64,000 nt of DNA, taken from assembly GCA_024641505.1 (NCBI GenBank), contig JAHECY010000003.1, positions 1 through 64,000 on the forward strand, in the 5' to 3' direction. The notes beneath the pieces were generated by a model. That model saw nothing but the letters and a program-made list of their open reading frames with translations. It did not search any database and was not told the origin of the DNA. This document shows, in pieces, positions 1-64,000 of the stretch (position 1 is its first letter; each line of letters starts with the position of its first letter). Source of the stretch: Gammaproteobacteria bacterium. Lineage in GTDB: Bacteria; Pseudomonadota; Gammaproteobacteria; SG8-11. Made by a program: the position numbers and the translations under genes.

Positions 1-320
1 AATTACCGATCGCTTGTTAAGCAGATCTCCCCAGATAAGAACATGAACTGTCCCTGCGCAACTGCATCATTTACGGTGGCCGTTAAATCACGCGGCTTCG
101 ATGTCTTGTGCCATCTCGCCTCCAGCCTACGCCTCATATGATGTTTTTGTTCATCAGCTCGCAGTTTTGCGGCCGGCTTCCTCCAGACCAGACCTCACAA
201 TCCGGCCCTTGCCATTCGCTAGTCGTTGGCGTCTAATTACCTTATGGTTTTCGACGGTGATTTTCCTTCAGAGGACTTTCACCTCATGAGTTCATGCCCA
301 TGCTGGGCGTACACAATTCG
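1..320. other. Gene-free left edge, unidentified
   Basis: I see no convincing gene here. One short plus-strand open frame (101-289) has a serine/arginine-rich composition, no ribosome-binding site and no recognisable domain, so I do not call it. The stretch runs directly into the attC-like site at 321 and probably belongs to the same mobile region, for example a preceding cassette or the remains of an insertion. That is inference from position only. Confidence 0.4.
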
Positions 321-429
321 ATCCAACCGACAGTTTACCTGCTGCTTCTTTCTGTGCCGTTCGCTTCGCTCTCTTTATCGCACAAAAATAAGCAGCAGGT
401 AAACTGCGGATGATCAGTTGTCGTTAGAT
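321..429 (+). repeat. attC-like integron recombination site
   Basis: ATCCAAC (321-327) fits the attC inverse core RYYYAAC, and GTTAGAT (423-429) fits the core GTTRRRY. The bases next to the two cores are imperfectly complementary (GATCCAACCGACAG against the reverse of GACAACTG...TAGATC), with an extra base on one side, as in the unpaired bases of a folded attC. Inside lies a perfect 17-bp inverted repeat, CAGTTTACCTGCTGCTT (331-347) with its complement (390-406), separated by 42 bases. The site is about 109 bp, within the attC range. A toxin-antitoxin pair, a common cassette content, follows at once. No integrase gene lies in the window, so array membership is inferred. Confidence 0.6.
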
Positions 430-468
430 CAAATAGACCCACCATCCTATATATAAATAGGCAATTCT

Positions 469-509
469 TATAATTAGTCACATTGTAACCTGTAACGTTA
501 TCAGTTACA
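469..509 (+). promoter_or_regulatory. Likely higBA promoter and autoregulatory operator
   Basis: TATAAT at 469-474 is a good -10 element; no clear -35 lies at the right spacing. Just downstream are TGTAAC (484-489), a second TGTAAC (491-496) and, after seven bases, the inverted copy GTTACA (504-509). The dyad TGTAAC-N7-GTTACA ends nine bases before the toxin start codon. Antitoxins of the HigA family usually repress their own promoter through such palindromes, so this is the probable HigA site. The assignment is inference from position and symmetry. Confidence 0.45.
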
Positions 510-517
510 ATCACTTC

Positions 518-796
518 ATGATCGTCGGATTTAAACATAAAGGATTAGAGAAATTCTTCCTAACTGGAAATAAGTCCGGGATTCAGAGTCAACATGCTTC
601 ACGCCTGAGATTAATCTTAGGCCAACTTAATGCGGCAACTTGCCCAAGTGATATGAATTTGCCCGGCCTATATCTTCATGGTTTAACTGGAAAAATGAAA
701 GATATCTGGAGTGTGAGGGTAAGTGGAAATTGGCGAATAACTTTTAAGCTCGAAGATGACAATGCAACTCTTGTGAATTATGAAGACTATCATTAA
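518..796 (+). CDS. higB: HigB-type toxin (RelE/ParE superfamily)
   Basis: The 92-residue protein matches the plasmid-maintenance killer family: a basic N-terminus with F-K-H-K-G-L-E, a central L-N-A-A-T...D-M-N-L-P-G stretch, and the C-terminal G-K-M-K-D-I-W-S-V-R-V-S-G-N-W-R-I-T-F segment typical of HigB. Family members are ribosome-dependent mRNA endonucleases held inactive by HigA. The start at 518 has no obvious Shine-Dalgarno sequence and lies immediately after the operator dyad. The gene begins about 90 bp after the attC-like core site and is followed nine bases later by higA, so the two form one cassette-sized unit. Family assignment is secure; activity is inferred. Confidence 0.85.
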   Translation: MIVGFKHKGLEKFFLTGNKSGIQSQHASRLRLILGQLNAATCPSDMNLPGLYLHGLTGKMKDIWSVRVSGNWRITFKLEDDNATLVNYEDYH

Positions 797-805
797 GGTA
801 TTTCG

Positions 806-1093
806 ATGAAGATGCACAATCCCCCACATCCTGGCGAAATTCTAAAGGAACTATGCATCGAGCCATTAGGTATTTCAATATCTGAGGCCGCTGACGCTTT
901 AGATATCAGTCGCAAAACCTTGTCTTCTATCTTAAATGGGCGATCTGGAATTAGCCCTGAGATGGCTGTTCGTCTTTCCATGGCATTTGGCAATACGGCT
1001 CAAAGCTGGTTGAATCTACAATCACAATATGATTTGTGGTTTGCTGAAAAGGACAGGAAAAGACTGAAAGTACGAAAACTATCTGCAGCTTAG
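806..1093 (+). CDS. higA: HigA-type antitoxin (helix-turn-helix)
   Basis: This 95-residue protein shows the HigA signature: an N-terminal N-P-P-H-P-G-E-I-L motif and an XRE-type helix-turn-helix around residues 22-60 (I-S-E-A-A-D-A-L...[11 protein letters not shown]). The following helix contains the family's [12 protein letters not shown] pattern. It neutralises HigB and represses the shared promoter. An AAGG just before the start at 806 can serve as ribosome-binding site. About 20 bases after the stop the sequence ATCTAA (1114-1119) looks like the left part of an attC core, broken by intron sequence. Confidence 0.88.
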
Positions 1094-1119
1094 CGGCTAT
1101 AGTCATATATGAAATCTAA

Positions 1120-1190
1120 TCGGGTAACCAGGGGTATCTAGCCCCCAGTCCCCACAACACCCTGCGTGCGGCTCCGCACAGGGCGTTTCA
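1120..1190 (-). ncRNA. Group II intron 3' end (domains V and VI)
   Basis: Read on the minus strand, the sequence just after the maturase stop codon folds as expected for a group II intron end. CCCTG-TGCGG...CCGCA-CGCAGGG (about 1157-1185) forms a domain V-like hairpin. It is followed by GGGGACTGGGG paired with CCCCTGGTTACCC, a domain VI-like hairpin, and the terminal TTACCCGAT. The layout resembles class C (attC-targeting) introns. The intron boundary falls within a remnant of an attC core (plus-strand ATCTAA at 1114-1119). The 5' half of the intron RNA is missing, so the element should be inactive. Exact domain limits are approximate. Confidence 0.6.
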
Positions 1191-1610
1191 TTAAGCATGG
1201 TGAAGCGCAATCCAACCATTGCGTAGTGAATAAAGCCCTTGGGATTTTAAGTAGTCGTTTGATAACGCCTGCTGTATTCCCGGGGTTTTGGCGCTACGCC
1301 ATGGGCCTTTACTGGTAATGCCACATGCAATAGCAGATGTGATGTGTACACCAAGTTTCAACAAACTTCTTACCTTGGTGCGTGGTCGTCGCCACTGTCG
1401 CCAGTAGGCCATTCTTACTCTGCGCCGTATCCACTGATCCAGATCAACACAGCGTTGATAGCCGCTGGCAATACCAAAGTAATTTATCCAGCCTCGCAAA
1501 TATTGGCTGAGTTTGAATAGTTGGTACGTCATTGACACACCCCAGTTGCGGTTGGTTAAATGCCGTACTTGTTGCTTAAACTTCCGCAAGCTTTTCGGGT
1601 GCCATTGACC
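1191..1610 (-). pseudogene. Group II intron reverse transcriptase/maturase, C-terminal fragment
   Basis: Only the maturase (X domain) and C-terminal part of an intron-encoded reverse transcriptase remains, about 140 codons against the usual 400-plus. Recognisable stretches are W-H-P-K-S-L-R-K-F-K, L-R-G-W-I-N-Y-F-G, and the C-terminal G-I-Q-Q-A-L-S-N with a final L-R-N-G-W-I-A-L. Homology starts just after an in-frame TAA at 1611-1613, and nothing upstream resembles the catalytic fingers/palm region, so the gene is 5'-truncated. A TTG at 1589 could open the frame but is unlikely to be used. Domains V and VI follow directly. The roughly 215 bp up to the kinase gene contain no further recognisable gene. 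Confidence 0.8.
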
Positions 1611-1827
1611 TTAAGGCCATAGAACTTCACGCTTAAATCAACAATAAAATACGTTGCCCAATAGAAACTGGAACCTCACCAATGAAGCTAACTATTTCAT
1701 AGCATAGGTCAGAGTAAAAAAAGGAATTATGACAATTCGACCAAGCCAGGTGCATGACTTGCGTCAGGTAACATTTGAAATACCAATCGACGAGCTATCA
1801 AAAACGGCACCTGGCACATCTGGAGAT

Positions 1828-3150
1828 CTACATACGAGAGGTTTCCCGTTTTAAAAAATAGGCCTTGATCGTGGTCCCCTGACCCGGGGTACTGGTGATT
1901 TCCAGGCGCCCCTGATGCGCTTCGGCAATCATTCGGCAAAGATACAACCCTAATCCGTAGCCCCCCGTTTCCCGCTGACGCGCCGCATCGGCGCGATAGA
2001 ATGGCTCCATCACATGCGCCAAATGTTCGGACGCTATGCCGACGCCAAAGTCTTGCACCACCAGGGCCACATAACCGTCGAACGACTCAAGATGGACCGT
2101 CGGTGCCGGCGCCCGCTCCGGCGTAAAACGTAAACTGTTTTCCAGCAGATTGCGCAGCAACAACTTTACGCGCGCCATATCGACATCGAGTACCGGCCCC
2201 GGGTGCGGCAAATCGTCAATATTGACCTTGCCGCGATAAGCGCCATTTACCACATCCGCGATCAGGGCACCGAGATCGCACGGTGTTTTATGCAATGCTT
2301 GATGACGCGTGGCAAGACGTTCGATCTCCAGTAACTCGCCAATCAGGGTATCGATTTCGTTTAAATCTTCCTGTATCTGCACACGCCGCTTGTCATCTTC
2401 CAGCAAGTCGACAGCCACTTTGGCGCGGGTCAATGGCGTTCGCAATTCGTGGCTGACCGCCAACAGCAATTGACGTTTGGCGTCCAGCATGCGCTGAATG
2501 TCATCAGCCATGGCATTGAAGCTGGCAGCCAGACCTCCCAACTCATCTCTACGGCAAACATTGATACGGTGGCCAAGGTCGCCGGTAGCGAAGCGTTTTA
2601 CACCGGCGTCAATAATATCAATCGGCTTAAACAGGCGACGGGTCAGGTGAAACAACACTGCCAGCAGCAGCAGCAATATAGACAATGGATATACGGCCCG
2701 CCAGCCACCACCTTCCTCCCGGCTGCGACGTAAACTGAATACCAGCTTCACATCGCCTTTATGGCCAATCAAATAATGGCGCGACCGATCATCCGCCAGC
2801 TCATAATCGATGCCGTTCTGCTGGAAGCGGCGTTGAATATGCAACGTTGCCAAATCAACCTGAGTCCCGCGCGACGACCACACGCCCTGCGCATCGACGA
2901 TTTGAATCTCCAGATTCAACTGCTCAGCCAGCACCCGCGCCCGCTCACGATCCGGGGGCATGCCGATGTCCTGCTGCACATATTCCAAATAGCGCACCAG
3001 ATGGGGCTGCAAAGTTTCACGAAAATGCTCGTGAAACCCATGACTTATGCTGAGCCCGACTACGGACACGATAATGACGCCGCTGATGATGAACAACAAC
3101 ACCAATTTGCCGGCAAGGGCGTGCCGCTTATGTCGAGACCACAGGCTCAT
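1828..3150 (-). CDS. Membrane sensor histidine kinase, CpxA/RstB-like
   Basis: 440 residues: transmembrane helix at about 14-36, a periplasmic domain of some 120 residues, a second helix at about 152-169, then HAMP (170-222), the dimerisation/phosphoacceptor box A-V-S-H-E-L-R-T-P-L with His234, and an ATPase domain with N-box L-L-E-N-S-L (335-340), G1 D-F-G-V-G-I (367-372) and G2 G-G-Y-G-L-G-L (396-402). All catalytic motifs are intact. It overlaps the response-regulator gene by four bases, so the two are translationally coupled. The upstream Spy/CpxP-like genes on the same strand suggest it senses envelope stress such as misfolded periplasmic protein or metal. The ligand cannot be told from the sequence. 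Confidence 0.85.
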   Translation of the reverse strand: MSLWSRHKRHALAGKLVLLFIISGVIIVSVVGLSISHGFHEHFRETLQPHLVRYLEYVQQDIGMPPDRERARVLAEQLNLEIQIVDAQGVWSSRGTQVDLATLHIQRRFQQNGIDYELADDRSRHYLIGHKGDVKLVFSLRRSREEGGGWRAVYPLSILLLLLAVLFHLTRRLFKPIDIIDAGVKRFATGDLGHRINVCRRDELGGLAASFNAMADDIQRMLDAKRQLLLAVSHELRTPLTRAKVAVDLLEDDKRRVQIQEDLNEIDTLIGELLEIERLATRHQALHKTPCDLGALIADVVNGAYRGKVNIDDLPHPGPVLDVDMARVKLLLRNLLENSLRFTPERAPAPTVHLESFDGYVALVVQDFGVGIASEHLAHVMEPFYRADAARQRETGGYGLGLYLCRMIAEAHQGRLEITSTPGQGTTIKAYFLKRETSRM

Positions 3151-3818
3151 GGGTCCGGCCCGACAAACACATAACCGGTGCCACGTACGGTCTTGATCAT
3201 GGAATACGGCTCCAGTTTTTGCCGCAGGCGGCTGACCAGAATATCCACCGACCGGGTAAACACATCCGCGTCGATCCCCTTAAGCTGGTTAAGGATCTCA
3301 TCCCGGGTGAATATCTTCCCCGGCGATCCCGCAAGCAGTTCCAGCAACTGGTATTCCATGGTGCTCAGGGCGAGCTCCGTCTCCGCCAACAAGGCGCGCC
3401 GCATCTCAAGCTCGATACGCAGTGGGCCAAGCTGTAATATATGACCATGCGTTGTGCGCTGCACGCGTTTAAGTACATTTTGAATTCTGGCGATCAACTC
3501 CCTGGGCTCGAATGGTTTGGGTAAATAATCGTCCGCCCCCAATTCCAAACCGACCACCCGATCCATCACATCACCGCGCGCGGTCAGCATGATGACGGGA
3601 ACGTCGCTGTGTTTACGAATCTCACGACACACCTCGAAGCCGTCCATTTCCGGCAACATCACGTCGAGAATCACCAGATCAAAGCCTCCCAAGGCAAGCA
3701 TTTCACGCCCCGTGCTGGGACGAGTCGCGCATTCCAGTCGGTGATTGAAGCGCGCAAAGTACTCCTGCAAAAGCTCGCCCAGGCGCTCATCGTCATCAAT
3801 CAGCAGGATCTTATACAT
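3147..3818 (-). CDS. OmpR-family response regulator, CpxR/RstA-like
   Basis: This 223-residue regulator has a receiver domain with the acidic D-D-D cluster near residues 8-10, phosphoacceptor Asp52 (V-I-L-D-V-M-L-P), Thr79 and Lys101 (Y-L-P-K-P-F). The C-terminal winged helix ends in the typical T-V-R-G-T-G-Y-V-F. I start it at the ATG at 3818; the longer frame begins with a TTG three codons earlier. It is cotranscribed with the downstream kinase (ATGA overlap) and probably with the two Spy-like genes, the nearest of which ends 109 bases upstream. Likely targets are the GTAAC boxes before that operon, which would make the system autoregulated. This is inferred from the similarity to CpxR boxes. 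Confidence 0.85.
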   Translation of the reverse strand: MYKILLIDDDERLGELLQEYFARFNHRLECATRPSTGREMLALGGFDLVILDVMLPEMDGFEVCREIRKHSDVPVIMLTARGDVMDRVVGLELGADDYLPKPFEPRELIARIQNVLKRVQRTTHGHILQLGPLRIELEMRRALLAETELALSTMEYQLLELLAGSPGKIFTRDEILNQLKGIDADVFTRSVDILVSRLRQKLEPYSMIKTVRGTGYVFVGPDP

Positions 3819-3927
3819 ATACAGCAACCAGATTTACAAGTTGCGACTGTAACGCGATTCGCCGCCGGAAGAAACAGCGGGCACCTGGAAAATAAGGCGC
3901 CCGCGTCACGGCCAATGACCAAGTGAA

Positions 3928-4302
3928 TCAACCGCAATGGCGCAACCAGGCCACTAAGCGACTGCGCTGCGCGCCGTCGAGACTGTCATGGAACCGGCCG
4001 TAAACTTCCACCACGGGCTGCAACTGATCACGATACGCGCGCTCCGGCACCAGCAGCAATTGTAATGCCTCCTCTCGATTCAATGTCGGTTGGGTCAGCA
4101 CGTCCGCGATCATCGCGTGCCGGTCCCGGTGTATTTGACCCATGAAATTCTCAACCTGACGCAATGCCTGAAACAGGTCATTGAGATGGGATCTTTGCAT
4201 GTCATCCAACCGCAACTTTCGCCCCATTCTGCCGGCTACCCAGCCCATCAGAAATGACGGCAGGTGCCGTCTGTGCCTACCTGGAAAGTGATGTAAACTC
4301 AT
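3928..4302 (-). CDS. Small Spy/CpxP-like helical protein
   Basis: 124 residues, mostly amphipathic helix. A positively charged N-terminus rich in His and Arg precedes a short hydrophobic patch (F-L-M-G-W-V-A-G), then helices resembling the LTxxQ/CpxP fold (for example L-R-L-D-D-M-Q-R-S-H-L-N-D-L-F and a late D-G-A-Q-R-S-R-L). The start at 4302 has a GGAG ribosome-binding site. No clear cleavable signal peptide is visible, so the location is uncertain. It lies 24 bases after a clear Spy-like gene and has the same helix pattern, suggesting a duplicated partner. Proteins of this fold act as periplasmic chaperones or brake the sensor kinase. The assignment rests on weak motifs and context. Confidence 0.55.
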   Translation of the reverse strand: MSLHHFPGRHRRHLPSFLMGWVAGRMGRKLRLDDMQRSHLNDLFQALRQVENFMGQIHRDRHAMIADVLTQPTLNREEALQLLLVPERAYRDQLQPVVEVYGRFHDSLDGAQRSRLVAWLRHCG

Positions 4303-4326
4303 AGTCGCTCCTTGATCTTCCGGCGG

Positions 4327-4776
4327 TTACCAGCTTGCATGGTGTTCATGATGCGCCATTCGCTCCGACACATGGTCAATTACCACCTGTTTTTGCGTAC
4401 TGTCCAGGCTGTCATAAAAATCGCCAAAAGCGGTGATTACTTCCGGCGCCTGAGTCAGCACTGCATCGGTCTTGGTGCGCACCACTTCAACGACTTTCGC
4501 ACGATCGAACACCGGCGCCGACAGTAACTCTACCACTAACTCCGATTTATGTTCATTAGAATCATGGACTTGCGCTTGCGCCAGCAATATACGCTCCTTT
4601 AAAACTTCAAGCTTGGCCACTTGATCGGCATTCAACTCCAGCTCGCGGGTAACTTTTTTCACCATCCACTGCGCATGTTCAGCGGGCTCCATGCTATGGC
4701 CGCCAAATCCAACCAGGGCGGTACCAATCACCAATACCCCGGTCACGACGAAACCGACTTTGGAAAGTGTTTTCAT
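4327..4776 (-). CDS. Periplasmic Spy/CpxP-family protein
   Basis: 149 residues beginning with a signal sequence (K-T-L-S-K-V-G-F-V-V-T-G-V-L-V-I-G-T-A-L), followed by helices with a family-like E-L-N-A-D-Q-V-A-K-L repeat and a later Y-D-S-L-D-S-T-Q-K-Q-V. The C-terminus is His-rich (M-A-H-H-E-H-H), possibly metal binding. I start it at the ATG at 4776 because a perfect CAGGAGA lies seven bases upstream; a longer frame to 4944 has no such site. It opens a four-gene operon with a second Spy-like gene, regulator and kinase. In enteric Cpx systems the related cpxP gene is divergent from cpxRA; here it is in the same operon. Confidence 0.75.
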   Translation of the reverse strand: MKTLSKVGFVVTGVLVIGTALVGFGGHSMEPAEHAQWMVKKVTRELELNADQVAKLEVLKERILLAQAQVHDSNEHKSELVVELLSAPVFDRAKVVEVVRTKTDAVLTQAPEVITAFGDFYDSLDSTQKQVVIDHVSERMAHHEHHASW

Positions 4777-4842
4777 GGAAAATCTCCTGTTGTTGTGATC
4801 CACGGAGCCAGCATAGGCGACGCCGTACCGGAAATCCTTTCG

Positions 4843-4872
4843 GTAACGTAACTCTTGGTAACGGTGTGTAAC
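4843..4872 (-). promoter_or_regulatory. Phased GTAAC box array (CpxR-box-like)
   Basis: On the plus strand GTAAC occurs at 4843, 4848, 4858 and 4868. The last three are exactly 10 bp apart, each separated by five bases. This is the geometry of CpxR-type boxes (GTAAA-N5-GTAAA), placing three half-sites on one face of the helix. The array lies about 70-95 bp upstream of the Spy-like start codon, the place expected for an activator of that operon. The divergent cyclic-di-GMP gene starts about 160 bp away on the other side and could also be affected. The regulator identity is inferred. Confidence 0.55.
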
Positions 4873-5030
4873 AGCCGCCACGAGGCCCACAGGATCCGGC
4901 CATGACAACCATCTTCCACAGAAAAATAGCTGAAAAAAGGACATCAGATTTTTTTAATGACAGCCGATAAAGTAACAATCAACACGCTGTTATTTGTCCC
5001 CAACAAAACCTGATTTAGGCGGTAGCGCAT

Positions 5031-8000
5031 ATGACTGGACTTACTCCTCCGGGACCGACGGGATCTGCTGAGTCTGATAATCGTGCTTTTGACCGGGTCC
5101 CGGTCCAGTTAAGCGCCCATGTCATACGTCACGACAATAGCGTAGTTGCCTGTATTGTCAGAGATTTTTCCGTAGGCGGCATGTTATTGTTTTATCCCGG
5201 GGACAGCACGAAAAACACCCCTAACTCAGTCAGCCAGAAAGAACAAGTGGTCATAACCTGTAAAGTCAAGCAGGGTAAGGTATTGACCTTAAACTTCGAA
5301 GGTACCGTAGTGCGCGTCTCCGATACCGGATTTGCGGTGCGCCTCCGAAATCCGGACCTGAACTTTCTGCAAATTCTCCATAAAGTGGCATCAATCCAGG
5401 AAAAGCTTACCGTCAACAAACTCAAGAAACCCGTTGCAGCAGCCTCACCGGATGTACAACGTGAACGGGAGAAACTGATCCAGGACTGCCATCAACGTTT
5501 CATGCAGAATCTCGATACGTTGGTCAATATGTTCGTCGGCGCAGCCGTCGACACGATGCGCAGACCGGAAACAGGAAAATCACTCACGGATCGCAACCTG
5601 CTATCGGAGGCGTCCCGCGTCATTGAATCGCAACGTGAAACTTTCAAGATGGGCTTCAAAAAGAATGTTGCTACCAGGTTACGCGACTACCAACCCGTGC
5701 CCGTGAAGAGCCAGGATTTTTCCGAACTAAATTATTCCGCAAATACACTTTCCATCGTCGATGACGACCTTTATGAAGACTGGCTGGCCGACACCACCAC
5801 CATTGACAAAGTGCAGACAAAATGCAGCGAAGCCCTTTACGAATTGGGCGTACGATTATCCGATCTCTACCAGGCGAAGATCGACTTTCAAAACTGCCCA
5901 TATCGGCCCGCCTTATTCGTCGACTGTTTTGATCAAGTGCTCAAACCTTTCAACTTTGCGCACGCTGTCAACATGGCCTGCCACACGGCATTCCGTGAAG
6001 TGTTACTGAAAACCGCTGGTGAGCTGTACAAACAGATCAACGATTTTCTAATTGGCAAAAATATCGTGCCGGTTATCACCTACCACATCAGCAAAAAGAC
6101 CGGTGAACGCCAGGCCAAAATTCATGACGATTCCGGCGCCGTACCGAACGAGCAACAAAACCTGAAGGATGCACCCGAGGCAACACCAGCGCCAGCCGCT
6201 ACGGCAAAAAGCGATGCCCGCCCTCAGACGAAAGCCGAACAACCGCTTCCCGCGCCCCAACCCGTAGATCGTTCCCAAAGGAAACCGGCCGTCAAACAGA
6301 CTCCGGCACAACCCTCGGCTGCGACAGTTAACAACGGAGAAACGGCTAGCCCTTCCATTCTGGATGTCGTCGGCAACCTGATTAATTTGCGGCAAAATGC
6401 CTCCTCGACGCCACAATCGGGTCCGGCAAACAACGCACAGTTGCCGCAGACACCAGAATTCAAGATCACCGAGGTACTGGCAGCGTTGAACACCTTGGGT
6501 GCGGACGCATCCTCAAGCAATAAACCCGACAGCAGAAACACCAAGGAAGCGCTTATTGAATCTCTGCGCCAAGCTGACGGTTCCATCAAGCAGCTTGGCC
6601 AGCGCGAATCTCAGATCATCGACTTTTCGGATAAGGTTTTTCATCTGATGAATGACGACATGCAGGTGTCAGATCAGATAAAAACCTGGATTAATCGCCT
6701 CGAAATGCCCATTTTAAAAATGGCGCTTCAGGATGAGGAACTGTTCCTTAACCGGGAACATATGGTGCGCAACGTCATCAACAAAATCGCACAACTGGAA
6801 GTGCTGGTTGGCGAAGCGGAAAAAAACAGTCCGCAGAACTCCATGGTCGTCAACGCCATTGAATGGATCATCGACATGGTATCCAAGGAACACGATGGGG
6901 AACCGGATGCTTTTGATCGTGCGTCACACCAACTCGATATCCTGCTGCAGACGCAACAACACAATTTTGATAAGAATCTGCAAACGGTTCAACGTGACCT
7001 CGCCGCCGGCAAGATCGACTTGAATAAATCCACCACCACTGAATACACCTCTCCCTGGACCGATTCCCCGGAAACACAAAATGACTGGTTGAAACGGGTG
7101 GCACGCATTCACGAACGCGATTGGGTGGTACTGAACGACAAGAATGACGTATCGCCCGAACGTTTGCGTGTTGGCGTTGTGGATAAAGACGGCAACCGCA
7201 TGGCTTTGGTTAATCTGGTGGGTAATCTCAATCGCGGCATCAGTTTTACCGACATGGCCCGACATCTCGAAGATGGCACCGCCACCTACCTGGACAGCGC
7301 GAATGAATCTGCCATGGATCGGGCCCAATACACCATGCTTCAGGAATTACATGAAGAACTGCTGGATCAGGCGAAACATGACATATTAACCGGGTTTTTC
7401 AACCGGCGTGAGTTTGAAAAACAGCTGAGAAAGATACTGGAGCCTAATGGTGACAATAAGCTGCGCCTGATCGCCGCTTTTTTCGATCTCGACAAGTTTA
7501 AACTGATTAACGATGCCTGCGGTTACCAGTCCGGCGACGAATTGTTGCGCAAGACCGCGGAGCTCATGCGCGCCAAACTGCCCGACAACGCCATTCTGGC
7601 GCGACTCGGCAGCGACGAATTTGGCATGATTATTCAGGACGCATCCCTTGATGACGCGCTTGAATACAGCGAGAACCTGCTTGAAACCGTGCATGATTCC
7701 AAATTCACATTCGACGACAAACGTTTTACCGTAGCCATCAGCGCCGGCATTGTGCATGTGCGCAAACCCGGCGAGTCCGCCAACGAAATCATGCGTGAAG
7801 CGGAAAACAGCTGCAATATGGCGAAAGAATCGGGAGGAAATCGGATCATGGTATACGCCGCGGGCAATCGCGGGCTATCCCACAAACAGGACGTACTTAA
7901 ATGGGCGGCGGAACTGGATCGTATTCTGGAAGAAGAACTGCTCACGCTCAGCTGCCAGCGGATTATGCCCATTCGCGGCGGCGGCATGCATAAAAACAAG

Positions 8001-8639
8001 TATGAAATCCTGTTGCGCGTGAAAGATACCAACGGGGAAAATATCACTTCCGATTTCGTCGAAGCAGCGGAACGCTACAATCGCATGCAGGATGTCGACC
8101 GCTGGGTCATTCGCAAGACCTTTGATTGGATGGCTGCCAACTCCCGAAAGCTGGAGGATCTGGAAGCCCTGTCCATCAACCTCTCAGGCTGCTCACTCAA
8201 TGACCAGACAACTTTGGATTTCGTGCGCGGCGAATTCAAGCGCACAAACATACCTACCAACAAAGTGTGTTTCGAAATCACGGAGACCACGGGTGTCACC
8301 AGCTTGTCCAGTGCATCGGAATTTATTCTAACGCTTAAGGAGATCGGTTGCCGATTTTCCCTTGATGATTTCGGCTCAGGCATGTCTTCCTACGCCTATC
8401 TCAAAAATTTGCCGGTGGACTACTTGAAGATCGATGGTGCCTTTATTCGCGATCTGGCACGTAATCCCAGCGACCAGGCGCTGGTCAATTCCATTTGTGA
8501 AGTGGGACACTTCATGGGCAAGAAGATCATCGCTGAATACGTGGAAAATAATTCCGTGTTGAAAAAACTGCAGGATTTGCGCGTCGATTATGCACAAGGC
8601 TATGGCGTGGAAAAACCCAAGCCCCTATCCATGCTGTAA
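5031..8639 (+). CDS. PilZ-DUF1631-GGDEF-EAL cyclic-di-GMP protein
   Basis: 1202 residues with no membrane segment. An N-terminal PilZ-like domain (about 18-120) has F-D-R-V-P-V and the D-F-S-V-G-G-M c-di-GMP-binding pattern. A DUF1631-like region spans about 150-770 with a low-complexity Ala/Pro/Gln linker near 375-450. The GGDEF domain (about 775-945) carries G-S-D-E-F near residue 860, so the second Gly is Ser and cyclase activity is doubtful. The EAL domain (about 960-1195) keeps the catalytic set: E of Y-E-I-L-L-R, N of I-N-L-S-G, E of F-E-I-T-E, D-D-F-G-S-G, K of L-K-I-D-G, E of A-E-Y-V-E and Q of Y-A-Q-G. It is probably a phosphodiesterase that senses its own ligand through PilZ. It is divergent from the stress operon. 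Confidence 0.9.
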   Translation: MTGLTPPGPTGSAESDNRAFDRVPVQLSAHVIRHDNSVVACIVRDFSVGGMLLFYPGDSTKNTPNSVSQKEQVVITCKVKQGKVLTLNFEGTVVRVSDTGFAVRLRNPDLNFLQILHKVASIQEKLTVNKLKKPVAAASPDVQREREKLIQDCHQRFMQNLDTLVNMFVGAAVDTMRRPETGKSLTDRNLLSEASRVIESQRETFKMGFKKNVATRLRDYQPVPVKSQDFSELNYSANTLSIVDDDLYEDWLADTTTIDKVQTKCSEALYELGVRLSDLYQAKIDFQNCPYRPALFVDCFDQVLKPFNFAHAVNMACHTAFREVLLKTAGELYKQINDFLIGKNIVPVITYHISKKTGERQAKIHDDSGAVPNEQQNLKDAPEATPAPAATAKSDARPQTKAEQPLPAPQPVDRSQRKPAVKQTPAQPSAATVNNGETASPSILDVVGNLINLRQNASSTPQSGPANNAQLPQTPEFKITEVLAALNTLGADASSSNKPDSRNTKEALIESLRQADGSIKQLGQRESQIIDFSDKVFHLMNDDMQVSDQIKTWINRLEMPILKMALQDEELFLNREHMVRNVINKIAQLEVLVGEAEKNSPQNSMVVNAIEWIIDMVSKEHDGEPDAFDRASHQLDILLQTQQHNFDKNLQTVQRDLAAGKIDLNKSTTTEYTSPWTDSPETQNDWLKRVARIHERDWVVLNDKNDVSPERLRVGVVDKDGNRMALVNLVGNLNRGISFTDMARHLEDGTATYLDSANESAMDRAQYTMLQELHEELLDQAKHDILTGFFNRREFEKQLRKILEPNGDNKLRLIAAFFDLDKFKLINDACGYQSGDELLRKTAELMRAKLPDNAILARLGSDEFGMIIQDASLDDALEYSENLLETVHDSKFTFDDKRFTVAISAGIVHVRKPGESANEIMREAENSCNMAKESGGNRIMVYAAGNRGLSHKQDVLKWAAELDRILEEELLTLSCQRIMPIRGGGMHKNKYEILLRVKDTNGENITSDFVEAAERYNRMQDVDRWVIRKTFDWMAANSRKLEDLEALSINLSGCSLNDQTTLDFVRGEFKRTNIPTNKVCFEITETTGVTSLSSASEFILTLKEIGCRFSLDDFGSGMSSYAYLKNLPVDYLKIDGAFIRDLARNPSDQALVNSICEVGHFMGKKIIAEYVENNSVLKKLQDLRVDYAQGYGVEKPKPLSML

Positions 8640-8698
8640 GTAGGGCGAAATTCGGGGCAACCGACCATGGCGGGGCTGAACATGAGCACCGGTCACGC

Positions 8699-8944
8699 CT
8701 ATTTCTGCTTGGCCGCCCAGATCGCCAATTTGTGGCGCATGCTCGCCTGGCTCACCTGATCCTCCGGCAACGCCTGGATGACCTTATCGTGGACCAATAG
8801 CCGATAAATATATTCGATGCGCTCCTTGGCTGAATCCGTAGGTTCGAATTCCACCACGCCGCGTGTTTCACCATATTCCATACCGAGGCGGATAGCTTCC
8901 TTAACCAGTTCAGCTTCATTTTTCAGCTTCTTGTTTTTGCTCAT
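8699..8944 (-). CDS. DUF5062-like small conserved protein
   Basis: 81 residues: a lysine-rich start (S-K-N-K-K-L-K-N-E-A-E-L-V-K-E-A), an E-F-E-P-T-D-S-A-K-E-R-I-E-Y-I-Y-R-L-L-V core, and a C-terminal H-K-L-A-I-W-A-A. From memory this pattern fits the DUF5062 family of gammaproteobacterial cytosolic proteins, whose function is unknown. No signal peptide or membrane helix is present. It is a single gene facing away from hemE, with about 170 bp between them for two promoters. Gene reality is likely; the family name is moderately certain. Confidence 0.7.
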   Translation of the reverse strand: MSKNKKLKNEAELVKEAIRLGMEYGETRGVVEFEPTDSAKERIEYIYRLLVHDKVIQALPEDQVSQASMRHKLAIWAAKQK

Positions 8945-9117
8945 GCAGAACAGCTCCGCAGGGTGGGCCTACTGACCCATAGTAACGGCCGCCATCCAAT
9001 CTACCAACGCCTAAACCTATTTTCTTTATTCCCTCGGTGCCTTTTTTTCGTTGTGCTAAACTGCGATTCTTTTTGTTGAATGGACAGCATAACACCTATT
9101 ATTATGCAGGGATTTAC

Positions 9118-10182
9118 ATGAGCAAACTGAAAAACGATCGATTTTTACGGGCACTGTTACGCGAACCGGTGGATTGCACCCCCGTCTGGATGATGCGGCA
9201 GGCTGGCCGGTATCTGCCTGAATACCGGGCGACGCGTACCAAAGCCGGCAGTTTTATGGATTTATGTAAAAATCCCGACCTGGCCTGCGAAGTTACACTG
9301 CAGCCTCTGGATCGCTACCCTCTGGATGCCGCAATCCTGTTTTCAGACATTCTGACGATACCGGATGCCATGGGCCTGGGTTTATCTTTTAACGAGGGAG
9401 AAGGCCCGGTATTCGCCCGTCCCGTACGCACCGCTCAGGAAGTCGAGCGTCTGGGCGTGCCGGACCCAGAGCAAGAACTGCGCTACGTGATGGATGCGGT
9501 ACGGGTAATTCGCCGAGAACTGAACGGCCGCGTTCCGCTGATCGGCTTTTCCGGCAGCCCCTGGACACTGGCCACTTATATGGTGGAAGGCGGCTCGTCG
9601 AAGGAATATGCCAATATCAAGAAAATGATGTACGACACACCGGCGGTTATGCATAAGCTGCTGGCAGTCGTTGCGCAGTCCGTCACCACTTACCTGAATG
9701 CCCAGGTTGCCGCCGGCGCTCAGGCGCTGATGATCTTCGATACCTGGGGTGGCATCCTGACGCCACGCGACTACCAACGATTCTCGCTCAATTACATGGC
9801 GCAAATCGTCCAGGGGCTGACCCGGGAAGCGGACGGCCGTAAGGTACCCGTGATTCTGTTCACCAAGGGCGGCGGCGCTTGGCTGGAGGCAATGGCGGCC
9901 ACCGGCTGCGATGGCCTCGGACTGGACTGGACCATCAATATCGGCGAAGCCCGTAAGCGGGTGGGCGCCAAGGTGGCCTTACAAGGCAACATGGACCCGT
10001 CGGTGCTTTATGCATCTCCGACACGCATCCGGGAAGAAGTCGCCAGCATCCTGGCCGACTACGGGCAAGGCAATGGTCATGTGTTCAATCTTGGCCACGG
10101 CATCCATCAGCATGTCGACCCTGAACATGCCGGCGCTTTTATTGCTGCGGTACATGAACTCAGTCGACCCTATCACAAATAA
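9118..10182 (+). CDS. hemE: Uroporphyrinogen decarboxylase
   Basis: HemE removes four carboxyl groups from uroporphyrinogen III to give coproporphyrinogen III in haem synthesis, in the cytoplasm. The 354-residue protein has the family landmarks: [15 protein letters not shown] near the start, [12 protein letters not shown], the [10 protein letters not shown] loop, and the C-terminal F-N-L-G-H-G-I. I start it at the ATG at 9118, which matches the usual N-terminus and has AGGG eight bases ahead; the open frame extends upstream without similarity. The stop overlaps the start of a rhodanese gene by 29 bases. Confidence 0.96.
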
Positions 10183-10594
10183 TCTCCCACGGCGGCGCGC
10201 CGGGAAAGTCGTTTTCGGCTTGCTGGCGATCCTGGTGCCGGCGCTTGCCGGCACCGGTTGTGGTTTCATGCGGCCGGATCAGCTGCAAATGATCACACCG
10301 GCGGCCTTGAATCAAGTAATGCAGCAGTCGGACATTCTGTTGATTGATGTGCACACGCCTGAACAGAAACACATTCCCGGCACGGATCACTACATTCCGT
10401 TTTACCGCGTCGGCAGTCATCTCGATATCTTCCCTGCAAACAAACAGTCTCCAATTTACCTTTATTGTAAAAGCGGCCACATGGGTAACTGGGCGGCACG
10501 CACCTTATTGAGCCTGGGCTACACCAATATCTTCAATCTGGAAGGCGGCAGTGACGCCTGGCTGGCGCAAGGTTTACCCAAGCCCAGCCTCTGA
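10154..10594 (+). CDS. Exported single-domain rhodanese-like protein
   Basis: The start at 10154 gives 146 residues. A basic N-terminus and a hydrophobic stretch ([15 protein letters not shown]) end in T-G-C-G, so the protein is either a lipoprotein with an imperfect lipobox or a membrane-anchored periplasmic protein. The rest is a rhodanese fold: [20 protein letters not shown], then the active-site loop Y-C-K-S-G-H-M-G with the catalytic Cys, and G-G-S-D-A-W at the end. Such proteins carry persulfide sulfur. The gene overlaps hemE in a different frame, so the two are probably cotranscribed. Confidence 0.8.
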
Positions 10595-10709
10595 TATCAC
10601 GCGTCAAGATAACCATATTCGATATCAGGCCCATGATTTCGCGATATTAGCCAAAGAACCCGACACAAGTACCGATAAGAAGTCATACAACCACTCATCT
10701 GTAGATCAC

Positions 10710-13076
10710 ATGCTCAACCAGGGGTACGATGTCATCCTCACCGGTCACGTGCGACCGATGTTTGATCGGGAAGCCGTGGTCGCGGGCCTCATTCGGGTAC
10801 TGAAAATTTCCGACGACAAAGCCCGCACACTCCTCAAGAACAGTCACCATAAACTCAAGGCCAATCTCCCGGTATTCCAGGCACAACAATACCTGATCGC
10901 GCTGGAGGCCATAGGTGCGCAGTGTCTGGTAACGCCGGCAAGCGGCAGCTATACCAACACCATTGCCCTGGATGCTTACGCCATTCGACACGCCCTTAAC
11001 GGTATCGTTGATCTGGAACCCGGCAGTCAGAGCCTAAATTTACCGCTGATGTATCTGGTCGCCCTGAGCTGCCTGGCACTTCCGATACTCTATTGTGGAG
11101 TGGTGCTGGGTTCGCTGTATGGCATTCTGTGGCATGCCGTCAACAATATCGACTGGCTGCCATCGCTTCCCCCGACGCTGGCATTTTTCCTCTACGCGCT
11201 GCCCATTCCTCTGGCGCTGCTGGGCGTGATTTGCCTGATCAAACCCTTGTTTCGTTCGGTACCTGAGCAATTACCCGGCAATTCCATCGACCTGGAACAA
11301 CTTCCCACCCTTAAAGTGTTCATTCACGAAATCGCCCGCAAACTGGAAGCACCGCCTCCCAGGGAACTGCGCCTTACCATGGATTGCAACGCATACCTGG
11401 CCCCGCGTCACGGCTACCGCAGCCTGCAGGATGCGGATCTGGTCATGGGACTGGGCCTGCCTTTGATTGCCGGCCTGAGCGCCAATCAATTAGCCGGTGT
11501 CGTTGCGCACATGCTCGGCGGTTTCAGTCATGAGCGCGCCATCAAGCTGCATTTCATCGTGCAATTCATCAACCGCTGGTTTCATGCCTGTGCCTACCAG
11601 CCGGATCACTGGGATCGTGCCTTGAAAAAACTACGCCGCCGCCAGCCTGCTTATCTGGCCCGAATCTGCGCTCTGGCTGAATTGTGCGTGCGCGGCGGCA
11701 CCAAGCTTCCGGCATTCTTTCTACGCATCAGTGTATTCATCGGACGCCACTTAACCCATCGCATGGCGCAATTGGCGGACTCTTATCAAAGCATCATGGC
11801 CGGCTCCTACGTGTTTCACACCACCATGGAACGCATTTCCGAACTGAAACTCGCACACCGGAAGGTGATGCTGAATATCATGTCGCTACTGGACAACGGG
11901 GAGCCACCAAAAGACATCGTGAAACCGATTGTGAGATTGGCGGATCAACTGAGCGTAAAAGAAAAAATGAATATTCGGCTACTGATGGCGAATACAGACA
12001 TTTCCGCCATCGCCAGCTATCCGGCGCCTGGCGAAAGGATCAGTTACGCCTTCGAGTTGAATATTCCGGGATTTTTCGGCATCGATGCGCCGGCATATTT
12101 CCTCGTACCTAACATCGATGATCTATGCCAGGAGCACACCCGCTTGGCCTTTAATGCGCCGACCGAGACCATGCATAGCGACCATCACACCCCGATCAAC
12201 ACCCGGGAACGCACCATCCTCAACGAATACCTGTGCGGCATGCTGCATGACCAGCGCGTTATTGCACCGGCGGTATTGCACATCGATATTACCGATCGTG
12301 ACCGGGTACAACAGGAGCTGCACAAAGCCATCAATCGCCAGCAGCAAGAAGCAAACACCTACCAGCAAACACTATTGCAGCTTCGGGCGCTGGAACAAAC
12401 CCTGCCCGATTTATATGAACACTGGTTGCTTAACGACATGCACGCCGGGACATGGCAGGAAGAGTTGCAGCAGCATCAACGCATCTGCGCACAACTCGAA
12501 CCCACGGAACTGCCGGCAGCCGTACACATGGGCATCACTCTGGCATTGGCGGCACTGGACACCGACCCTACCAGCAAACTGCATCTGCACATTATCATTC
12601 GCGCCTTGCAAACCCTGGAACAGATCAGCCATACACTCTATTTATTTCACACTCATGCCGTGACACTGGACCGGCTGTATCTGAAGGCCGGCGACGACCC
12701 CAGGATCAACGACGGCATCATTAACAGCTGCCTCGACGCGTGCATTAGCGACTATGAAAATATTCTGCAACTTTGCGCCGACACTCCCCATCCGAAAGCG
12801 ACTGCTCACGACCAAAAAACCCTGGAGCAATTCCTGGTGGAGCGCTGTGGTCCGCCGGATATTCTACTACTGCATTCAACCTCGGCATCAAAGCATTTCC
12901 AGAAAGTTCGCGACTGCGTCATCAATCTCGGACAACGCCTGATGCTCGAAATCGCGCAAGAAACGGACACCCTGCAAACCCGCTATCTAACGGCAGCTGA
13001 CACCCTGGCGCCGGCATCGGAGGCACTGTTGACGACACCGACAAAACTCAACAGTCAAAATTCGCAAGCCTCATAA
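10710..13076 (+). CDS. Large membrane protein with a zinc-less M48 peptidase-like domain
   Basis: From the ATG at 10710 the protein has 788 residues; an ATG at 10551 would overlap the rhodanese gene and adds no recognisable sequence. Residues 1-75 form a small domain (Y-D-V-I-L-T-G-H-V...L-I-R-V-L-K-I-S-D-D-K-A) seen at the N-terminus of other gammaproteobacterial membrane proteins. Two hydrophobic hairpins follow at about 110-185. The middle resembles M48 peptidases of the type with G-L-P-L-I-A-G-L-S-x-x-Q-L-A-G-V-V-A-H. However, the HExxH motif reads H-M-L-G-G, and the third-ligand motif ExDAD reads A-Q-L-A-D. The zinc site is therefore lost and the protein is probably not a peptidase. The long C-terminal part is helical and Gln-rich. 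Confidence 0.75.
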   Translation: MLNQGYDVILTGHVRPMFDREAVVAGLIRVLKISDDKARTLLKNSHHKLKANLPVFQAQQYLIALEAIGAQCLVTPASGSYTNTIALDAYAIRHALNGIVDLEPGSQSLNLPLMYLVALSCLALPILYCGVVLGSLYGILWHAVNNIDWLPSLPPTLAFFLYALPIPLALLGVICLIKPLFRSVPEQLPGNSIDLEQLPTLKVFIHEIARKLEAPPPRELRLTMDCNAYLAPRHGYRSLQDADLVMGLGLPLIAGLSANQLAGVVAHMLGGFSHERAIKLHFIVQFINRWFHACAYQPDHWDRALKKLRRRQPAYLARICALAELCVRGGTKLPAFFLRISVFIGRHLTHRMAQLADSYQSIMAGSYVFHTTMERISELKLAHRKVMLNIMSLLDNGEPPKDIVKPIVRLADQLSVKEKMNIRLLMANTDISAIASYPAPGERISYAFELNIPGFFGIDAPAYFLVPNIDDLCQEHTRLAFNAPTETMHSDHHTPINTRERTILNEYLCGMLHDQRVIAPAVLHIDITDRDRVQQELHKAINRQQQEANTYQQTLLQLRALEQTLPDLYEHWLLNDMHAGTWQEELQQHQRICAQLEPTELPAAVHMGITLALAALDTDPTSKLHLHIIIRALQTLEQISHTLYLFHTHAVTLDRLYLKAGDDPRINDGIINSCLDACISDYENILQLCADTPHPKATAHDQKTLEQFLVERCGPPDILLLHSTSASKHFQKVRDCVINLGQRLMLEIAQETDTLQTRYLTAADTLAPASEALLTTPTKLNSQNSQAS

Positions 13077-13094
13077 TCCTGTCCGACAGCAAAT

Positions 13095-14318
13095 TCAGAT
13101 GTTACGCGCCACACCGGAAGCAATCGCCGCTTTCGCCACGGCACCGGAAATAGCCTCCTTGAGCCGGGGATCAAACGGCTTGGGAATAATATAATCCTTG
13201 CCGAAACTCATGGAAGGCAAACCATAGGCTTCCAATACTTGTTGCGGTACCGGCTCTCGAGCCAACTGCGCCAGCGCACGTACTGCGGCAATTTTCATTT
13301 CACTGTTGATACAGCGGGCCCGCACATCCAACGCACCACGAAAGATAAAGGGAAAACCAAGAACGTTGTTCACCTGGTTGGGATAATCGGAGCGCCCCGT
13401 GGCCATGATCACGTCATCCCTTTCCTGCGCCACGATAGCGGGATTTATTTCCGGATCCGGGTTTGACAACGCGAAGATCACCGCGTTAGGTGCCATGCTG
13501 CGCACCATGGCCGCATCCACCAGATCAGGACCGGAGACGCCGATCATGACATCGGCCCCCCGCATAATATCGGCAAGTGTGCGCGCCGGCGTGACATGGG
13601 CGAATTCCTGCTTGTATGCCGGCAATCCACCGCGCTCCGATTGCACCACGCCCGTGCGATCTACCAGAAAGATATTTTCCTTGGTGGCGCCGAGCTCCAC
13701 CAGCAACTTCATCGACGCAATACCCGCGGCGCCAGCACCGATGCAGACTATGCGCACCTGTCCGATGTTCTTGCCTTGAATTTCCAGCGCATTGAGCAAT
13801 CCGGCGCTGATAATAATGGCGGTGCCATGCTGGTCATCGTGAAACACCGGAATGTCCAACCTGTCGATAAGCGCTTGCTCTATCTCGAAACAATGGGGCG
13901 CGGCGATGTCTTCCAGGTTGATTCCGCCAAAAGTAGGCGAGATGTTGATCACGGTATCGATAAACGCCGCGGGCGATGGCGCATTGACTTCTATATCGAA
14001 TACATCGATATCCGCGAAGCGCTTGAACAACACTCCCTTGCCTTCCATCACCGGCTTACCCGCCAGCGCCCCCACGTTGCCCAGCCCCAATACCGCGGTA
14101 CCGTCGGTGATCACCGCCACCAGATTGCCCTTGCCGGTATATTGGTAGGCAGCTTCCGCATCCTGGGCGATCTCGCGCACCGGGGCGGCCACGCCGGGCG
14201 TGTACGCCAAGGCCAGGTCACGCTGGGTGGCGCAGGGCTTGGTGACTTCAATACCCAGCTTGCCCGGACGGGGTTGCGCATGATACTGCAGGGCCTCTGC
14301 TTTTAAATCTTTGAACAT
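13095..14318 (-). CDS. Malic enzyme, short form (NADP-type)
   Basis: 407 residues converting malate to pyruvate and CO2 with reduction of NAD(P). Visible landmarks are [10 protein letters not shown] (malate site), the [13 protein letters not shown] motif, [10 protein letters not shown], the Rossmann loop G-A-G-A-A-G-I-A, and A-L-S-N-P-D-P-E-I. It matches the malic enzyme half of MaeB, but the C-terminal phosphotransacetylase-like domain of MaeB (about 330 residues) is absent, as in many Gram-positive and some proteobacterial enzymes. It converges on the M48-like gene with an 18-bp gap. Cofactor choice cannot be read with certainty. Confidence 0.92.
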
Positions 14319-14358
14319 TTCGCTTACCTTGATCTATTAACGTGATGGATGTCGTTGG

Positions 14359-15165
14359 TCAATCCAGGAGCTCCAGGGATGCCGGGTGCCGTACGCGGAT
14401 GATCTGCTGATCTTTGTAACGACTGAGCCAACCCCGGGCGATCACTGTGCGGCCCTGCAATTGCTCCGGCCGGTAGTGGGTAAAGTATGCCATATCATCA
14501 CGCGCCACCCGCAGTGCAACGCGTTGACTCAAATTAAGCCAGACGGATTTCCGGCTCTTACCCACACGCTCTATCTTACCTTTAAGGTAGACAAAACCGC
14601 CGGCGTTGGCCGGTAAGGAAGTTGGCGTCACCGGCAAGTAATCGCCCCCCGACCACATACCCAGGCGCGCCTGGCGAGCCTTGCGCTCATCTTCAAGATA
14701 GCACTCGGCATGTGCCACGTTTGGCGGCACGGTAATTGCCGCCGCCAGCCCTTCACGCAACAGCACACGCTGCAAATCCAGACCGTCCTTACCAAAAACA
14801 TAGGCAAGCAGGCGACCATAATGGTCTTCCCGTTGCGGACCGAAACTCAAACCGACCTCAGGTGCAGCGCTGATCAAACGGGTAAGGCGTTGCCGAGCCG
14901 TATCGGCAAAGGGTTGAGCGGGCTTGTTGTTCTTGCCCACTTCAGGAGTATTGATACCCAGAAAGCGCACCCGTCGGCCATCCTGTAGCTTGACCGTGTC
15001 GCCATCGAACACGGCGACCACGCGTGCCCTTTCCTCGATGACCGGTGCTTGACATGGCTCCGCCAGCGCACCGGTAGCGATCGCCACCAACCAGAGAAAG
15101 GCAGTCGCATGCCCAAAAGAAAAGGCGCCTTTGTGAGGCGCCTGCTTTCCTATAATCCGCGGCAT
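14359..15165 (-). CDS. Secreted thermonuclease-like protein (SNase fold)
   Basis: 268 residues from the ATG at 15165. A hydrophobic segment around residues 19-35 (A-T-A-F-L-W-L-V-A-I-A-T-G-A-L-A) serves as signal peptide. The nuclease domain shows V-F-D-G-D-T-V-K-L, R-F-L-G-I-N-T-P-E-V and D-H-Y-G-R-L-L-A-Y-V-F, giving the Asp, Glu and Arg residues needed for Ca-dependent phosphodiester cleavage. About 90 C-terminal residues form an additional OB-like domain (G-F-V-Y-L-K-G-K-I-E-R-V). The gene starts eight bases after rpmE, and a strong intrinsic terminator overlaps its first codons, so expression would require readthrough or a later start. Confidence 0.85.
   Translation of the reverse strand: MPRIIGKQAPHKGAFSFGHATAFLWLVAIATGALAEPCQAPVIEERARVVAVFDGDTVKLQDGRRVRFLGINTPEVGKNNKPAQPFADTARQRLTRLISAAPEVGLSFGPQREDHYGRLLAYVFGKDGLDLQRVLLREGLAAAITVPPNVAHAECYLEDERKARQARLGMWSGGDYLPVTPTSLPANAGGFVYLKGKIERVGKSRKSVWLNLSQRVALRVARDDMAYFTHYRPEQLQGRTVIARGWLSRYKDQQIIRVRHPASLELLD
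15115..15144 (-). terminator. Intrinsic terminator after rpmE, inside the nuclease 5' end
   Basis: On the minus strand AGGCGCCT, the loop CACAA and AGGCGCCT form an 8-bp GC-rich stem followed by TTTCTTTT. It begins about 30 bases after the rpmE stop and has the form of a rho-independent terminator. The annotated nuclease start codon lies upstream of it, so the hairpin is also read as codons. Confidence 0.7.
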
Positions 15166-15173
15166 TTACGTGA

Positions 15174-15383
15174 TTATTTTTTCAAACCATACTTCTGACG
15201 GAACTTGTCTACCCGACCTGCGGTATCCATCATCTTCTGTTTGCCCGTGTAGAAAGGGTGACAAGCGGAACAGATTTCGATGCTCATTTCGCTCTTGCCC
15301 ATGGTGGAAGCCGTATCAAATTTATTGCCACAACTGCAGGTGACTTTGACGGCCTTATAATTAGGGTGGATTTCCGCTTTCAT
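15174..15383 (-). CDS. rpmE: 50S ribosomal protein L31
   Basis: L31 sits on the large subunit and helps bridge it to the small one. The 69-residue sequence begins M-K-A-E-I-H-P-N-Y and carries four cysteines (Cys16, Cys18, Cys37, Cys40) in C-S-C-G-N and [11 protein letters not shown]. It is therefore the zinc-containing form rather than the Cys-less YkgM-type paralogue. The start has a stretch of A/G-rich sequence ahead (GAGGTAATACA). It is a single gene with its own terminator just downstream. Confidence 0.96.
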
Positions 15384-15570
15384 TGTATTACCTCAAGTGA
15401 CTCTCGTTTGTACGGGCCGATTTCTGACCGGCCATGTCGAAAAAGGCGCCTGATAATAAGGCATAAATCACTTTTCAGCAAGTGAATTGCCGTGTTTACG
15501 ACCAGCGAACACGCCACGCCATTAACTACTTTCCATTATGAAACAATTAGTTAGCATTTTATCCCGTCAA

Positions 15571-15915
15571 TTACGCTGAATACCGCAGGCGCGTTCCATG
15601 GGTCAAAGACAAGGCGATCTCCTCGGCCCTTAACCCCTTGGGGAAGTAACAACCTGAGATTTTAGAACCGTTGAGACTGGCCCCTTCCAGGTTACTTTGA
15701 GAAAAATCGATACCGCGCAGATCCGCTTGACGAAAATAGGCATGGCTGAAGTTGACACCCTTCGCGTCCAACCCCCGCAAATCCAGACTGCGGAAGTCAC
15801 AATGCGTCAAATCGAAGGCTTCACCCGCGGCTTTACGTTTATTGAAATCGGCAATCTTACCTTCCCGCAAAAGTTTGTACATTTTGTCCTGTTTAATTTC
15901 TGGTGCATCACTCAT
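15571..15915 (-). CDS. Pentapeptide-repeat protein
   Basis: 114 residues starting at the ATG at 15915, chosen over an ATG at 15939 because AAAGGAG lies ten bases upstream of it. A short charged N-terminal helix (D-K-M-Y-K-L-L-R-E-G-K-I-A-D-F-N-K-R) precedes about nine A(D/N)LxX-type units, for example C-D-F-R-S, L-D-L-R-G, V-N-F-S-H, A-D-L-R-G, S-N-L-E-G and A-S-L-N-G, predicting a right-handed quadrilateral beta-helix. The protein is cytosolic. Some small proteins of this fold mimic DNA and protect gyrase, but nothing here shows a specific role. Confidence 0.85.
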   Translation of the reverse strand: MSDAPEIKQDKMYKLLREGKIADFNKRKAAGEAFDLTHCDFRSLDLRGLDAKGVNFSHAYFRQADLRGIDFSQSNLEGASLNGSKISGCYFPKGLRAEEIALSLTHGTRLRYSA

Positions 15916-16121
15916 GGCCTTAAACTCCTTTGCAAGCATCCGGCACGAAGGAACTTCGTACCGGGACAGCTTAGATAAACCACTTAAATATTAACCTTCG
16001 GCAGGATTGACTGCTGTGCCGCCGTGCTCTTTATAAATATCGGATACTCAAAAAGTTATGTTTAGAATTGTAACGTAAAATATGTTAAAAATTACGACTT
16101 CTCACCATCGCATTCAATACT

Positions 16122-16952
16122 ATGGTTTCGCTACTCGACTTGCCTGAGGTGCAATCTGCAGTCGCACCCTTGATTACCGGACTGGTCTGCGGGCTACTTT
16201 TGTATCGGTGGGCGCCCCGGTGGGCCGGCTTGAGCCTGGTCACGGGATTTATGACCACAGCGCTTCTGGTCAACGGCGTTACCATTGAGCCTCTGACTGG
16301 CACCCGCAAGATCATCCTGGCGGTCATGGCTGCTACCGTCGCGGCGGCTGTCATCGACGCCAGCCCATTGCGCCCGGTGGTGCGCCGCACGGTGTTAGTG
16401 ATCATCGCGCTGAGCGCATTTTTCTGGATGGCGTTTCGGGTACTCGCCCATAAGGAAGGCATAATATTCTGGCTTTACAGTGCGGGCGGCGTTGTTTATA
16501 TCGCCTGGCTGGTGTTGGCGCTGGATGCCATGCGTCACAATAGCGGCGCTCTGGCAAGTACCGCCGTTGCCTTGGGGATAGGTACCAGCATCACGGCCAT
16601 ACTGGGTGCTTCCGCATTGTTGGGACAACTTGCGGCGGGCATGGCGGCCGGCGGTGGAGCCCTGTGGCTACTGTTGCTGCGCTACCATGAGCACCCCGTC
16701 GGCAATGTCACCAGTTTTGCCGCCGCGCTGAGCTGCGGATTATTGGGCATGGGCGGCATCCTGTTCGCCCAACTTCCCTGGCAGGTGCCAGGGGTGCTGG
16801 CGTTGATGCCCTTGATTCGCTTCCTGCCCCGCGTCAGGGAGTTACCCTACTGGCAGCGAGCATCATTGTACATGCTGGCTGCCGGCGTAATCACCGGCAG
16901 CGCTATCTTCGCGGCATGGCTGATTATTGAGGAGCCTGCCGGACCTTACTGA
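16122..16952 (+). CDS. Polytopic membrane protein of unknown function
   Basis: 276 residues with about nine hydrophobic helices and short loops, rich in Ala, Gly and Leu. I recognise no transporter or enzyme motif. The N-terminus is hydrophobic (L-L-D-L-P-E-V-Q-S-A-V-A-P-L-I-T-G-L-V-C), and a short acidic tail (I-I-E-E-P-A-G-P-Y) ends the protein. The stop is 26 bases before the YceI start on the same strand, so the two could be one transcript. No Shine-Dalgarno is obvious at 16122. It could be a permease-like or lipid-domain protein, but I make no functional call. Confidence 0.65.
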   Translation: MVSLLDLPEVQSAVAPLITGLVCGLLLYRWAPRWAGLSLVTGFMTTALLVNGVTIEPLTGTRKIILAVMAATVAAAVIDASPLRPVVRRTVLVIIALSAFFWMAFRVLAHKEGIIFWLYSAGGVVYIAWLVLALDAMRHNSGALASTAVALGIGTSITAILGASALLGQLAAGMAAGGGALWLLLLRYHEHPVGNVTSFAAALSCGLLGMGGILFAQLPWQVPGVLALMPLIRFLPRVRELPYWQRASLYMLAAGVITGSAIFAAWLIIEEPAGPY

Positions 16953-16978
16953 TTTCTTACCCACCCATGGAGAAAAAG

Positions 16979-17551
16979 ATGAAGAAGACTGTAATATTTG
17001 CCGTACTGACCACCTGTTCCATCAGCGGTGCCTGGGCCGACTCCTACAAGATCGACCCCGCCCATACTTACCCCAGCTTCACTATTATGCATTTGGGCTT
17101 CTCCACGATGCGCGGAAGTTTTTATAAATCCGAAGGCACGTTGGAACTGGATACCGCCAAAAAGAGTGCGTCGGTAAATATCACCATCGATGCCGCATCT
17201 GTGAGCACGGGCTTTGGCAAACGGGACGACCACCTGCGCTCCCCGGACTTTCTGAACGTCGCAGAATTTCCCACGATCACCTATAAATCCACCAAAGTAA
17301 GCTTTAACGGCGACCTGCCCGGCAAAGTGGAAGGCGATCTGACCATCATGGGCGTTTCCAAACCGGTAACCCTGGAAATTACTCACGCCAAATGCGCACC
17401 GCACCCCATGCCGCAAATGAAGGGCAAGGAAGTCTGTGGCTTTAACGCCAAGGGCGCCATCAAACGTTCCGATTTCGGCGTGAAATACGGTCTGCCCGCC
17501 CTCGGTGATGACATGGAGCTCACTTTCGAAGTGGAAGCCATTAAAGGCTGA
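16979..17551 (+). CDS. YceI-family periplasmic lipid-binding protein
   Basis: 190 residues with a signal peptide (K-K-T-V-I-F-A-V-L-T-T-C-S-I-S-G-A-W-A) cleaved before D-S-Y-K-I-D-P-A-H-T. The YceI beta-barrel signature is clear: H-L-G-F-S-T-M-R-G-S-F, then D-D-H-L-R-S-P-D-F-L-N-V-A-E-F-P-T-I-T-Y and a final S-D-F-G-V-K-Y-G. Family members bind isoprenoid lipids in a hydrophobic pocket. I prefer the ATG at 16979, with GGAG seven bases upstream, over the ATG at 16967 that contains that site. Two Cys residues near Cys134 and Cys148 may form a disulfide. A strong terminator follows. Confidence 0.9.
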   Translation: MKKTVIFAVLTTCSISGAWADSYKIDPAHTYPSFTIMHLGFSTMRGSFYKSEGTLELDTAKKSASVNITIDAASVSTGFGKRDDHLRSPDFLNVAEFPTITYKSTKVSFNGDLPGKVEGDLTIMGVSKPVTLEITHAKCAPHPMPQMKGKEVCGFNAKGAIKRSDFGVKYGLPALGDDMELTFEVEAIKG

Positions 17552-17559
17552 TCACAGTC

Positions 17560-17595
17560 GGCCGGCGGCACCGCTCCCGCCGCCGGCCATTTTTT
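17560..17595 (+). terminator. Intrinsic terminator after the YceI gene
   Basis: A perfect 10-bp GC stem (GGCCGGCGGC and GCCGCCGGCC around a nine-base loop) is followed by ATTTTTT. It lies nine bases after the yceI stop and is a textbook rho-independent terminator. The convergent Nif3-like gene ends about 80 bp further on. Confidence 0.9.
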
Positions 17596-17673
17596 CGTCA
17601 GGCGCGCGGCGCGCCAACCTCCCCAGGCAGTCCCCGCACCAGTGTCCTCATGTCGTGCTGGGCCACCTCAGGG

Positions 17674-18429
17674 CTACGCGGGATTGTCGATATCCACGAA
17701 CTCGTGCCGCAAACCGAACTGCTGCGCCAGATAATCCCCCAAGGCCTGTACCCCATAGCGTTCCGTGGCATGATGGCCGGCACTGTAAAAATTCAGTTCC
17801 AACTCCCGGGCCACATGCACCGTATGCTCGGAAATTTCACCGGTTATATAAGCGTCCACCCCCAGACGAGCCGCGGCCTCGATATAGCTTTGTGCGCCAC
17901 CGGTACACCAGGCCACGCGCTTAACCAATCGTTTGTTTCCCGGCACATACAGAGGCTCACGCCCCAACACAGCTGTTAACCGCCGGGCGAATTTGTCACC
18001 GGCGAGGGGTTCGGACAGGGTGCCGTACTGCCCGATATCCCGAGGACCGTCGTTTCCGAACGTACCGTGGGTTTGCAATCCCAGACGCCGCGCCAGTTGT
18101 GCGTTGTTGCCGAGCTCGGGATGTGCGTCCAAGGGTAAGTGGTAAGCCACCAGATTAATGTCATTGGCTAACAACAAGCCCAAACGCTTGCGTTTCATGC
18201 CAACCACCCGGGGATCTTCCCCTTTCCAGAAGTAACCATGATGCACCAGCACCATATCCGCTTGACGGCTGACGGCAGCCCTGAGCAGGGCTTCGCTGGC
18301 GGTCACGCCGGAAACGATGTGCCGGACCTCCGGTCGGCCGGCCACCTGCAGGCCATTGGGACAGTAATCGCTGAAACTGGTAATATCCAGCAATTGGTCG
18401 GTATAACTGACCAGGTCGTCTAAGTTCAT
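17674..18429 (-). CDS. Nif3-like dinuclear metal-centre protein (YbgI family)
   Basis: 251 residues. The expected metal-binding histidines are in M-V-L-V-H-H-G-Y-F-W, and further ligands in A-Y-H-L-P-L-D-A-H and the C-terminal S-A-G-H-H-A-T-E-R-Y-G. The N-terminal motif D-Y-C-P-N-G-L-Q-V-A-G is characteristic. The fold is a hexameric barrel with two metals per subunit. Some members act as GTP cyclohydrolase-like enzymes and others are implicated in nickel or sulfur metabolism, but the physiological role is not settled. The gene is divergent from the DegS-like gene with 32 bp between start codons, so their promoters must overlap. Confidence 0.9.
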   Translation of the reverse strand: MNLDDLVSYTDQLLDITSFSDYCPNGLQVAGRPEVRHIVSGVTASEALLRAAVSRQADMVLVHHGYFWKGEDPRVVGMKRKRLGLLLANDINLVAYHLPLDAHPELGNNAQLARRLGLQTHGTFGNDGPRDIGQYGTLSEPLAGDKFARRLTAVLGREPLYVPGNKRLVKRVAWCTGGAQSYIEAAARLGVDAYITGEISEHTVHVARELELNFYSAGHHATERYGVQALGDYLAQQFGLRHEFVDIDNPA

Positions 18430-18461
18430 GGTAATTACCCCCGTAGAGCCACCAACACGCT

Positions 18462-19628
18462 ATGATTAAGAAACGCTGGTTACAATTTTTCCTGACTTAC
18501 ACCCTGATCGGGGTGTTGGTCGCTTATATTATCATCAAACTGTTCCCGGGCATGGTTGGCGACAACCGGCCGACGATCGTCTTTAACGAGGCACCGCCAC
18601 GCGCCGATTCAACCCTGACGTCGGATTCAGGACCAGTGTCCTACGCATCGGCGGTGGAAGCCGCCACACCTGCGGTGGTAAACGTATACACCTCGAAGGT
18701 CGTCAGTCAGCAGATTAACCCCCTGTTCAATGATCCGCTGTTTCGGCGTTTCTTTGGCGATATACAAATCCCAGACAAGCGCATGGAAAATAGTCTGGGT
18801 TCCGGTGTCATCGTCAGTAAAAACGGTTATTTACTCACCAATAATCATGTCATCACCGGCGCCGATGAAATTCTCGTCGGGCTCAAAGACGGGCGCACCG
18901 CCACTGCTACCGTGGTGGGCACCGATCCGGAGTCGGACCTGGCGGTGTTGAGCATTAACCTGGAGGAGCTCACCAGCATCAATCTGGGTCAGTCGGACGA
19001 TTTGCGAGTGGGTGACGTGGTTTTGGCGGTTGGCAACCCTTTCGGCGTTGGTCAAACCGTAACGCTGGGCATCGTCAGCGCCACCGGGCGCAGCCACTTG
19101 GGCATCAACACCTTTGAGGATTTCATTCAGACCGATGCCGCCATCAATCCCGGCAATTCCGGTGGCGCGCTGATTGACGCGCGCGGCAATCTCGTGGGCA
19201 TCAACACCGCGATATTTTCCCGTTCCGGAGGATCACAAGGGATCGGTTTCGCCATACCGGTCGATATCGCCAAACTGGCCCTGAAACAAATACTGCAATT
19301 CGGCCATGTGGTCAGAGGCTGGCTGGGCATAGAACCTCAGGATATCTCGGCACAACTGGCGGAATCCTTCGGCCTTAATGACACCAAGGGCGTGATCGTC
19401 GCCGGGGTGTTGCGCAACGGCCCGGCGGACCAGGCCGGTATTAGGCCCGGCGACATCATCACCACGATCGCCGGCAAGCCGATCCGCGACAGCCAGCAGG
19501 TATTGCAGATAATTTCCCAGACTGAACCGGATACCAAAGTGGCTATCGATATCCTGCGTAATGGCAATCAGGAAACGCTATCCGCAAAAGTCACGCAACG
19601 GCCGGCGCCCAATACTCTGCCGCATTAA
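18462..19628 (+). CDS. DegS/AlgW-type periplasmic serine protease
   Basis: 388 residues: an uncleaved N-terminal anchor (residues 8-28), a trypsin-like domain with catalytic His in L-T-N-N-H-V-I, Asp in E-S-D-L-A-V-L and Ser in G-N-S-G-G-A-L, and one C-terminal PDZ domain (about 285-375, W-L-G-I-E-P-Q...G-I-R-P-G-D-I-I). One PDZ plus an anchor is the DegS/AlgW layout, as opposed to DegP/DegQ with two PDZ domains. Such proteases cut the anti-sigma factor RseA/MucA when misfolded porins bind the PDZ, releasing sigma-E. The rse operon is not in the window. The stop overlaps the convergent neighbour by four bases. Confidence 0.92.
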   Translation: MIKKRWLQFFLTYTLIGVLVAYIIIKLFPGMVGDNRPTIVFNEAPPRADSTLTSDSGPVSYASAVEAATPAVVNVYTSKVVSQQINPLFNDPLFRRFFGDIQIPDKRMENSLGSGVIVSKNGYLLTNNHVITGADEILVGLKDGRTATATVVGTDPESDLAVLSINLEELTSINLGQSDDLRVGDVVLAVGNPFGVGQTVTLGIVSATGRSHLGINTFEDFIQTDAAINPGNSGGALIDARGNLVGINTAIFSRSGGSQGIGFAIPVDIAKLALKQILQFGHVVRGWLGIEPQDISAQLAESFGLNDTKGVIVAGVLRNGPADQAGIRPGDIITTIAGKPIRDSQQVLQIISQTEPDTKVAIDILRNGNQETLSAKVTQRPAPNTLPH

Positions 19629-20206
19629 TCAACCTGTTTTTGCGGCGGCGGCGTGGAGCGATCTTCCGGGCAGTGCCGCTCGATCACGGACTTCCCCATG
19701 ACGGTGGTGCCTTTTTTATCGTCTTCGCCCTTGCCCAGAACGGTGGTCTTGCCCTTGGTGGTAACGATATGAGCGCCACACGCCGCTTTAATCACGGATT
19801 TGCTCATCACATTGACCTTGGCCTTGAAGCAATACCAGCCGTTCTCATTCATTAATTCGTACGTGGCCTTGGACATAACGCTTACTGCCGGCCGAATATA
19901 GATCAATTGCGGCAAACGCGTTTGCACCGTGTCCACGACATTGCCGCCGAGGCCGAAGATCTTTACGTCCGGGTCGATGACACGAAAACGCAGCTCTTTA
20001 GTGTTGGTAAAGGGATGATCACCCCAATTGCCCAGACAGGCGCGCACATCGTTCCAATAGCGGGAACTGCTGTCCTGCAACGGAAATTGCGCGCCATATT
20101 CCTTCTGGTTCAAACCCTGAACACCATCGTCCGCCACACCCCGAACACTGACGGTCAGCAGCAATCCTGCAACCAGGACACCGGTTATCAATCTATTGTT
20201 GACCAT
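19625..20206 (-). CDS. Secreted protein of unknown function with VMSK/VMGK repeats
   Basis: I start it at the ATG at 20206, which has GGGAGGATTGAA just upstream; the open frame to 20254 lacks this. The 193-residue product has a signal peptide (N-N-R-L-I-T-G-V-L-V-A-G-L-L-L-T-V-S-V) and then a soluble domain. The second half repeats a short motif: V-M-S-K-A-T, V-M-S-K-S-V-I, V-L-G-K, V-M-G-K-S-V-I, interspersed with three cysteines, suggesting a small beta-rich repeat fold. I recognise no family. It converges with the DegS-like gene (four-base overlap) and ends in a Pro/Gln-rich tail. Confidence 0.7.
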   Translation of the reverse strand: MVNNRLITGVLVAGLLLTVSVRGVADDGVQGLNQKEYGAQFPLQDSSSRYWNDVRACLGNWGDHPFTNTKELRFRVIDPDVKIFGLGGNVVDTVQTRLPQLIYIRPAVSVMSKATYELMNENGWYCFKAKVNVMSKSVIKAACGAHIVTTKGKTTVLGKGEDDKKGTTVMGKSVIERHCPEDRSTPPPQKQVD

Positions 20207-20299
20207 TTCAATCCTCCCGCCGGACCATCGAAGCCCTGCATTGCCAGATGCCAATTAAGCTTATGTTACCCCATTCTTGGATCCGGCGCCGCCTGGCAA

Positions 20300-21151
20300 C
20301 TAGGGTATCCCTGCCGTACCTAAAGCGTACATTGCCATTACCACCCACAGCACCACGACCGCGGACAATTGCCAATCCTTGAGCAAGGCATCGGCAGGCG
20401 ACTCACCAGCATCATGCATTTCAACCACATACCAATAGCGAAACAATCCGTACAGCACTACCGGCACCGTGGCTATCAATACCGGTCGCTCGCTCACCAC
20501 ATACAAGCTATAAAACACCAGCGCCCCGGTACCGGCCATTTCCGCAAAGCGTTGCACCAGGCTTTCGCTATAATGCTCCAAGACCTTGCGTGTAACATTG
20601 CCATAACGCAGCTCCTGGCGCCGTTTGATCGCCGCCAGGTAAAGCGCCAATGCCAAGGTGGTTACGAACATCCAGGCCGAAACTCGCACATCGATCGCCA
20701 CGGCGCCGGCATAAATGCGCAACACAAAGCCGATGGCGATGGTAAAAATATCCAGCACCGGCTGAAGCTTCAGATAAAAAGTATAAGCCAGCATCAAGGT
20801 AAAATAGGCCACTAACACCCAAAGCAATTGCCGGCTCATCAGCAAACCGCCAATCGTCGCCGCGCTCAACAGCGATGCGCACACCAGCATTGCCGCGCCG
20901 GGCGTGATCGCGCCACTGGCCAAAGGACGCCGCCGGACCTTTTCCGGATGCAACCGGTCTTGCGCGACATCGTGGATATCATTGACGATATAAACCGCTG
21001 ACGCCACCAGGCAGAATAGCACGCTGGCGGCTAGCGCCTGATATACCGCCGTCACTTGCACGAAGGCTCCGGAAAACACCAGCGGGGCCATCACGAACGC
21101 GTTCTTAATCCATTGACGGGGCCGAAGCAATTGAAGCACGGACTTAAACAT
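20300..21151 (-). CDS. UbiA-family phosphoribosyltransferase-like prenyltransferase
   Basis: 283 residues with about eight membrane helices. The UbiA-family metal-pyrophosphate motif is N-D-I-H-D-V-A-Q-D-R, followed by H-P-E-K-V-R-R-R-P-L-A-S-G. The second Asp-rich region is atypical, as in decaprenyl-phosphate phosphoribose synthases, which move 5-phosphoribose from PRPP to a polyprenyl phosphate. The short N-terminus L-L-R-P-R-Q-W-I-K-N also fits that subgroup rather than UbiA (4-hydroxybenzoate) or CyoE. It lies 33 bases after a GT-C-like membrane protein, a natural user of a polyprenyl-linked sugar. The substrate is inferred. Confidence 0.8.
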   Translation of the reverse strand: MFKSVLQLLRPRQWIKNAFVMAPLVFSGAFVQVTAVYQALAASVLFCLVASAVYIVNDIHDVAQDRLHPEKVRRRPLASGAITPGAAMLVCASLLSAATIGGLLMSRQLLWVLVAYFTLMLAYTFYLKLQPVLDIFTIAIGFVLRIYAGAVAIDVRVSAWMFVTTLALALYLAAIKRRQELRYGNVTRKVLEHYSESLVQRFAEMAGTGALVFYSLYVVSERPVLIATVPVVLYGLFRYWYVVEMHDAGESPADALLKDWQLSAVVVLWVVMAMYALGTAGIP

Positions 21152-21184
21152 GATGAGCTTGCACCGATTGGTTTCCTAAAACAC

Positions 21185-22735
21185 TCACGGTTGCTGTAAA
21201 TAATCGCGCACCTTGACGCGATCAAGCACCGGCACCGTACCGACCAGGGTCGTGCGCACGAAAATAACCGCGCGCCGGTCGGCAAACACCGGCACCCAAT
21301 CAACATCTCGCAACAGCGCGCTGATCAACGGCGGCGGACGATTCAATACCGGTTGCCGCCCGTAAAACACGACGCTGTTAATGCCGTACTTGGCGAAGAT
21401 GTTCTGATAGTGCCCGCGCCACGCGTCGCCGTATTGCTGATAAACCGCGTAATCCAGATTGCGCTGATCGATGAACACCGGATACTCGGGGTAAAGCTCC
21501 CAACCTAAATAACCGCCAAACTCAAAAGCATTGAACAACCGGCCTGGTAAATGGTGCTCACGTATGAAGGCAGCGGCTTGCTCCGGAAAATACGCGCGCT
21601 CCAGCGGACCATACCACAGAGCGGATCGAATGCCGACCCCGTAAGCCAGCACCAACAGACTCAACAGTACGCCGCCCCAGAGCGCAGCCTGACGGCGTTG
21701 CGCCAATGCCTGGGATAATGGCGCCAACAGCGGTGCCGCCAGCGCCGGCAGCAGTATCGCCTGAAAGTAGCTGAAGCGGAAGGTTGCGAATCCTTCATAG
21801 GCGAATCCCAGGAACAGCAGGGCCTGGGACCATGTTACCTGGCGCCAATGGCGCACCATCAGCGCTCCCATTCCCAGCACCAGAACCACAGCCCCGTAGA
21901 AAATGAAGCCCGCGTCATAAACTTGCGCATACTTGTATAGCGGAAAATACTCGTCGATTACGTCGATAAAAGGCCCGCCAAGTTCGGCGAAATTCGCCAG
22001 TAACGCGTCGGGGCCGTTCGGGTTCAACAATGAGGACGCGATCGACAGCGCCAATACCGCCCCAAACAGATAAACCTGACGGCGATCATAGGAGTGTTTA
22101 GCGCGCATATAAGCGACGACTTCCGACAGGACATACACAGCCAACAACACCCAAGCGACGACGAAACCTCGATGCAGGTTCGCCCAAACAAGCATGGTGA
22201 GCGGAAGCAGCCAGAGGTAAGGTCCTAAAAGCATACCGCGCCGCAGGCGTGATACCATTGCCTCCAACTGCATCAACACCAACATCACCGCTATGAAGGA
22301 AAAAATGTGCGGTCGCAACTCATCAAACCGATAAAGCAGAAACGGCAATGGCGCCAGCAACATCAGCGCCACACGCCACTCGACGCCTTTACTGCACAGA
22401 AAGCGCCACAACAACCACAACGGTGTCGTCAACAACGCCGCTTTGTACAGCAATAACCCCCAGATACCGAACCAGGTATAGAGAAAATAGTAACTTAACT
22501 GCCCCAGATAGTAGGCACGGGTAATGACCACGCGCCGGATGTCGTCGTCCCTGGCATAGGTGTAGGTAAACGAATCCACGGAGGGAATTGTTTGGTGTTC
22601 CCAGATCCAGCGGCCGGTATTCATATGCCACCAGAAGTCACTCAGGCCCATGGGGTAGGTATAGAACAGGAACACCAGGCCAAAAAAGCACCAAGGCAGG
22701 TAGCGCGTGGCGACAACTGAAAACTTAGGCCCCAT
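21185..22735 (-). CDS. GT-C-like polytopic membrane glycosyltransferase candidate
   Basis: 516 residues with roughly 11-12 membrane helices, then a soluble C-terminal region of about 120 residues. After the first helix the loop S-D-F-W-W-H-M-N-T-G-R-W-I carries an Asp and aromatic pattern typical of lipid-sugar-dependent GT-C transferases. The C-terminal part (P-E-Y-P-V-F-I-D-Q-R, then N-S-V-V-F-Y-G-R) resembles the external domain of such enzymes. The gene is the first of a pair with the UbiA-type enzyme, consistent with one making the polyprenyl-phosphate sugar and the other using it. The acceptor is unknown and no other glycan genes are nearby. Confidence 0.6.
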   Translation of the reverse strand: MGPKFSVVATRYLPWCFFGLVFLFYTYPMGLSDFWWHMNTGRWIWEHQTIPSVDSFTYTYARDDDIRRVVITRAYYLGQLSYYFLYTWFGIWGLLLYKAALLTTPLWLLWRFLCSKGVEWRVALMLLAPLPFLLYRFDELRPHIFSFIAVMLVLMQLEAMVSRLRRGMLLGPYLWLLPLTMLVWANLHRGFVVAWVLLAVYVLSEVVAYMRAKHSYDRRQVYLFGAVLALSIASSLLNPNGPDALLANFAELGGPFIDVIDEYFPLYKYAQVYDAGFIFYGAVVLVLGMGALMVRHWRQVTWSQALLFLGFAYEGFATFRFSYFQAILLPALAAPLLAPLSQALAQRRQAALWGGVLLSLLVLAYGVGIRSALWYGPLERAYFPEQAAAFIREHHLPGRLFNAFEFGGYLGWELYPEYPVFIDQRNLDYAVYQQYGDAWRGHYQNIFAKYGINSVVFYGRQPVLNRPPPLISALLRDVDWVPVFADRRAVIFVRTTLVGTVPVLDRVKVRDYLQQP

Positions 22736-22825
22736 GGCATGCCGTTCTGGATAAGAAATTCACGTGCCGATGCGCCGCAGTTTTGTCGCCGCAGCATCGC
22801 CCGATCGTGGCGCCCGCACCGGGCA

Positions 22826-24694
22826 TCACGGAGATACGGCCAATTCGCCTTGCCAGATACGCAACAGGTCCACGTACCCGGCATAGGTAAATGGATCCAC
22901 CCACAGCGTTTTACGATCCGCAACCAAGGCGGACTGCGCCAGCTTTTGTAATTTCGCGTCGCGATCCGCCACCGCCACCTTCAGACTGGCCGCCAGCAAC
23001 AGTCCCGACGCCGAAGGCAAGACATCGTCCGCCACCATCGCGCGCCCGAGCGCGGAAGGCAACAATACCGCGTCCGTCAAGCGCCAACCGGAGTCCATAT
23101 GAAACCGCTCCCAGGCCATATGTATAACACGCATGGCGAGATTGCGATCGGGCGCGGCGTGCTCTGCGATACCCGAGTAGGCCAGCAAGGCGCTGGCCAC
23201 ATAGGCGTAATCCTCTAGCGCCCCCGGCACCGTGACACCATCATCGGTACGCAAGCGCGATACCGCATTATTTGACACATACCTGGCGACAATAAAGTCA
23301 CGCAGGGCGCGGGCATCATCCCGATAGCTCACCTCGCCACTGACAACTGCCTGGGTCAGCGCCAGCAGCAGCAGCGCGTTCCAGGACGCCAGCACCTTGT
23401 CATCCACGGGTAACGAACGTTTGCCGCGCTCCCGCAACAAGGCAACCCGCGCGGCGGCCAGGCGGCTTTGCACTTCCTGCGGCGAAATCTTGAACTCCCG
23501 GGCCAGGTCCGCAACGGGACGGGACGCGAACGGCAGAAAACCGTGTTCCACCACCGGCGCCTGCATGCGCCATGCAGCTCGCACCAAGGCCGTATCCGCG
23601 CCCAACAGACCGGTCAGCTCCTGTTCCGACCAGAGATAATAGCCGCCTTCCTCGCCCTTATCATTGACCGCCGAAAAGGCGCCGTAAAAACCGCCACCCT
23701 TCGCCGCCATATGGCGCAGGATAAAATCCAGGGTATCACGACCAATCGCCGTGTAATCGGCGCGCTTGAACACGGTCCCGGCACGCAGGTACAGACCGGC
23801 CAACAAGGCGTTGTCATACAGCATTTTTTCAAAATGTGGTGCGGACCAGGTAGGCTCCGTGGCATACCGAAAAAATCCTCCCGCCAGGTGGTCGCGCAAG
23901 CCACGGTTCGCCATTTGATCCAGCGTCAGGCGTAGAAAGTCGCCCAGTTGTTGATCAGGCTGTTGCGCGATGTGGGACAGCAGCGCGTCGAGTTGGGGCA
24001 CCATGGGAAATTTATTCTGCTCGCCAAACCCGCCGCTCATATCATCCGCGAACTGCAACGCGCTTCGCACCAGCAATTGCTGCAATTGCGCCACTCCCTG
24101 GGCATTCAATGGCGCGGGTTGCATGCTGGTCAATGTGCGTGGCGGCTGCGCCGCTTCCCGCGCCAATTTACGTAATGCTTCGGGATCCTCCTGCCAGCGC
24201 GATTGCATTTGCACCAGCACCGCATGAAATTGCTGGCGTGGGAAATAGACACCGCCGATCAGCGGATAGCCTTCCGGGGTTAGAATCACATTGAGCGGCC
24301 AGCCGCCCACGCCTCGGTATTTTTCCACGAATTCCAGCAACTGTTTGTCCAGCGCCGGGTCAAGCTCCCGATCCACCACCACCGGAATATAGCCGTCGTT
24401 AAGCACCCGGGCCACTTCCGGGTCCTGAAAACTTTCCCGTTGCATGACGTGGCACCAGTAGCAGGAAAAATACCCGGCGGATATGAAAATCAGGCGCTGC
24501 TGCTGTTGCGCCTGCGCCAGCACATCCTTGCTCCAGGAGCGCCAGCGCACCGGGTCCTTGGCATGCATCTCCAGATAGGGTGAAAGATGACCTGACGAGT
24601 CAGGGGACGCGCCAACATCGGCAACCGCGGGTGGCGTGACTACCGCCGCCCACAACAGCAGTATGCCGACGGTCGCGCCGCGCACATCACCCAT
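22826..24694 (-). CDS. DUF255 thioredoxin-domain protein (YyaL/Spata20-like)
   Basis: The start at 24694 gives 622 residues: a signal-like N-terminus ([11 protein letters not shown]), the DUF255 domain with [13 protein letters not shown] and the S-C-Y-W-C-H-V-M motif (two Cys near 78 and 81), then an (alpha/alpha)6-barrel region with G-G-F-F-R-Y-A-T-E and [10 protein letters not shown]. This is the standard order for the family, which is cytosolic in many bacteria; a signal peptide here would place it in the periplasm. The start overlaps the tatC stop by eight bases, so it is the last gene of the his-tat transcript. The true function of the family is not established. Confidence 0.85.
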
Positions 24695-25664
24695 CCTTCT
24701 TTTCCCCGGCATCCTCCGCCTCGATACGGTCCAGTTCCGCGTCCATTTCCGCCTGCGTCAGCGGGCGATAATCTTCACCGTCATGCAGCTCGTCTTCCCA
24801 GGCGTATTTGTTATCGCCGGCGGGTTGCGCGCCGGCCGCCACATTTATGGTTTCCAGGCCATCCTTCAAGCCTGCTCCATCGGCCGCCGCATCCTCCGGA
24901 TCGTGCGCATGTTCCTGACGATACCTCATCAGCAATCGGGAGAACAACAAACCCGCCTCGAACAACAACCACATCGGCACCGCCAACAGGGTTTGCGAAA
25001 TCACATCCGGCGGCGTAAGCAACATACCGATGACGAATACGCCAACGATAATGTAGGGCCGCTTTTCCGCAAGTTGCGCGGGCGTGGTAAAACCTACCCA
25101 CACCAGCAGGATCGTGGCAATCGGCACCTCAAACGCCAAACCGAAAGCAAAAAACATTTTCAGCACGAAATCCAGATAGCGGGCAATATCCGTCATCACC
25201 GCCACGCCTTCCGGTGCGGCGCTGGTGAAAAATCCGAACACCAGCGGAAATACCACGTAGTAAGCGAATGCCATACCCAGGTAAAACAACAGGGTGCTGG
25301 ACACCAGCAACGGAAACACCAACACCCGCTCCCGCCGATACAGCCCCGGCGCGATAAACCCCCAGGCCTGATACAGCAACACCGGAGCGGCGGCAAAGAT
25401 CGCAAGCACCAGTGTCAACTTGAACGGCGTCAAGAAAGGCGAGGCGACTTCCGTGGCGATCATGGAGGTATTGGCCGGCATATGACGCAGCAACGGCGCG
25501 GCCAGAAAGGTATAAAGATCGTTGGCAAACGGAAACAGACACAGAAACACCAACGCAATCGCCATCACCGCGCGTAACAGACGATCACGCAACTCGATGA
25601 GATGGGACACAAAGGGTTGTTCCAATTCAGCCTGGCTTGACGCTTGCTTTTTTTTACTTGCCAT
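24687..25664 (-). CDS. tatC: Sec-independent protein translocase TatC
   Basis: TatC is the six-helix receptor that recognises twin-arginine signal peptides with TatB. I start it at the ATG at 25664, inside the tatB stop region (11-base overlap); a longer frame to 25718 only reads through tatB. Landmarks are [15 protein letters not shown], the periplasmic P-L-L-R-H-M-P, and [11 protein letters not shown]. The family usually ends soon after the sixth helix, but this 325-residue protein continues about 75 residues into an acidic tail ([10 protein letters not shown]...E-D-A-G-E-K-K-D-G) that should face the cytoplasm. Confidence 0.95.
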
Positions 25665-26001
25665 CGGTTTTGGATTCTTCGGCAGGTGTGTCTTTGGTGA
25701 TCGCGGGGGTGGCGGCATCCCGCGCAGCGGGCGCCTTGCCGGTTACCGGTATCGTCTGGCTCAGCTCTTCGAGGATCTCATGACGTTCCACCAGCTTTTT
25801 CTGCTCATCCAGTAACCGCGACAACTCCTCGGTCTTGCTGATTTCGTTATTAATATCACGCTGCACAGCGGTAATAAAGCGCCGCACTTTACCCACATAG
25901 ACACCGGCGGTGCGCGCCACCTCCGGCAAACGATTCGGACCGATCACCAGCAACGCGACCACTCCGATCACCACCAGCTCCCAGAAACCTATATCGAACA
26001 T
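25654..26001 (-). CDS. tatB: Twin-arginine translocase subunit TatB
   Basis: 115 residues with the N-terminal membrane helix ([19 protein letters not shown]), the hinge G-P-N-R-L-P, an amphipathic helix ([14 protein letters not shown]), and a charged, Pro/Ala-rich tail. Glu8 in the helix and the hinge Gly-Pro are the TatB features that separate it from TatA. It forms the substrate-recognition complex with TatC and overlaps tatC by 11 bases. Confidence 0.95.
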
Positions 26002-26069
26002 AGCTCACTCCCGACAGAATGTACCGACAGCAGCGCTACCAGCGCCGCGAGGCAAAATCATAAACGGGC

Positions 26070-26315
26070 TTATGCCTTATCTTTTTCCTTCGCGTTCACC
26101 TCGCCACTGACAACGCGCTCTTCCTGTTTGCCGAGTTTTTCAGGTGGCTTGCCGTCCGCACCTTCTTCAGCGCCGTCACCACCTTCTTTCATGGCGGAAC
26201 GGAAGTTTTTCAGGGCGCTGCCAAGATCGCCGCCCATATTGCGCAACCGTTTGGTGCCGAAAAGCAGAACAACGATCACCAAAATGATGAGCAATTGCCA
26301 AATACTGATGCCCAT
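26070..26315 (-). CDS. tatA: Twin-arginine translocase subunit TatA
   Basis: 81 residues: a membrane helix [16 protein letters not shown], the F-G-T-K-R-L-R hinge and an amphipathic helix [13 protein letters not shown], then a charged tail. TatA oligomerises to form the protein-conducting element. Start at 26315 has GGAGAG a few bases ahead. The order tatA-tatB-tatC downstream of hisE is common in non-enteric gammaproteobacteria. Confidence 0.95.
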
Positions 26316-26345
26316 AAAGTCTCTCCAAAAATAACAAGTTAAAAT

Positions 26346-26678
26346 TTAAAATCCGGGCAATTGCTTGCCGCCCATGACATGGATGTGCAAATGAAACACT
26401 TCCTGCCCCGCACCGGCGCCGTTATTGATAATGGTGCGAAAATCTTTGATGCCCTGGCTGCCGGCTATTTGCGGCAACTGCAACATCATATGCGCAATCA
26501 AGTCCTTGTGCTGCGCGGTCAGCGCATCCAGACCGGTCACATGCAGGCGCGGTATCACCAGCAGGTGCACCTGCGCCTTGGGGTTGATGTCCTTGAAGGC
26601 GATCATGCGGTCGTCCTCATAAACCCGTTGCGATGGTATTTCACCGGCAATGATTTTGCAGAAAATACAGTCGCTCAT
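26346..26678 (-). CDS. HIT-family nucleotide hydrolase (HinT-like)
   Basis: 110 residues of a histidine-triad protein: the N-terminal C-I-F-C-K-I-I-A-G-E-I-P, the D-I-N-P-K-A-Q-V-H-L-L-V-I-P segment, and the catalytic H-L-H-I-H-V. HinT proteins hydrolyse phosphoramidates of AMP and similar nucleotides. It sits between hisE and tatA on the same strand with three- and thirty-base gaps, so it is part of the his-tat transcript, as in related genomes. Confidence 0.93.
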   Translation of the reverse strand: MSDCIFCKIIAGEIPSQRVYEDDRMIAFKDINPKAQVHLLVIPRLHVTGLDALTAQHKDLIAHMMLQLPQIAGSQGIKDFRTIINNGAGAGQEVFHLHIHVMGGKQLPGF

Positions 26679-26681
26679 AGG

Positions 26682-27005
26682 CTAACCCTGATCCTGGCGT
26701 GACGCCTTTTCCTCGATGCCCGATAACCCGAAACGCCGCCGCAATTCGGCCAGCACGTCATCGACGGACAAACCCTGGTGACTCAACAACACCATGGTGT
26801 GAAACCACAGATCCGCGGTCTCATAAATAATCTGACTCTTATCGCCCCCCTTGGCGGCGATGATGGTTTCCGCGGCTTCCTCGCCGATTTTCTTCAGAAT
26901 CTGGTCCAAGCCCTTGTGATACAGGGATGCCACATAGGAACTGTCCGGCGCCGCCTGCTTGCGCTCCTCCAGTACCTTGCTTAACGCTGTCAACACCTCG
27001 GACAT
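26682..27005 (-). CDS. hisE: Phosphoribosyl-ATP pyrophosphatase
   Basis: HisE converts phosphoribosyl-ATP to phosphoribosyl-AMP, the second step of histidine synthesis. The 107-residue protein has the MazG-like fold with [15 protein letters not shown] and [12 protein letters not shown], which supply the metal-binding acidic residues. It is a separate gene rather than fused to HisI as in enterics, and begins three bases after hisI ends. Confidence 0.94.
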
Positions 27006-27008
27006 GAG

Positions 27009-27413
27009 CTAACCCTTACGATAAATGGCTTTCGGGTCTTTTAATACCGGCTCCACCGCTTGCCAGGCATCATTCCGCAACTTTTGATAGAAACAACTGC
27101 GCCGGCCGGTGTGGCAGGCGATACCGCCTTTCTGTTCCACCTTGAGCAGCACCACGTCGTTGTCGCAGTCCAGGCGCAAGTCCTTGAGCACCTGCTCATG
27201 GCCGGACTCCTCGCCTTTGCGCCACAAACGCCCCCGGGAGCGCGACCAGTATATCGCCTTTTGTTCCCGCACTGTTAGTGCCAGAGATTCACGGTTCATC
27301 CAGGCTAACATCAACACTTCACCGGTCGCCGCATCCTGGGCGATCGCCGGCACCAGGCCGTCGTCGGTCCAGGCGATCTGGTCGAGCCAGGGTGGGCTGT
27401 TGTCCGTCATCAT
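27009..27413 (-). CDS. hisI: Phosphoribosyl-AMP cyclohydrolase
   Basis: HisI opens the purine ring of phosphoribosyl-AMP (third step of histidine synthesis). The 134-residue protein shows [12 protein letters not shown], the Mg-binding D-C-D-N-D-V-V-L-L, and the Zn-binding [10 protein letters not shown]. Two adjacent ATG codons (27413 and 27410) could start it. It is separated from hisF by about 440 bp of repeat-containing DNA, an unusual break in this operon; hisE follows at once. Confidence 0.95.
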
Positions 27414-27445
27414 TTATCCAATGCTTCGTTTCACTCAAAAATCAT

Positions 27446-27465
27446 GGTGCGTAATTCGCGCCCTA
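27446..27465 (+). repeat. Decayed copy of the GGTGCGTAATACGCACC palindrome
   Basis: GGTGCGTAATTCGCGCCCTA resembles the other copies with two substitutions and keeps the flanking CCTA. It lies about 30 bases upstream of the hisI start. It appears to be a mutated fourth member of the local family. Confidence 0.45.
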
Positions 27466-27560
27466 TATTCAGGATCGCGGCGTCATATACCTCAATTTCA
27501 ACCCGTTTTTGGCCGAGAGGCGAAGGCATATTTGTGCTCCAGCATTTCCCGTCTGCGTAG

Positions 27561-27577
27561 GGTGCGTATTACGCACC
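27561..27577 (-). repeat. 17-bp palindromic repeat, copy 1
   Basis: GGTGCGTATTACGCACC, flanked on the left by GTAG. Copy 3 carries the same flank on the other side, so copies 1 and 3 are in inverted orientation about 250 bp apart. Confidence 0.7.
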
Positions 27578-27731
27578 GCTCAGTGCCCACCAGACGATCA
27601 GGACCTCAAAGGGCCAGAAATGGAGCTTGCGAGCCCCTGGGGATGAGTGCACGGTGTTCCTGGCAACGGCACCCCCACCGATACGGAGAGCTGGCGGGAA
27701 ATCCTCGACACCAATTCTACATGGTGTGCAG

Positions 27732-27748
27732 GGTGCGTATTACGCACC
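27732..27748 (-). repeat. 17-bp palindromic repeat, copy 2
   Basis: GGTGCGTATTACGCACC, identical to copy 1 and in the same orientation, judged by the flanking GCAGG on its left and CG on its right. Confidence 0.7.
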
Positions 27749-27794
27749 GGTTATCTTATTTAGTAAAATACCCTTCGGTCCAACAACCAAAGCC

Positions 27795-27811
27795 GGTGCG
27801 TAATACGCACC
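27795..27811 (+). repeat. 17-bp palindromic repeat, copy 3 (inverted)
   Basis: GGTGCGTAATACGCACC followed by CTAC, which is the reverse complement of the arrangement in copy 1. It lies 47 bases after the hisF stop on the minus strand. It could form a cruciform or RNA hairpin. Confidence 0.7.
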
Positions 27812-27857
27812 CTACAGACCCGGTGGATCACACCCACCCACCAGCGCGCGCCAGTGG

Positions 27858-28619
27858 TTACAACCGCATCTCAATTCCCGCCGCCGCCATATGCTCCTTG
27901 GCCTGACGCACCGTGTATTCCCCGAAATGGAAAATACTCGCCGCCAGCACTGCATCGGCGCGACCCTCGGTAATGCCCGCCACCAGATGATCCAGGTTGC
28001 CGACGCCACCGGAGGCGATCAAGGGCACATCCACGGCATCGCTCATGGCGCGATTCAAGCGGTTGTCGAACCCGTTCCTGGTGCCATCCCGATCCATGCT
28101 GGTCAGCAGAATCTCACCGGCACCATAAGATACCATTTTGCGCGCCCAGTCGATGGCATCCAAACCAGTGGGTTTGCGACCACCGTGGGTAAAAATTTCC
28201 CATTTACCGTCCGCTACCTGTTTGGCGTCGATCGCCACCACAATGCACTGACTGCCAAAACGCTCCGCGGCTTCGCGCACGAATTCCGGATTATGCACCG
28301 CGGCAGTATTGATACCTACCTTGTCGGCACCGGCATTGAGCATGCGCCGGATATCTTCCAATTTACGGATACCGCCGCCCACGGTCAGCGGGATGAACAC
28401 TTCTCCCGCCACCTGTTCCACCACATGCACCATGGTTTCACGGTTATCGGAACTGGCGGTGATGTCTAAAAATACCAATTCATCGGCGCCTTGATCATCA
28501 TAGCGACGCGCGATCTCCACCGGATCGCCGGCATCGCGGATATTGACGAACTGCACGCCCTTGACCACGCGGCCGTTGTCCACGTCCAGACAGGGAATGA
28601 TGCGTTTCGCCAGACCCAT
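27858..28619 (-). CDS. hisF: Imidazole glycerol phosphate synthase, cyclase subunit
   Basis: HisF, with HisH, closes the imidazole ring and releases AICAR for purine synthesis. I start it at the ATG at 28619 (253 residues), which gives the usual [14 protein letters not shown]; the open frame runs back into hisA. The first catalytic Asp is in [12 protein letters not shown] and the second in [10 protein letters not shown], with I-A-S-G-G-V-G phosphate binding. It follows hisA by two bases. Confidence 0.97.
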
Positions 28620-28621
28620 GA

Positions 28622-29365
28622 CTATTGCGCCCCCATCAGAGCATCCGCCAAACGCTGGGCCTCGGCCAAATTTAACGTGCCCTCGTATATCGCTTTGCCG
28701 GTAATAGCCCCGACAATGCCCGTCGTCGCCACCTGACACAGTGCGCGAATATCCTCACTGGTGTGCACACCACCGGATGCGATGACCGGTATCGTCACCG
28801 CCTCGGCAAGCCGGGCGGTGGCCTCGACATTGACGCCACTGAGCATGCCGTCACGGCTGATATCTGTATAGACGATAGCTTCCACACCTACGTGCTCAAA
28901 ACCCCGGGCCAGATCCACGACATCATGGCCGGACACGTCCGCCCAGCCGTGGACCGCGACCTTACCGTCTTTGGCATCCAGTCCCACAATCACGTGGCCG
29001 CGATGGCGATCGCATAACGCCACCACAAAATCCGGGTCGCTGACCGCCTTGCTGCCGATGATTACGTATTGCACGCCGACATCCAGATAGGCCTGCACCG
29101 TTTCCACGGTGCGTATGCCGCCACCGATCTGTAGCGGTACCCCGGCACATTCCCGGGCGATGGCTTCGATGATACCGTGATTCACCGGCTCACCGGCGAA
29201 GGCACCATTCAAGTCCACCAGATGCAAACGGCGCGCCCCCTGATCCACCCAATGACGCGCCATGGCCACCGGATCATCGGAATACACCGTGTCGTCTTCC
29301 ATGCGCCCCTGGCGCAAGCGTACGCACTTGCCATCTTTCAAATCAATTGCAGGAATTACCAACAT
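28622..29365 (-). CDS. hisA: ProFAR isomerase
   Basis: HisA isomerises ProFAR to PRFAR, the substrate of HisFH. The 247-residue TIM barrel is homologous to His[13 protein letters not shown] has the catalytic Asp, [12 protein letters not shown] the second, and I-A-S-G-G-V-H the phosphate site. It lies between hisH (17 bases) and hisF (two bases) in the same transcript. Confidence 0.97.
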
Positions 29366-29382
29366 CTATTTACGATCTCGTT

Positions 29383-30033
29383 CTAAAGGGCCGCGCCATT
29401 CCAGCGCAGAAAATTCGCATACAAAGTCAAACCGTCGTGCTGACTCTTTTCCGGGTGAAACTGCACGGCGAAAACATTATCCCGACCTACGGCGGCGGCA
29501 AACGGTACACCATAGTCGCAAACAGCCATCACCTGCTGCTGTTGCGTCGGCTGCACGTAATAACTATGCACAAAGTAATACCGACTGTGATCCCTGATGC
29601 CGTGCCACAGAGGGTGGGCCACGGTCTGGTGGACCTGGTTCCACCCCATGTGCGGCACTTTCAGATGCTCGTGAACGGCGGCCTGCCGGAACGTCTCCTG
29701 GAAGCTCGCTACTCGGCCCGGCAGTATACCGAGACAGTCTACTCCCTGATTTTCGACACTGTGGTCCATCAACGCCTGCATACCGACACACACCGCCAAC
29801 AGGGGTTTAGACCGTGCCACTTCGCGTATAACCTCGTCCAGTCCCAGGTCCTTGAGACCCTGGATGCAATCGCGAATCGCGCCGACACCGGGAAACACGA
29901 CACGGTCGGCGCTCCGGATCAAATCACCATCGCTGGTTACGATAACCTCCGCCGCCTCCCCACAATGCTCCAATGCCTTGGCCACGGAATGCAGATTGCC
30001 CATGCCATAATCGATCACTGCTACCTTGTTCAT
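29383..30033 (-). CDS. hisH: Imidazole glycerol phosphate synthase, glutaminase subunit
   Basis: HisH supplies ammonia from glutamine to HisF. The 216-residue class I amidotransferase has [10 protein letters not shown] at the start, the nucleophile in A-V-C-V-G-M-Q-A-L, and the His-Glu pair in V-Q-F-H-P-E-K-S. The oxyanion-loop glycine pair is in F-P-G-V-G-A. The usual C-x-G-M-Q is kept with Val in place of the more common Leu. It lies 12 bases after hisB. Confidence 0.97.
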
Positions 30034-30045
30034 GCACGCCCCGGG

Positions 30046-30639
30046 TTACAAACTGCCTTTGGTCGAGGGCATCACCCCCGCCATGCGCGGATCCGCCTCC
30101 GCCGCCATGCGCAAGGCACGGCCAAAGGCCTTGAAAATTGTTTCGGCGATATGGTGCGCATTGCCACCCCGCAGGTTATCGATGTGCACCGTGGCCTGGG
30201 CATGGTTGACGAAGCCCTGGAAAAATTCCTGCAACAGATCCACATCAAAGGCACCGATGCGCGCCCGGGGATAAGTCACGTGATAGCTCAGGCCCGGCCG
30301 CCCGGAAAAGTCGATGACCACCCGGGACAAGGCCTCATCCAGCGGCACATAGGCATGACCATAGCGGCGGATGCCCTTCTTGTCGCCCAGCGCCTGGTGC
30401 ATGGCCTGGCCCAGGGTAATGCCGATATCTTCCACGGTGTGATGATCGTCGATGTGATTATCACCCTTGGCGTGCACCACGAGATCGATCAGACCATGGC
30501 GCGCGATCTGGTCCAGCATGTGCTCCAGAAAGGGCACACCGGTGCTGAATTCGGTCTTGCCGCCGCCATCCAGATCCAGCTCTACGCTGATCCGGGTTTC
30601 CAGTGTATCGCGGCGCACACTGGCTTTACGTCCGCTCAT
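30046..30639 (-). CDS. hisB: Imidazoleglycerol-phosphate dehydratase
   Basis: HisB dehydrates imidazoleglycerol phosphate to imidazole acetol phosphate. The 197-residue protein is the monofunctional form, without the N-terminal histidinol-phosphatase of enteric HisB. The duplicated Mn-binding motifs are D-D-H-H-T-V-E-D and, in the second half, the H-H-I-A-E segment. A histidinol-phosphate phosphatase gene is therefore needed elsewhere; none is visible here. Confidence 0.97.
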
Positions 30640-30674
30640 GGTGATCTCCCCAAAGTGAGCATATTGAAGGCTAT

Positions 30675-31757
30675 TTATACCATTTTTTCCAGGGCGGCGA
30701 GAAATTGATCATTCTCCGCCGGCGCGCCCACGGTCACGCGGAGACAATCCGTCAACAGGCCACCGGCGCCATGCAGATTCTTGATCAATACGCCGGCGTC
30801 GAGCAGACCCTGGTGCACTTGATTCGCACCGCCCGGAGACACCCTGAACAATATGAAATTGGCCGCGCTGTCGCTGGCCTTCACGCCGGCCATCCGCTGC
30901 AACGCGGTGGACATGCGGCTGCGCTCCTCCATAATGCGCGCGGCTTGCGCAAGCAGCACCCCGTAGTGTTCCAGGGCAAAAGTCGCGGATACCTGCGTTA
31001 ACACATTGACGTTGTACGGCAACCGGACCTTCTCCAACTGCGCCACCAGCTCCTGTGGACCGACCAGCAGCCCCAGGCGCAAACCCGCCAAGCCGATTTT
31101 CGACAAGGTACGCATCACCACCAGATTGGGATAATGGCCCACCTGATCCAGAAAAGACCGCCCGGCAAAGGCGTGGTAGGCCTCATCGACAACCACGATA
31201 CCCGGCGTCGCTTGAATGATTGCTTCCACCTGCTCCCGCAGGAACAAATTGCCCGTGGGATTGTTAGGGTACGCCAGAAACACCAAGGCAGGCCGGGCAT
31301 ACGCAATCGCGGCCAGCATGGTATCCAGATCCAGCGTGAAATCGGCACGCAAGGGAACCGCCCGATAGGCCATGCCGGTGTAGGTGGCAATCATCCGGTA
31401 CATGACGAACGTGGGTTCCGGCGCCAGCAGGGTACGCCCCGGCAACGCCAGAGCCATGGCCAGTATTTGTATTAACTCATCGGACCCATTGCCCAGAATC
31501 AACGCGGCATCCGCGGGCACACCGAGGGTGCGGCGCAATTGCTGCTGTAACTCGGCTGCCTGGGGATCGGGATAGCGGTTCAGTGCCACCTGCTCCAGGC
31601 GTTCCAGCCAGGCGCTTCGCATGGCGTCAGGCCAGGTGTAGGGATTTTCCATGGCGTCCAATTTGATCATGCCCTGGGCGGGCGGGACATGGTAGGCAGC
31701 CAGCGCCCGGATATCCTCGCGTACCCATTCCAGGGGGTTCTTCGGTTGTGCGGTCAT
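30675..31757 (-). CDS. hisC: Histidinol-phosphate aminotransferase
   Basis: This PLP enzyme converts imidazole acetol phosphate to histidinol phosphate. Over 360 residues it shows L-D-A-M-E-N-P-Y near the start, [25 protein letters not shown], and the PLP lysine in S-K-I-G-L-A-G-L-R. It is ten bases after hisD and 35 bases before hisB. Confidence 0.96.
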
Positions 31758-31766
31758 GGGCGCGAC

Positions 31767-33074
31767 TCAGGGTTTGATCCGATATTCCGCGGACCGTGCA
31801 TGGGCGGTAAAACCCTCGCCCCGCGCCAGCACCGAGGCGGTCTTGCCCAGTACCGAGGCACCTTCTGCGGAACACATGATCAGACTGGAACGCTTCTGAA
31901 AATCATAAACCCCCAGGGGTGAACTGAAACGGGCGGTGCGCGAGGTCGGCAGTACATGATTGGGTCCGGCACAGTAGTCGCCCAATGCCTCGCTGGTATG
32001 CGGCCCCATGAAAATAGCGCCGGCATGGCGGATCTTGTGTACCCACGCCTGGGGGTCCACCAGAGATAACTCAAGGTGTTCCGGCGCGATAAAGTTGGCG
32101 ACTTGTACCGCCTCATCCAGATCGCGCACCTGAATCAACGCGCCGCGGTCTTGCAACGACGTGCGAATAATCGCCTGGCGCTCCATGGTCGGCAGCAAGC
32201 GCTCAAGGGCCGCCGCGATCCGATCGAGGTAAGCGGCATCAGGACAGATAATGATCGACTGCGCATCCTCATCGTGTTCCGCCTGGGAAAACAGATCCAT
32301 GGCGACCCAATCCGGATCGGTGGTACCGTCACACACCACCAGAATTTCCGACGGTCCGGCGATCATGTCGATACCGACGGTGCCGTAGACTTCGCGTTTG
32401 GCTGTGGCCACGTAGATATTTCCGGGACCGACGATCTTATCCACCTGGGGAATCAACGCCGTGCCGTAGGCGAGGGCGGCCACGGCCTGAGCGCCACCGA
32501 TGGCAAATACCCGGTCCACACCACAAATATGCGCCGCGGCAAACACCAGCTCGTTGATGGCACCGTCAGGCGTAGGCACGACCATGATCAGCTCCTGCAC
32601 GCCAGCCACTTTGGCGGGCAGCGCGTTCATGAGCACGGACGAGGGGTAGGCCGCTTTACCACCGGGCACATACAGTCCTACCCGATCCAGAGGTGTGATT
32701 TGCTGACCCAATAAAGTGCCGTCGGCTTCGGTATAGGTCCACGATTCCTGTTTCTGGCGTTCATGATAGCGGCGCACGCGATCGGCGGCGGTTTCCAGAG
32801 CCTGTACCTGCGCGCCCGGCAATTCTGTATAGGCTTGCTGCAGGCGGGCCAGGGGAATTTCCATTTGCGCCGGAGCGGTCAGGGTCAGGCGATCGAAACG
32901 GTTGGTAAACTCCAGCACCGCGGCGTCACCACGGGACCGTACCTGAACCAGAATATCGCGCACCGTTTGCTGTACCGTTGGATTGGATACGCTTTCCCAG
33001 GCCAGCAAGGCCGCCAGTGTCTGTTGAAAATCCGGTGCCGTGCTTTGCAATCGTTTAATGGTCAATGCGCTCAT
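31767..33074 (-). CDS. hisD: Histidinol dehydrogenase
   Basis: HisD carries out the last two oxidations to histidine with NAD and zinc. The 435-residue protein has the characteristic [26 protein letters not shown], the V-G-P-G-N-I-Y-V segment, [11 protein letters not shown] and A-P-E-H-L-E-L. It overlaps hisG by four bases. The gene order hisG-hisD-hisC is the usual one. Confidence 0.97.
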
Positions 33075-33727
33075 ACTTGTACTCCCACTGCCTGCTCCAT
33101 ACGCGTCAGAAAATCCTGGACCAATCGATGCTTCATTTTCATGGACGCCTTGTTGACCACCAGACGGGAGCTGATATCCGCCATGTGTGCGATGGGTTCC
33201 AGGCCGTTGGCTTTGAGCGTGTTGCCGGTGTCCACCACGTCCACGATCAAATCCGACAACTGCACCAGAGGAGCCAGCTCCATGGAACCGTATAACTTGA
33301 TGATTTCCACCTGAATGCCGCGGCGGGCAAAATAATCACGCGTGCTATTGGTATACTTGGTGGCGATGCGCAAGCGCTTACCGGGCGCTTTCTCAAGGAT
33401 ATCCGGAGGTAGATTGCACGGTCCGGCCACCATTAGCTTGCAGCGCGCGATGCGCAGATCCAGCGGTTCATAAAGATCCTGGCCGCCGTGTTCCATCAAC
33501 ACATCCTTGCCGGCTACGCCCAGGTCCGCGGCACCATATTGCACATACGTGGGCACATCGGCGGCGCGTATGATCACGATCTTGATATGCTCATGATTGG
33601 TATCCAGAATCAGTTTGCGACTGGTTTCCGGATCATCCAGGCACTCAATCCCCACGGCGCCAAGCAGCGGTACCGTATCCTTGTATATCCTTCCTTTAGA
33701 TAAGGCAATAGTCAGTTTTGAATTCAT
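33071..33727 (-). CDS. hisG: ATP phosphoribosyltransferase catalytic subunit, short form
   Basis: HisG commits PRPP and ATP to histidine synthesis. At 218 residues it is the short form lacking the C-terminal histidine-binding domain of long HisG. It has the PRPP-type loop (D-V-V-D-T-G-N-T-L) and the N-terminal L-S-K-G-R-I. Short HisG works in a complex with HisZ, a tRNA-synthetase-like regulatory subunit, which is not in this window. It opens the his block and may be transcribed from a promoter in the 400 bp upstream or from murA. Confidence 0.95.
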
Positions 33728-34132
33728 GTCGTGAGGCTACGCTAAAAGGGCTCAAGTTTACCGCAGGAGAGGCGTGGGAAGCTAATTGAGACTGCACTCC
33801 TGACAAAAACGCACGTAAGACGGGGTTACCAGGAAGGCTACGATCTGCGCTGCAACACCCGGCAACTCCAGCAGCAAACGAGGGCCGTGGATATCGTGGT
33901 TGGCGGGGCCGTGGCGTATGGCATCCGCTATCTCGAGCATGTGACCGGTCCGGTGCGGCGCGGCGGCGCTCCAAAAAAATTACTGGTGCTCAAATACCCG
34001 ACGTTTCGGCTGACCATGCTCCCACGCATAAAGCCTGCGCAACACAGCCGATGCACACGGCACGGCACAGAACCGGTCAGCCATTCTGGCGGCGACAAAC
34101 CGGCAAGGAGAATAACGCTTCAAACGGGACCA
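33728..34132. other. Gap between murA and hisG
   Basis: About 400 bp with no recognised gene. The minus strand contains one short open frame with good codon use, listed separately at 33782-33940. A long plus-strand frame (33887-34378) runs into murA antisense and is rejected. No terminator hairpin was found in the minus direction, so murA transcripts could continue into hisG. Confidence 0.5.
33782..33940 (-). CDS. Possible 52-residue small protein upstream of hisG
   Basis: ATG at 33940 to TAG at 33782. The predicted peptide begins M-L-E-I-A-D-A-I-R-H-G-P and has a moderately hydrophobic middle (L-L-L-E-L-P-G-V-A-A-Q-I-V-A-F-L-V) and ends V-R-F-C-Q-E-C-S-L-N with two Cys. Codon use resembles the neighbouring genes, and the next in-frame stop upstream is only about 15 codons away. 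There is no clear Shine-Dalgarno, and it is not His-rich, so it is not a classical his leader. It may be a gene remnant or a chance frame. Confidence 0.25.
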   Translation of the reverse strand: MLEIADAIRHGPANHDIHGPRLLLELPGVAAQIVAFLVTPSYVRFCQECSLN

Positions 34133-35797
<1,665 letters not shown>

Positions 35798-36055
35798 TTA
35801 GCGGCCCACCTGTAGTTTTTTCGCTCGCTGCCATTCTTCCGGCGTGTAGGTCTTGATGGACAAGGCGTGAATGGCGCCTGAGGCGATCTGCTCATTGACT
35901 GTGGCATAGACCAGTTTTTGTTTCTGCAACAGCGACTTACCGGCAAATATCGGTCCGATGACGCTGGCATTGAAATGGCTGCCATCGCCGTCAACGTGGA
36001 CTTCACAGTCCACCAGGCCAGCCTGTATGAGTTTTTCTACATCTTCCGGGTTCAT
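35798..36055 (-). CDS. ibaG: BolA-family iron-sulfur assembly protein IbaG
   Basis: From the ATG at 36055 (AGGGG just ahead) the product has 85 residues; the longer frame begins with GTG. It has a BolA-type fold with V-E-V-H-V-D-G-D-G-S-H-F and the conserved His in A-I-H-A-L-S-I-K-T-Y-T-P-E-E-W. Family members bind [2Fe-2S] clusters with monothiol glutaredoxin. It follows mlaB by 12 bases and is the last gene of the mla operon, as in many gammaproteobacteria. Confidence 0.93.
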   Translation of the reverse strand: MNPEDVEKLIQAGLVDCEVHVDGDGSHFNASVIGPIFAGKSLLQKQKLVYATVNEQIASGAIHALSIKTYTPEEWQRAKKLQVGR

Positions 36056-36067
36056 GATCACCCCTGG

Positions 36068-36370
36068 TTAATTTTGAATTGGCAGAATCTGATCCAAACC
36101 GCTGACTTTTGCAATCGCCAACAGTTGCACCGGCACGTTACGAAACACGATCTCCCGGTTACTGTCCCGGGCGGCGCGCATCCATTCTATCAGAATTGCG
36201 ATACCGGAGCTGTCCGCGCGGGTGACCTTCTGCAAGTCGATGGTCATAACCCCGCTTTCCTTACGGAACAGTGCCAAGGTTTGCTGAATCAACCCGGGGA
36301 CCGTGCCTACATCCAGCTCGCCGGCCACATCGAAGCCGTCCGTCCGCTGCTCGATACCGACACTATTCAT
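36068..36370 (-). CDS. mlaB: STAS-domain protein MlaB
   Basis: MlaB is the cytoplasmic STAS subunit that stabilises the MlaFE ABC transporter. The 100-residue protein has the STAS pattern: G-E-L-D-V-G-T-V, a central I-D-L-Q-K-V-T-R-A-D-S-S-G-I-A-I-L segment, and a short tail. The D-S-S-G segment is the usual phosphorylation-like site region. It overlaps mlaC by eight bases. Confidence 0.88.
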   Translation of the reverse strand: MNSVGIEQRTDGFDVAGELDVGTVPGLIQQTLALFRKESGVMTIDLQKVTRADSSGIAILIEWMRAARDSNREIVFRNVPVQLLAIAKVSGLDQILPIQN

Positions 36371-36980
36371 CCTGAGCCTGCTCGTTGCGGTCCTTGAGCT
36401 TCGTGATCAAGGCATCGACGTCACCCTTGTTGATCTCGGCGCCAAAGGTTGTACGATAGTTCTTCACCATACTGATGCCATCGATGTCCACATCATAGAC
36501 CTTCCAGACACCGTCCTTGAAATACATGTTGTAATTGATCGGCAATGGAAAACCGCCATCCTGGGGAATTTCCGTACGCACGGTGAGATCGTCCGCACCC
36601 TCCGCGGCACGTAACGGCAGATATTCAATTTTTCGGTCCATATTATCGACCAGCGCCTTGGAGTAGGTACGCACCAGCAACCGCTTGAACTCACGCGTAA
36701 ACCTTTCCTTCTGATCCGGCGTCGCCGTGCGCCAGTGCTTACCGAGCACCCAAGCGGCCATTTTATTGAAATCAAAATGCGTAAAGATGATGGCATCCAC
36801 CAGTTCAAACACGCGTTTGTTGTCCTTGGTCACCACTTCCCGCTCGGCGCGCAGGCTGGTAAGGATTTTTTCCGCGGTATCGAACACCAGTTTTTGCGCA
36901 GGATGATCGTCCGCATGTGCCAGAGCACCTACTGACAACCCACCGAACAGCAGCATGCCCATCAGCATCTTCCTGATCAT
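36363..36980 (-). CDS. mlaC: Periplasmic phospholipid carrier MlaC
   Basis: MlaC shuttles phospholipid across the periplasm between the outer-membrane MlaA complex and MlaFEDB. The 205-residue protein has a signal peptide (R-K-M-L-M-G-M-L-L-F-G-G-L-S-V-G-A-L-A-H-A) and Tgt2/MlaC motifs: D-F-N-K-M-A-A-W-V-L-G-K-H-W-R, F-K-R-L-L-V-R-T-Y-S-K-A-L, and W-K-V-Y-D-V-D-I-D-G-I-S-M-V. Its start overlaps the stop of a TolC-family gene by four bases, which is not the usual upstream neighbour. Confidence 0.92.
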   Translation of the reverse strand: MIRKMLMGMLLFGGLSVGALAHADDHPAQKLVFDTAEKILTSLRAEREVVTKDNKRVFELVDAIIFTHFDFNKMAAWVLGKHWRTATPDQKERFTREFKRLLVRTYSKALVDNMDRKIEYLPLRAAEGADDLTVRTEIPQDGGFPLPINYNMYFKDGVWKVYDVDIDGISMVKNYRTTFGAEINKGDVDALITKLKDRNEQAQDE

Positions 36981-38344
36981 TGAATCTCTCCCGTCACTTG
37001 TTTAAGCCTGACCACATTCAGGTTGTAATCGTTGACTGATTTCAGGTATTCGCTATGCGCCAGCACATATCCCTGAAAAGCGCTCATCACCTTGTCGGCC
37101 TGCTCCAACCCGGCTTCGAAGTCCGCATAACTGGCGATCATCCAGCGGCGTCCTGCGCGGCTGGCCTGCGCCATCTCTTCCACCATGGTATGACTGGCTT
37201 GTACCATGTGATATTGCTCCGCCACTTGAAAGGGTATGCCCTGGCGCGCAAACGCGGATTTCTCGACGAGCGCGTCAAGCTCCGACTGCGCCTGCTTGAC
37301 ACGTGCGGGTTGCACGCCGCTGGACCAGTCCCATTTGACTCCGACGATGGGAGTGAGCGCCGCCCAATTAAACGGATCGTAAATATAAGGGTTGTTCAGG
37401 GTATCGCGACCGGGCGTATAGGCGAAACCGCCGGCCAGCCCCATGTAGACATTGGGATTGAATTCGGATTTTTTCGCTTCCACCAGAGACCGGCGCGCCG
37501 ACAAACCCGCCTCCAGTTGCTTCATTTCGGGTCGACTGGTCAGCGCCTTGGAAGTGAGTTGTTTCAAAGTCTGTTTGGGCAGCTCCACCGGCTTGATGCC
37601 GGAGTCGGCGACTTTGAAGTCTTTCTCAAGACCGACACTGGTAAGTGTCTTCAATCCGTCCATGGCGATTTTTTCGTAGCTGTCCGCCTCGGCGATGTAC
37701 CGATTGACCACGGCAACACCCGTTTGCAGGGCAAACAGATCCGATTGCTTGGTGGTACCCGTACCTTTCTCCAGCCAACCCTGCACCAGACCAACGGCGC
37801 TGTTCAAACGACCACGCACATCCTCCAGTAACAAGCGTGTATCCTTGGCCGTCAGATAGCCGTAGTAAGCTCGATGCACGTCATAAACGATCGATGCGCG
37901 CTGCAGGTTCACCTCACCTTCCTGCACCTTGATATTCCCCTCGGCGGCGGCGGTGTAATTTTCTATCTTGCCAAAAGTCGCCAGCGGTTTGATCACGGTA
38001 AACTGCAGATTGTACCAGGGGGTCAGGCCGTTAACGTCGTATCCATCATCACGCATGCTGCTGTTGAGATCGCTGCCGCCGGTACCGCCGCTGCTGCCTT
38101 TCTCGAACATGCCGCCTTTCACCGTCGGCGCCACGCCGATAAAGAAATTGGAACCGTAGATCAGATCATCACTGCCGGTGGCCTCGTCGCGCAGCCCTTT
38201 GGCCGCCTCCACCAGATGCTCGCGCTCTTTGATGCGCGGATCATTCTTGAGCGCCAACTCCACCGCCTGCTCCAGCGACACGCCCTCGGCGCCCGCCAGC
38301 AGCGGTGTGCACAATAGCACGGCGCTTAGCAGATACCTGGTCAT
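36977..38344 (-). CDS. TolC-family outer membrane protein inside the mla operon
   Basis: 455 residues with a signal peptide (T-R-Y-L-L-S-A-V-L-L-C-T-P-L-L-A-G-A) and the duplicated outer-membrane-efflux architecture: V-S-L-E-Q-A-V-E-L-A-L-K-N-D-P near the N-terminus, heptad-rich helices in both halves, and a Ser/Gly-rich insert near residues 85-95 (G-S-S-G-G-T-G-G-S). Overlaps of four bases with mlaD upstream and with mlaC downstream show it belongs to the operon. Standard mla/ttg2 operons are mlaFEDCB without it. It may provide an outer-membrane exit or contact for the Mla complex in place of, or besides, MlaA, which is not in the window. Confidence 0.85.
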   Translation of the reverse strand: MTRYLLSAVLLCTPLLAGAEGVSLEQAVELALKNDPRIKEREHLVEAAKGLRDEATGSDDLIYGSNFFIGVAPTVKGGMFEKGSSGGTGGSDLNSSMRDDGYDVNGLTPWYNLQFTVIKPLATFGKIENYTAAAEGNIKVQEGEVNLQRASIVYDVHRAYYGYLTAKDTRLLLEDVRGRLNSAVGLVQGWLEKGTGTTKQSDLFALQTGVAVVNRYIAEADSYEKIAMDGLKTLTSVGLEKDFKVADSGIKPVELPKQTLKQLTSKALTSRPEMKQLEAGLSARRSLVEAKKSEFNPNVYMGLAGGFAYTPGRDTLNNPYIYDPFNWAALTPIVGVKWDWSSGVQPARVKQAQSELDALVEKSAFARQGIPFQVAEQYHMVQASHTMVEEMAQASRAGRRWMIASYADFEAGLEQADKVMSAFQGYVLAHSEYLKSVNDYNLNVVRLKQVTGEIQ

Positions 38345-38823
38345 TTTCCAGCCCCTTTGTCGGCCTTGTCGGCCTTATCGAACAAGAAAGTCCCGATCAG
38401 ATTTTCGAGCACCATGGCGGATTGGGTCAAACGGATTTTGCTGCCTTCCTTGAGATAGTCTTCCTCGCCACCCGCTTCCAGTCCGATATATTGCTCACCG
38501 AGCAAACCGGCGGTAAAAATACTGGCGGTGGTGTCAACGGGCATATGATTGAATTGCTCCTCGATTTTCATGTGCACGACCGCCTCGTAGGTATCACTGT
38601 CGAAACTGATATCATCAACTCGCCCCACCACGACGCCGGCCATTTTCACCGGCGAGCGCACCTTCAGCCCCCCGATATTTTCGAATTTGGCGGTCACCGC
38701 ATAACCTTCCACGGCGCGAAACGCATTGATGTTGCTGACCTTCATCGACAACATGAACAGAGCGACAATCCCCAAGGCCACAAACAAGCCAACCCATACT
38801 TGAACCGTTCTTGTATGCATCAT
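38341..38823 (-). CDS. mlaD: MCE-domain protein MlaD
   Basis: MlaD forms a hexameric ring in the inner membrane and periplasm that binds phospholipid. The 160-residue protein has one transmembrane helix (V-W-V-G-L-F-V-A-L-G-I-V-A-L-F-M-L) and one MCE domain: F-E-N-I-G-G-L-K-V-R-S-P-V-K-M-A-G-V-V-V-G-R and later G-L-L-G-E-Q-Y-I-G-L-E-A-G-G. The C-terminus is a Lys/Asp repeat (D-K-A-D-K-A-D-K). It overlaps the TolC-family gene by four bases. Confidence 0.94.
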   Translation of the reverse strand: MMHTRTVQVWVGLFVALGIVALFMLSMKVSNINAFRAVEGYAVTAKFENIGGLKVRSPVKMAGVVVGRVDDISFDSDTYEAVVHMKIEEQFNHMPVDTTASIFTAGLLGEQYIGLEAGGEEDYLKEGSKIRLTQSAMVLENLIGTFLFDKADKADKGAGK

Positions 38824-38826
38824 GAT

Positions 38827-39606
38827 TTATTCTCCGAACATGAGCGCAGTGAGCACGAAATCCAGCCCCAACACCGCAAGCGACGAGTGCACCACAGTAC
38901 GGGTGGTGGCACGGCTGACGCCCTCCGAGGTAGGGACACAATCATAACCTTCAAACACGGCGATCCAAGTGACGACAATGCCGAAAGCGAAACTTTTAAT
39001 AATGCCATTGATGATATCTTCATCAATCTCCACACTGGCCTGCATCTGGGACCAGAATGCACCCTCGTCCACGCCCAGCAAACCCACGCCCACGAAGTAG
39101 CCACCCATCACACCGACGGCGCTGAACATGGCAGCGAGCAAGGGCATGGCAATAGCGCCGGCAAGGAAACGCGGCGCCACAACCCGCTGCAGGGGATCCA
39201 CCGCCATCATTTCCATGCCTGACAATTGTTCAGTACTTTTCATTAAACCGATTTCCGCGGTAAGCGCGGAACCGGCGCGCCCGGCGAACAACAAGGCGGT
39301 TACCACCGGCCCCAGCTCCCGCACCAGAGACAGCGCCACCATGACTCCCAATGATTCCTCGGCGCCAAAATCCACCAGGGTATTGTAGCCCTGCAGCCCC
39401 AACACCATACCGACGAACAAACCGGATACCAGAATAATGATCAGCGACAGCACACCGGTGGAAAAAACTTGAGCCAATACCAGATTCGGCCGTAGCGCCA
39501 ACGCCGGAAAGCCCTTAATGGCGTAGTAAATGAATATATGTCCGCGCCCCAGGCGCTCGATGACACCCAGGGTGGCGGCACCCAACTGCTGCAGTTTGTC
39601 CATCAT
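38827..39606 (-). CDS. mlaE: ABC transporter permease MlaE
   Basis: MlaE is the dimeric membrane subunit of the phospholipid transporter. The 259-residue protein has about five to six helices and the MlaE/permease signature [22 protein letters not shown], then the [13 protein letters not shown] motif that contacts the ATPase. It overlaps mlaF by four bases (ATGA). Confidence 0.95.
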
Positions 39607-40418
39607 GGTCGGCTCCCGGTCAACAAATCATCCGCGTAATCCAGCGATGGGTAGTGGAACGGCACCGGCCCATCCGGCAATCCTTCCATGAACTGCTTGA
39701 CCCATGGCGATGAAGACCGCTGTAAGGTTTCCGAAGAACCATGCTCCACGACTTTGCCTTCGGAAATTACATAAATATAGTCGGCGATAGACGCAGTTTC
39801 CTGCACATCATGGGACACCAGAATACTGGTTAAATCCAGGGCATCGTTCAAGGAGCGAATAAGCGTCACCAGCACACCCATGGAAATGGGATCCTGGCCG
39901 GTGAACGGTTCATCAAACATGATCATCATGGGGTCCAGCGCGATCGCCCGTGCCAGTGCCACGCGCCGCGCCATCCCACCGGAAAGCTCACTGGGCATAA
40001 GATCCCGGGCGCCGCGTAAACCCACGGCATGGAGCTTCATCAGCACCAGGTGCCTGATGATGGATTCCGACAGCTTGGTGTGCTCGCGAATCGGAAACGC
40101 GACATTGTCATAGACGTTGATATCGGTGAGCAGGGCGCCACTCTGGAACAACATACCCATGCGTTTACGCAACTCATACAACTGGGAATGCGAGAGCTTA
40201 TGCACATGCTTCCCGTCCACATGGATAGTACCCTGGTCAGGACGCAACTGCCCGCCAATCAGCTTGAGCAAGGTGGTTTTACCGGTACCGCTGGGTCCCA
40301 TAATCGCGGTGATCCGGCCCTTTTGAATATCGATATCCACACCGTCAAAAATTTTACGGTCTCCGCGGGAAAAATGCAGATTGCGTATTTTGACCAACGG
40401 TTCGTCATTTTCTGCCAT
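39603..40418 (-). CDS. mlaF: ABC transporter ATPase MlaF
   Basis: MlaF powers phospholipid movement by the Mla transporter. Over 271 residues: Walker [10 protein letters not shown] near residue 41, Q-loop L-F-Q-S-G-A-L, signature [14 protein letters not shown] typical of MlaF, Walker B M-I-M-F-D-E-P-F and the switch His in V-S-H-D-V. The C-terminal tail ([16 protein letters not shown]) is the part that meets the neighbouring subunit and MlaB. It is the first gene of the operon. Confidence 0.95.
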
Positions 40419-40456
40419 GGGCGTACTTTTATCCTTGCGTTGTTACACATCAGCCT

Positions 40457-41128
40457 CTAAAGCAATTGACTGATCACTGTCGCCTTGCGCATCACATCAA
40501 TATTGGGCGGCCGGCCATCGAAAAAAAGATAACTCTCCTGTGCCACGGCACCGCCCCGGTGCAGGTAACGCTCGATAACCGCGCGTAGCTTCCGATCATC
40601 GGCCACATCGCTTTCCCGTATCCTGCCCACACTGGTGGACATGCCTGTCGACAGGGGACTGGACTGGTCCGGCTGCCAGACGAAATTCACCATATTAAAT
40701 AGGGCAGGATCAGTCAGTGCACCGCCACTATAACCCACAAATACCGGACAACCAAAGCATGCTTGTTTTGTCATTAACCGGTACAGTATTTCCTCATTGG
40801 AAATATCCATTACCACCCCGCCCAGCCCCGCGAGAGGCCAATGTCTCTGTTTCATGAGTGCCTCGAACAGCTCCAATGACGCACTATCCGCCACCTGGTA
40901 ATGCAAAAACAAACGGAAGTCTGCACCGACCTCTTCAAGCCACGCCTGGCATTCGTCAAATGAACTCTGCTGCCATTGAGTTTGGGGAACCAGAACCGTG
41001 AGGAATTCATTGGCATAATACGCCAACTGCCAGTCATCAGGCAGATCCTCGGGATAGAAGGCGTTGCGCCAGCGCTGATGACGCCAACCACACGCGCCGA
41101 TGACCGGTTGCGGATAGGACTTCTTCAT
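40457..41128 (-). CDS. DUF72-like protein, shortened
   Basis: From the ATG at 41128 (AAGGA nine bases ahead; an ATG at 41137 is too close to that site) the product has 223 residues. The N-terminus I-G-A-C-G-W-R-H-Q-R-W-R-N-A-F-Y-P-E-D-L-P resembles DUF72/YecE proteins, which have a TIM-barrel-like fold, but the usual downstream motifs are weak and the protein is shorter than the typical 240-280. The function of the family is unknown. It lies 39 bases upstream of mlaF on the same strand and may share its transcript. Confidence 0.55.
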   Translation of the reverse strand: MKKSYPQPVIGACGWRHQRWRNAFYPEDLPDDWQLAYYANEFLTVLVPQTQWQQSSFDECQAWLEEVGADFRLFLHYQVADSASLELFEALMKQRHWPLAGLGGVVMDISNEEILYRLMTKQACFGCPVFVGYSGGALTDPALFNMVNFVWQPDQSSPLSTGMSTSVGRIRESDVADDRKLRAVIERYLHRGGAVAQESYLFFDGRPPNIDVMRKATVISQLL

Positions 41129-41137
41129 CTGATCCAT

Positions 41138-41683
41138 TCCTTGGTGTTGTCAGCGTCTCATTTGAACAAAAAAATGGGTGCTATTGCTAGCACCCGAGGA
41201 GGGGAGGGTTGTAAATCAGGAGATGCGATATAACGTGTTAACAACCTAAAGGGAAGTAACGTTTGAGTTAGTACATATATCGTGCCAAGCAACAAATATT
41301 GAAAACGCGCCGAAAACGTAGGGACCCGAAGGGGGATGCGTCAAAAAATTGTTGCACACTTAACATAATATGCACAAAAAACAGTCACTTATCCTGTATA
41401 ACGCCAAGAAACAGTCGCCATAAGATGCACGAATTCCATCAGTTAAGGCCATTGCCCCCTATGCATCTTCCTGATTCGCAAGATCAGCACGAGGGATACC
41501 CCTCCCTAATCTCTATAAAAGTAATCTTTCATTTTTGATTCACCCTGCTATGCCAGAATACGGAAAAGATCGGATGGCACATCGGGTGCGGCAACCATCG
41601 GCGGAGTGTAAACTTCACTCAGCGACAACTCCCGAACGGCAGACACCGCCCTAAACACACATGAGTCAACATTAAGGAATCGT
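41138..41683. other. Gene-free region with a terminator-like hairpin
   Basis: About 550 bp with no recognised gene; the one plus-strand frame has no supporting features. It contains the minus-oriented terminator-like hairpin at 41168-41195, A/T-rich stretches, and a short G-rich/C-rich dyad near 41490-41508 (GAGGGATACCCCTCCC). The DUF2231-like gene begins at its right end and may take its promoter from here. A small RNA on the minus strand is possible but unproven. Confidence 0.4.
41168..41195 (-). terminator. Minus-oriented terminator-like hairpin with no upstream gene
   Basis: GGGTGCTA-TTGC-TAGCACCC (41176-41195) is a perfect 8-bp stem. On the minus strand it is followed by A and seven U residues, a proper rho-independent terminator. 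The nearest gene that would feed it from the minus direction is absent for 500 bp, because the next gene to the right is on the plus strand. It lies 40 bases before the DUF72-like start. Confidence 0.65.
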
Positions 41684-42181
41684 ATGGAAATCACACAAGT
41701 TCATCCCATGATGGTTCATTTCCCCATCGTCCTGTTACTTTTAGCCCTGGGTCTGTACAGCTACTTGCTGGTCACTAAGAAAGACTTGGCGGCGCGCAGT
41801 TATTTGTCTTATACCGCCGCCGCCATGCTGGTGGGAGGTGTCGCGAGCGCAATTGTCGCCGCCGGTTTCGGGGATGTGGCCCTGGATGCCGCTATCGACA
41901 AGGGCTTCCCGGAAGCTAACCTCGAAGAGCACGAAGAATTGGCGGGCACCACCATCGCAATATTTTCCGTCCTGGCAGTCGTGATGTTGGGCGCTATGTG
42001 GAAAAAGGTGAATGTCAGCGGTATCAAAGCCGTGGTCTTTGTCCTGGCCATAGTTGCCGGCACCGGAATGTTACTGAACACTGCCTACCACGGCGGCGAA
42101 CTGGTCTATAAAGACGGTGTCAACGTACAAGCGGTAACCCCCAAACCCCAGGCGCATAATCCGGATCAAAGCGCCAACTAA
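41684..42181 (+). CDS. DUF2231-like four-helix membrane protein
   Basis: 165 residues starting H-P-M-M-V-H-F-P-I-V-L-L-L-L-A-L-G after a short leader, the signature of DUF2231 proteins, with four hydrophobic helices and an acidic loop (P-E-A-N-L-E-E-H-E-E-L-A-G). His residues at the start of helix 1 and in H-G-G near the end could bind haem or metal; some relatives are electron-transport-linked, but no role is proven. The start has AAGGAAT upstream. It stands alone on the plus strand. Confidence 0.7.
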   Translation: MEITQVHPMMVHFPIVLLLLALGLYSYLLVTKKDLAARSYLSYTAAAMLVGGVASAIVAAGFGDVALDAAIDKGFPEANLEEHEELAGTTIAIFSVLAVVMLGAMWKKVNVSGIKAVVFVLAIVAGTGMLLNTAYHGGELVYKDGVNVQAVTPKPQAHNPDQSAN

Positions 42182-42191
42182 GCGATACAAC

Positions 42192-42208
42192 GGTACGTAA
42201 TACGCACC
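42192..42208 (+). repeat. Fifth copy of the his-gap palindrome
   Basis: GGTACGTAATACGCACC differs by one base from the copies near hisI and starts 11 bases after a stop codon. It shows that the repeat occurs more than once in this chromosome and is not confined to the his operon. Confidence 0.6.
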
Positions 42209-42309
42209 GTTGGGATGCGCCATTCCTCGATTCAATATCGAACGTTAGTGAACCGGGCATGTGGCAGAACACCGGACCGAGTCAACGCTTAGCAACTGGC
42301 GCACATAAG

Positions 42310-42331
42310 AGCCCCTGCCAATGCAGGGGCT
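42310..42331 (+). terminator. Probable terminator hairpin
   Basis: AGCCCCTGC (42310-42318) pairs with GCAGGGGCT (42323-42331) around the loop CAAT, a 9-bp GC-rich stem. The downstream U-tract is weak (TGATTAG), so termination may be partial. It lies about 130 bp after the DUF2231-like gene. Confidence 0.5.
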
Positions 42332-42338
42332 TGATTAG

Positions 42339-42488
42339 ATGACTGAATATCTCAACGTCACCGCAGTTGACAGCTCCCCCGAAGAAACACCCAATGACGC
42401 CGGCATGCTTGCATGCGCTGACATCTCGCAAGCAATCGTGGGATATCCCCCCGCAGAAATTGTGCCGTGGTGGCGAAGTGCAAGATGA
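42339..42488 (+). CDS. Possible 49-residue small protein
   Basis: ATG at 42339, TGA ending at 42488. The acidic peptide begins M-T-E-Y-L-N-V-T-A-V-D-S-S-P-E-E-T and ends I-V-P-W-W-R-S-A-R, with one Cys. AGGGG lies about ten bases upstream as part of the preceding hairpin. I recognise no family, and the frame ends about 50 bp before the GNAT-HDAC start. It could be a genuine small gene or chance. Confidence 0.25.
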   Translation: MTEYLNVTAVDSSPEETPNDAGMLACADISQAIVGYPPAEIVPWWRSAR

Positions 42489-42537
42489 TTCACGTATACT
42501 CCAGGCACAGCCACCGGATAGATACCTTAATTGACCG

Positions 42538-44280
42538 ATGTTTCGCATTCGAAAAATTCACGATAATGTCGCCCAGGCGGATCAGGATGCGATACAGCAG
42601 GTACTGGACATTCTGCGCGTGCAGTTCCCCAAGGCGCGCAAGGAAGATTTCAAGCGTTTACCGCAGCAATTGCATGATCCGCTCACCTATCGTTACCGCT
42701 CGATTCTGTTCGTGGCGGAAGACGGCAACGGCGCCATCAAGGGTTTCGCCATGTTGCTGCATTTTTCCGATCTCGGCGCCTGTTATCTGGAATTGATTTC
42801 CGCGGCCCCTGGACGTACCAGCGGCGGCATCGGCGGCGCGCTTTACGAACGTCTTCGGGAAGAAGCGCAGCAGTTGAAAGCCTTTGGTTTATTCTTTGAA
42901 TGCAGCGTCGACGACCCCAATGTCGTACTCGACGCGAAAACCCTGGATCAAAACAAGGCGCGACTGAAATTCTATGAACGCTACGGCGTGCGACCGATCG
43001 TCAATAATGTGTATGCCTCGCCGGTCAACCCCGGCGACCAGGACCTTTACTATCTACTTTACGACGCCTTGGGCACCGGTTCGCCCCTGCGCCGCGAGAA
43101 ATTGCATAAGGTGGTGCGCGCGGTTCTGGAACGGAAATACGGCGAGCTGATCCCTAGAACCCAGATCGAGGAAGTGGTCAATTCTTTCATGGATGATCCG
43201 GCGCTATTGCGCCCTCTGCAGTATCAGCGCAAAGCCGTGGCCGCCACCATCTCCGCTTCCGCCGCCGGGTCCATCGCCCTGGTGGTCAACGAAGGTCACA
43301 GCATTCACCATGTGAAAGCCCGCGGCTACGTGGAAGCGCCGGTGCGCCTACCGAATATCCTGATGGAATTACACAAAAGCGGTTTATTCACCCGCATCAA
43401 TCCCCGCCACTTGGGCAAAAAATACCTCAGCTCGGTACACGATCCCAACTACGTGGATTACCTGCGCCGCGCCTGCCATCAGCTCCCGGAGGGTAAGTCC
43501 ATCTACCCCATCATTTTTCCGATTCGCAACTTACTGCGCCCACCCAAGGACATAGAGCTGATGGTGGGCTACTACTGCATGGACACCTTCACACCCCTCA
43601 ACAAGAATGCTTACCTGGCGGCCTTGGGCGCGGTGGATTGCGCGGTCACCGCCGCCGAAACCCTGCATCATGGATACCGTATTAGCTACGCCCTGGTGCG
43701 GCCCCCGGGTCATCATGCGGAGCGCCGCGCTTTCGGCGGCTTTTGCTATTTCAATTCCGCCGCCGTCGCTGCCCATTACCTAAGCCGCTTCGGCACGGTG
43801 GCAGTGCTGGATGTCGATTTTCACCACGGTAACGGCACCCAGAATATTTTCTATGAACGTGCCGACGTACTCACCGTATCCATACACGGCGCCCCGCATT
43901 TCGCCTACCCGCACTTCTCCGGCTTTACCGATGAAATCGGTATTGGTCCAGGACAGGGTTTCAATATTAACTATCCGTTACCGGAAAAAATCACGCCCGA
44001 GCAATATCGCAAAACCCTGGCCAAAGCCTTGCGCGTCATCAAACGGTTCGCACCCCGGTATCTGGTGCTGTGCCTTGGACTAGACACCGCCAAAGCCGAC
44101 CCCACCGGCACCTGGACCTTGGGCGGAGAAGATTTTTTTGAAAATGGCGCAATGATTGGCAAGATCGGTCTGCCGACGGTAATCGTGCAGGAAGGCGGCT
44201 ATCGCACCAGCACTTTGGGCGCCAATGCACGCCGATTCTTCGAAGGCTTCTGGCAGGGCAGCAGTACGCATAAGCGGTAA
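42538..44280 (+). CDS. GNAT acetyltransferase-HDAC deacetylase fusion
   Basis: 580 residues with two opposed activities. Residues 1-175 are a GNAT-like acyltransferase domain with the acetyl-CoA loop region (G-R-T-S-G-G-I-G-G-A-L-Y) and the late A-R-L-K-F-Y-E-R-Y-G. Residues about 245-575 are an HDAC-like amidohydrolase: R-P-P-G-H-H-A (His392-393), the zinc ligands in V-L-D-V-D-F-H-H-G-N-G-T-Q (Asp427, His429), Asp516 in G-L-D-T-A-K-A-D-P, and Tyr555 in G-G-Y. All HDAC catalytic residues are present. HDAC relatives in bacteria act on acetylpolyamines, acetoin-type metabolites or acetyl-lysine. The fusion suggests reversible acetylation of one substrate. The substrate is unknown. Confidence 0.85.
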   Translation: MFRIRKIHDNVAQADQDAIQQVLDILRVQFPKARKEDFKRLPQQLHDPLTYRYRSILFVAEDGNGAIKGFAMLLHFSDLGACYLELISAAPGRTSGGIGGALYERLREEAQQLKAFGLFFECSVDDPNVVLDAKTLDQNKARLKFYERYGVRPIVNNVYASPVNPGDQDLYYLLYDALGTGSPLRREKLHKVVRAVLERKYGELIPRTQIEEVVNSFMDDPALLRPLQYQRKAVAATISASAAGSIALVVNEGHSIHHVKARGYVEAPVRLPNILMELHKSGLFTRINPRHLGKKYLSSVHDPNYVDYLRRACHQLPEGKSIYPIIFPIRNLLRPPKDIELMVGYYCMDTFTPLNKNAYLAALGAVDCAVTAAETLHHGYRISYALVRPPGHHAERRAFGGFCYFNSAAVAAHYLSRFGTVAVLDVDFHHGNGTQNIFYERADVLTVSIHGAPHFAYPHFSGFTDEIGIGPGQGFNINYPLPEKITPEQYRKTLAKALRVIKRFAPRYLVLCLGLDTAKADPTGTWTLGGEDFFENGAMIGKIGLPTVIVQEGGYRTSTLGANARRFFEGFWQGSSTHKR

Positions 44281-44365
44281 GGTGTTTGGGAGAGCAGGCT
44301 ATTTCGCATCATTTGAAGAACATGACCGCCGAAGCAATTTCGGTAATGCCAAATATTTCTCCGGT

Positions 44366-44905
44366 TTACATTGCCGCCAACAGTCGCTCTCCCGGATCAA
44401 GATAAAAGATTTTTTTCCATCCTTGCGTGGAAAAATCCATGCGCCAGAGATAGGGCACCAGCGTAATTATCGCGTAGTGCAGGTGCGGCGGCTTGTCACC
44501 GGCATTTCCGCTGTTGCCTACCGAACCTATGATTTCCGAACTTCTGACCAGCGTTCCGGCAGTTATGCGACTATCCGACAAATGTGCGTAATAGTGAAGC
44601 CGCCATTTGGGGCCAAGAACCACCACCACATTCCCGCCTAATGCGACAACCCCGCTGAATAAGACTATTCCATAGGTAGACGCAATGACCGACTTTCCCG
44701 CAGGCGAAAATATATCAATGCCTTTGTGAACTCCAGACTTCCCCCAGGGTTCGTACCAGAAGGTATCATGATTCCAGTCTTTTTCGGTGGCTCCCTGCAC
44801 CGGAATAAGTTGATTTTCAGGCGCAATAATTGCCACCATAAACAGGCTAAAAGCAATTACCGCGGAAATCATTAATTTCTTCATGCCATCGCAGACCTGA
44901 CGCAT
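44366..44905 (-). CDS. M23 (LytM-type) peptidase with N-terminal signal
   Basis: 179 residues. The hydrophobic stretch M-I-S-A-V-I-A-F-S-L-F-M-V-A-I-I near residues 11-27 acts as signal or anchor. The zinc motif is intact: V-H-K-G-I-D (HxxxD) and P-P-H-L-H-Y (HxH), with G-N-S-G-N-A-G-D between them. Such enzymes cut peptidoglycan crosslinks. A start at 44905 or at an ATG at 44884 is possible; neither has a good Shine-Dalgarno. It converges on the GNAT-HDAC gene and lies downstream of pmbA (32-base gap). Confidence 0.85.
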   Translation of the reverse strand: MRQVCDGMKKLMISAVIAFSLFMVAIIAPENQLIPVQGATEKDWNHDTFWYEPWGKSGVHKGIDIFSPAGKSVIASTYGIVLFSGVVALGGNVVVVLGPKWRLHYYAHLSDSRITAGTLVRSSEIIGSVGNSGNAGDKPPHLHYAIITLVPYLWRMDFSTQGWKKIFYLDPGERLLAAM

Positions 44906-44937
44906 ACTGACCGGACCGATCGCCAGGGCGGAGGCAA

Positions 44938-46299
44938 TTACTCGCCGGCTATGGTCATATTATCGATCAATACCGAGCCGGTAAGAATGGAGCGGCGCAT
45001 GTCAACATCGGTGGCGACATCGACGATACCGCGGAACATGTCTTTGAGATTGCCGGCGATAGTGACTTCCGATACCGGGTATTGCAGGGTTCCGTTTTCC
45101 ACCCAGTAACCGGCGGCGCCGCGCGAGTAATCACCGGTGGTGCGGTTGATACCCTGACCCATCAGTTCCGTGACCAGCAGACCGGTGCCCATTTTCGCCA
45201 GCAGCTTCTCCAGGGTATGCACTCCATGGGAAACCACGAGATTGTGGACACCGCCGGCGTTTCCCGTAGTCTGCAACCCCAGCTTGCACGCGCTGTAACT
45301 GCCCAGCACGTAGCGTTTGGCGACGCCGCCCGCAACCAAATCACTCGGCGCCGTGGCCACGCCCTCATTATCATAGGGCGAGCTGGCATTGCCGCGTTTC
45401 AGCCAGGGCTCTTCACGAATATTGATATAGTCGGGAAATACCTGTTGCTCCAGACAATCCAGCAAGAATGTCATGTTGCGGTATTGGCTGGTACCGCTGA
45501 TCGCGGACACATAGGACGAAAACAAACCCGAAGCAATATCGGCTGCGAACACCACCGGCGATTGACGCGTGCTCAGGCGGCGCGGATTGAGGCGATTGAT
45601 GGCGCGTTCCGCGGCGATTTTGCCAATGCCACCAATGGCATCCAGATCATCGGCGCAGCGGGCGCTGCTGTACCAATAATCGCGCTCCATGCCGGCGCCG
45701 TCCTCGGCGATCACCGAGCAGCTCACGGTATGCCGCGACGTGGCATACCCGTGCAGAAATTCATTACTGTTGCCGTAGATATTGATGCCTTCCTGGCTGC
45801 TCAGGGTGGCACCCTCGGAATTTTTGATGCGCTTGTCATACTGCAAAGCCGCGTCTTCGCAACGCTGGGCAATAGCGATCGCCTCAGCCACGGTCAACGG
45901 CCATTGGTGATACAAATCGAGGTCCTGTGGATTGCGCGCCAGCAAGGCCGCATCCGCCAACCCGTTGCAGGGGTCTTCGGAAGTGACGCGGGCGATATCA
46001 CAGGCGGCGGTGACGGTTTCAGCAATGGCGCTGTCACTCAGGTCCGTGGTGCTGGCCGTACCCTTGCGGGCACCCATATATACCGTGACGCCCAGACCTT
46101 GATCGAGATTATGCTCCACCGTCTCCACTTCACCCAGGCGCACGGTCGCAGACAGCCCCTTGCCGACATTCAACGAAGCCTCGGCGCTGGTCGCCCCCGC
46201 GTCGGCGGCCAATGCCAGCACCCGGGCCACCCGTTGCCGGTAGCGTTCGATGGTATCGTTATTAATTATCAGATCCTGACCATGACTGGATGTTGTCAT
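44938..46299 (-). CDS. pmbA: TldE/PmbA, partner of the TldD metalloprotease
   Basis: 453 residues of the TldD/TldE fold. TldE lacks the HExxH zinc motif of TldD, as seen here, and forms a heterodimer that processes peptides such as microcin B17 precursors. Landmarks are A-S-L-N-V-G-K-G-L-S-A-T-V-R-L-G-E near the start, N-S-N-E-F-L-H-G-Y, and the C-terminal G-N-L-K-D-M-F. It is separated from tldD by 227 bp with nothing recognised in it, so it may have its own promoter. Confidence 0.93.
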   Translation of the reverse strand: MTTSSHGQDLIINNDTIERYRQRVARVLALAADAGATSAEASLNVGKGLSATVRLGEVETVEHNLDQGLGVTVYMGARKGTASTTDLSDSAIAETVTAACDIARVTSEDPCNGLADAALLARNPQDLDLYHQWPLTVAEAIAIAQRCEDAALQYDKRIKNSEGATLSSQEGINIYGNSNEFLHGYATSRHTVSCSVIAEDGAGMERDYWYSSARCADDLDAIGGIGKIAAERAINRLNPRRLSTRQSPVVFAADIASGLFSSYVSAISGTSQYRNMTFLLDCLEQQVFPDYINIREEPWLKRGNASSPYDNEGVATAPSDLVAGGVAKRYVLGSYSACKLGLQTTGNAGGVHNLVVSHGVHTLEKLLAKMGTGLLVTELMGQGINRTTGDYSRGAAGYWVENGTLQYPVSEVTIAGNLKDMFRGIVDVATDVDMRRSILTGSVLIDNMTIAGE

Positions 46300-46526
46300 T
46301 AATTAATCCTTCGTTAGAACCTACGCTAAATACAAAAATTCTCGTCAAGACGCCATGTGCGCCGAGAAAAAATTCGACAAATGCGGAATGAAGTCACCTA
46401 CGGGCAGGTACGCAAATCGCACAGCGCCTGCAAAAACCAACCACCGCACCGGAAGATTTGCATTAAATCCATCGCCCACCTTGCGCCGTGCCGGATGATC
46501 ACATGCCGTTTCGCTACCGTATTGCG

Positions 46527-47969
46527 CTAGGCGCTGGTACCACCCACAGTCAACTCGGTAATTTTCATGGTGGGCTGACCCACGCCCACCGGCACGCTTT
46601 GCCCATCTTTACCGCAGGTACCGACGCCACGGTCCAGGGCCAGATCGTTACCCACCATCGCGACGCGGGTCAATACGTCCGGACCATTACCGATTAACGT
46701 GGCACCCTTGACCGGCCGCGTGACTTTGCCGTTTTCGATCAGATAAGCCTCACTGGCGGAGAATACGAACTTGCCGGAGGTGATATCCACCTGACCACCG
46801 CCAAAATTCACGGCATACAGGCCCTTGTCGACGGTGGCGATGATTTCGCCGGGATCGTATTTGCCCGCCAGCATATAGGTATTGGTCATGCGCGGCAGGG
46901 GCAGGTGCGCGTAGGATTCTCGCCGACCATTGCCGGTGGGCGCCACCTGCATCAGCTTGGCATTGAGTTTGTCCTGCATATAACCTTTGAGGATGCCATT
47001 TTCAATGAGAACCGTGCACTGGCTGCGTGTGCCTTCATCATCGATATTCAAGGAACCACGGCGTTCCGGCAGAGTGCCGTCATCCACCACGGTACATTGC
47101 TCCGATGCCACCCGCTGACCGACCATGCCGCTGAACGCGGAACTGCCCTTGCGGTTGAAGTCCCCTTCCAGGCCATGGCCGATGGCTTCGTGCAGGAGCA
47201 CCCCCGGCCAGCCCGGCCCCAACACCACGGTCATGGTACCCGCCGGAGCCGCCACCGCTTCCAGATTAATCAACGCTTCGCGCACCGCTTCCTGCGCCAG
47301 ACTGGTGGCGAAATCATCATCCAGAATTTTTTGCAGACTATAACGGCCGCCGCCACCAGCGGAACCTTGTTCGCGACGCCCATTTTGTTCGACGACAACA
47401 CTGACGTTGACACGCACCAACGGCCGCACATCGCCGCACAAGGTGCCGTCACTGCCCGCCACCAACATGGTATCGCAGGTGGCCGCGATGCTGGCAATAA
47501 CTTGTTTAACGCGCGCATCCTGACGGCGCGCCAAGCCATCGATACGCTGTAACAGATCAATTTTGACCTGTGCCGAGAAATCATGCACCGGGTCCTGCGG
47601 CAAATACAGTTGTTGATAGGCGGAGCGCGACCAGGCCTGCAGCGACCCCTGCTGTCCCACATGGGCAATGGCCCGGGCGGCGTCCGCGGCCGCCGTGAGC
47701 GCCGGCAGCATAATGGCATCAGAATAGGCAAAACCAGTCTTTTCCCCGCTGATCGCCCGCACCCCCACCCCTTGCTCGATATTGTGACTGCCCTCTTTGA
47801 CGATACCGTCCTCCAGCACCCAAGACTCAAAGCGGTTGTGTTGAAAATAAAGATCCGCCGCATCCACCTCATAGGACATGATCTGATCGAGCACCCGGGC
47901 AAGATCCTGGTCCTGGATACCGGCGGGCTCCAACAACGCACCACGCGCCTGTTGCAACAGTTTTTCCAT
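46527..47969 (-). CDS. tldD: TldD metalloprotease
   Basis: 480 residues with the catalytic zinc motif in [14 protein letters not shown], where His-Glu-His bind and activate zinc. With TldE it degrades unfolded or modified peptides passed into the central cavity. The N-terminus [16 protein letters not shown] and the later [14 protein letters not shown] are typical. The start at 47969 lies two bases after the nitrilase gene stop. In E. coli tldD directly follows yhdP; here two small genes come between. Confidence 0.95.
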
Positions 47970-47971
47970 GA

Positions 47972-48784
47972 TCAGCGTATCCTTCGATGTTTGAGCGCGG
48001 GAAAATTACGCCGTGTGCTCGTGGTGAGGCGCCGGTCGACGTCGGCGATGACAAAACCCGAACCTTGGGGCAGGCGATCGAGGACATTGCCCCAGGGATC
48101 GACAATCATGCTGTGCCCATAGGTTTCACGGCCGTTGATGTGATAACCACCCTGGGCTGCGGCGATCACGTAACTGAGATTTTCGATGGCACGCGCACGT
48201 ACCAGGGCCCCCCAATGGGCACGGCCGGTAATGGCGGTGAACGCGGACGGCAGCGCGATAATCTCCACGCCTTTGTCATGCATCGCGCGAAACAATTCCG
48301 GAAAACGCAGATCATAGCAAATGGCCAGTCCCAATTTACCGAACGGCGTATCCAGCACCACGACATCACTGCCCGCCTCGATGGTTTCCGACTCGGTATA
48401 GTTTTCGCCGCTTTCCTCGATGTGTACATCGAACAAATGAATCTTGTCATAACGCCCGACGCATACGCCCTTGTCATCATACACCAGGCACGCGGCACGA
48501 ACCTTATCCGGGGTCGATGCCTGCAACGGTACGGTGCCCCCGACTATCCAGACATCCCATTTCGCCGCCTGTTCCGCCAGAAAATTCTGGATCGGGCCCT
48601 TGCCAGGCTGTTCACGAATGGCAACTTTGTCGGACTCCTGCATGCCCATGATGGCGAAATTTTCCGGCAATACCACGAGTGTGGCGCCCGCCTCGGCACT
48701 TTTCTGGATCAAACGTCCGGCTTCGATCAAATTGGCACCCACATTGGGACCCGATGCCATCTGTACTGCGGCAACTAATGTCAT
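47972..48784 (-). CDS. Nitrilase-family amidase (Nit1/Nit2-like)
   Basis: 270 residues of the carbon-nitrogen hydrolase superfamily. The catalytic triad is visible: Glu in V-L-P-E-N-F-A, Lys in Y-D-K-I-H-L-F-D-V and Cys in [13 protein letters not shown]. The overall pattern resembles deaminated-glutathione amidase (NIT1) or omega-amidase (NIT2), which repair side products of transamination. It lies between yhdP and tldD, where several proteobacteria place a nitrilase. The precise substrate is inferred. Confidence 0.9.
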
Positions 48785-48789
48785 GGCGT

Positions 48790-49137
48790 CTATTCCGTTC
48801 TCACTACTAAATGAATTTTATCGTCGGGGCTTTCCGCTTGTAAGTGCAAGCGCGCGGATGCCACACCCAAGGCTACCAGCCAGCGCCGCACCTGACCAGC
48901 CCATTGCGCACCATCCGCGGTGCCGGGGTGCGAGATATCCAGCACGGATTGGGGCGCGTCCAGCAGTTGCTTGACCACGGCCCGTAGCGGGTCGAGCGCG
49001 ACCACGTCATCACCGGAGGCCACCGGTCGCCATTGCTCCCGTGTGAGAGACAGCGCATCCGGCACCGGGCTCGTGGCACAACCACAGCCCCACAGGAGCA
49101 CCCCACAAAGCAGCGTACGGCAGGCCTGCGCAATCAT
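48790..49137 (-). CDS. Small lipoprotein of unknown function
   Basis: 115 residues with a type II signal: hydrophobic L-L-C-G-V-L-L-W-G then C-G-C, so one of the cysteines at 18-20 is the lipidated residue. The remaining 95 residues (D-D-V-V-A-L-D-P-L-R-A-V-V-K-Q-L-L-D and W-L-V-A-L-G-V-A-S-A-R-L-H) have no motif I know. It sits nine bases after yhdP and five before the nitrilase gene, so it belongs to that operon. No homologue is claimed. Confidence 0.65.
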   Translation of the reverse strand: MIAQACRTLLCGVLLWGCGCATSPVPDALSLTREQWRPVASGDDVVALDPLRAVVKQLLDAPQSVLDISHPGTADGAQWAGQVRRWLVALGVASARLHLQAESPDDKIHLVVRTE

Positions 49138-49146
49138 CCGGACCTC

Positions 49147-52100
49147 CTAGGGCTGTGCCGCTGCCGGGTCGGCGGTGACGGCGGCGACTTTCGTGACCAC
49201 GGGGTGCTCCCAGGTACCTGTGATGATGTACTGGAATTTTACAACATCATCGATCTGATTCTGGAATATTTTCTGTAGAGCGAACGCCAATAGCCCGGTG
49301 GCGGGATCCACCAACCACCAGGCAAGTACGGGTATACTGGCGGTCACGTCAGGAATCACCGTCACCAACTGATCATAGTCCCGATCGGCCAGTCCGGTGC
49401 GTCCGGCAATATGTATTTTTGCGGACGGACCTTCCATCACTAAATTGGTCGTATAAGCATCCGCGTCCTGGATACTGAAATCCCCGCTAATTTGAGTAAA
49501 ACTAAACCCTTTTTTAAACATGTCACTGAAATCCAATAACAATCGTTTGGGCAGCATTTGCAAACTGAGTATCGCCAATACCTTGCCGGCTCCGGGATTA
49601 AGCTCCAGCAAGCGGCCATCTTTGAACTTCAAATTGATTTCACCAGTTAGATCATGCTTCAGCGGATCCATCGGCGCACCCGACCACTCCGCCTTTACCC
49701 GGAGCGTACCGGTGCCATTGTCGATGGTATTGGCATAACCCAGTTGGCTCATGGAGACTCCGACATTCTTGCTGCTGATGACCAAATCGAGACTGGTAAT
49801 GTGCCGGCCGCTACGGTATACCCAATCCACGGCGCCCTTGATCATCGTGGTTTCGGAAAGTACCGACAAATCGACGACTTGGATCCCCTGCGCCGTAGCG
49901 GTGACGACCAGACTCAAGGTCCCCAAAGAGGCGCCATTATAGGCCAACTCCTTGGCCCGAATATTCATTGCGGGAATCGCGTTAGGGTCGGGAGGCTTGT
50001 CACCGCTGGCGGCGACACTGACCATATTCCAGTAGTCCAGGTCCACATCCAATGGCAAAGTCGCGTCATCTGGCAGCGTGACCTTGCCGGTGAGTTGTTT
50101 GCTGGCGACGCTCAGCACGGCGCCAACGGGATCGCGCCCCAGACTCAATTCCGCTTGATCAAAATCTCGACTGAACACGGTGAGTTTCTCGATTTTGATA
50201 TTGGCGTTAGCCACCCACTGCGGCAATACCGGCAATTTACGCGATACAGCCGCGGGCTCCGGCGCAGTGGCGAAAATCTTGAACCAATCGTCCAGCACCA
50301 GGCTATCCAGCTTGCCCTTGATCGCCAACCCGCGCGGCCAGACCAGGCTGGCGCGACCTTTACCCACCACGATTTCACCATGCGACAAGGTATAACCCGT
50401 GCTGGTGGGCACCATTACCAGAGCAGCGCTTACCACCGCGCCGTATTGAATTATCCAATCCTGCCGGTCTTCATGAAAAACGAGGCGTGCTTTCAGATCC
50501 ATGGCCTCACCAGCGTCCTTACGCAAAGGCGCCGGCAGATAGGTACTGATTTGGTCCAGTTGCGCCGTCAACTCAAGCCGGGGAGCGCCCCCGCCGTCCA
50601 GGGGCAATACCAGGCTGGCGCTGAAATCTTCGCTCCCCTGGTAAAGATGAGCCCAATCCTCCAACCGCAAACGCTGTGCCAGCCCGGCCGCGTCATAGCG
50701 CCCGGCAGCGGTGAACACCGCCTGCGCGCCGTTTCTGGTATTGCGCGTCAACGCATCAATGGTCACCGCCTGCTCGAACAGGCGCGCCGCCATGCCATCC
50801 ACCTCGATGCTGTCGCCGGTAAATTTCAAAACACCGGTAACTTCTGTAAGCACCGGCCCCAAGGCACCACGATGCACCAACCGGTTGTCACGCATCGCCA
50901 CTTCACCCTGCACCTGCACCTCCTGATGCCCGGTGGTCGGCACCAGCAACTTAAGATCCAGAGAACTGTCTCCCGCCAGCGAGAATGCATCAAGCCCTTT
51001 GAACATCTTGCGTAACGGCGGCGCCTTCAGCAGAAAATCGATCTTATCCTGGGTTGCACCCGTAACCATGCCGGTAATACCTGCCATGGGCTGAGACTGC
51101 GTTAGATCTTCGATCTCCACGACCACGTTAGAAAGTGCGGAATCGAACATTGACCCCGTGGCATTTTGCATGACGAAGCGGTTATTGCGCATCTGTATGG
51201 CACCGCTGATATGCGCCACTTCCGGCCACTCGTCGACATACTGTAATTCACCGTTATGCAACACACCGTCGACCGCCAACTTACCCTGAAATGCGCCATA
51301 AGGAAATGCATCAAGCCAACCGCTCATGGTTACATGACCCGTGTCCACATCGGCATGCACCACGGCACGCTGCCACCAGCGCCGAAAACCCTCGCCGGTA
51401 ACGCTCACCGGGAGGTACTCCAACGCTTTGGCACCGTCAAGATGTTCAATGTCGGCCTGCAGATCCAAGTACGGTTGGACACGCGTCCGCGGCCAGAACA
51501 AGGTAAATTGGGCGCGGCCGTGCACATCGCTATTGCGCAGCAATAAATCAGATGAAGCTACATAAAAATAGTCCGGATCGAACACGCCGTAAAGTACACC
51601 ATCGAGCTCATCCCAATGCATACCCGCGGGAAACTGCTGCGGATAGGCCAGACTCATGGCGGACCCGGAAACCTGAAGCTTGAAATGCTGGAAATCGGTG
51701 GTCACAATGCCGCTCACGCCGGCAAATTCCGGCCAGGCTCCCCAGGCCCGGCTGCTGACGCCGGAAAACTCCGTTTGCAGGTAGCCGGCGCGATCGGCGG
51801 GAAAAGTGGCGATGACATTGCGCAAGATACCATTGGGACGACTGGTGGCCAGCAACTCACGATACTCGGCAGGCACCAGTGAAAAATAGTCCGCCACTTC
51901 CAACACTTGACCGATGTCCAGATAGCTTACCGCCAGCCGCGTCACCGTAACGCGGTCATCCTGCTGACGCCAACGGGCATGCAACGTGGAATCCGGCCAG
52001 TAACGCTGATCGCGCTGCAAGTGAAAGCGCGACAAGTCCAGGTGCCACTCATCCTGAACTTGCTGCAACGCGAAGCGCGCGCCAACGCGTGTCAGCCGCA

Positions 52101-52992
52101 ACGGCGCCTGTTTGGCATAGACAATGGCCGTATCCACACCACTGAACTCACCCGTCAGCCGATAGGGTCGACCACCGCGCCAGCTGCTCCAGACTTTGAA
52201 ATTCGTCCGCCCGGATCGCAACGGGAACTGCGCGCCCAACTCATCGGCCACCGTAGCCAGATCCAGGCCGACACCGCGCACATACGCCTGACCCTGCCAG
52301 TCGGTAGTGCTGATCGGATCGCCTTCCAGATCAATGTGGAATTCCAGGTCCTTACCCATCGCCTCGGGCAGATTGGCGAAACCCTGCACCTGGTGGCGCT
52401 GACCCTGGTTGCGCAGCAGAAACCGCAAATCGTTGAACTGCCAGACCCGGCCCTGCTTCAGATGATCGATCCAGAAAACGCTGGCATGCTCCACTTCCAG
52501 CTTGTTTTGCGCCAGCAACCAGGCCCGCATGTCCAACTCATGTTGTTGCTGGTGGTCCGGTTCGGCAGCGTCAATGCCGGCGACGGTGATGCGGCCATCC
52601 TGAAGACGCCGCAGGATCAGATTGAATCCGGACAGAGACACACTGCTCAGACCGAGTTGCCCGGTGCGCACCAACACCAGCAAATCGAAACCGATACTGG
52701 CGCGATCCAGACTGAGCACGGCACCGCCGCCACCGGGTTCCAGAAACAACACATCATGCAGCACCAGGCGCGGTCCCAGACCACGCCATTCGGCATCCAT
52801 GGTACCAATACTTACCGGTTGCTTGAGCAGGTCGCTGACCAGGGATTCGACTTCAGAATTGTAACGGTCCGCAATCACCGGCAGCACCAGACGCGCCGCA
52901 CTCAGGGTCAATGCCGCCACCACCGCCAACAGCGCAAAACTGTACCAGGCGGTAAACCAGGCATAACGAAAAATACGGTACAGGAAACTCAT
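49147..52992 (-). CDS. yhdP: YhdP, AsmA-like inter-membrane lipid transport protein
   Basis: 1281 residues: one N-terminal membrane helix (W-Y-S-F-A-L-L-A-V-V-A-A-L-T-L-S-A-A), a DUF3971-like middle and an AsmA-like C-terminal region (L-E-L-N-P-G-A-G-K-V-L-A-I-L-S-L-Q-M-L-P-K-R). The length and layout match YhdP, a repeating-groove bridge that moves phospholipid to the outer membrane with TamB and YdbH. It follows rng by about 52 bases, the E. coli gene order. The C-terminus is short after the AsmA motif (V-A-A-V-T-A-D-P). Confidence 0.93.
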   Translation of the reverse strand: MSFLYRIFRYAWFTAWYSFALLAVVAALTLSAARLVLPVIADRYNSEVESLVSDLLKQPVSIGTMDAEWRGLGPRLVLHDVLFLEPGGGGAVLSLDRASIGFDLLVLVRTGQLGLSSVSLSGFNLILRRLQDGRITVAGIDAAEPDHQQQHELDMRAWLLAQNKLEVEHASVFWIDHLKQGRVWQFNDLRFLLRNQGQRHQVQGFANLPEAMGKDLEFHIDLEGDPISTTDWQGQAYVRGVGLDLATVADELGAQFPLRSGRTNFKVWSSWRGGRPYRLTGEFSGVDTAIVYAKQAPLRLTRVGARFALQQVQDEWHLDLSRFHLQRDQRYWPDSTLHARWRQQDDRVTVTRLAVSYLDIGQVLEVADYFSLVPAEYRELLATSRPNGILRNVIATFPADRAGYLQTEFSGVSSRAWGAWPEFAGVSGIVTTDFQHFKLQVSGSAMSLAYPQQFPAGMHWDELDGVLYGVFDPDYFYVASSDLLLRNSDVHGRAQFTLFWPRTRVQPYLDLQADIEHLDGAKALEYLPVSVTGEGFRRWWQRAVVHADVDTGHVTMSGWLDAFPYGAFQGKLAVDGVLHNGELQYVDEWPEVAHISGAIQMRNNRFVMQNATGSMFDSALSNVVVEIEDLTQSQPMAGITGMVTGATQDKIDFLLKAPPLRKMFKGLDAFSLAGDSSLDLKLLVPTTGHQEVQVQGEVAMRDNRLVHRGALGPVLTEVTGVLKFTGDSIEVDGMAARLFEQAVTIDALTRNTRNGAQAVFTAAGRYDAAGLAQRLRLEDWAHLYQGSEDFSASLVLPLDGGGAPRLELTAQLDQISTYLPAPLRKDAGEAMDLKARLVFHEDRQDWIIQYGAVVSAALVMVPTSTGYTLSHGEIVVGKGRASLVWPRGLAIKGKLDSLVLDDWFKIFATAPEPAAVSRKLPVLPQWVANANIKIEKLTVFSRDFDQAELSLGRDPVGAVLSVASKQLTGKVTLPDDATLPLDVDLDYWNMVSVAASGDKPPDPNAIPAMNIRAKELAYNGASLGTLSLVVTATAQGIQVVDLSVLSETTMIKGAVDWVYRSGRHITSLDLVISSKNVGVSMSQLGYANTIDNGTGTLRVKAEWSGAPMDPLKHDLTGEINLKFKDGRLLELNPGAGKVLAILSLQMLPKRLLLDFSDMFKKGFSFTQISGDFSIQDADAYTTNLVMEGPSAKIHIAGRTGLADRDYDQLVTVIPDVTASIPVLAWWLVDPATGLLAFALQKIFQNQIDDVVKFQYIITGTWEHPVVTKVAAVTADPAAAQP

Positions 52993-53044
52993 AGCGATAT
53001 GTTACGACGTGCCGGCGGGGTACGCCGATTTCGTGATGCGCCCG

Positions 53045-54532
53045 TCACATCAATACCACGTCAAACTGCTCCTGGGTATATTGCGCCTCCACCTGCAACA
53101 CCACAGGCTTCCCGATAAAAGCTTCCAACTCCGCAACGCTAGCGGATTCTTCATCCAACAACAGGTCAATAACATCCTGCGAGGCCAGCACCAGAAACTT
53201 CTGCGCATCGTACTGGCGCGCTTCCCGCATCAATTCGCGGAAAATTTCATAACAAATGGTTTGCGCCGTGCGCACCGTGCCCCGTCCGGAACAGGTAGGG
53301 CAGGCTTCGCATAGCACATGTTCCAGGCTTTCACGGGTGCGCTTGCGGGTCATTTCCACCAGACCGAGCATGGATACATCGGTAATCTGGCTCTTGGCAT
53401 GATCTTTCTCCAGATTCTTTTCCAGGGCGCGCATCACCTGACGTTTATGCTCCTCATCCTGCATATCGATAAAATCGATGATGATGATGCCGCCCAGATT
53501 ACGCAGCCGTAACTGGCGCACCAGGGCCTGCACGGCCTCGAGATTGGTCTTGAATATCGTCTCTTCCAGATTCCGGTGCCCGACGAAGGCGCCGGTATTG
53601 ATATCGATCGTGGTCATGGCTTCGGTCTGATCGATGATCAGATAGCCGCCACTCTTGAGATAGACCTTATGATCCAGCGCTTTCTGGATTTCATCTTCCA
53701 CGCCGTAAAGATCGAAGATCGGCCGCTCACCGGGGTAATGCTCCACCGCGTCGGCCACGCCACTCATGAATTTACGGGCGAACTTGGCCACGGACTGGAA
53801 CGTTTCCTTGGAATCCACCCGAACTTTTTCAATATTGGTGCCCACCAGATCACGCATCACGCGCATCGCCAGGCGCAAATCCTCATGAATCAGCCCCGGC
53901 CCGGCGCTTTCCGCGGAACGCTCCTGTATTTCCTGCCATAACTTCACCAGATAATCGATATCTGAAGCAAAAGCTTCTTCCGGTTGACCTTCACCGGCGG
54001 TACGCACGATGTAACCGAATTGATTTCGTGCGGCGGCCAGATCACTCACCAGTTTCTTGAGACGCTCCTTCTCCGCCTCCTCTTCGATTTTCTGGGAAAC
54101 ACCCACATGCCTGAGCCCAGGCATGTAAACCAGGAAACGCGCGGGAATGGAAATGTGCGTGGTTAAACGCGCGCCTTTAGTGCCCAGCGGGTCCTTGATG
54201 ACCTGCACCAGAACCATTTTTCCTTCAGACAACAGCTCCGTGATATTGGGAATCTTACGTTCCACACTCTCGTCCGAGGCACTACCGTTACTGCCGGTAT
54301 AGATATCCGAGGCGTGCAGGAAAGCCGCGCGCTCCAGACCAATATCGACAAATGCCGCTTGCATGCCCGGCAGCACACGTGCCACTTTCCCTTTATAGAT
54401 ATTGCCGACCAGACCGAGACGGCTGGCGCGCTCGATATAGATTTCCTGCAGCACACCGTTTTCGAGTACCGCCACGCGAGTTTCCCGGGGCGTGACATTG
54501 ATCAGAATTTCCTTACTGATATTGGCATCCAT
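53045..54532 (-). CDS. rng: Ribonuclease G
   Basis: RNase G cuts single-stranded RNA in A/U-rich regions and matures the 5' end of 16S rRNA. The 495-residue protein has an S1 domain (N-I-Y-K-G-K-V-A-R-V-L-P-G-M-Q-A-A-F-V-D-I-G near residues 40-60), the catalytic acidic residues in T-I-D-I-N-T-G-A-F and I-I-I-D-F-I-D-M, and the zinc-link C-P-T-C. The length fits RNase G, not RNase E, which has a long C-terminal scaffold. It lies two bases after maf. Confidence 0.96.
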   Translation of the reverse strand: MDANISKEILINVTPRETRVAVLENGVLQEIYIERASRLGLVGNIYKGKVARVLPGMQAAFVDIGLERAAFLHASDIYTGSNGSASDESVERKIPNITELLSEGKMVLVQVIKDPLGTKGARLTTHISIPARFLVYMPGLRHVGVSQKIEEEAEKERLKKLVSDLAAARNQFGYIVRTAGEGQPEEAFASDIDYLVKLWQEIQERSAESAGPGLIHEDLRLAMRVMRDLVGTNIEKVRVDSKETFQSVAKFARKFMSGVADAVEHYPGERPIFDLYGVEDEIQKALDHKVYLKSGGYLIIDQTEAMTTIDINTGAFVGHRNLEETIFKTNLEAVQALVRQLRLRNLGGIIIIDFIDMQDEEHKRQVMRALEKNLEKDHAKSQITDVSMLGLVEMTRKRTRESLEHVLCEACPTCSGRGTVRTAQTICYEIFRELMREARQYDAQKFLVLASQDVIDLLLDEESASVAELEAFIGKPVVLQVEAQYTQEQFDVVLM

Positions 54533-54534
54533 CG

Positions 54535-55140
54535 TTATCGATCACCCTGCGCGGTCAACCAAAAGATCACTTGCGCTTCCTCCAGGAGTAATGCTGTTTC
54601 ATGTAACGGCAAGCCCATGACACCGGAATAACTGCCGTGCAGTCGCTCGATAAAAACCGCCGCCAGACCTTGAATGCCATACGCACCCGCCTTGTCATAA
54701 GGTTCGGAAGTTCGACAATAGTGTTGAATCTCCCGTGGCGTCATGGCGCGAAAACACACCTCACTGCGGCTGTCATGCACTCCCTGCCAGTCACCGGACA
54801 CCAGGGCGACGGCACTGAAGACTTCGTGGCAGCGACCGGAAACACGGGTCAACATGGCCTGCGCGGCGTCGCCGTCAGCGGGCTTGCCCATGATACGGCC
54901 ATCCACTACAACGGTGGTATCCGCGCCCAGCACCGGCAAAGGATTGCGGGTCGCCACTTGCTCCCATCCGGCCCGGGCCTTGGCCAGCGCCAGACGCGCC
55001 ACCATCGGCGCCGGCGCCTCACCCGGTAAAGGAGATTCATCCACCGACACCGAAAGCAGCGCAAAGCGCACGCCGATCTGACGCAACAACTCTTGTCGCC
55101 GTGGCGAGGTAGACGCCAGATAAATTTGTGCCTGAGTCAT
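54535..55140 (-). CDS. Maf-like nucleoside triphosphate pyrophosphatase
   Basis: 201 residues with the Maf motif [10 protein letters not shown] near the start and [11 protein letters not shown]. The family removes non-canonical or bulky pyrimidine NTPs (dTTP, UTP and methylated forms) to protect nucleic acids. It sits between rlmH and rng; in E. coli the equivalent yhdE precedes rng. I therefore take it as the dTTP/UTP type, but subtype is not proven by visible residues. Confidence 0.92.
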
Positions 55141-55157
55141 ATCACCGCATGTATCCG

Positions 55158-55634
55158 CTACGTCTCACCCCGGTGGTAGGGATGGTTTTTAATGATACTC
55201 CATGCCCGATAGATTTGCTCGATCAGCACCACCCGCACCAGGGGGTGTGGCAAGGTCAAGCGGGACAGGGACCAGATAAATTCCGCGCGCTCCAGGACAG
55301 CGGCATCCAGACCGTCGGCGCCACCGATGACCAGCGCCAGCGGGCGACCGTCCTGCATCCATTGCCCGCAGGCGGCGGCCAGCTCCAGGGTATTCCATTG
55401 CCGGCCACTCTCGTCGAGCGCACCCAGACGCGCCGTCGGCGGCAGCGCGGCAAATATACGCTCCTTTTCCCGTGCTTTGACTTGCGCAACGGTAAGATGT
55501 TTGAGACGTTTTTCGCTTTTTACTTCCTGGAGTATCACCCGGCAATCGTTACCCAGCCGTTTGCTGTACTCGGCGTACGCCGTGCTCACCCATTCCGGCA
55601 TCCGGCCGCCCACGGCAATGATGTGCAACTCCAC
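55158..55634 (-). CDS. rlmH: 23S rRNA (pseudouridine-1915-N3) methyltransferase
   Basis: RlmH methylates pseudouridine 1915 in helix 69 of 23S rRNA after the ribosome is assembled. The 158-residue SPOUT protein has the SAM-binding knot ([10 protein letters not shown]) and the C-terminal N-H-P-Y-H-R-G-E-T close to the family's usual YHR ending. It follows rsfS by ten bases, as in E. coli. Confidence 0.95.
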
Positions 55635-55644
55635 CCAAGCGCCG

Positions 55645-56016
55645 TCAGGGTCGCTGCCGCGTCACGGGAGTCACAACTTCCACCGCGGTGTTGACCTCGA
55701 CACTCCATAAACGTTCCAGCCCGTAGAATTCGCGTACTTGGGGCAACATTACGTGGACCACCACATCGCCGACATCAACCAGCACCCATTCACCCGCCTG
55801 CTCGCCTTCGATGCCCAGGGGACGCACTTTGTGCTCCTTAACCTTGTCCACGACATTGTCCGCCAGGGATTTCACATGCCGGCTGGAGGTGCCCGATGCG
55901 ATGACCATGACATCGGTGATATTGCTCTTCTTGCGCACATCCACCACATGAATATCCACCGCTTTGCGGTCTTCCAAGGCATCAATAATAATTTTCTGCA
56001 ATTGTTCGGTTTCCAT
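55645..56016 (-). CDS. rsfS: Ribosomal silencing factor RsfS
   Basis: RsfS binds protein L14 on the 50S subunit and blocks joining with 30S when nutrients are scarce. The 123-residue protein shows [18 protein letters not shown] and [19 protein letters not shown]. The start overlaps the nadD stop by one base. The 23S modification and silencing genes rlmH and rsfS share the operon with the NAD gene nadD, as widely seen. Confidence 0.95.
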
Positions 56017-56678
56017 TACACCGTTTCTTCCTTACCATAAATTTCTATCACCTGGCGCCGAATTGCTTCGGGCACCAAATAGCGAATGGAACTGCCCGCC
56101 GCCGCCAGAGCCCGAATACGCGATGCGGAAATATCCAGATCCGGTATCGGTAAAAAATAAATCAAGCCGCTGGAAACGGTGGCCAGCGCCTGGGCTTCCC
56201 GCACGCGGCCGGCCGCAACCCGTGTTTGTACTGCGGGATGCAAAGCCTGCCAGACGCTGTCCAGCTCCCAATGAGGCCGATGCCAGACGATGATATGCGC
56301 CAGCGCGAAGATCTCTTCCCACTGGTGCCAGGTATGCAGCGCCATGAAGGCATCGGACCCCAATGCCAGACACAGGGAGTTTGATTGATGCTCGGCTTTG
56401 AGCTCACGCAGTGTATCCACGGTGTAGGAGGGTCCGGGGCGCCGCAACTCTCGGTCATCCACCAGCAATCCCGGTTCCCCTTGCACCGCTGCCTGCAACA
56501 TCGCCAGACGTTGCGCACCGCTGGCGACCGGTGCGGCGCGGTGCGGCGGCGTACCAACCGGTATCAAGCGTACCGACGACAGCTGTAAGCCGGCCTTGAG
56601 CTCCAGTGCCGCACGCAAATGGCCATGATGTACTGGATCGTAAGTGCCGCCAAGTATACCCAGGAGCCTCATCGGCAC
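56016..56678 (-). CDS. nadD: Nicotinate-nucleotide adenylyltransferase
   Basis: NadD adenylates nicotinate mononucleotide to deamido-NAD. The 220-residue protein has the nucleotidyltransferase motifs [15 protein letters not shown] at the start and I-S-A-S-R-I-R at the end. It lies 36 bases after proA. Confidence 0.95.
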
Positions 56679-56714
56679 GAAACCGACGCGATCCGCGAGC
56701 CGACCGGCAAGGTG

Positions 56715-57971
56715 CTAGCGGCGGATATGGCCATCACCCAGCACGATGAATTTACGTGAGGTAAGCCCCTCCAGGCCAACAGGGCCGCGGGCATGAATCT
56801 TATCGGTACTGATACCAATCTCCGCGCCCAAGCCGTATTCGAAGCCGTCGGCGAAACGGGTGGAAGCATTCACCATCACTGAACTGGAATCCACTTCCGT
56901 CAGAAACCGCCGCGCCCGCGATAAATCCTCGGTCACGATCGCTTCGGTGTGCCCGGAGCCATGATCGTGCACGTGCTCGATAGCGGCATCGATTCCCGTG
57001 ACCACGCGGATGGACAATATGGGCGCCAGGTATTCCGTATCCCAGTCCTCGGCGGTGGCCGCGACGATACCCGGCAGGATGCGTCGGGTGAGTTCGCAAC
57101 CACGCAATTCCACGCTCTCTTTTGCATACATTTCCTGCAATACCGGCAGCACCTGCCTGGCCACCGGCTCCGCCACCAGCAGGGTTTCCATGGCGTTGCA
57201 TACCCCGTAGCGATGGGTTTTCGCGTTAAACGCGATTTTTACCGCCTTGGTCAGATCCGCCTTATCATCGATATAGACATGGCAGATGCCGTGCAGATGC
57301 TTGATTACCGGCACTCGGGCGTCACGACTGATTCTTTCAATCAATCCCTTGCCGCCGCGGGGCACGATGACATCGACATAGGCTTCCATGCGCACCAATT
57401 CACCCACCGCTTCACGGTCAGTGGTCGCCACCACCTGCACGGCATCAGCGGGCAACCCGGCCTGCGCCAACCCTGCCTGAATACAGGCGGCAATGGCCTG
57501 ATTGGAATATTGCGCCTCGGAGCCACCGCGCAGAATCGCCGCGTTGCCCGCTTTTAAACATAACCCCGCGGCATCCGCCGTCACATTAGGACGCGACTCA
57601 TAGATGATGCCGATCACGCCCAGAGGTACGCGCATACGGCCCACCTGGATACCGGACGGGCGATAATTGAGGTCGGTAATCTCACCCACCGGATCTGGCA
57701 GCGCAACGATCTGGCGCAAACCTTCGGCCATGCCGGTGATACGCTCGGGTGTCAGCGCCAAACGATCCAGCAACGCGGCATCAAGACCCTGTGCGCGCCC
57801 GGCATCAAGATCTTTGCGGTTGGCGCTGAGCAACTCCGCTTGACCAGCCGTCAGCGCATCAGCGATGGCAGCCAAGGCATCGTTTTTGGCCTGGGTTCCG
57901 GAACGGGCCATGAGCCGGGAGGCCGCGCGTGCGCGCTGCCCCAGCGTCGTCATATACTGCTTGATATCCAT
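56715..57971 (-). CDS. proA: Gamma-glutamyl phosphate reductase
   Basis: ProA reduces gamma-glutamyl phosphate to glutamate-5-semialdehyde in proline synthesis. The ATG at 57971 gives 418 residues and has GGAG eleven bases ahead; the longer frame to 58022 lacks similarity. Landmarks are [10 protein letters not shown] and the catalytic Cys in [10 protein letters not shown]. It sits between holA and nadD, an arrangement known from several proteobacteria. No proB is in the window. Confidence 0.94.
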
Positions 57972-58025
57972 TAACTGCTCCAAATAATTTCCGGGGTACC
58001 GATACCGTAGGCACGGACCCATGAT

Positions 58026-59024
58026 TCACGCCATGCGCAGTCCCAAGTCTAGCAAGTCGGCCCACAGATTACCTGTATCGAAGCCCTTGGCACGCCGATC
58101 CAGATCAGCGCATCCCGCCAGCAACTGCTGCCAGCGCTGACGCAGAGGTGGTGCCAATGCCTTGCGAAACAACGGCTTTCGAGTATCCCAGATATGGTAA
58201 TCCGCGATCGCCTGTTCCACCGGCTTGCCTTGACTGACGGCCAGGGCCATCATCGCCAACACACGCAAATCCTTGGTAAGCCACCACAAGATCTGGGCCG
58301 GGGCCACGCCCTCGGCCTGCAGGCCCGAGAACATCCGCAGTACCCGGCGCCGGTCGCCCTGAAGACATGCATCCACCACCTCGAAGACATGATAGCGCGC
58401 ACCGTCCGCCACCGCTTGCGCCACCTGTTGCGCCCCCACCGGACCGGCACCCAGCAACAACGACAATTTGTCAATTTCCTGGGCCACTGCCAGCAGATTA
58501 CCCTCGTTCCGCTCCGCCACCAAGGCCACGGCGCCGGCATCAAGCTGTAATCCAGCGCCGCGCGCCCGGGCCTGTATCCACGCCGGAAGCTCCTGGTTTT
58601 TCAAGGCGGTGACCGATACCACCGCGCCGCACTCGATGAGCGTGGTAAACCATTTCTGTTTGCTCACGCCCTTGTCCAGCTTGGGCGCACTGATCAGCAA
58701 CAGGTGATCCGGCGATGGCGCGCGCAGATATTCGAGCAGAGCGCGTTGCGCGGTGTCATCGGTCTTATCCTTGCGCAGCCGAACCTCCAAAATCTGGCGT
58801 TGCGCGAACAGCGACATGGACCGCCCCGCGGTTAGCAGCGCATCCCAATCGCTGTCGCCATTGGCCTCAAACACCTGGCGTTCGCTAAATCCTTCGTGGC
58901 GCGCCCGCTCGCGCACCGCGTCTGTCGCTTCCATCACCAGCAAAGTTTCGTCACCGGTGACCAAGTACGCGGGCAACAGAGCCTTCCGCAGGTGACCGGG
59001 CAATTGATTGGCGTATATGCGCAT
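58026..59024 (-). CDS. holA: DNA polymerase III, delta subunit
   Basis: HolA is the wrench of the clamp loader and opens the beta clamp. The 332-residue protein has the HolA N-terminus (Y-L-V-T-G-D-E-T-L-L-V) and the D-K-G-V-S-K-Q-K-W segment; the classic Walker A lysine is absent, as in the family. Order leuS-lptE-holA is as in E. coli. Confidence 0.93.
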   Translation of the reverse strand: MRIYANQLPGHLRKALLPAYLVTGDETLLVMEATDAVRERARHEGFSERQVFEANGDSDWDALLTAGRSMSLFAQRQILEVRLRKDKTDDTAQRALLEYLRAPSPDHLLLISAPKLDKGVSKQKWFTTLIECGAVVSVTALKNQELPAWIQARARGAGLQLDAGAVALVAERNEGNLLAVAQEIDKLSLLLGAGPVGAQQVAQAVADGARYHVFEVVDACLQGDRRRVLRMFSGLQAEGVAPAQILWWLTKDLRVLAMMALAVSQGKPVEQAIADYHIWDTRKPLFRKALAPPLRQRWQQLLAGCADLDRRAKGFDTGNLWADLLDLGLRMA

Positions 59025-59064
59025 GACGTCAGGCGTGCTCCATAATCATAGAATATAGCGTCCG

Positions 59065-59561
59065 CTAGCGCAGGTGCCGGGCCTGCAAACGGTGTATGAT
59101 TTGCCGCACCGCATCCCGAGCCATCTCTTTTTTCATGACATCCTGCTCAGCGGCCTTGGCCAGCACCTGAGTTTCATCATAGTCCATTTCCCGGTATACC
59201 GTGATTTTCTCATTCACCAGGCGCCCCTTGCCGTCGGCATCGGTGACGCTGACGGCGACTTCGTACCTGAACTCATAGTCCTTGACATGATTGCCGGAAT
59301 TCGACGCCAGCAAGCGGCGATTGAGAACTTCCGCGCCCAACTCAATAACCGCGCCGGGTTGCGCGGCATCCATTCGCACACGCACGCCATTGGCCTGCAA
59401 GGACTGACGCAATTCCAGCGCCAGAGTATCCGCGGGCCCCGCCAATCGGATGTACACGTCCTGCAACCAGGGCGGCACTGCAAACGCGCCTCGCAAATGA
59501 AATCCGCAACCGCTCAGTGACAACAACGCCAGGCCAAGCAGGGCCTGATACCGGAAAGACA

Positions 59562-59562
<1 letters not shown>
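59065..59562 (-). CDS. lptE: LPS-assembly lipoprotein LptE
   Basis: LptE plugs the LptD outer-membrane channel that inserts lipopolysaccharide. The 165-residue protein has a lipoprotein signal (L-G-L-A-L-L-S-L-S-G-C, lipid at the Cys), then G-F-H-L-R-G, which is typical of LptE/RlpB, and later Y-E-V-A-V-S-V-T-D. It overlaps leuS by one base. Confidence 0.93.
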
Positions 59563-62081
<2,519 letters not shown>

Positions 62082-62163
62082 TTAGTGACCACCGCGTAGT
62101 TTTCATGGCCTGGGACCTGGCCGTTATATACTATATGAAGAAGCAAGAAAGGAGGGCGTACCG

Positions 62164-62667
62164 ATGACTGATGAAAAAAATACCAAACATCACCCCGAGC
62201 TCTATGATGATTTGCTGAAAAAAGCCCACGAATTCATCGACGAAGCGGAAAAAGAATATGCGCCAAAAATTCAATACGCTATCGATAGCGCCAAAGATAA
62301 AATCGCCGAACTTGAGGAATATACAGTTGAAGAAGTCGGCAAAGTCGGTGATTATCTAAAAAGAGACATATTGGACGCAGCTCGTTTCGGCGGCGAATTT
62401 GTCGACTGGCTGAAATTTGAGAGCGCCCTGATAGAAGATCGCATTCTGGAGGCTTTCGCGGTGATGGTGGACCATACCCGGGAAGAACTCGACAGGTTCA
62501 AAGAAGAAGCCATGCTTTATGGAGAATGGCGCACCGGGGAGACTACCGGTATTGGCACACTCGCCTGCAGACAGTGCGGCGAAACCCTGCACTTCCATAA
62601 AACTGGCCAGATTCCACCGTGCCCGAAATGCCAAGGCTCCCACTGGCGCCGATTACCCAGTGAATAA
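62164..62667 (+). CDS. DUF1451 zinc-ribbon protein (YbeL-like)
   Basis: 167 residues: a long acidic helical N-terminus (K-A-H-E-F-I-D-E-A-E-K-E-Y) and a C-terminal zinc ribbon with L-A-C-R-Q-C-G and P-P-C-P-K-C-Q-G-S-H. This matches YbeL of E. coli, which is also beside leuS. A strong ribosome-binding site (AGGAGGG) precedes the ATG. Function is unknown. Confidence 0.9.
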   Translation: MTDEKNTKHHPELYDDLLKKAHEFIDEAEKEYAPKIQYAIDSAKDKIAELEEYTVEEVGKVGDYLKRDILDAARFGGEFVDWLKFESALIEDRILEAFAVMVDHTREELDRFKEEAMLYGEWRTGETTGIGTLACRQCGETLHFHKTGQIPPCPKCQGSHWRRLPSE

Positions 62668-63238
62668 TCGTTGCCAACAAAAAGGCCGCTCAGGGGGATG
62701 AGCGGCCAAAGGTTGGGTGGTGTTGGGGTATGGGAAGACTTTACTGGACGTCTAACAATATTAAAAGTAATATAATAACATTTTAATATCCTGTTTCGGT
62801 ATACCTTAAATAACCCCATTCATATTCAGCATAAGCTTAAATGATTGATAGGCGCAAACCGCCCCGCTGCTCACGCGACCAATTGACGCACTCACGCTAT
62901 TAATCGTCTCTTAACTGAAGGTAATTTGCATCACGTTTTCCGGTCACGCGCTGCGCGGTCTTCCCCAAACAACCGGATTCATTCCACTATCATTATAATA
63001 ATTAACAATTTTTTAGCCGTCCTCCCGAGCACAACCGGCGCCCTGCGTGCGGGACTTTAGTGCCGCCCGTAGACACTAACGTTTCCCGAGAATATCGCTT
63101 GGTTATTTTAAGGTATTAAGAAACGGCGTACCGGAACGATAACCTGACAACGAACATAAACACCCAGCTTATAAGTGGCAATACACCGCATCGGCCAGAA
63201 ACAGCTGAGCGTAATTAACATCAAGCAGGAGCAGAGCC
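62668..63238. other. Gene-free 570-bp region
   Basis: No supported gene on either strand. It holds the hairpin at 62680-62707 and A/T-rich stretches near 62750-62800 and 62990-63020 that may contain promoters for the genes to the right. No tRNA fold was seen. The base composition is lower in G+C than the flanking genes, which may mark an insertion boundary. Confidence 0.5.
62680..62707 (-). terminator. Hairpin with a U-tract on the minus side
   Basis: GGCCGCTCA (62684-62692) and TGAGCGGCC (62699-62707) form a 9-bp GC stem with loop GGGGGA. On the plus strand the ybeL-like gene ends 16 bases before it, but the sequence after the stem is AAAGG, not a U-tract. On the minus strand the stem is followed by UUUUUG, a proper terminator. 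It may end the plus gene weakly, or an unseen minus transcript. Confidence 0.6.
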
Positions 63239-63631
63239 ATGACCACACACACCATAAAATATATGTGGATTTTTTTAATTTCAGCGATATCCGTTACCAG
63301 AGTTCTGGCCGGAGAAGACGCGGATGGTGGTGACGGTGGCGCACCTGATTGGTTTCCCATGCTGGAAGTCGCGGGTGTGATTCTGGGCCTGCTGATCAGC
63401 GGCCTGGCGTTCAAGGTTTATCTGGGTATGCAAGGCGGCATGATCGGCGAGGGCTTTAAATTCGTGGTGTTAGGCATCATCTCGATGACAGTCGGTATCG
63501 GCGCCCACGGCATCAACGAACTGTCGCCCTTCATAAGCGAATTCGGCGCGGAACTGACCCTGGAGCTGGCCATCTACCTGGGTCTGATGCTGATCGGCAT
63601 GGGCGTTTACAAAGTCTCCAAAGTCGCGTAA
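63239..63631 (+). CDS. Small membrane protein of unknown function
   Basis: 130 residues with a cleavable-looking N-terminal helix (I-K-Y-M-W-I-F-L-I-S-A-I-S-V-T-R-V-L-A), an acidic Gly/Asp segment (E-D-A-D-G-G-D-G-G-A-P-D), and three further helices (M-L-E-V-A-G-V-I-L-G-L-L-I-S-G, V-V-L-G-I-I-S-M-T-V-G-I-G, L-A-I-Y-L-G-L-M-L-I-G-M-G). AGGAG lies about ten bases upstream of the start. I recognise no family. It is 30 bases before the next gene, which has a PATAN-like domain, so the two probably form an operon. Confidence 0.75.
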   Translation: MTTHTIKYMWIFLISAISVTRVLAGEDADGGDGGAPDWFPMLEVAGVILGLLISGLAFKVYLGMQGGMIGEGFKFVVLGIISMTVGIGAHGINELSPFISEFGAELTLELAIYLGLMLIGMGVYKVSKVA

Positions 63632-63661
63632 GCCCAGTCTCTTGATTTAGAGGATAGTCAT

Positions 63662-64000
63662 ATGTACGCAACACCAAAAGTTGAAACCCGGTTCACGAGT
63701 CTGATGCAACACGCTCGCGAGCATCAACAAACCGGCAAAATTTACGCCTACTATCGGGATGATAATGTGATCCATGTCGGCACCCTATTTTTCAAAAAGG
63801 GTAAGCTGTGCGGCTGCAATTATGACAAGTCCACCGGTATCGATGCGGTAAATCACCTGGCCTCATCGGTGATCGCGACCGCCATGTTCGTGCCGGCAAC
63901 GCCGGCGGAACTTACCGATCAACCCGCAATGCCCGACTTTGAGCAGGTCCTGCAGACTTTGTGCAAAGGAGAGGCGGTAGGCGGCACGGAAAACCTGAGC
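63662..64000 (+). CDS. PATAN/DUF4388-like protein, cut by the window edge
   Basis: The ATG at 63662 opens a frame that stays open to the end of the window (113 codons, no stop). AGAGGAT precedes it. The pattern T-G-K-I-Y-A-Y-Y...H-V-G-T-L-F-F-K-K-G-K-L-C-G-C...G-I-D-A-V-N-H-L resembles the ligand/phospho-signalling PATAN (DUF4388) domain found in bacterial motility and polarity regulators. The match is by eye and moderate. The protein is cytosolic so far. Its full length and partner genes lie beyond the window. Confidence 0.5.
   Translation, partial: MYATPKVETRFTSLMQHAREHQQTGKIYAYYRDDNVIHVGTLFFKKGKLCGCNYDKSTGIDAVNHLASSVIATAMFVPATPAELTDQPAMPDFEQVLQTLCKGEAVGGTENLS

Follow-up and report, generated by a model that had tools for sequence, protein, structure and literature searches.

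A TolC-type gene between mlaD and mlaC as the probable counterpart of MlaA in a variant Mla phospholipid-transport system

Introduction

Why should a gene for a TolC-type outer-membrane protein be embedded in an operon for phospholipid transport? The question is posed by a gammaproteobacterial locus on contig JAHECY010000003.1 (assembly GCA_024641505.1), of which the first 64,000 nucleotides constitute the window, i.e., the whole stretch of DNA analyzed here. MlaA is regarded as the protein with which the periplasmic carrier MlaC works at the outer membrane, and both the lipid exchange at that site and its direction are still debated. A sequence-only reading of the window had suggested that the TolC-type gene is an integral member of a variant Mla system, which would serve as an alternative route for lipid or in lipid-linked efflux. 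We examined its operon context, predicted fold, phyletic distribution and relationship to MlaA, and propose that its product probably takes the place of MlaA.

Gene neighborhood and operon organization

Profile searches recover in the window a set comprising MlaE, a MlaD with a single MCE domain, MlaF, MlaC and MlaB, with the TolC-type gene situated between mlaD and mlaC on the minus strand:

39603-40418, minus strand: mlaF, ATPase; top NCBIfam match PRK11831 MlaF at 413 bits, slightly below the cut-off of 441
38827-39606, minus strand: mlaE, permease; NF033619 at 421 bits (cut-off 315)
38341-38823, minus strand: mlaD, 160 aa, short type without a C-terminal beta-barrel domain; TIGR04430 at 190 bits (cut-off 135) and PF02470
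36977-38344, minus strand: TolC-type outer-membrane factor, 455 aa, ATG start; PF02321 at E 2.6e-31 over two stretches; on fold and orthology, the proposed outer-membrane station of an Mla variant
38027-38125, minus strand: surface loop 1 of the TolC-type protein (residues 74-106), including a Gly/Ser stretch (residues 84-94)
36363-36980, minus strand: mlaC, periplasmic phospholipid carrier and, on the proposal made here, the TolC-type protein's direct partner; PF05494 at E 6e-52
36068-36370, minus strand: STAS-domain gene in the MlaB position; PF13466 at E 8e-17, with NF033618 (mlaB) below its cut-off
35798-36061, minus strand: bolA/ibaG-like gene; PF01722; same position as ibaG in E. coli
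34133-35395, minus strand: murA; PF00275; same position as murA in E. coli

The four-base overlaps that the sequence-only reading had pointed out are present at both junctions, with mlaD at 38341-38344 and with mlaC at 36977-36980, and each reads ATGA on the coding strand. No gene for an adaptor of the HlyD/MFP type was seen in the mla-tolC operon or adjoining it, though a distant one is possible, and the genome encodes further OEP genes apart from the mla-linked one. These points bear on a reading in which the TolC-type protein is the exit duct for efflux or secretion of, for example, hydrophobic compounds, driven by MlaFED or another pump. Such a role would be in keeping with a fold and family typical of efflux and type I secretion ducts, and with the name Ttg2, for toluene tolerance, given to the Mla homologues of Pseudomonas. 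However, the operon has no adaptor gene, the other OEP genes are available for such work, and neither the exclusion of MlaA nor the persistence of TolC with MlaC without MlaFED, both described below, would be explained. We regard it as improbable; the suggestion of lipid-linked efflux in particular finds no support, because an adaptor gene is missing and TolC stays with MlaC where the MCE and ABC genes have been lost.

The gene directly upstream of mlaF (window 40457-41137, minus strand) has a DUF72-like look, below the Pfam limit; at the equivalent place in relatives there are matches to PF01904 (L065, 7612-8319; L072, 2517-3194). The window also codes on the plus strand (42538-44280) for a 580-aa protein in which a GNAT acetyltransferase domain is fused to a histone-deacetylase-type domain.

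The mla-linked proteins as a distinct TolC-type family

The two OEP stretches of the protein score 109 bits with PF02321, for which the cut-off is 22. An AlphaFold2 model built from 31 orthologues (pLDDT 85.9) predicts four strands (residues 62-73, 107-122, 298-309 and 327-337) and four long helices (126-193, 200-235, 344-410 and 416-451). Foldseek matches it to TolC, OprN, OprM and CusC with a probability of 1.00, TM values of about 0.7-0.8 and identities of 13-16%, the E-values being 5.7e-18 against a TolC model and 3.7e-15 against 1ek9. While the fold search yielded these matches, a sequence search of the PDB returned no useful relative, and the plasmid collection gave solely distant TolC-family matches at 22-23% identity. 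By its predicted fold, then, the mla-linked protein is a TolC-type factor, yet it belongs to a separate sequence family.

Conservation within this family is strongest at the lower end of helix 7 and at the second periplasmic tip (RRWMIxxYADFEAG), a pattern at the periplasmic end that would suit the docking of a partner there. The family has no conserved lipidation Cys.

The Gly/Ser stretch, which had been singled out as an unusual insert, is real, and we reject it as a special feature: with pLDDT below 50 and predicted disorder, it lies in an ordinary variable surface loop that spans 18-33 residues among homologues. A Cys pair occurs in this loop in 20 of 38 homologues, the mature protein being otherwise nearly Cys-free.

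Phyletic distribution and gene order

A search of 369 genomes of the class with a limit of E 1e-30 detected TolC-type orthologues in 45 of them, representing 20 families; all matches reached at least E 1e-91, the interval from there to 1e-30 being empty in these genomes. The mla operons of relatives thus do carry the gene, which makes up a conserved orthologous family. The order mlaF-E-D-tolC-mlaC is kept in nearly all the fetched loci, often with the same four-base overlaps, and is usually followed within the class by mlaB, bolA and murA; in one genome (G195), two genes intervene between mlaD and tolC. Beyond the class, mlaFED-tolC-mlaC was encountered in three genomes (G374, G414 and G452) with a TolC identity of about 30%, and the gene is rare in the class of G414 (2 of 66 genomes). 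Such conservation, in other classes as well as in 20 of the families sampled within the class, puts the arrangement far beyond chance.

Several of these loci have additional neighbors. The yhdP family is implicated in phospholipid transport, and a yhdP-like gene (PF13116, E 3.4e-24) directly follows mlaFED-tolC-mlaC in G452 (L059, 7840-10902, plus strand). In several relatives, a pair of genes for an ABC-2 transporter (ATPase and permease) is found directly downstream of mlaB or mlaC (L062, 3424-5123, minus strand, and similarly in L066, L067 and L122), preceding bolA and murA in L066.

Near-exclusion of MlaA

When the same 369 genomes were screened with PF04333, MlaA was detected in 293. Cross-tabulation gave 41 genomes with only the TolC-type gene, 289 with only MlaA, 4 with both and 35 with neither; hence, MlaA is present in 4 of the 45 TolC-positive genomes as against 289 of the 324 TolC-negative ones, and the two co-occur in 4 genomes where about 36 would be expected (Fisher p 1e-28). 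In 16 of the 20 TolC-positive families, MlaA is missing from every member that carries the TolC-type gene. This absence is not an assembly gap, since it extends to TolC-positive genomes assembled in one or two contigs (G038, G237, G264 and G350).

The genome of the window is itself one of the four exceptions: it encodes a stand-alone mlaA on another contig (G000:C122:10226-10810, E 5.7e-77), as the expectation of an mlaA elsewhere in the genome had it. There is no sign that this contig is a contaminant, its G+C content being 56.3% against 55.6% in the window, which is a weak test. A stand-alone mlaA likewise accompanies the TolC-type gene in G127 and G195, and also in G003, which lies outside the sample. 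The two proteins can therefore coexist, as they do in the window's genome, G127 and G195, which counts against the replacement of MlaA proposed below. In the remaining exception, G086, mlaA belongs to a separate complete mla operon.

That second operon of G086 also belongs to a group of loci (with L079, L080, L127, L135/L146 and G299) in which the slot between mlaD and mlaC, filled elsewhere by the TolC-type gene, is occupied by mlaA. G299 has the mlaD-mlaA-mlaC form, and G078 and G200, of the same family, carry TolC. Among the 35 genomes with neither gene, about 14 still hold an intact MlaC, many of the assemblies being fragmented; thus, either other solutions or assembly gaps exist.

On a tree of MlaE, the TolC state changes approximately six times, mostly on weakly supported branches, and hence independent swaps can be counted only roughly; an independent-pairs test on the same tree found too few supported pairs to have any power. 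The anti-correlation thus reflects shared ancestry in part. It is on this ground that one might take the TolC-type gene for a passenger of an ancient operon, functionally unconnected to Mla, with MlaA lost from the same lineages for other reasons, as a few evolutionary events could account for most of the pattern. Against this stand the retention of gene order at 30% identity in other classes, the swap to the MlaA form inside a TolC-positive family in G299, and a tolC-mlaC pair that outlives the loss of the remaining operon (see below). We accordingly hold the passenger reading to be very improbable. Rather, conservation, synteny and the anti-correlation with MlaA strongly support the earlier suggestion of a variant Mla system with the TolC-type protein as an integral member.

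The TolC-MlaC pair

Two genomes, G260 and G348, have kept tolC-mlaC with its four-base overlap beside murA, while mlaFED is missing from the locus; searches of both whole genomes found no MlaE, MCE domain or MlaA. Both genes are intact in the two genomes and share 66% protein identity while synonymous sites are saturated, which indicates that they have been maintained. Judging from these sequences, TolC and MlaC seem to function together. In E. coli, MlaC contacts MlaA (PMC10245069, PMC10719372), and the retention of TolC with MlaC is hence what a replacement of MlaA predicts. G003 (L065) resembles them, in that a deletion appears to have removed mlaFED and mlaB from between tolC-mlaC-bolA-murA and the DUF72-like gene, but its assembly is only 68% complete.

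An alternative inner partner for TolC would be MlaD. MlaD forms hexamers in E. coli, and the ends of TolC have pseudo-sixfold symmetry, so that a TolC trimer might dock directly on an MlaD hexamer and give an unbroken conduit across the envelope, in which MlaC would have a loading or accessory role. The adjoining and often overlapping mlaD and tolC genes would suit such a conduit, as would the precedent of long MlaD and PqiB-type proteins that span the envelope in other systems (PMC10665443, PMC12436622). We nevertheless judge it unlikely: the MlaD proteins of TolC-positive operons show no gain in length (149-166 aa vs 153-169) and hence no sign of an added docking part; two genes separate mlaD from tolC in G195; and TolC stays with MlaC where every MCE protein is lost.

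Two further comparisons were made. With MlaE controlled for, TolC distances give a partial r of 0.41 with those of MlaC and 0.33 with those of MlaD, a difference too small to weigh. Among the known contact residues of MlaC toward MlaA or MlaD, the position equivalent to I130 of E. coli carries an acidic residue in 27 of 35 TolC-type MlaC proteins and seldom does so in others; lineage effects, and a numbering of K84 that is off by one residue, leave this as a hint only.

Proposed function

Taking these strands together, we consider it probable that the TolC-type protein stands in for MlaA at the outer-membrane end of the Mla system, exchanging phospholipid with MlaC. MlaFEDB would have its usual role at the inner membrane, with MlaC ferrying phospholipid through the periplasm; a TolC-type trimeric factor would form the outer-membrane component instead of MlaA and a porin. 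A separate outer-membrane part is needed, since MlaD is of the short type without a barrel of its own. MlaC would dock on the TolC-type protein at the outer membrane, the conserved periplasmic end of that protein being the likeliest site, and lipid would be exchanged there. We infer this contact, the entry or exit of lipid at the outer membrane, and with them the direction of transport. Counting against a lipid path through or along the protein is the fact that the TolC ducts of known systems carry drugs and proteins. As for the alternative lipid route of the sequence-only reading, the variant system stands, but the gene appears to replace MlaA and not to add a route.

The pairs in G260 and G348 also raise a bolder, tentative possibility to which we give decidedly less credence: TolC and MlaC might be an outer-membrane lipid-transfer machine in their own right, working without an MCE protein or ABC transporter, with the TolC-type trimer as lipid channel or scaffold and MlaFEDB as merely one of several possible inner-membrane partners.

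Should the replacement of MlaA hold, about one in eight of the sampled genomes of the class would possess a second outer-membrane solution for the Mla pathway, TolC-type proteins would acquire a role in lipid transport, and a comparison of MlaC proteins of both types would offer a direct way to what MlaC needs at the outer membrane.

Comparison with known systems

The canonical Mla system of E. coli K-12 shares this gene order (murA-ibaG-mlaB-mlaC-mlaD-mlaE-mlaF), and the MlaE and MlaD of the window pass the curated cut-offs. Relative to mlaFEDCB of E. coli, the TolC-type gene has been added cleanly between mlaD and mlaC; and unlike E. coli, where mlaA is at another locus, most genomes with this gene have no MlaA. 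Beta- and gammaproteobacterial mla operons with an internal mlaA (e.g., Neisseria; PMC5561183) likewise encode the outer-membrane component in the operon, that component being the MlaA lipoprotein and not a TolC-type channel. In the part of that survey of MCE neighborhoods considered here, TolC is mentioned solely as a membrane marker. The TolC/OprM-type factors of efflux and type I secretion share the fold of four strands and long helices, whereas the mla-linked protein has no adaptor or pump gene, forms a strongly conserved family of its own and has Mla genes as partners. Brucella Mpc, a Mla-Pqi chimera (PMC12436622), is also an Mla variant in which another component takes over from MlaA at the outer membrane; it differs in having a PqiC-like lipoprotein and a needle-type MlaD relative and in lacking MlaC.

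In the open-access literature, with subscription papers and preprints mostly outside the scope of the search, we found no report of a TolC-type substitute for MlaA in Mla. The nearest published report concerns the mlaEFD-tolC-tamB cluster of Veillonella parvula. As described in the part of that report considered here (PMC10665443), the gene next after the MCE/ABC genes is a tolC homologue, MlaA is absent, the proposed envelope bridge is a long MlaD that carries a beta-barrel of its own, and TolC is assigned no role but served as a localization control. The AsmA-like tamB beside that cluster parallels the yhdP-like gene of G452; the system of the window differs in having MlaC and a short MlaD of 160 aa, and the likeness of the two TolCs is one of gene position. 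The near-exclusion of mlaA by the TolC-type gene is new here.
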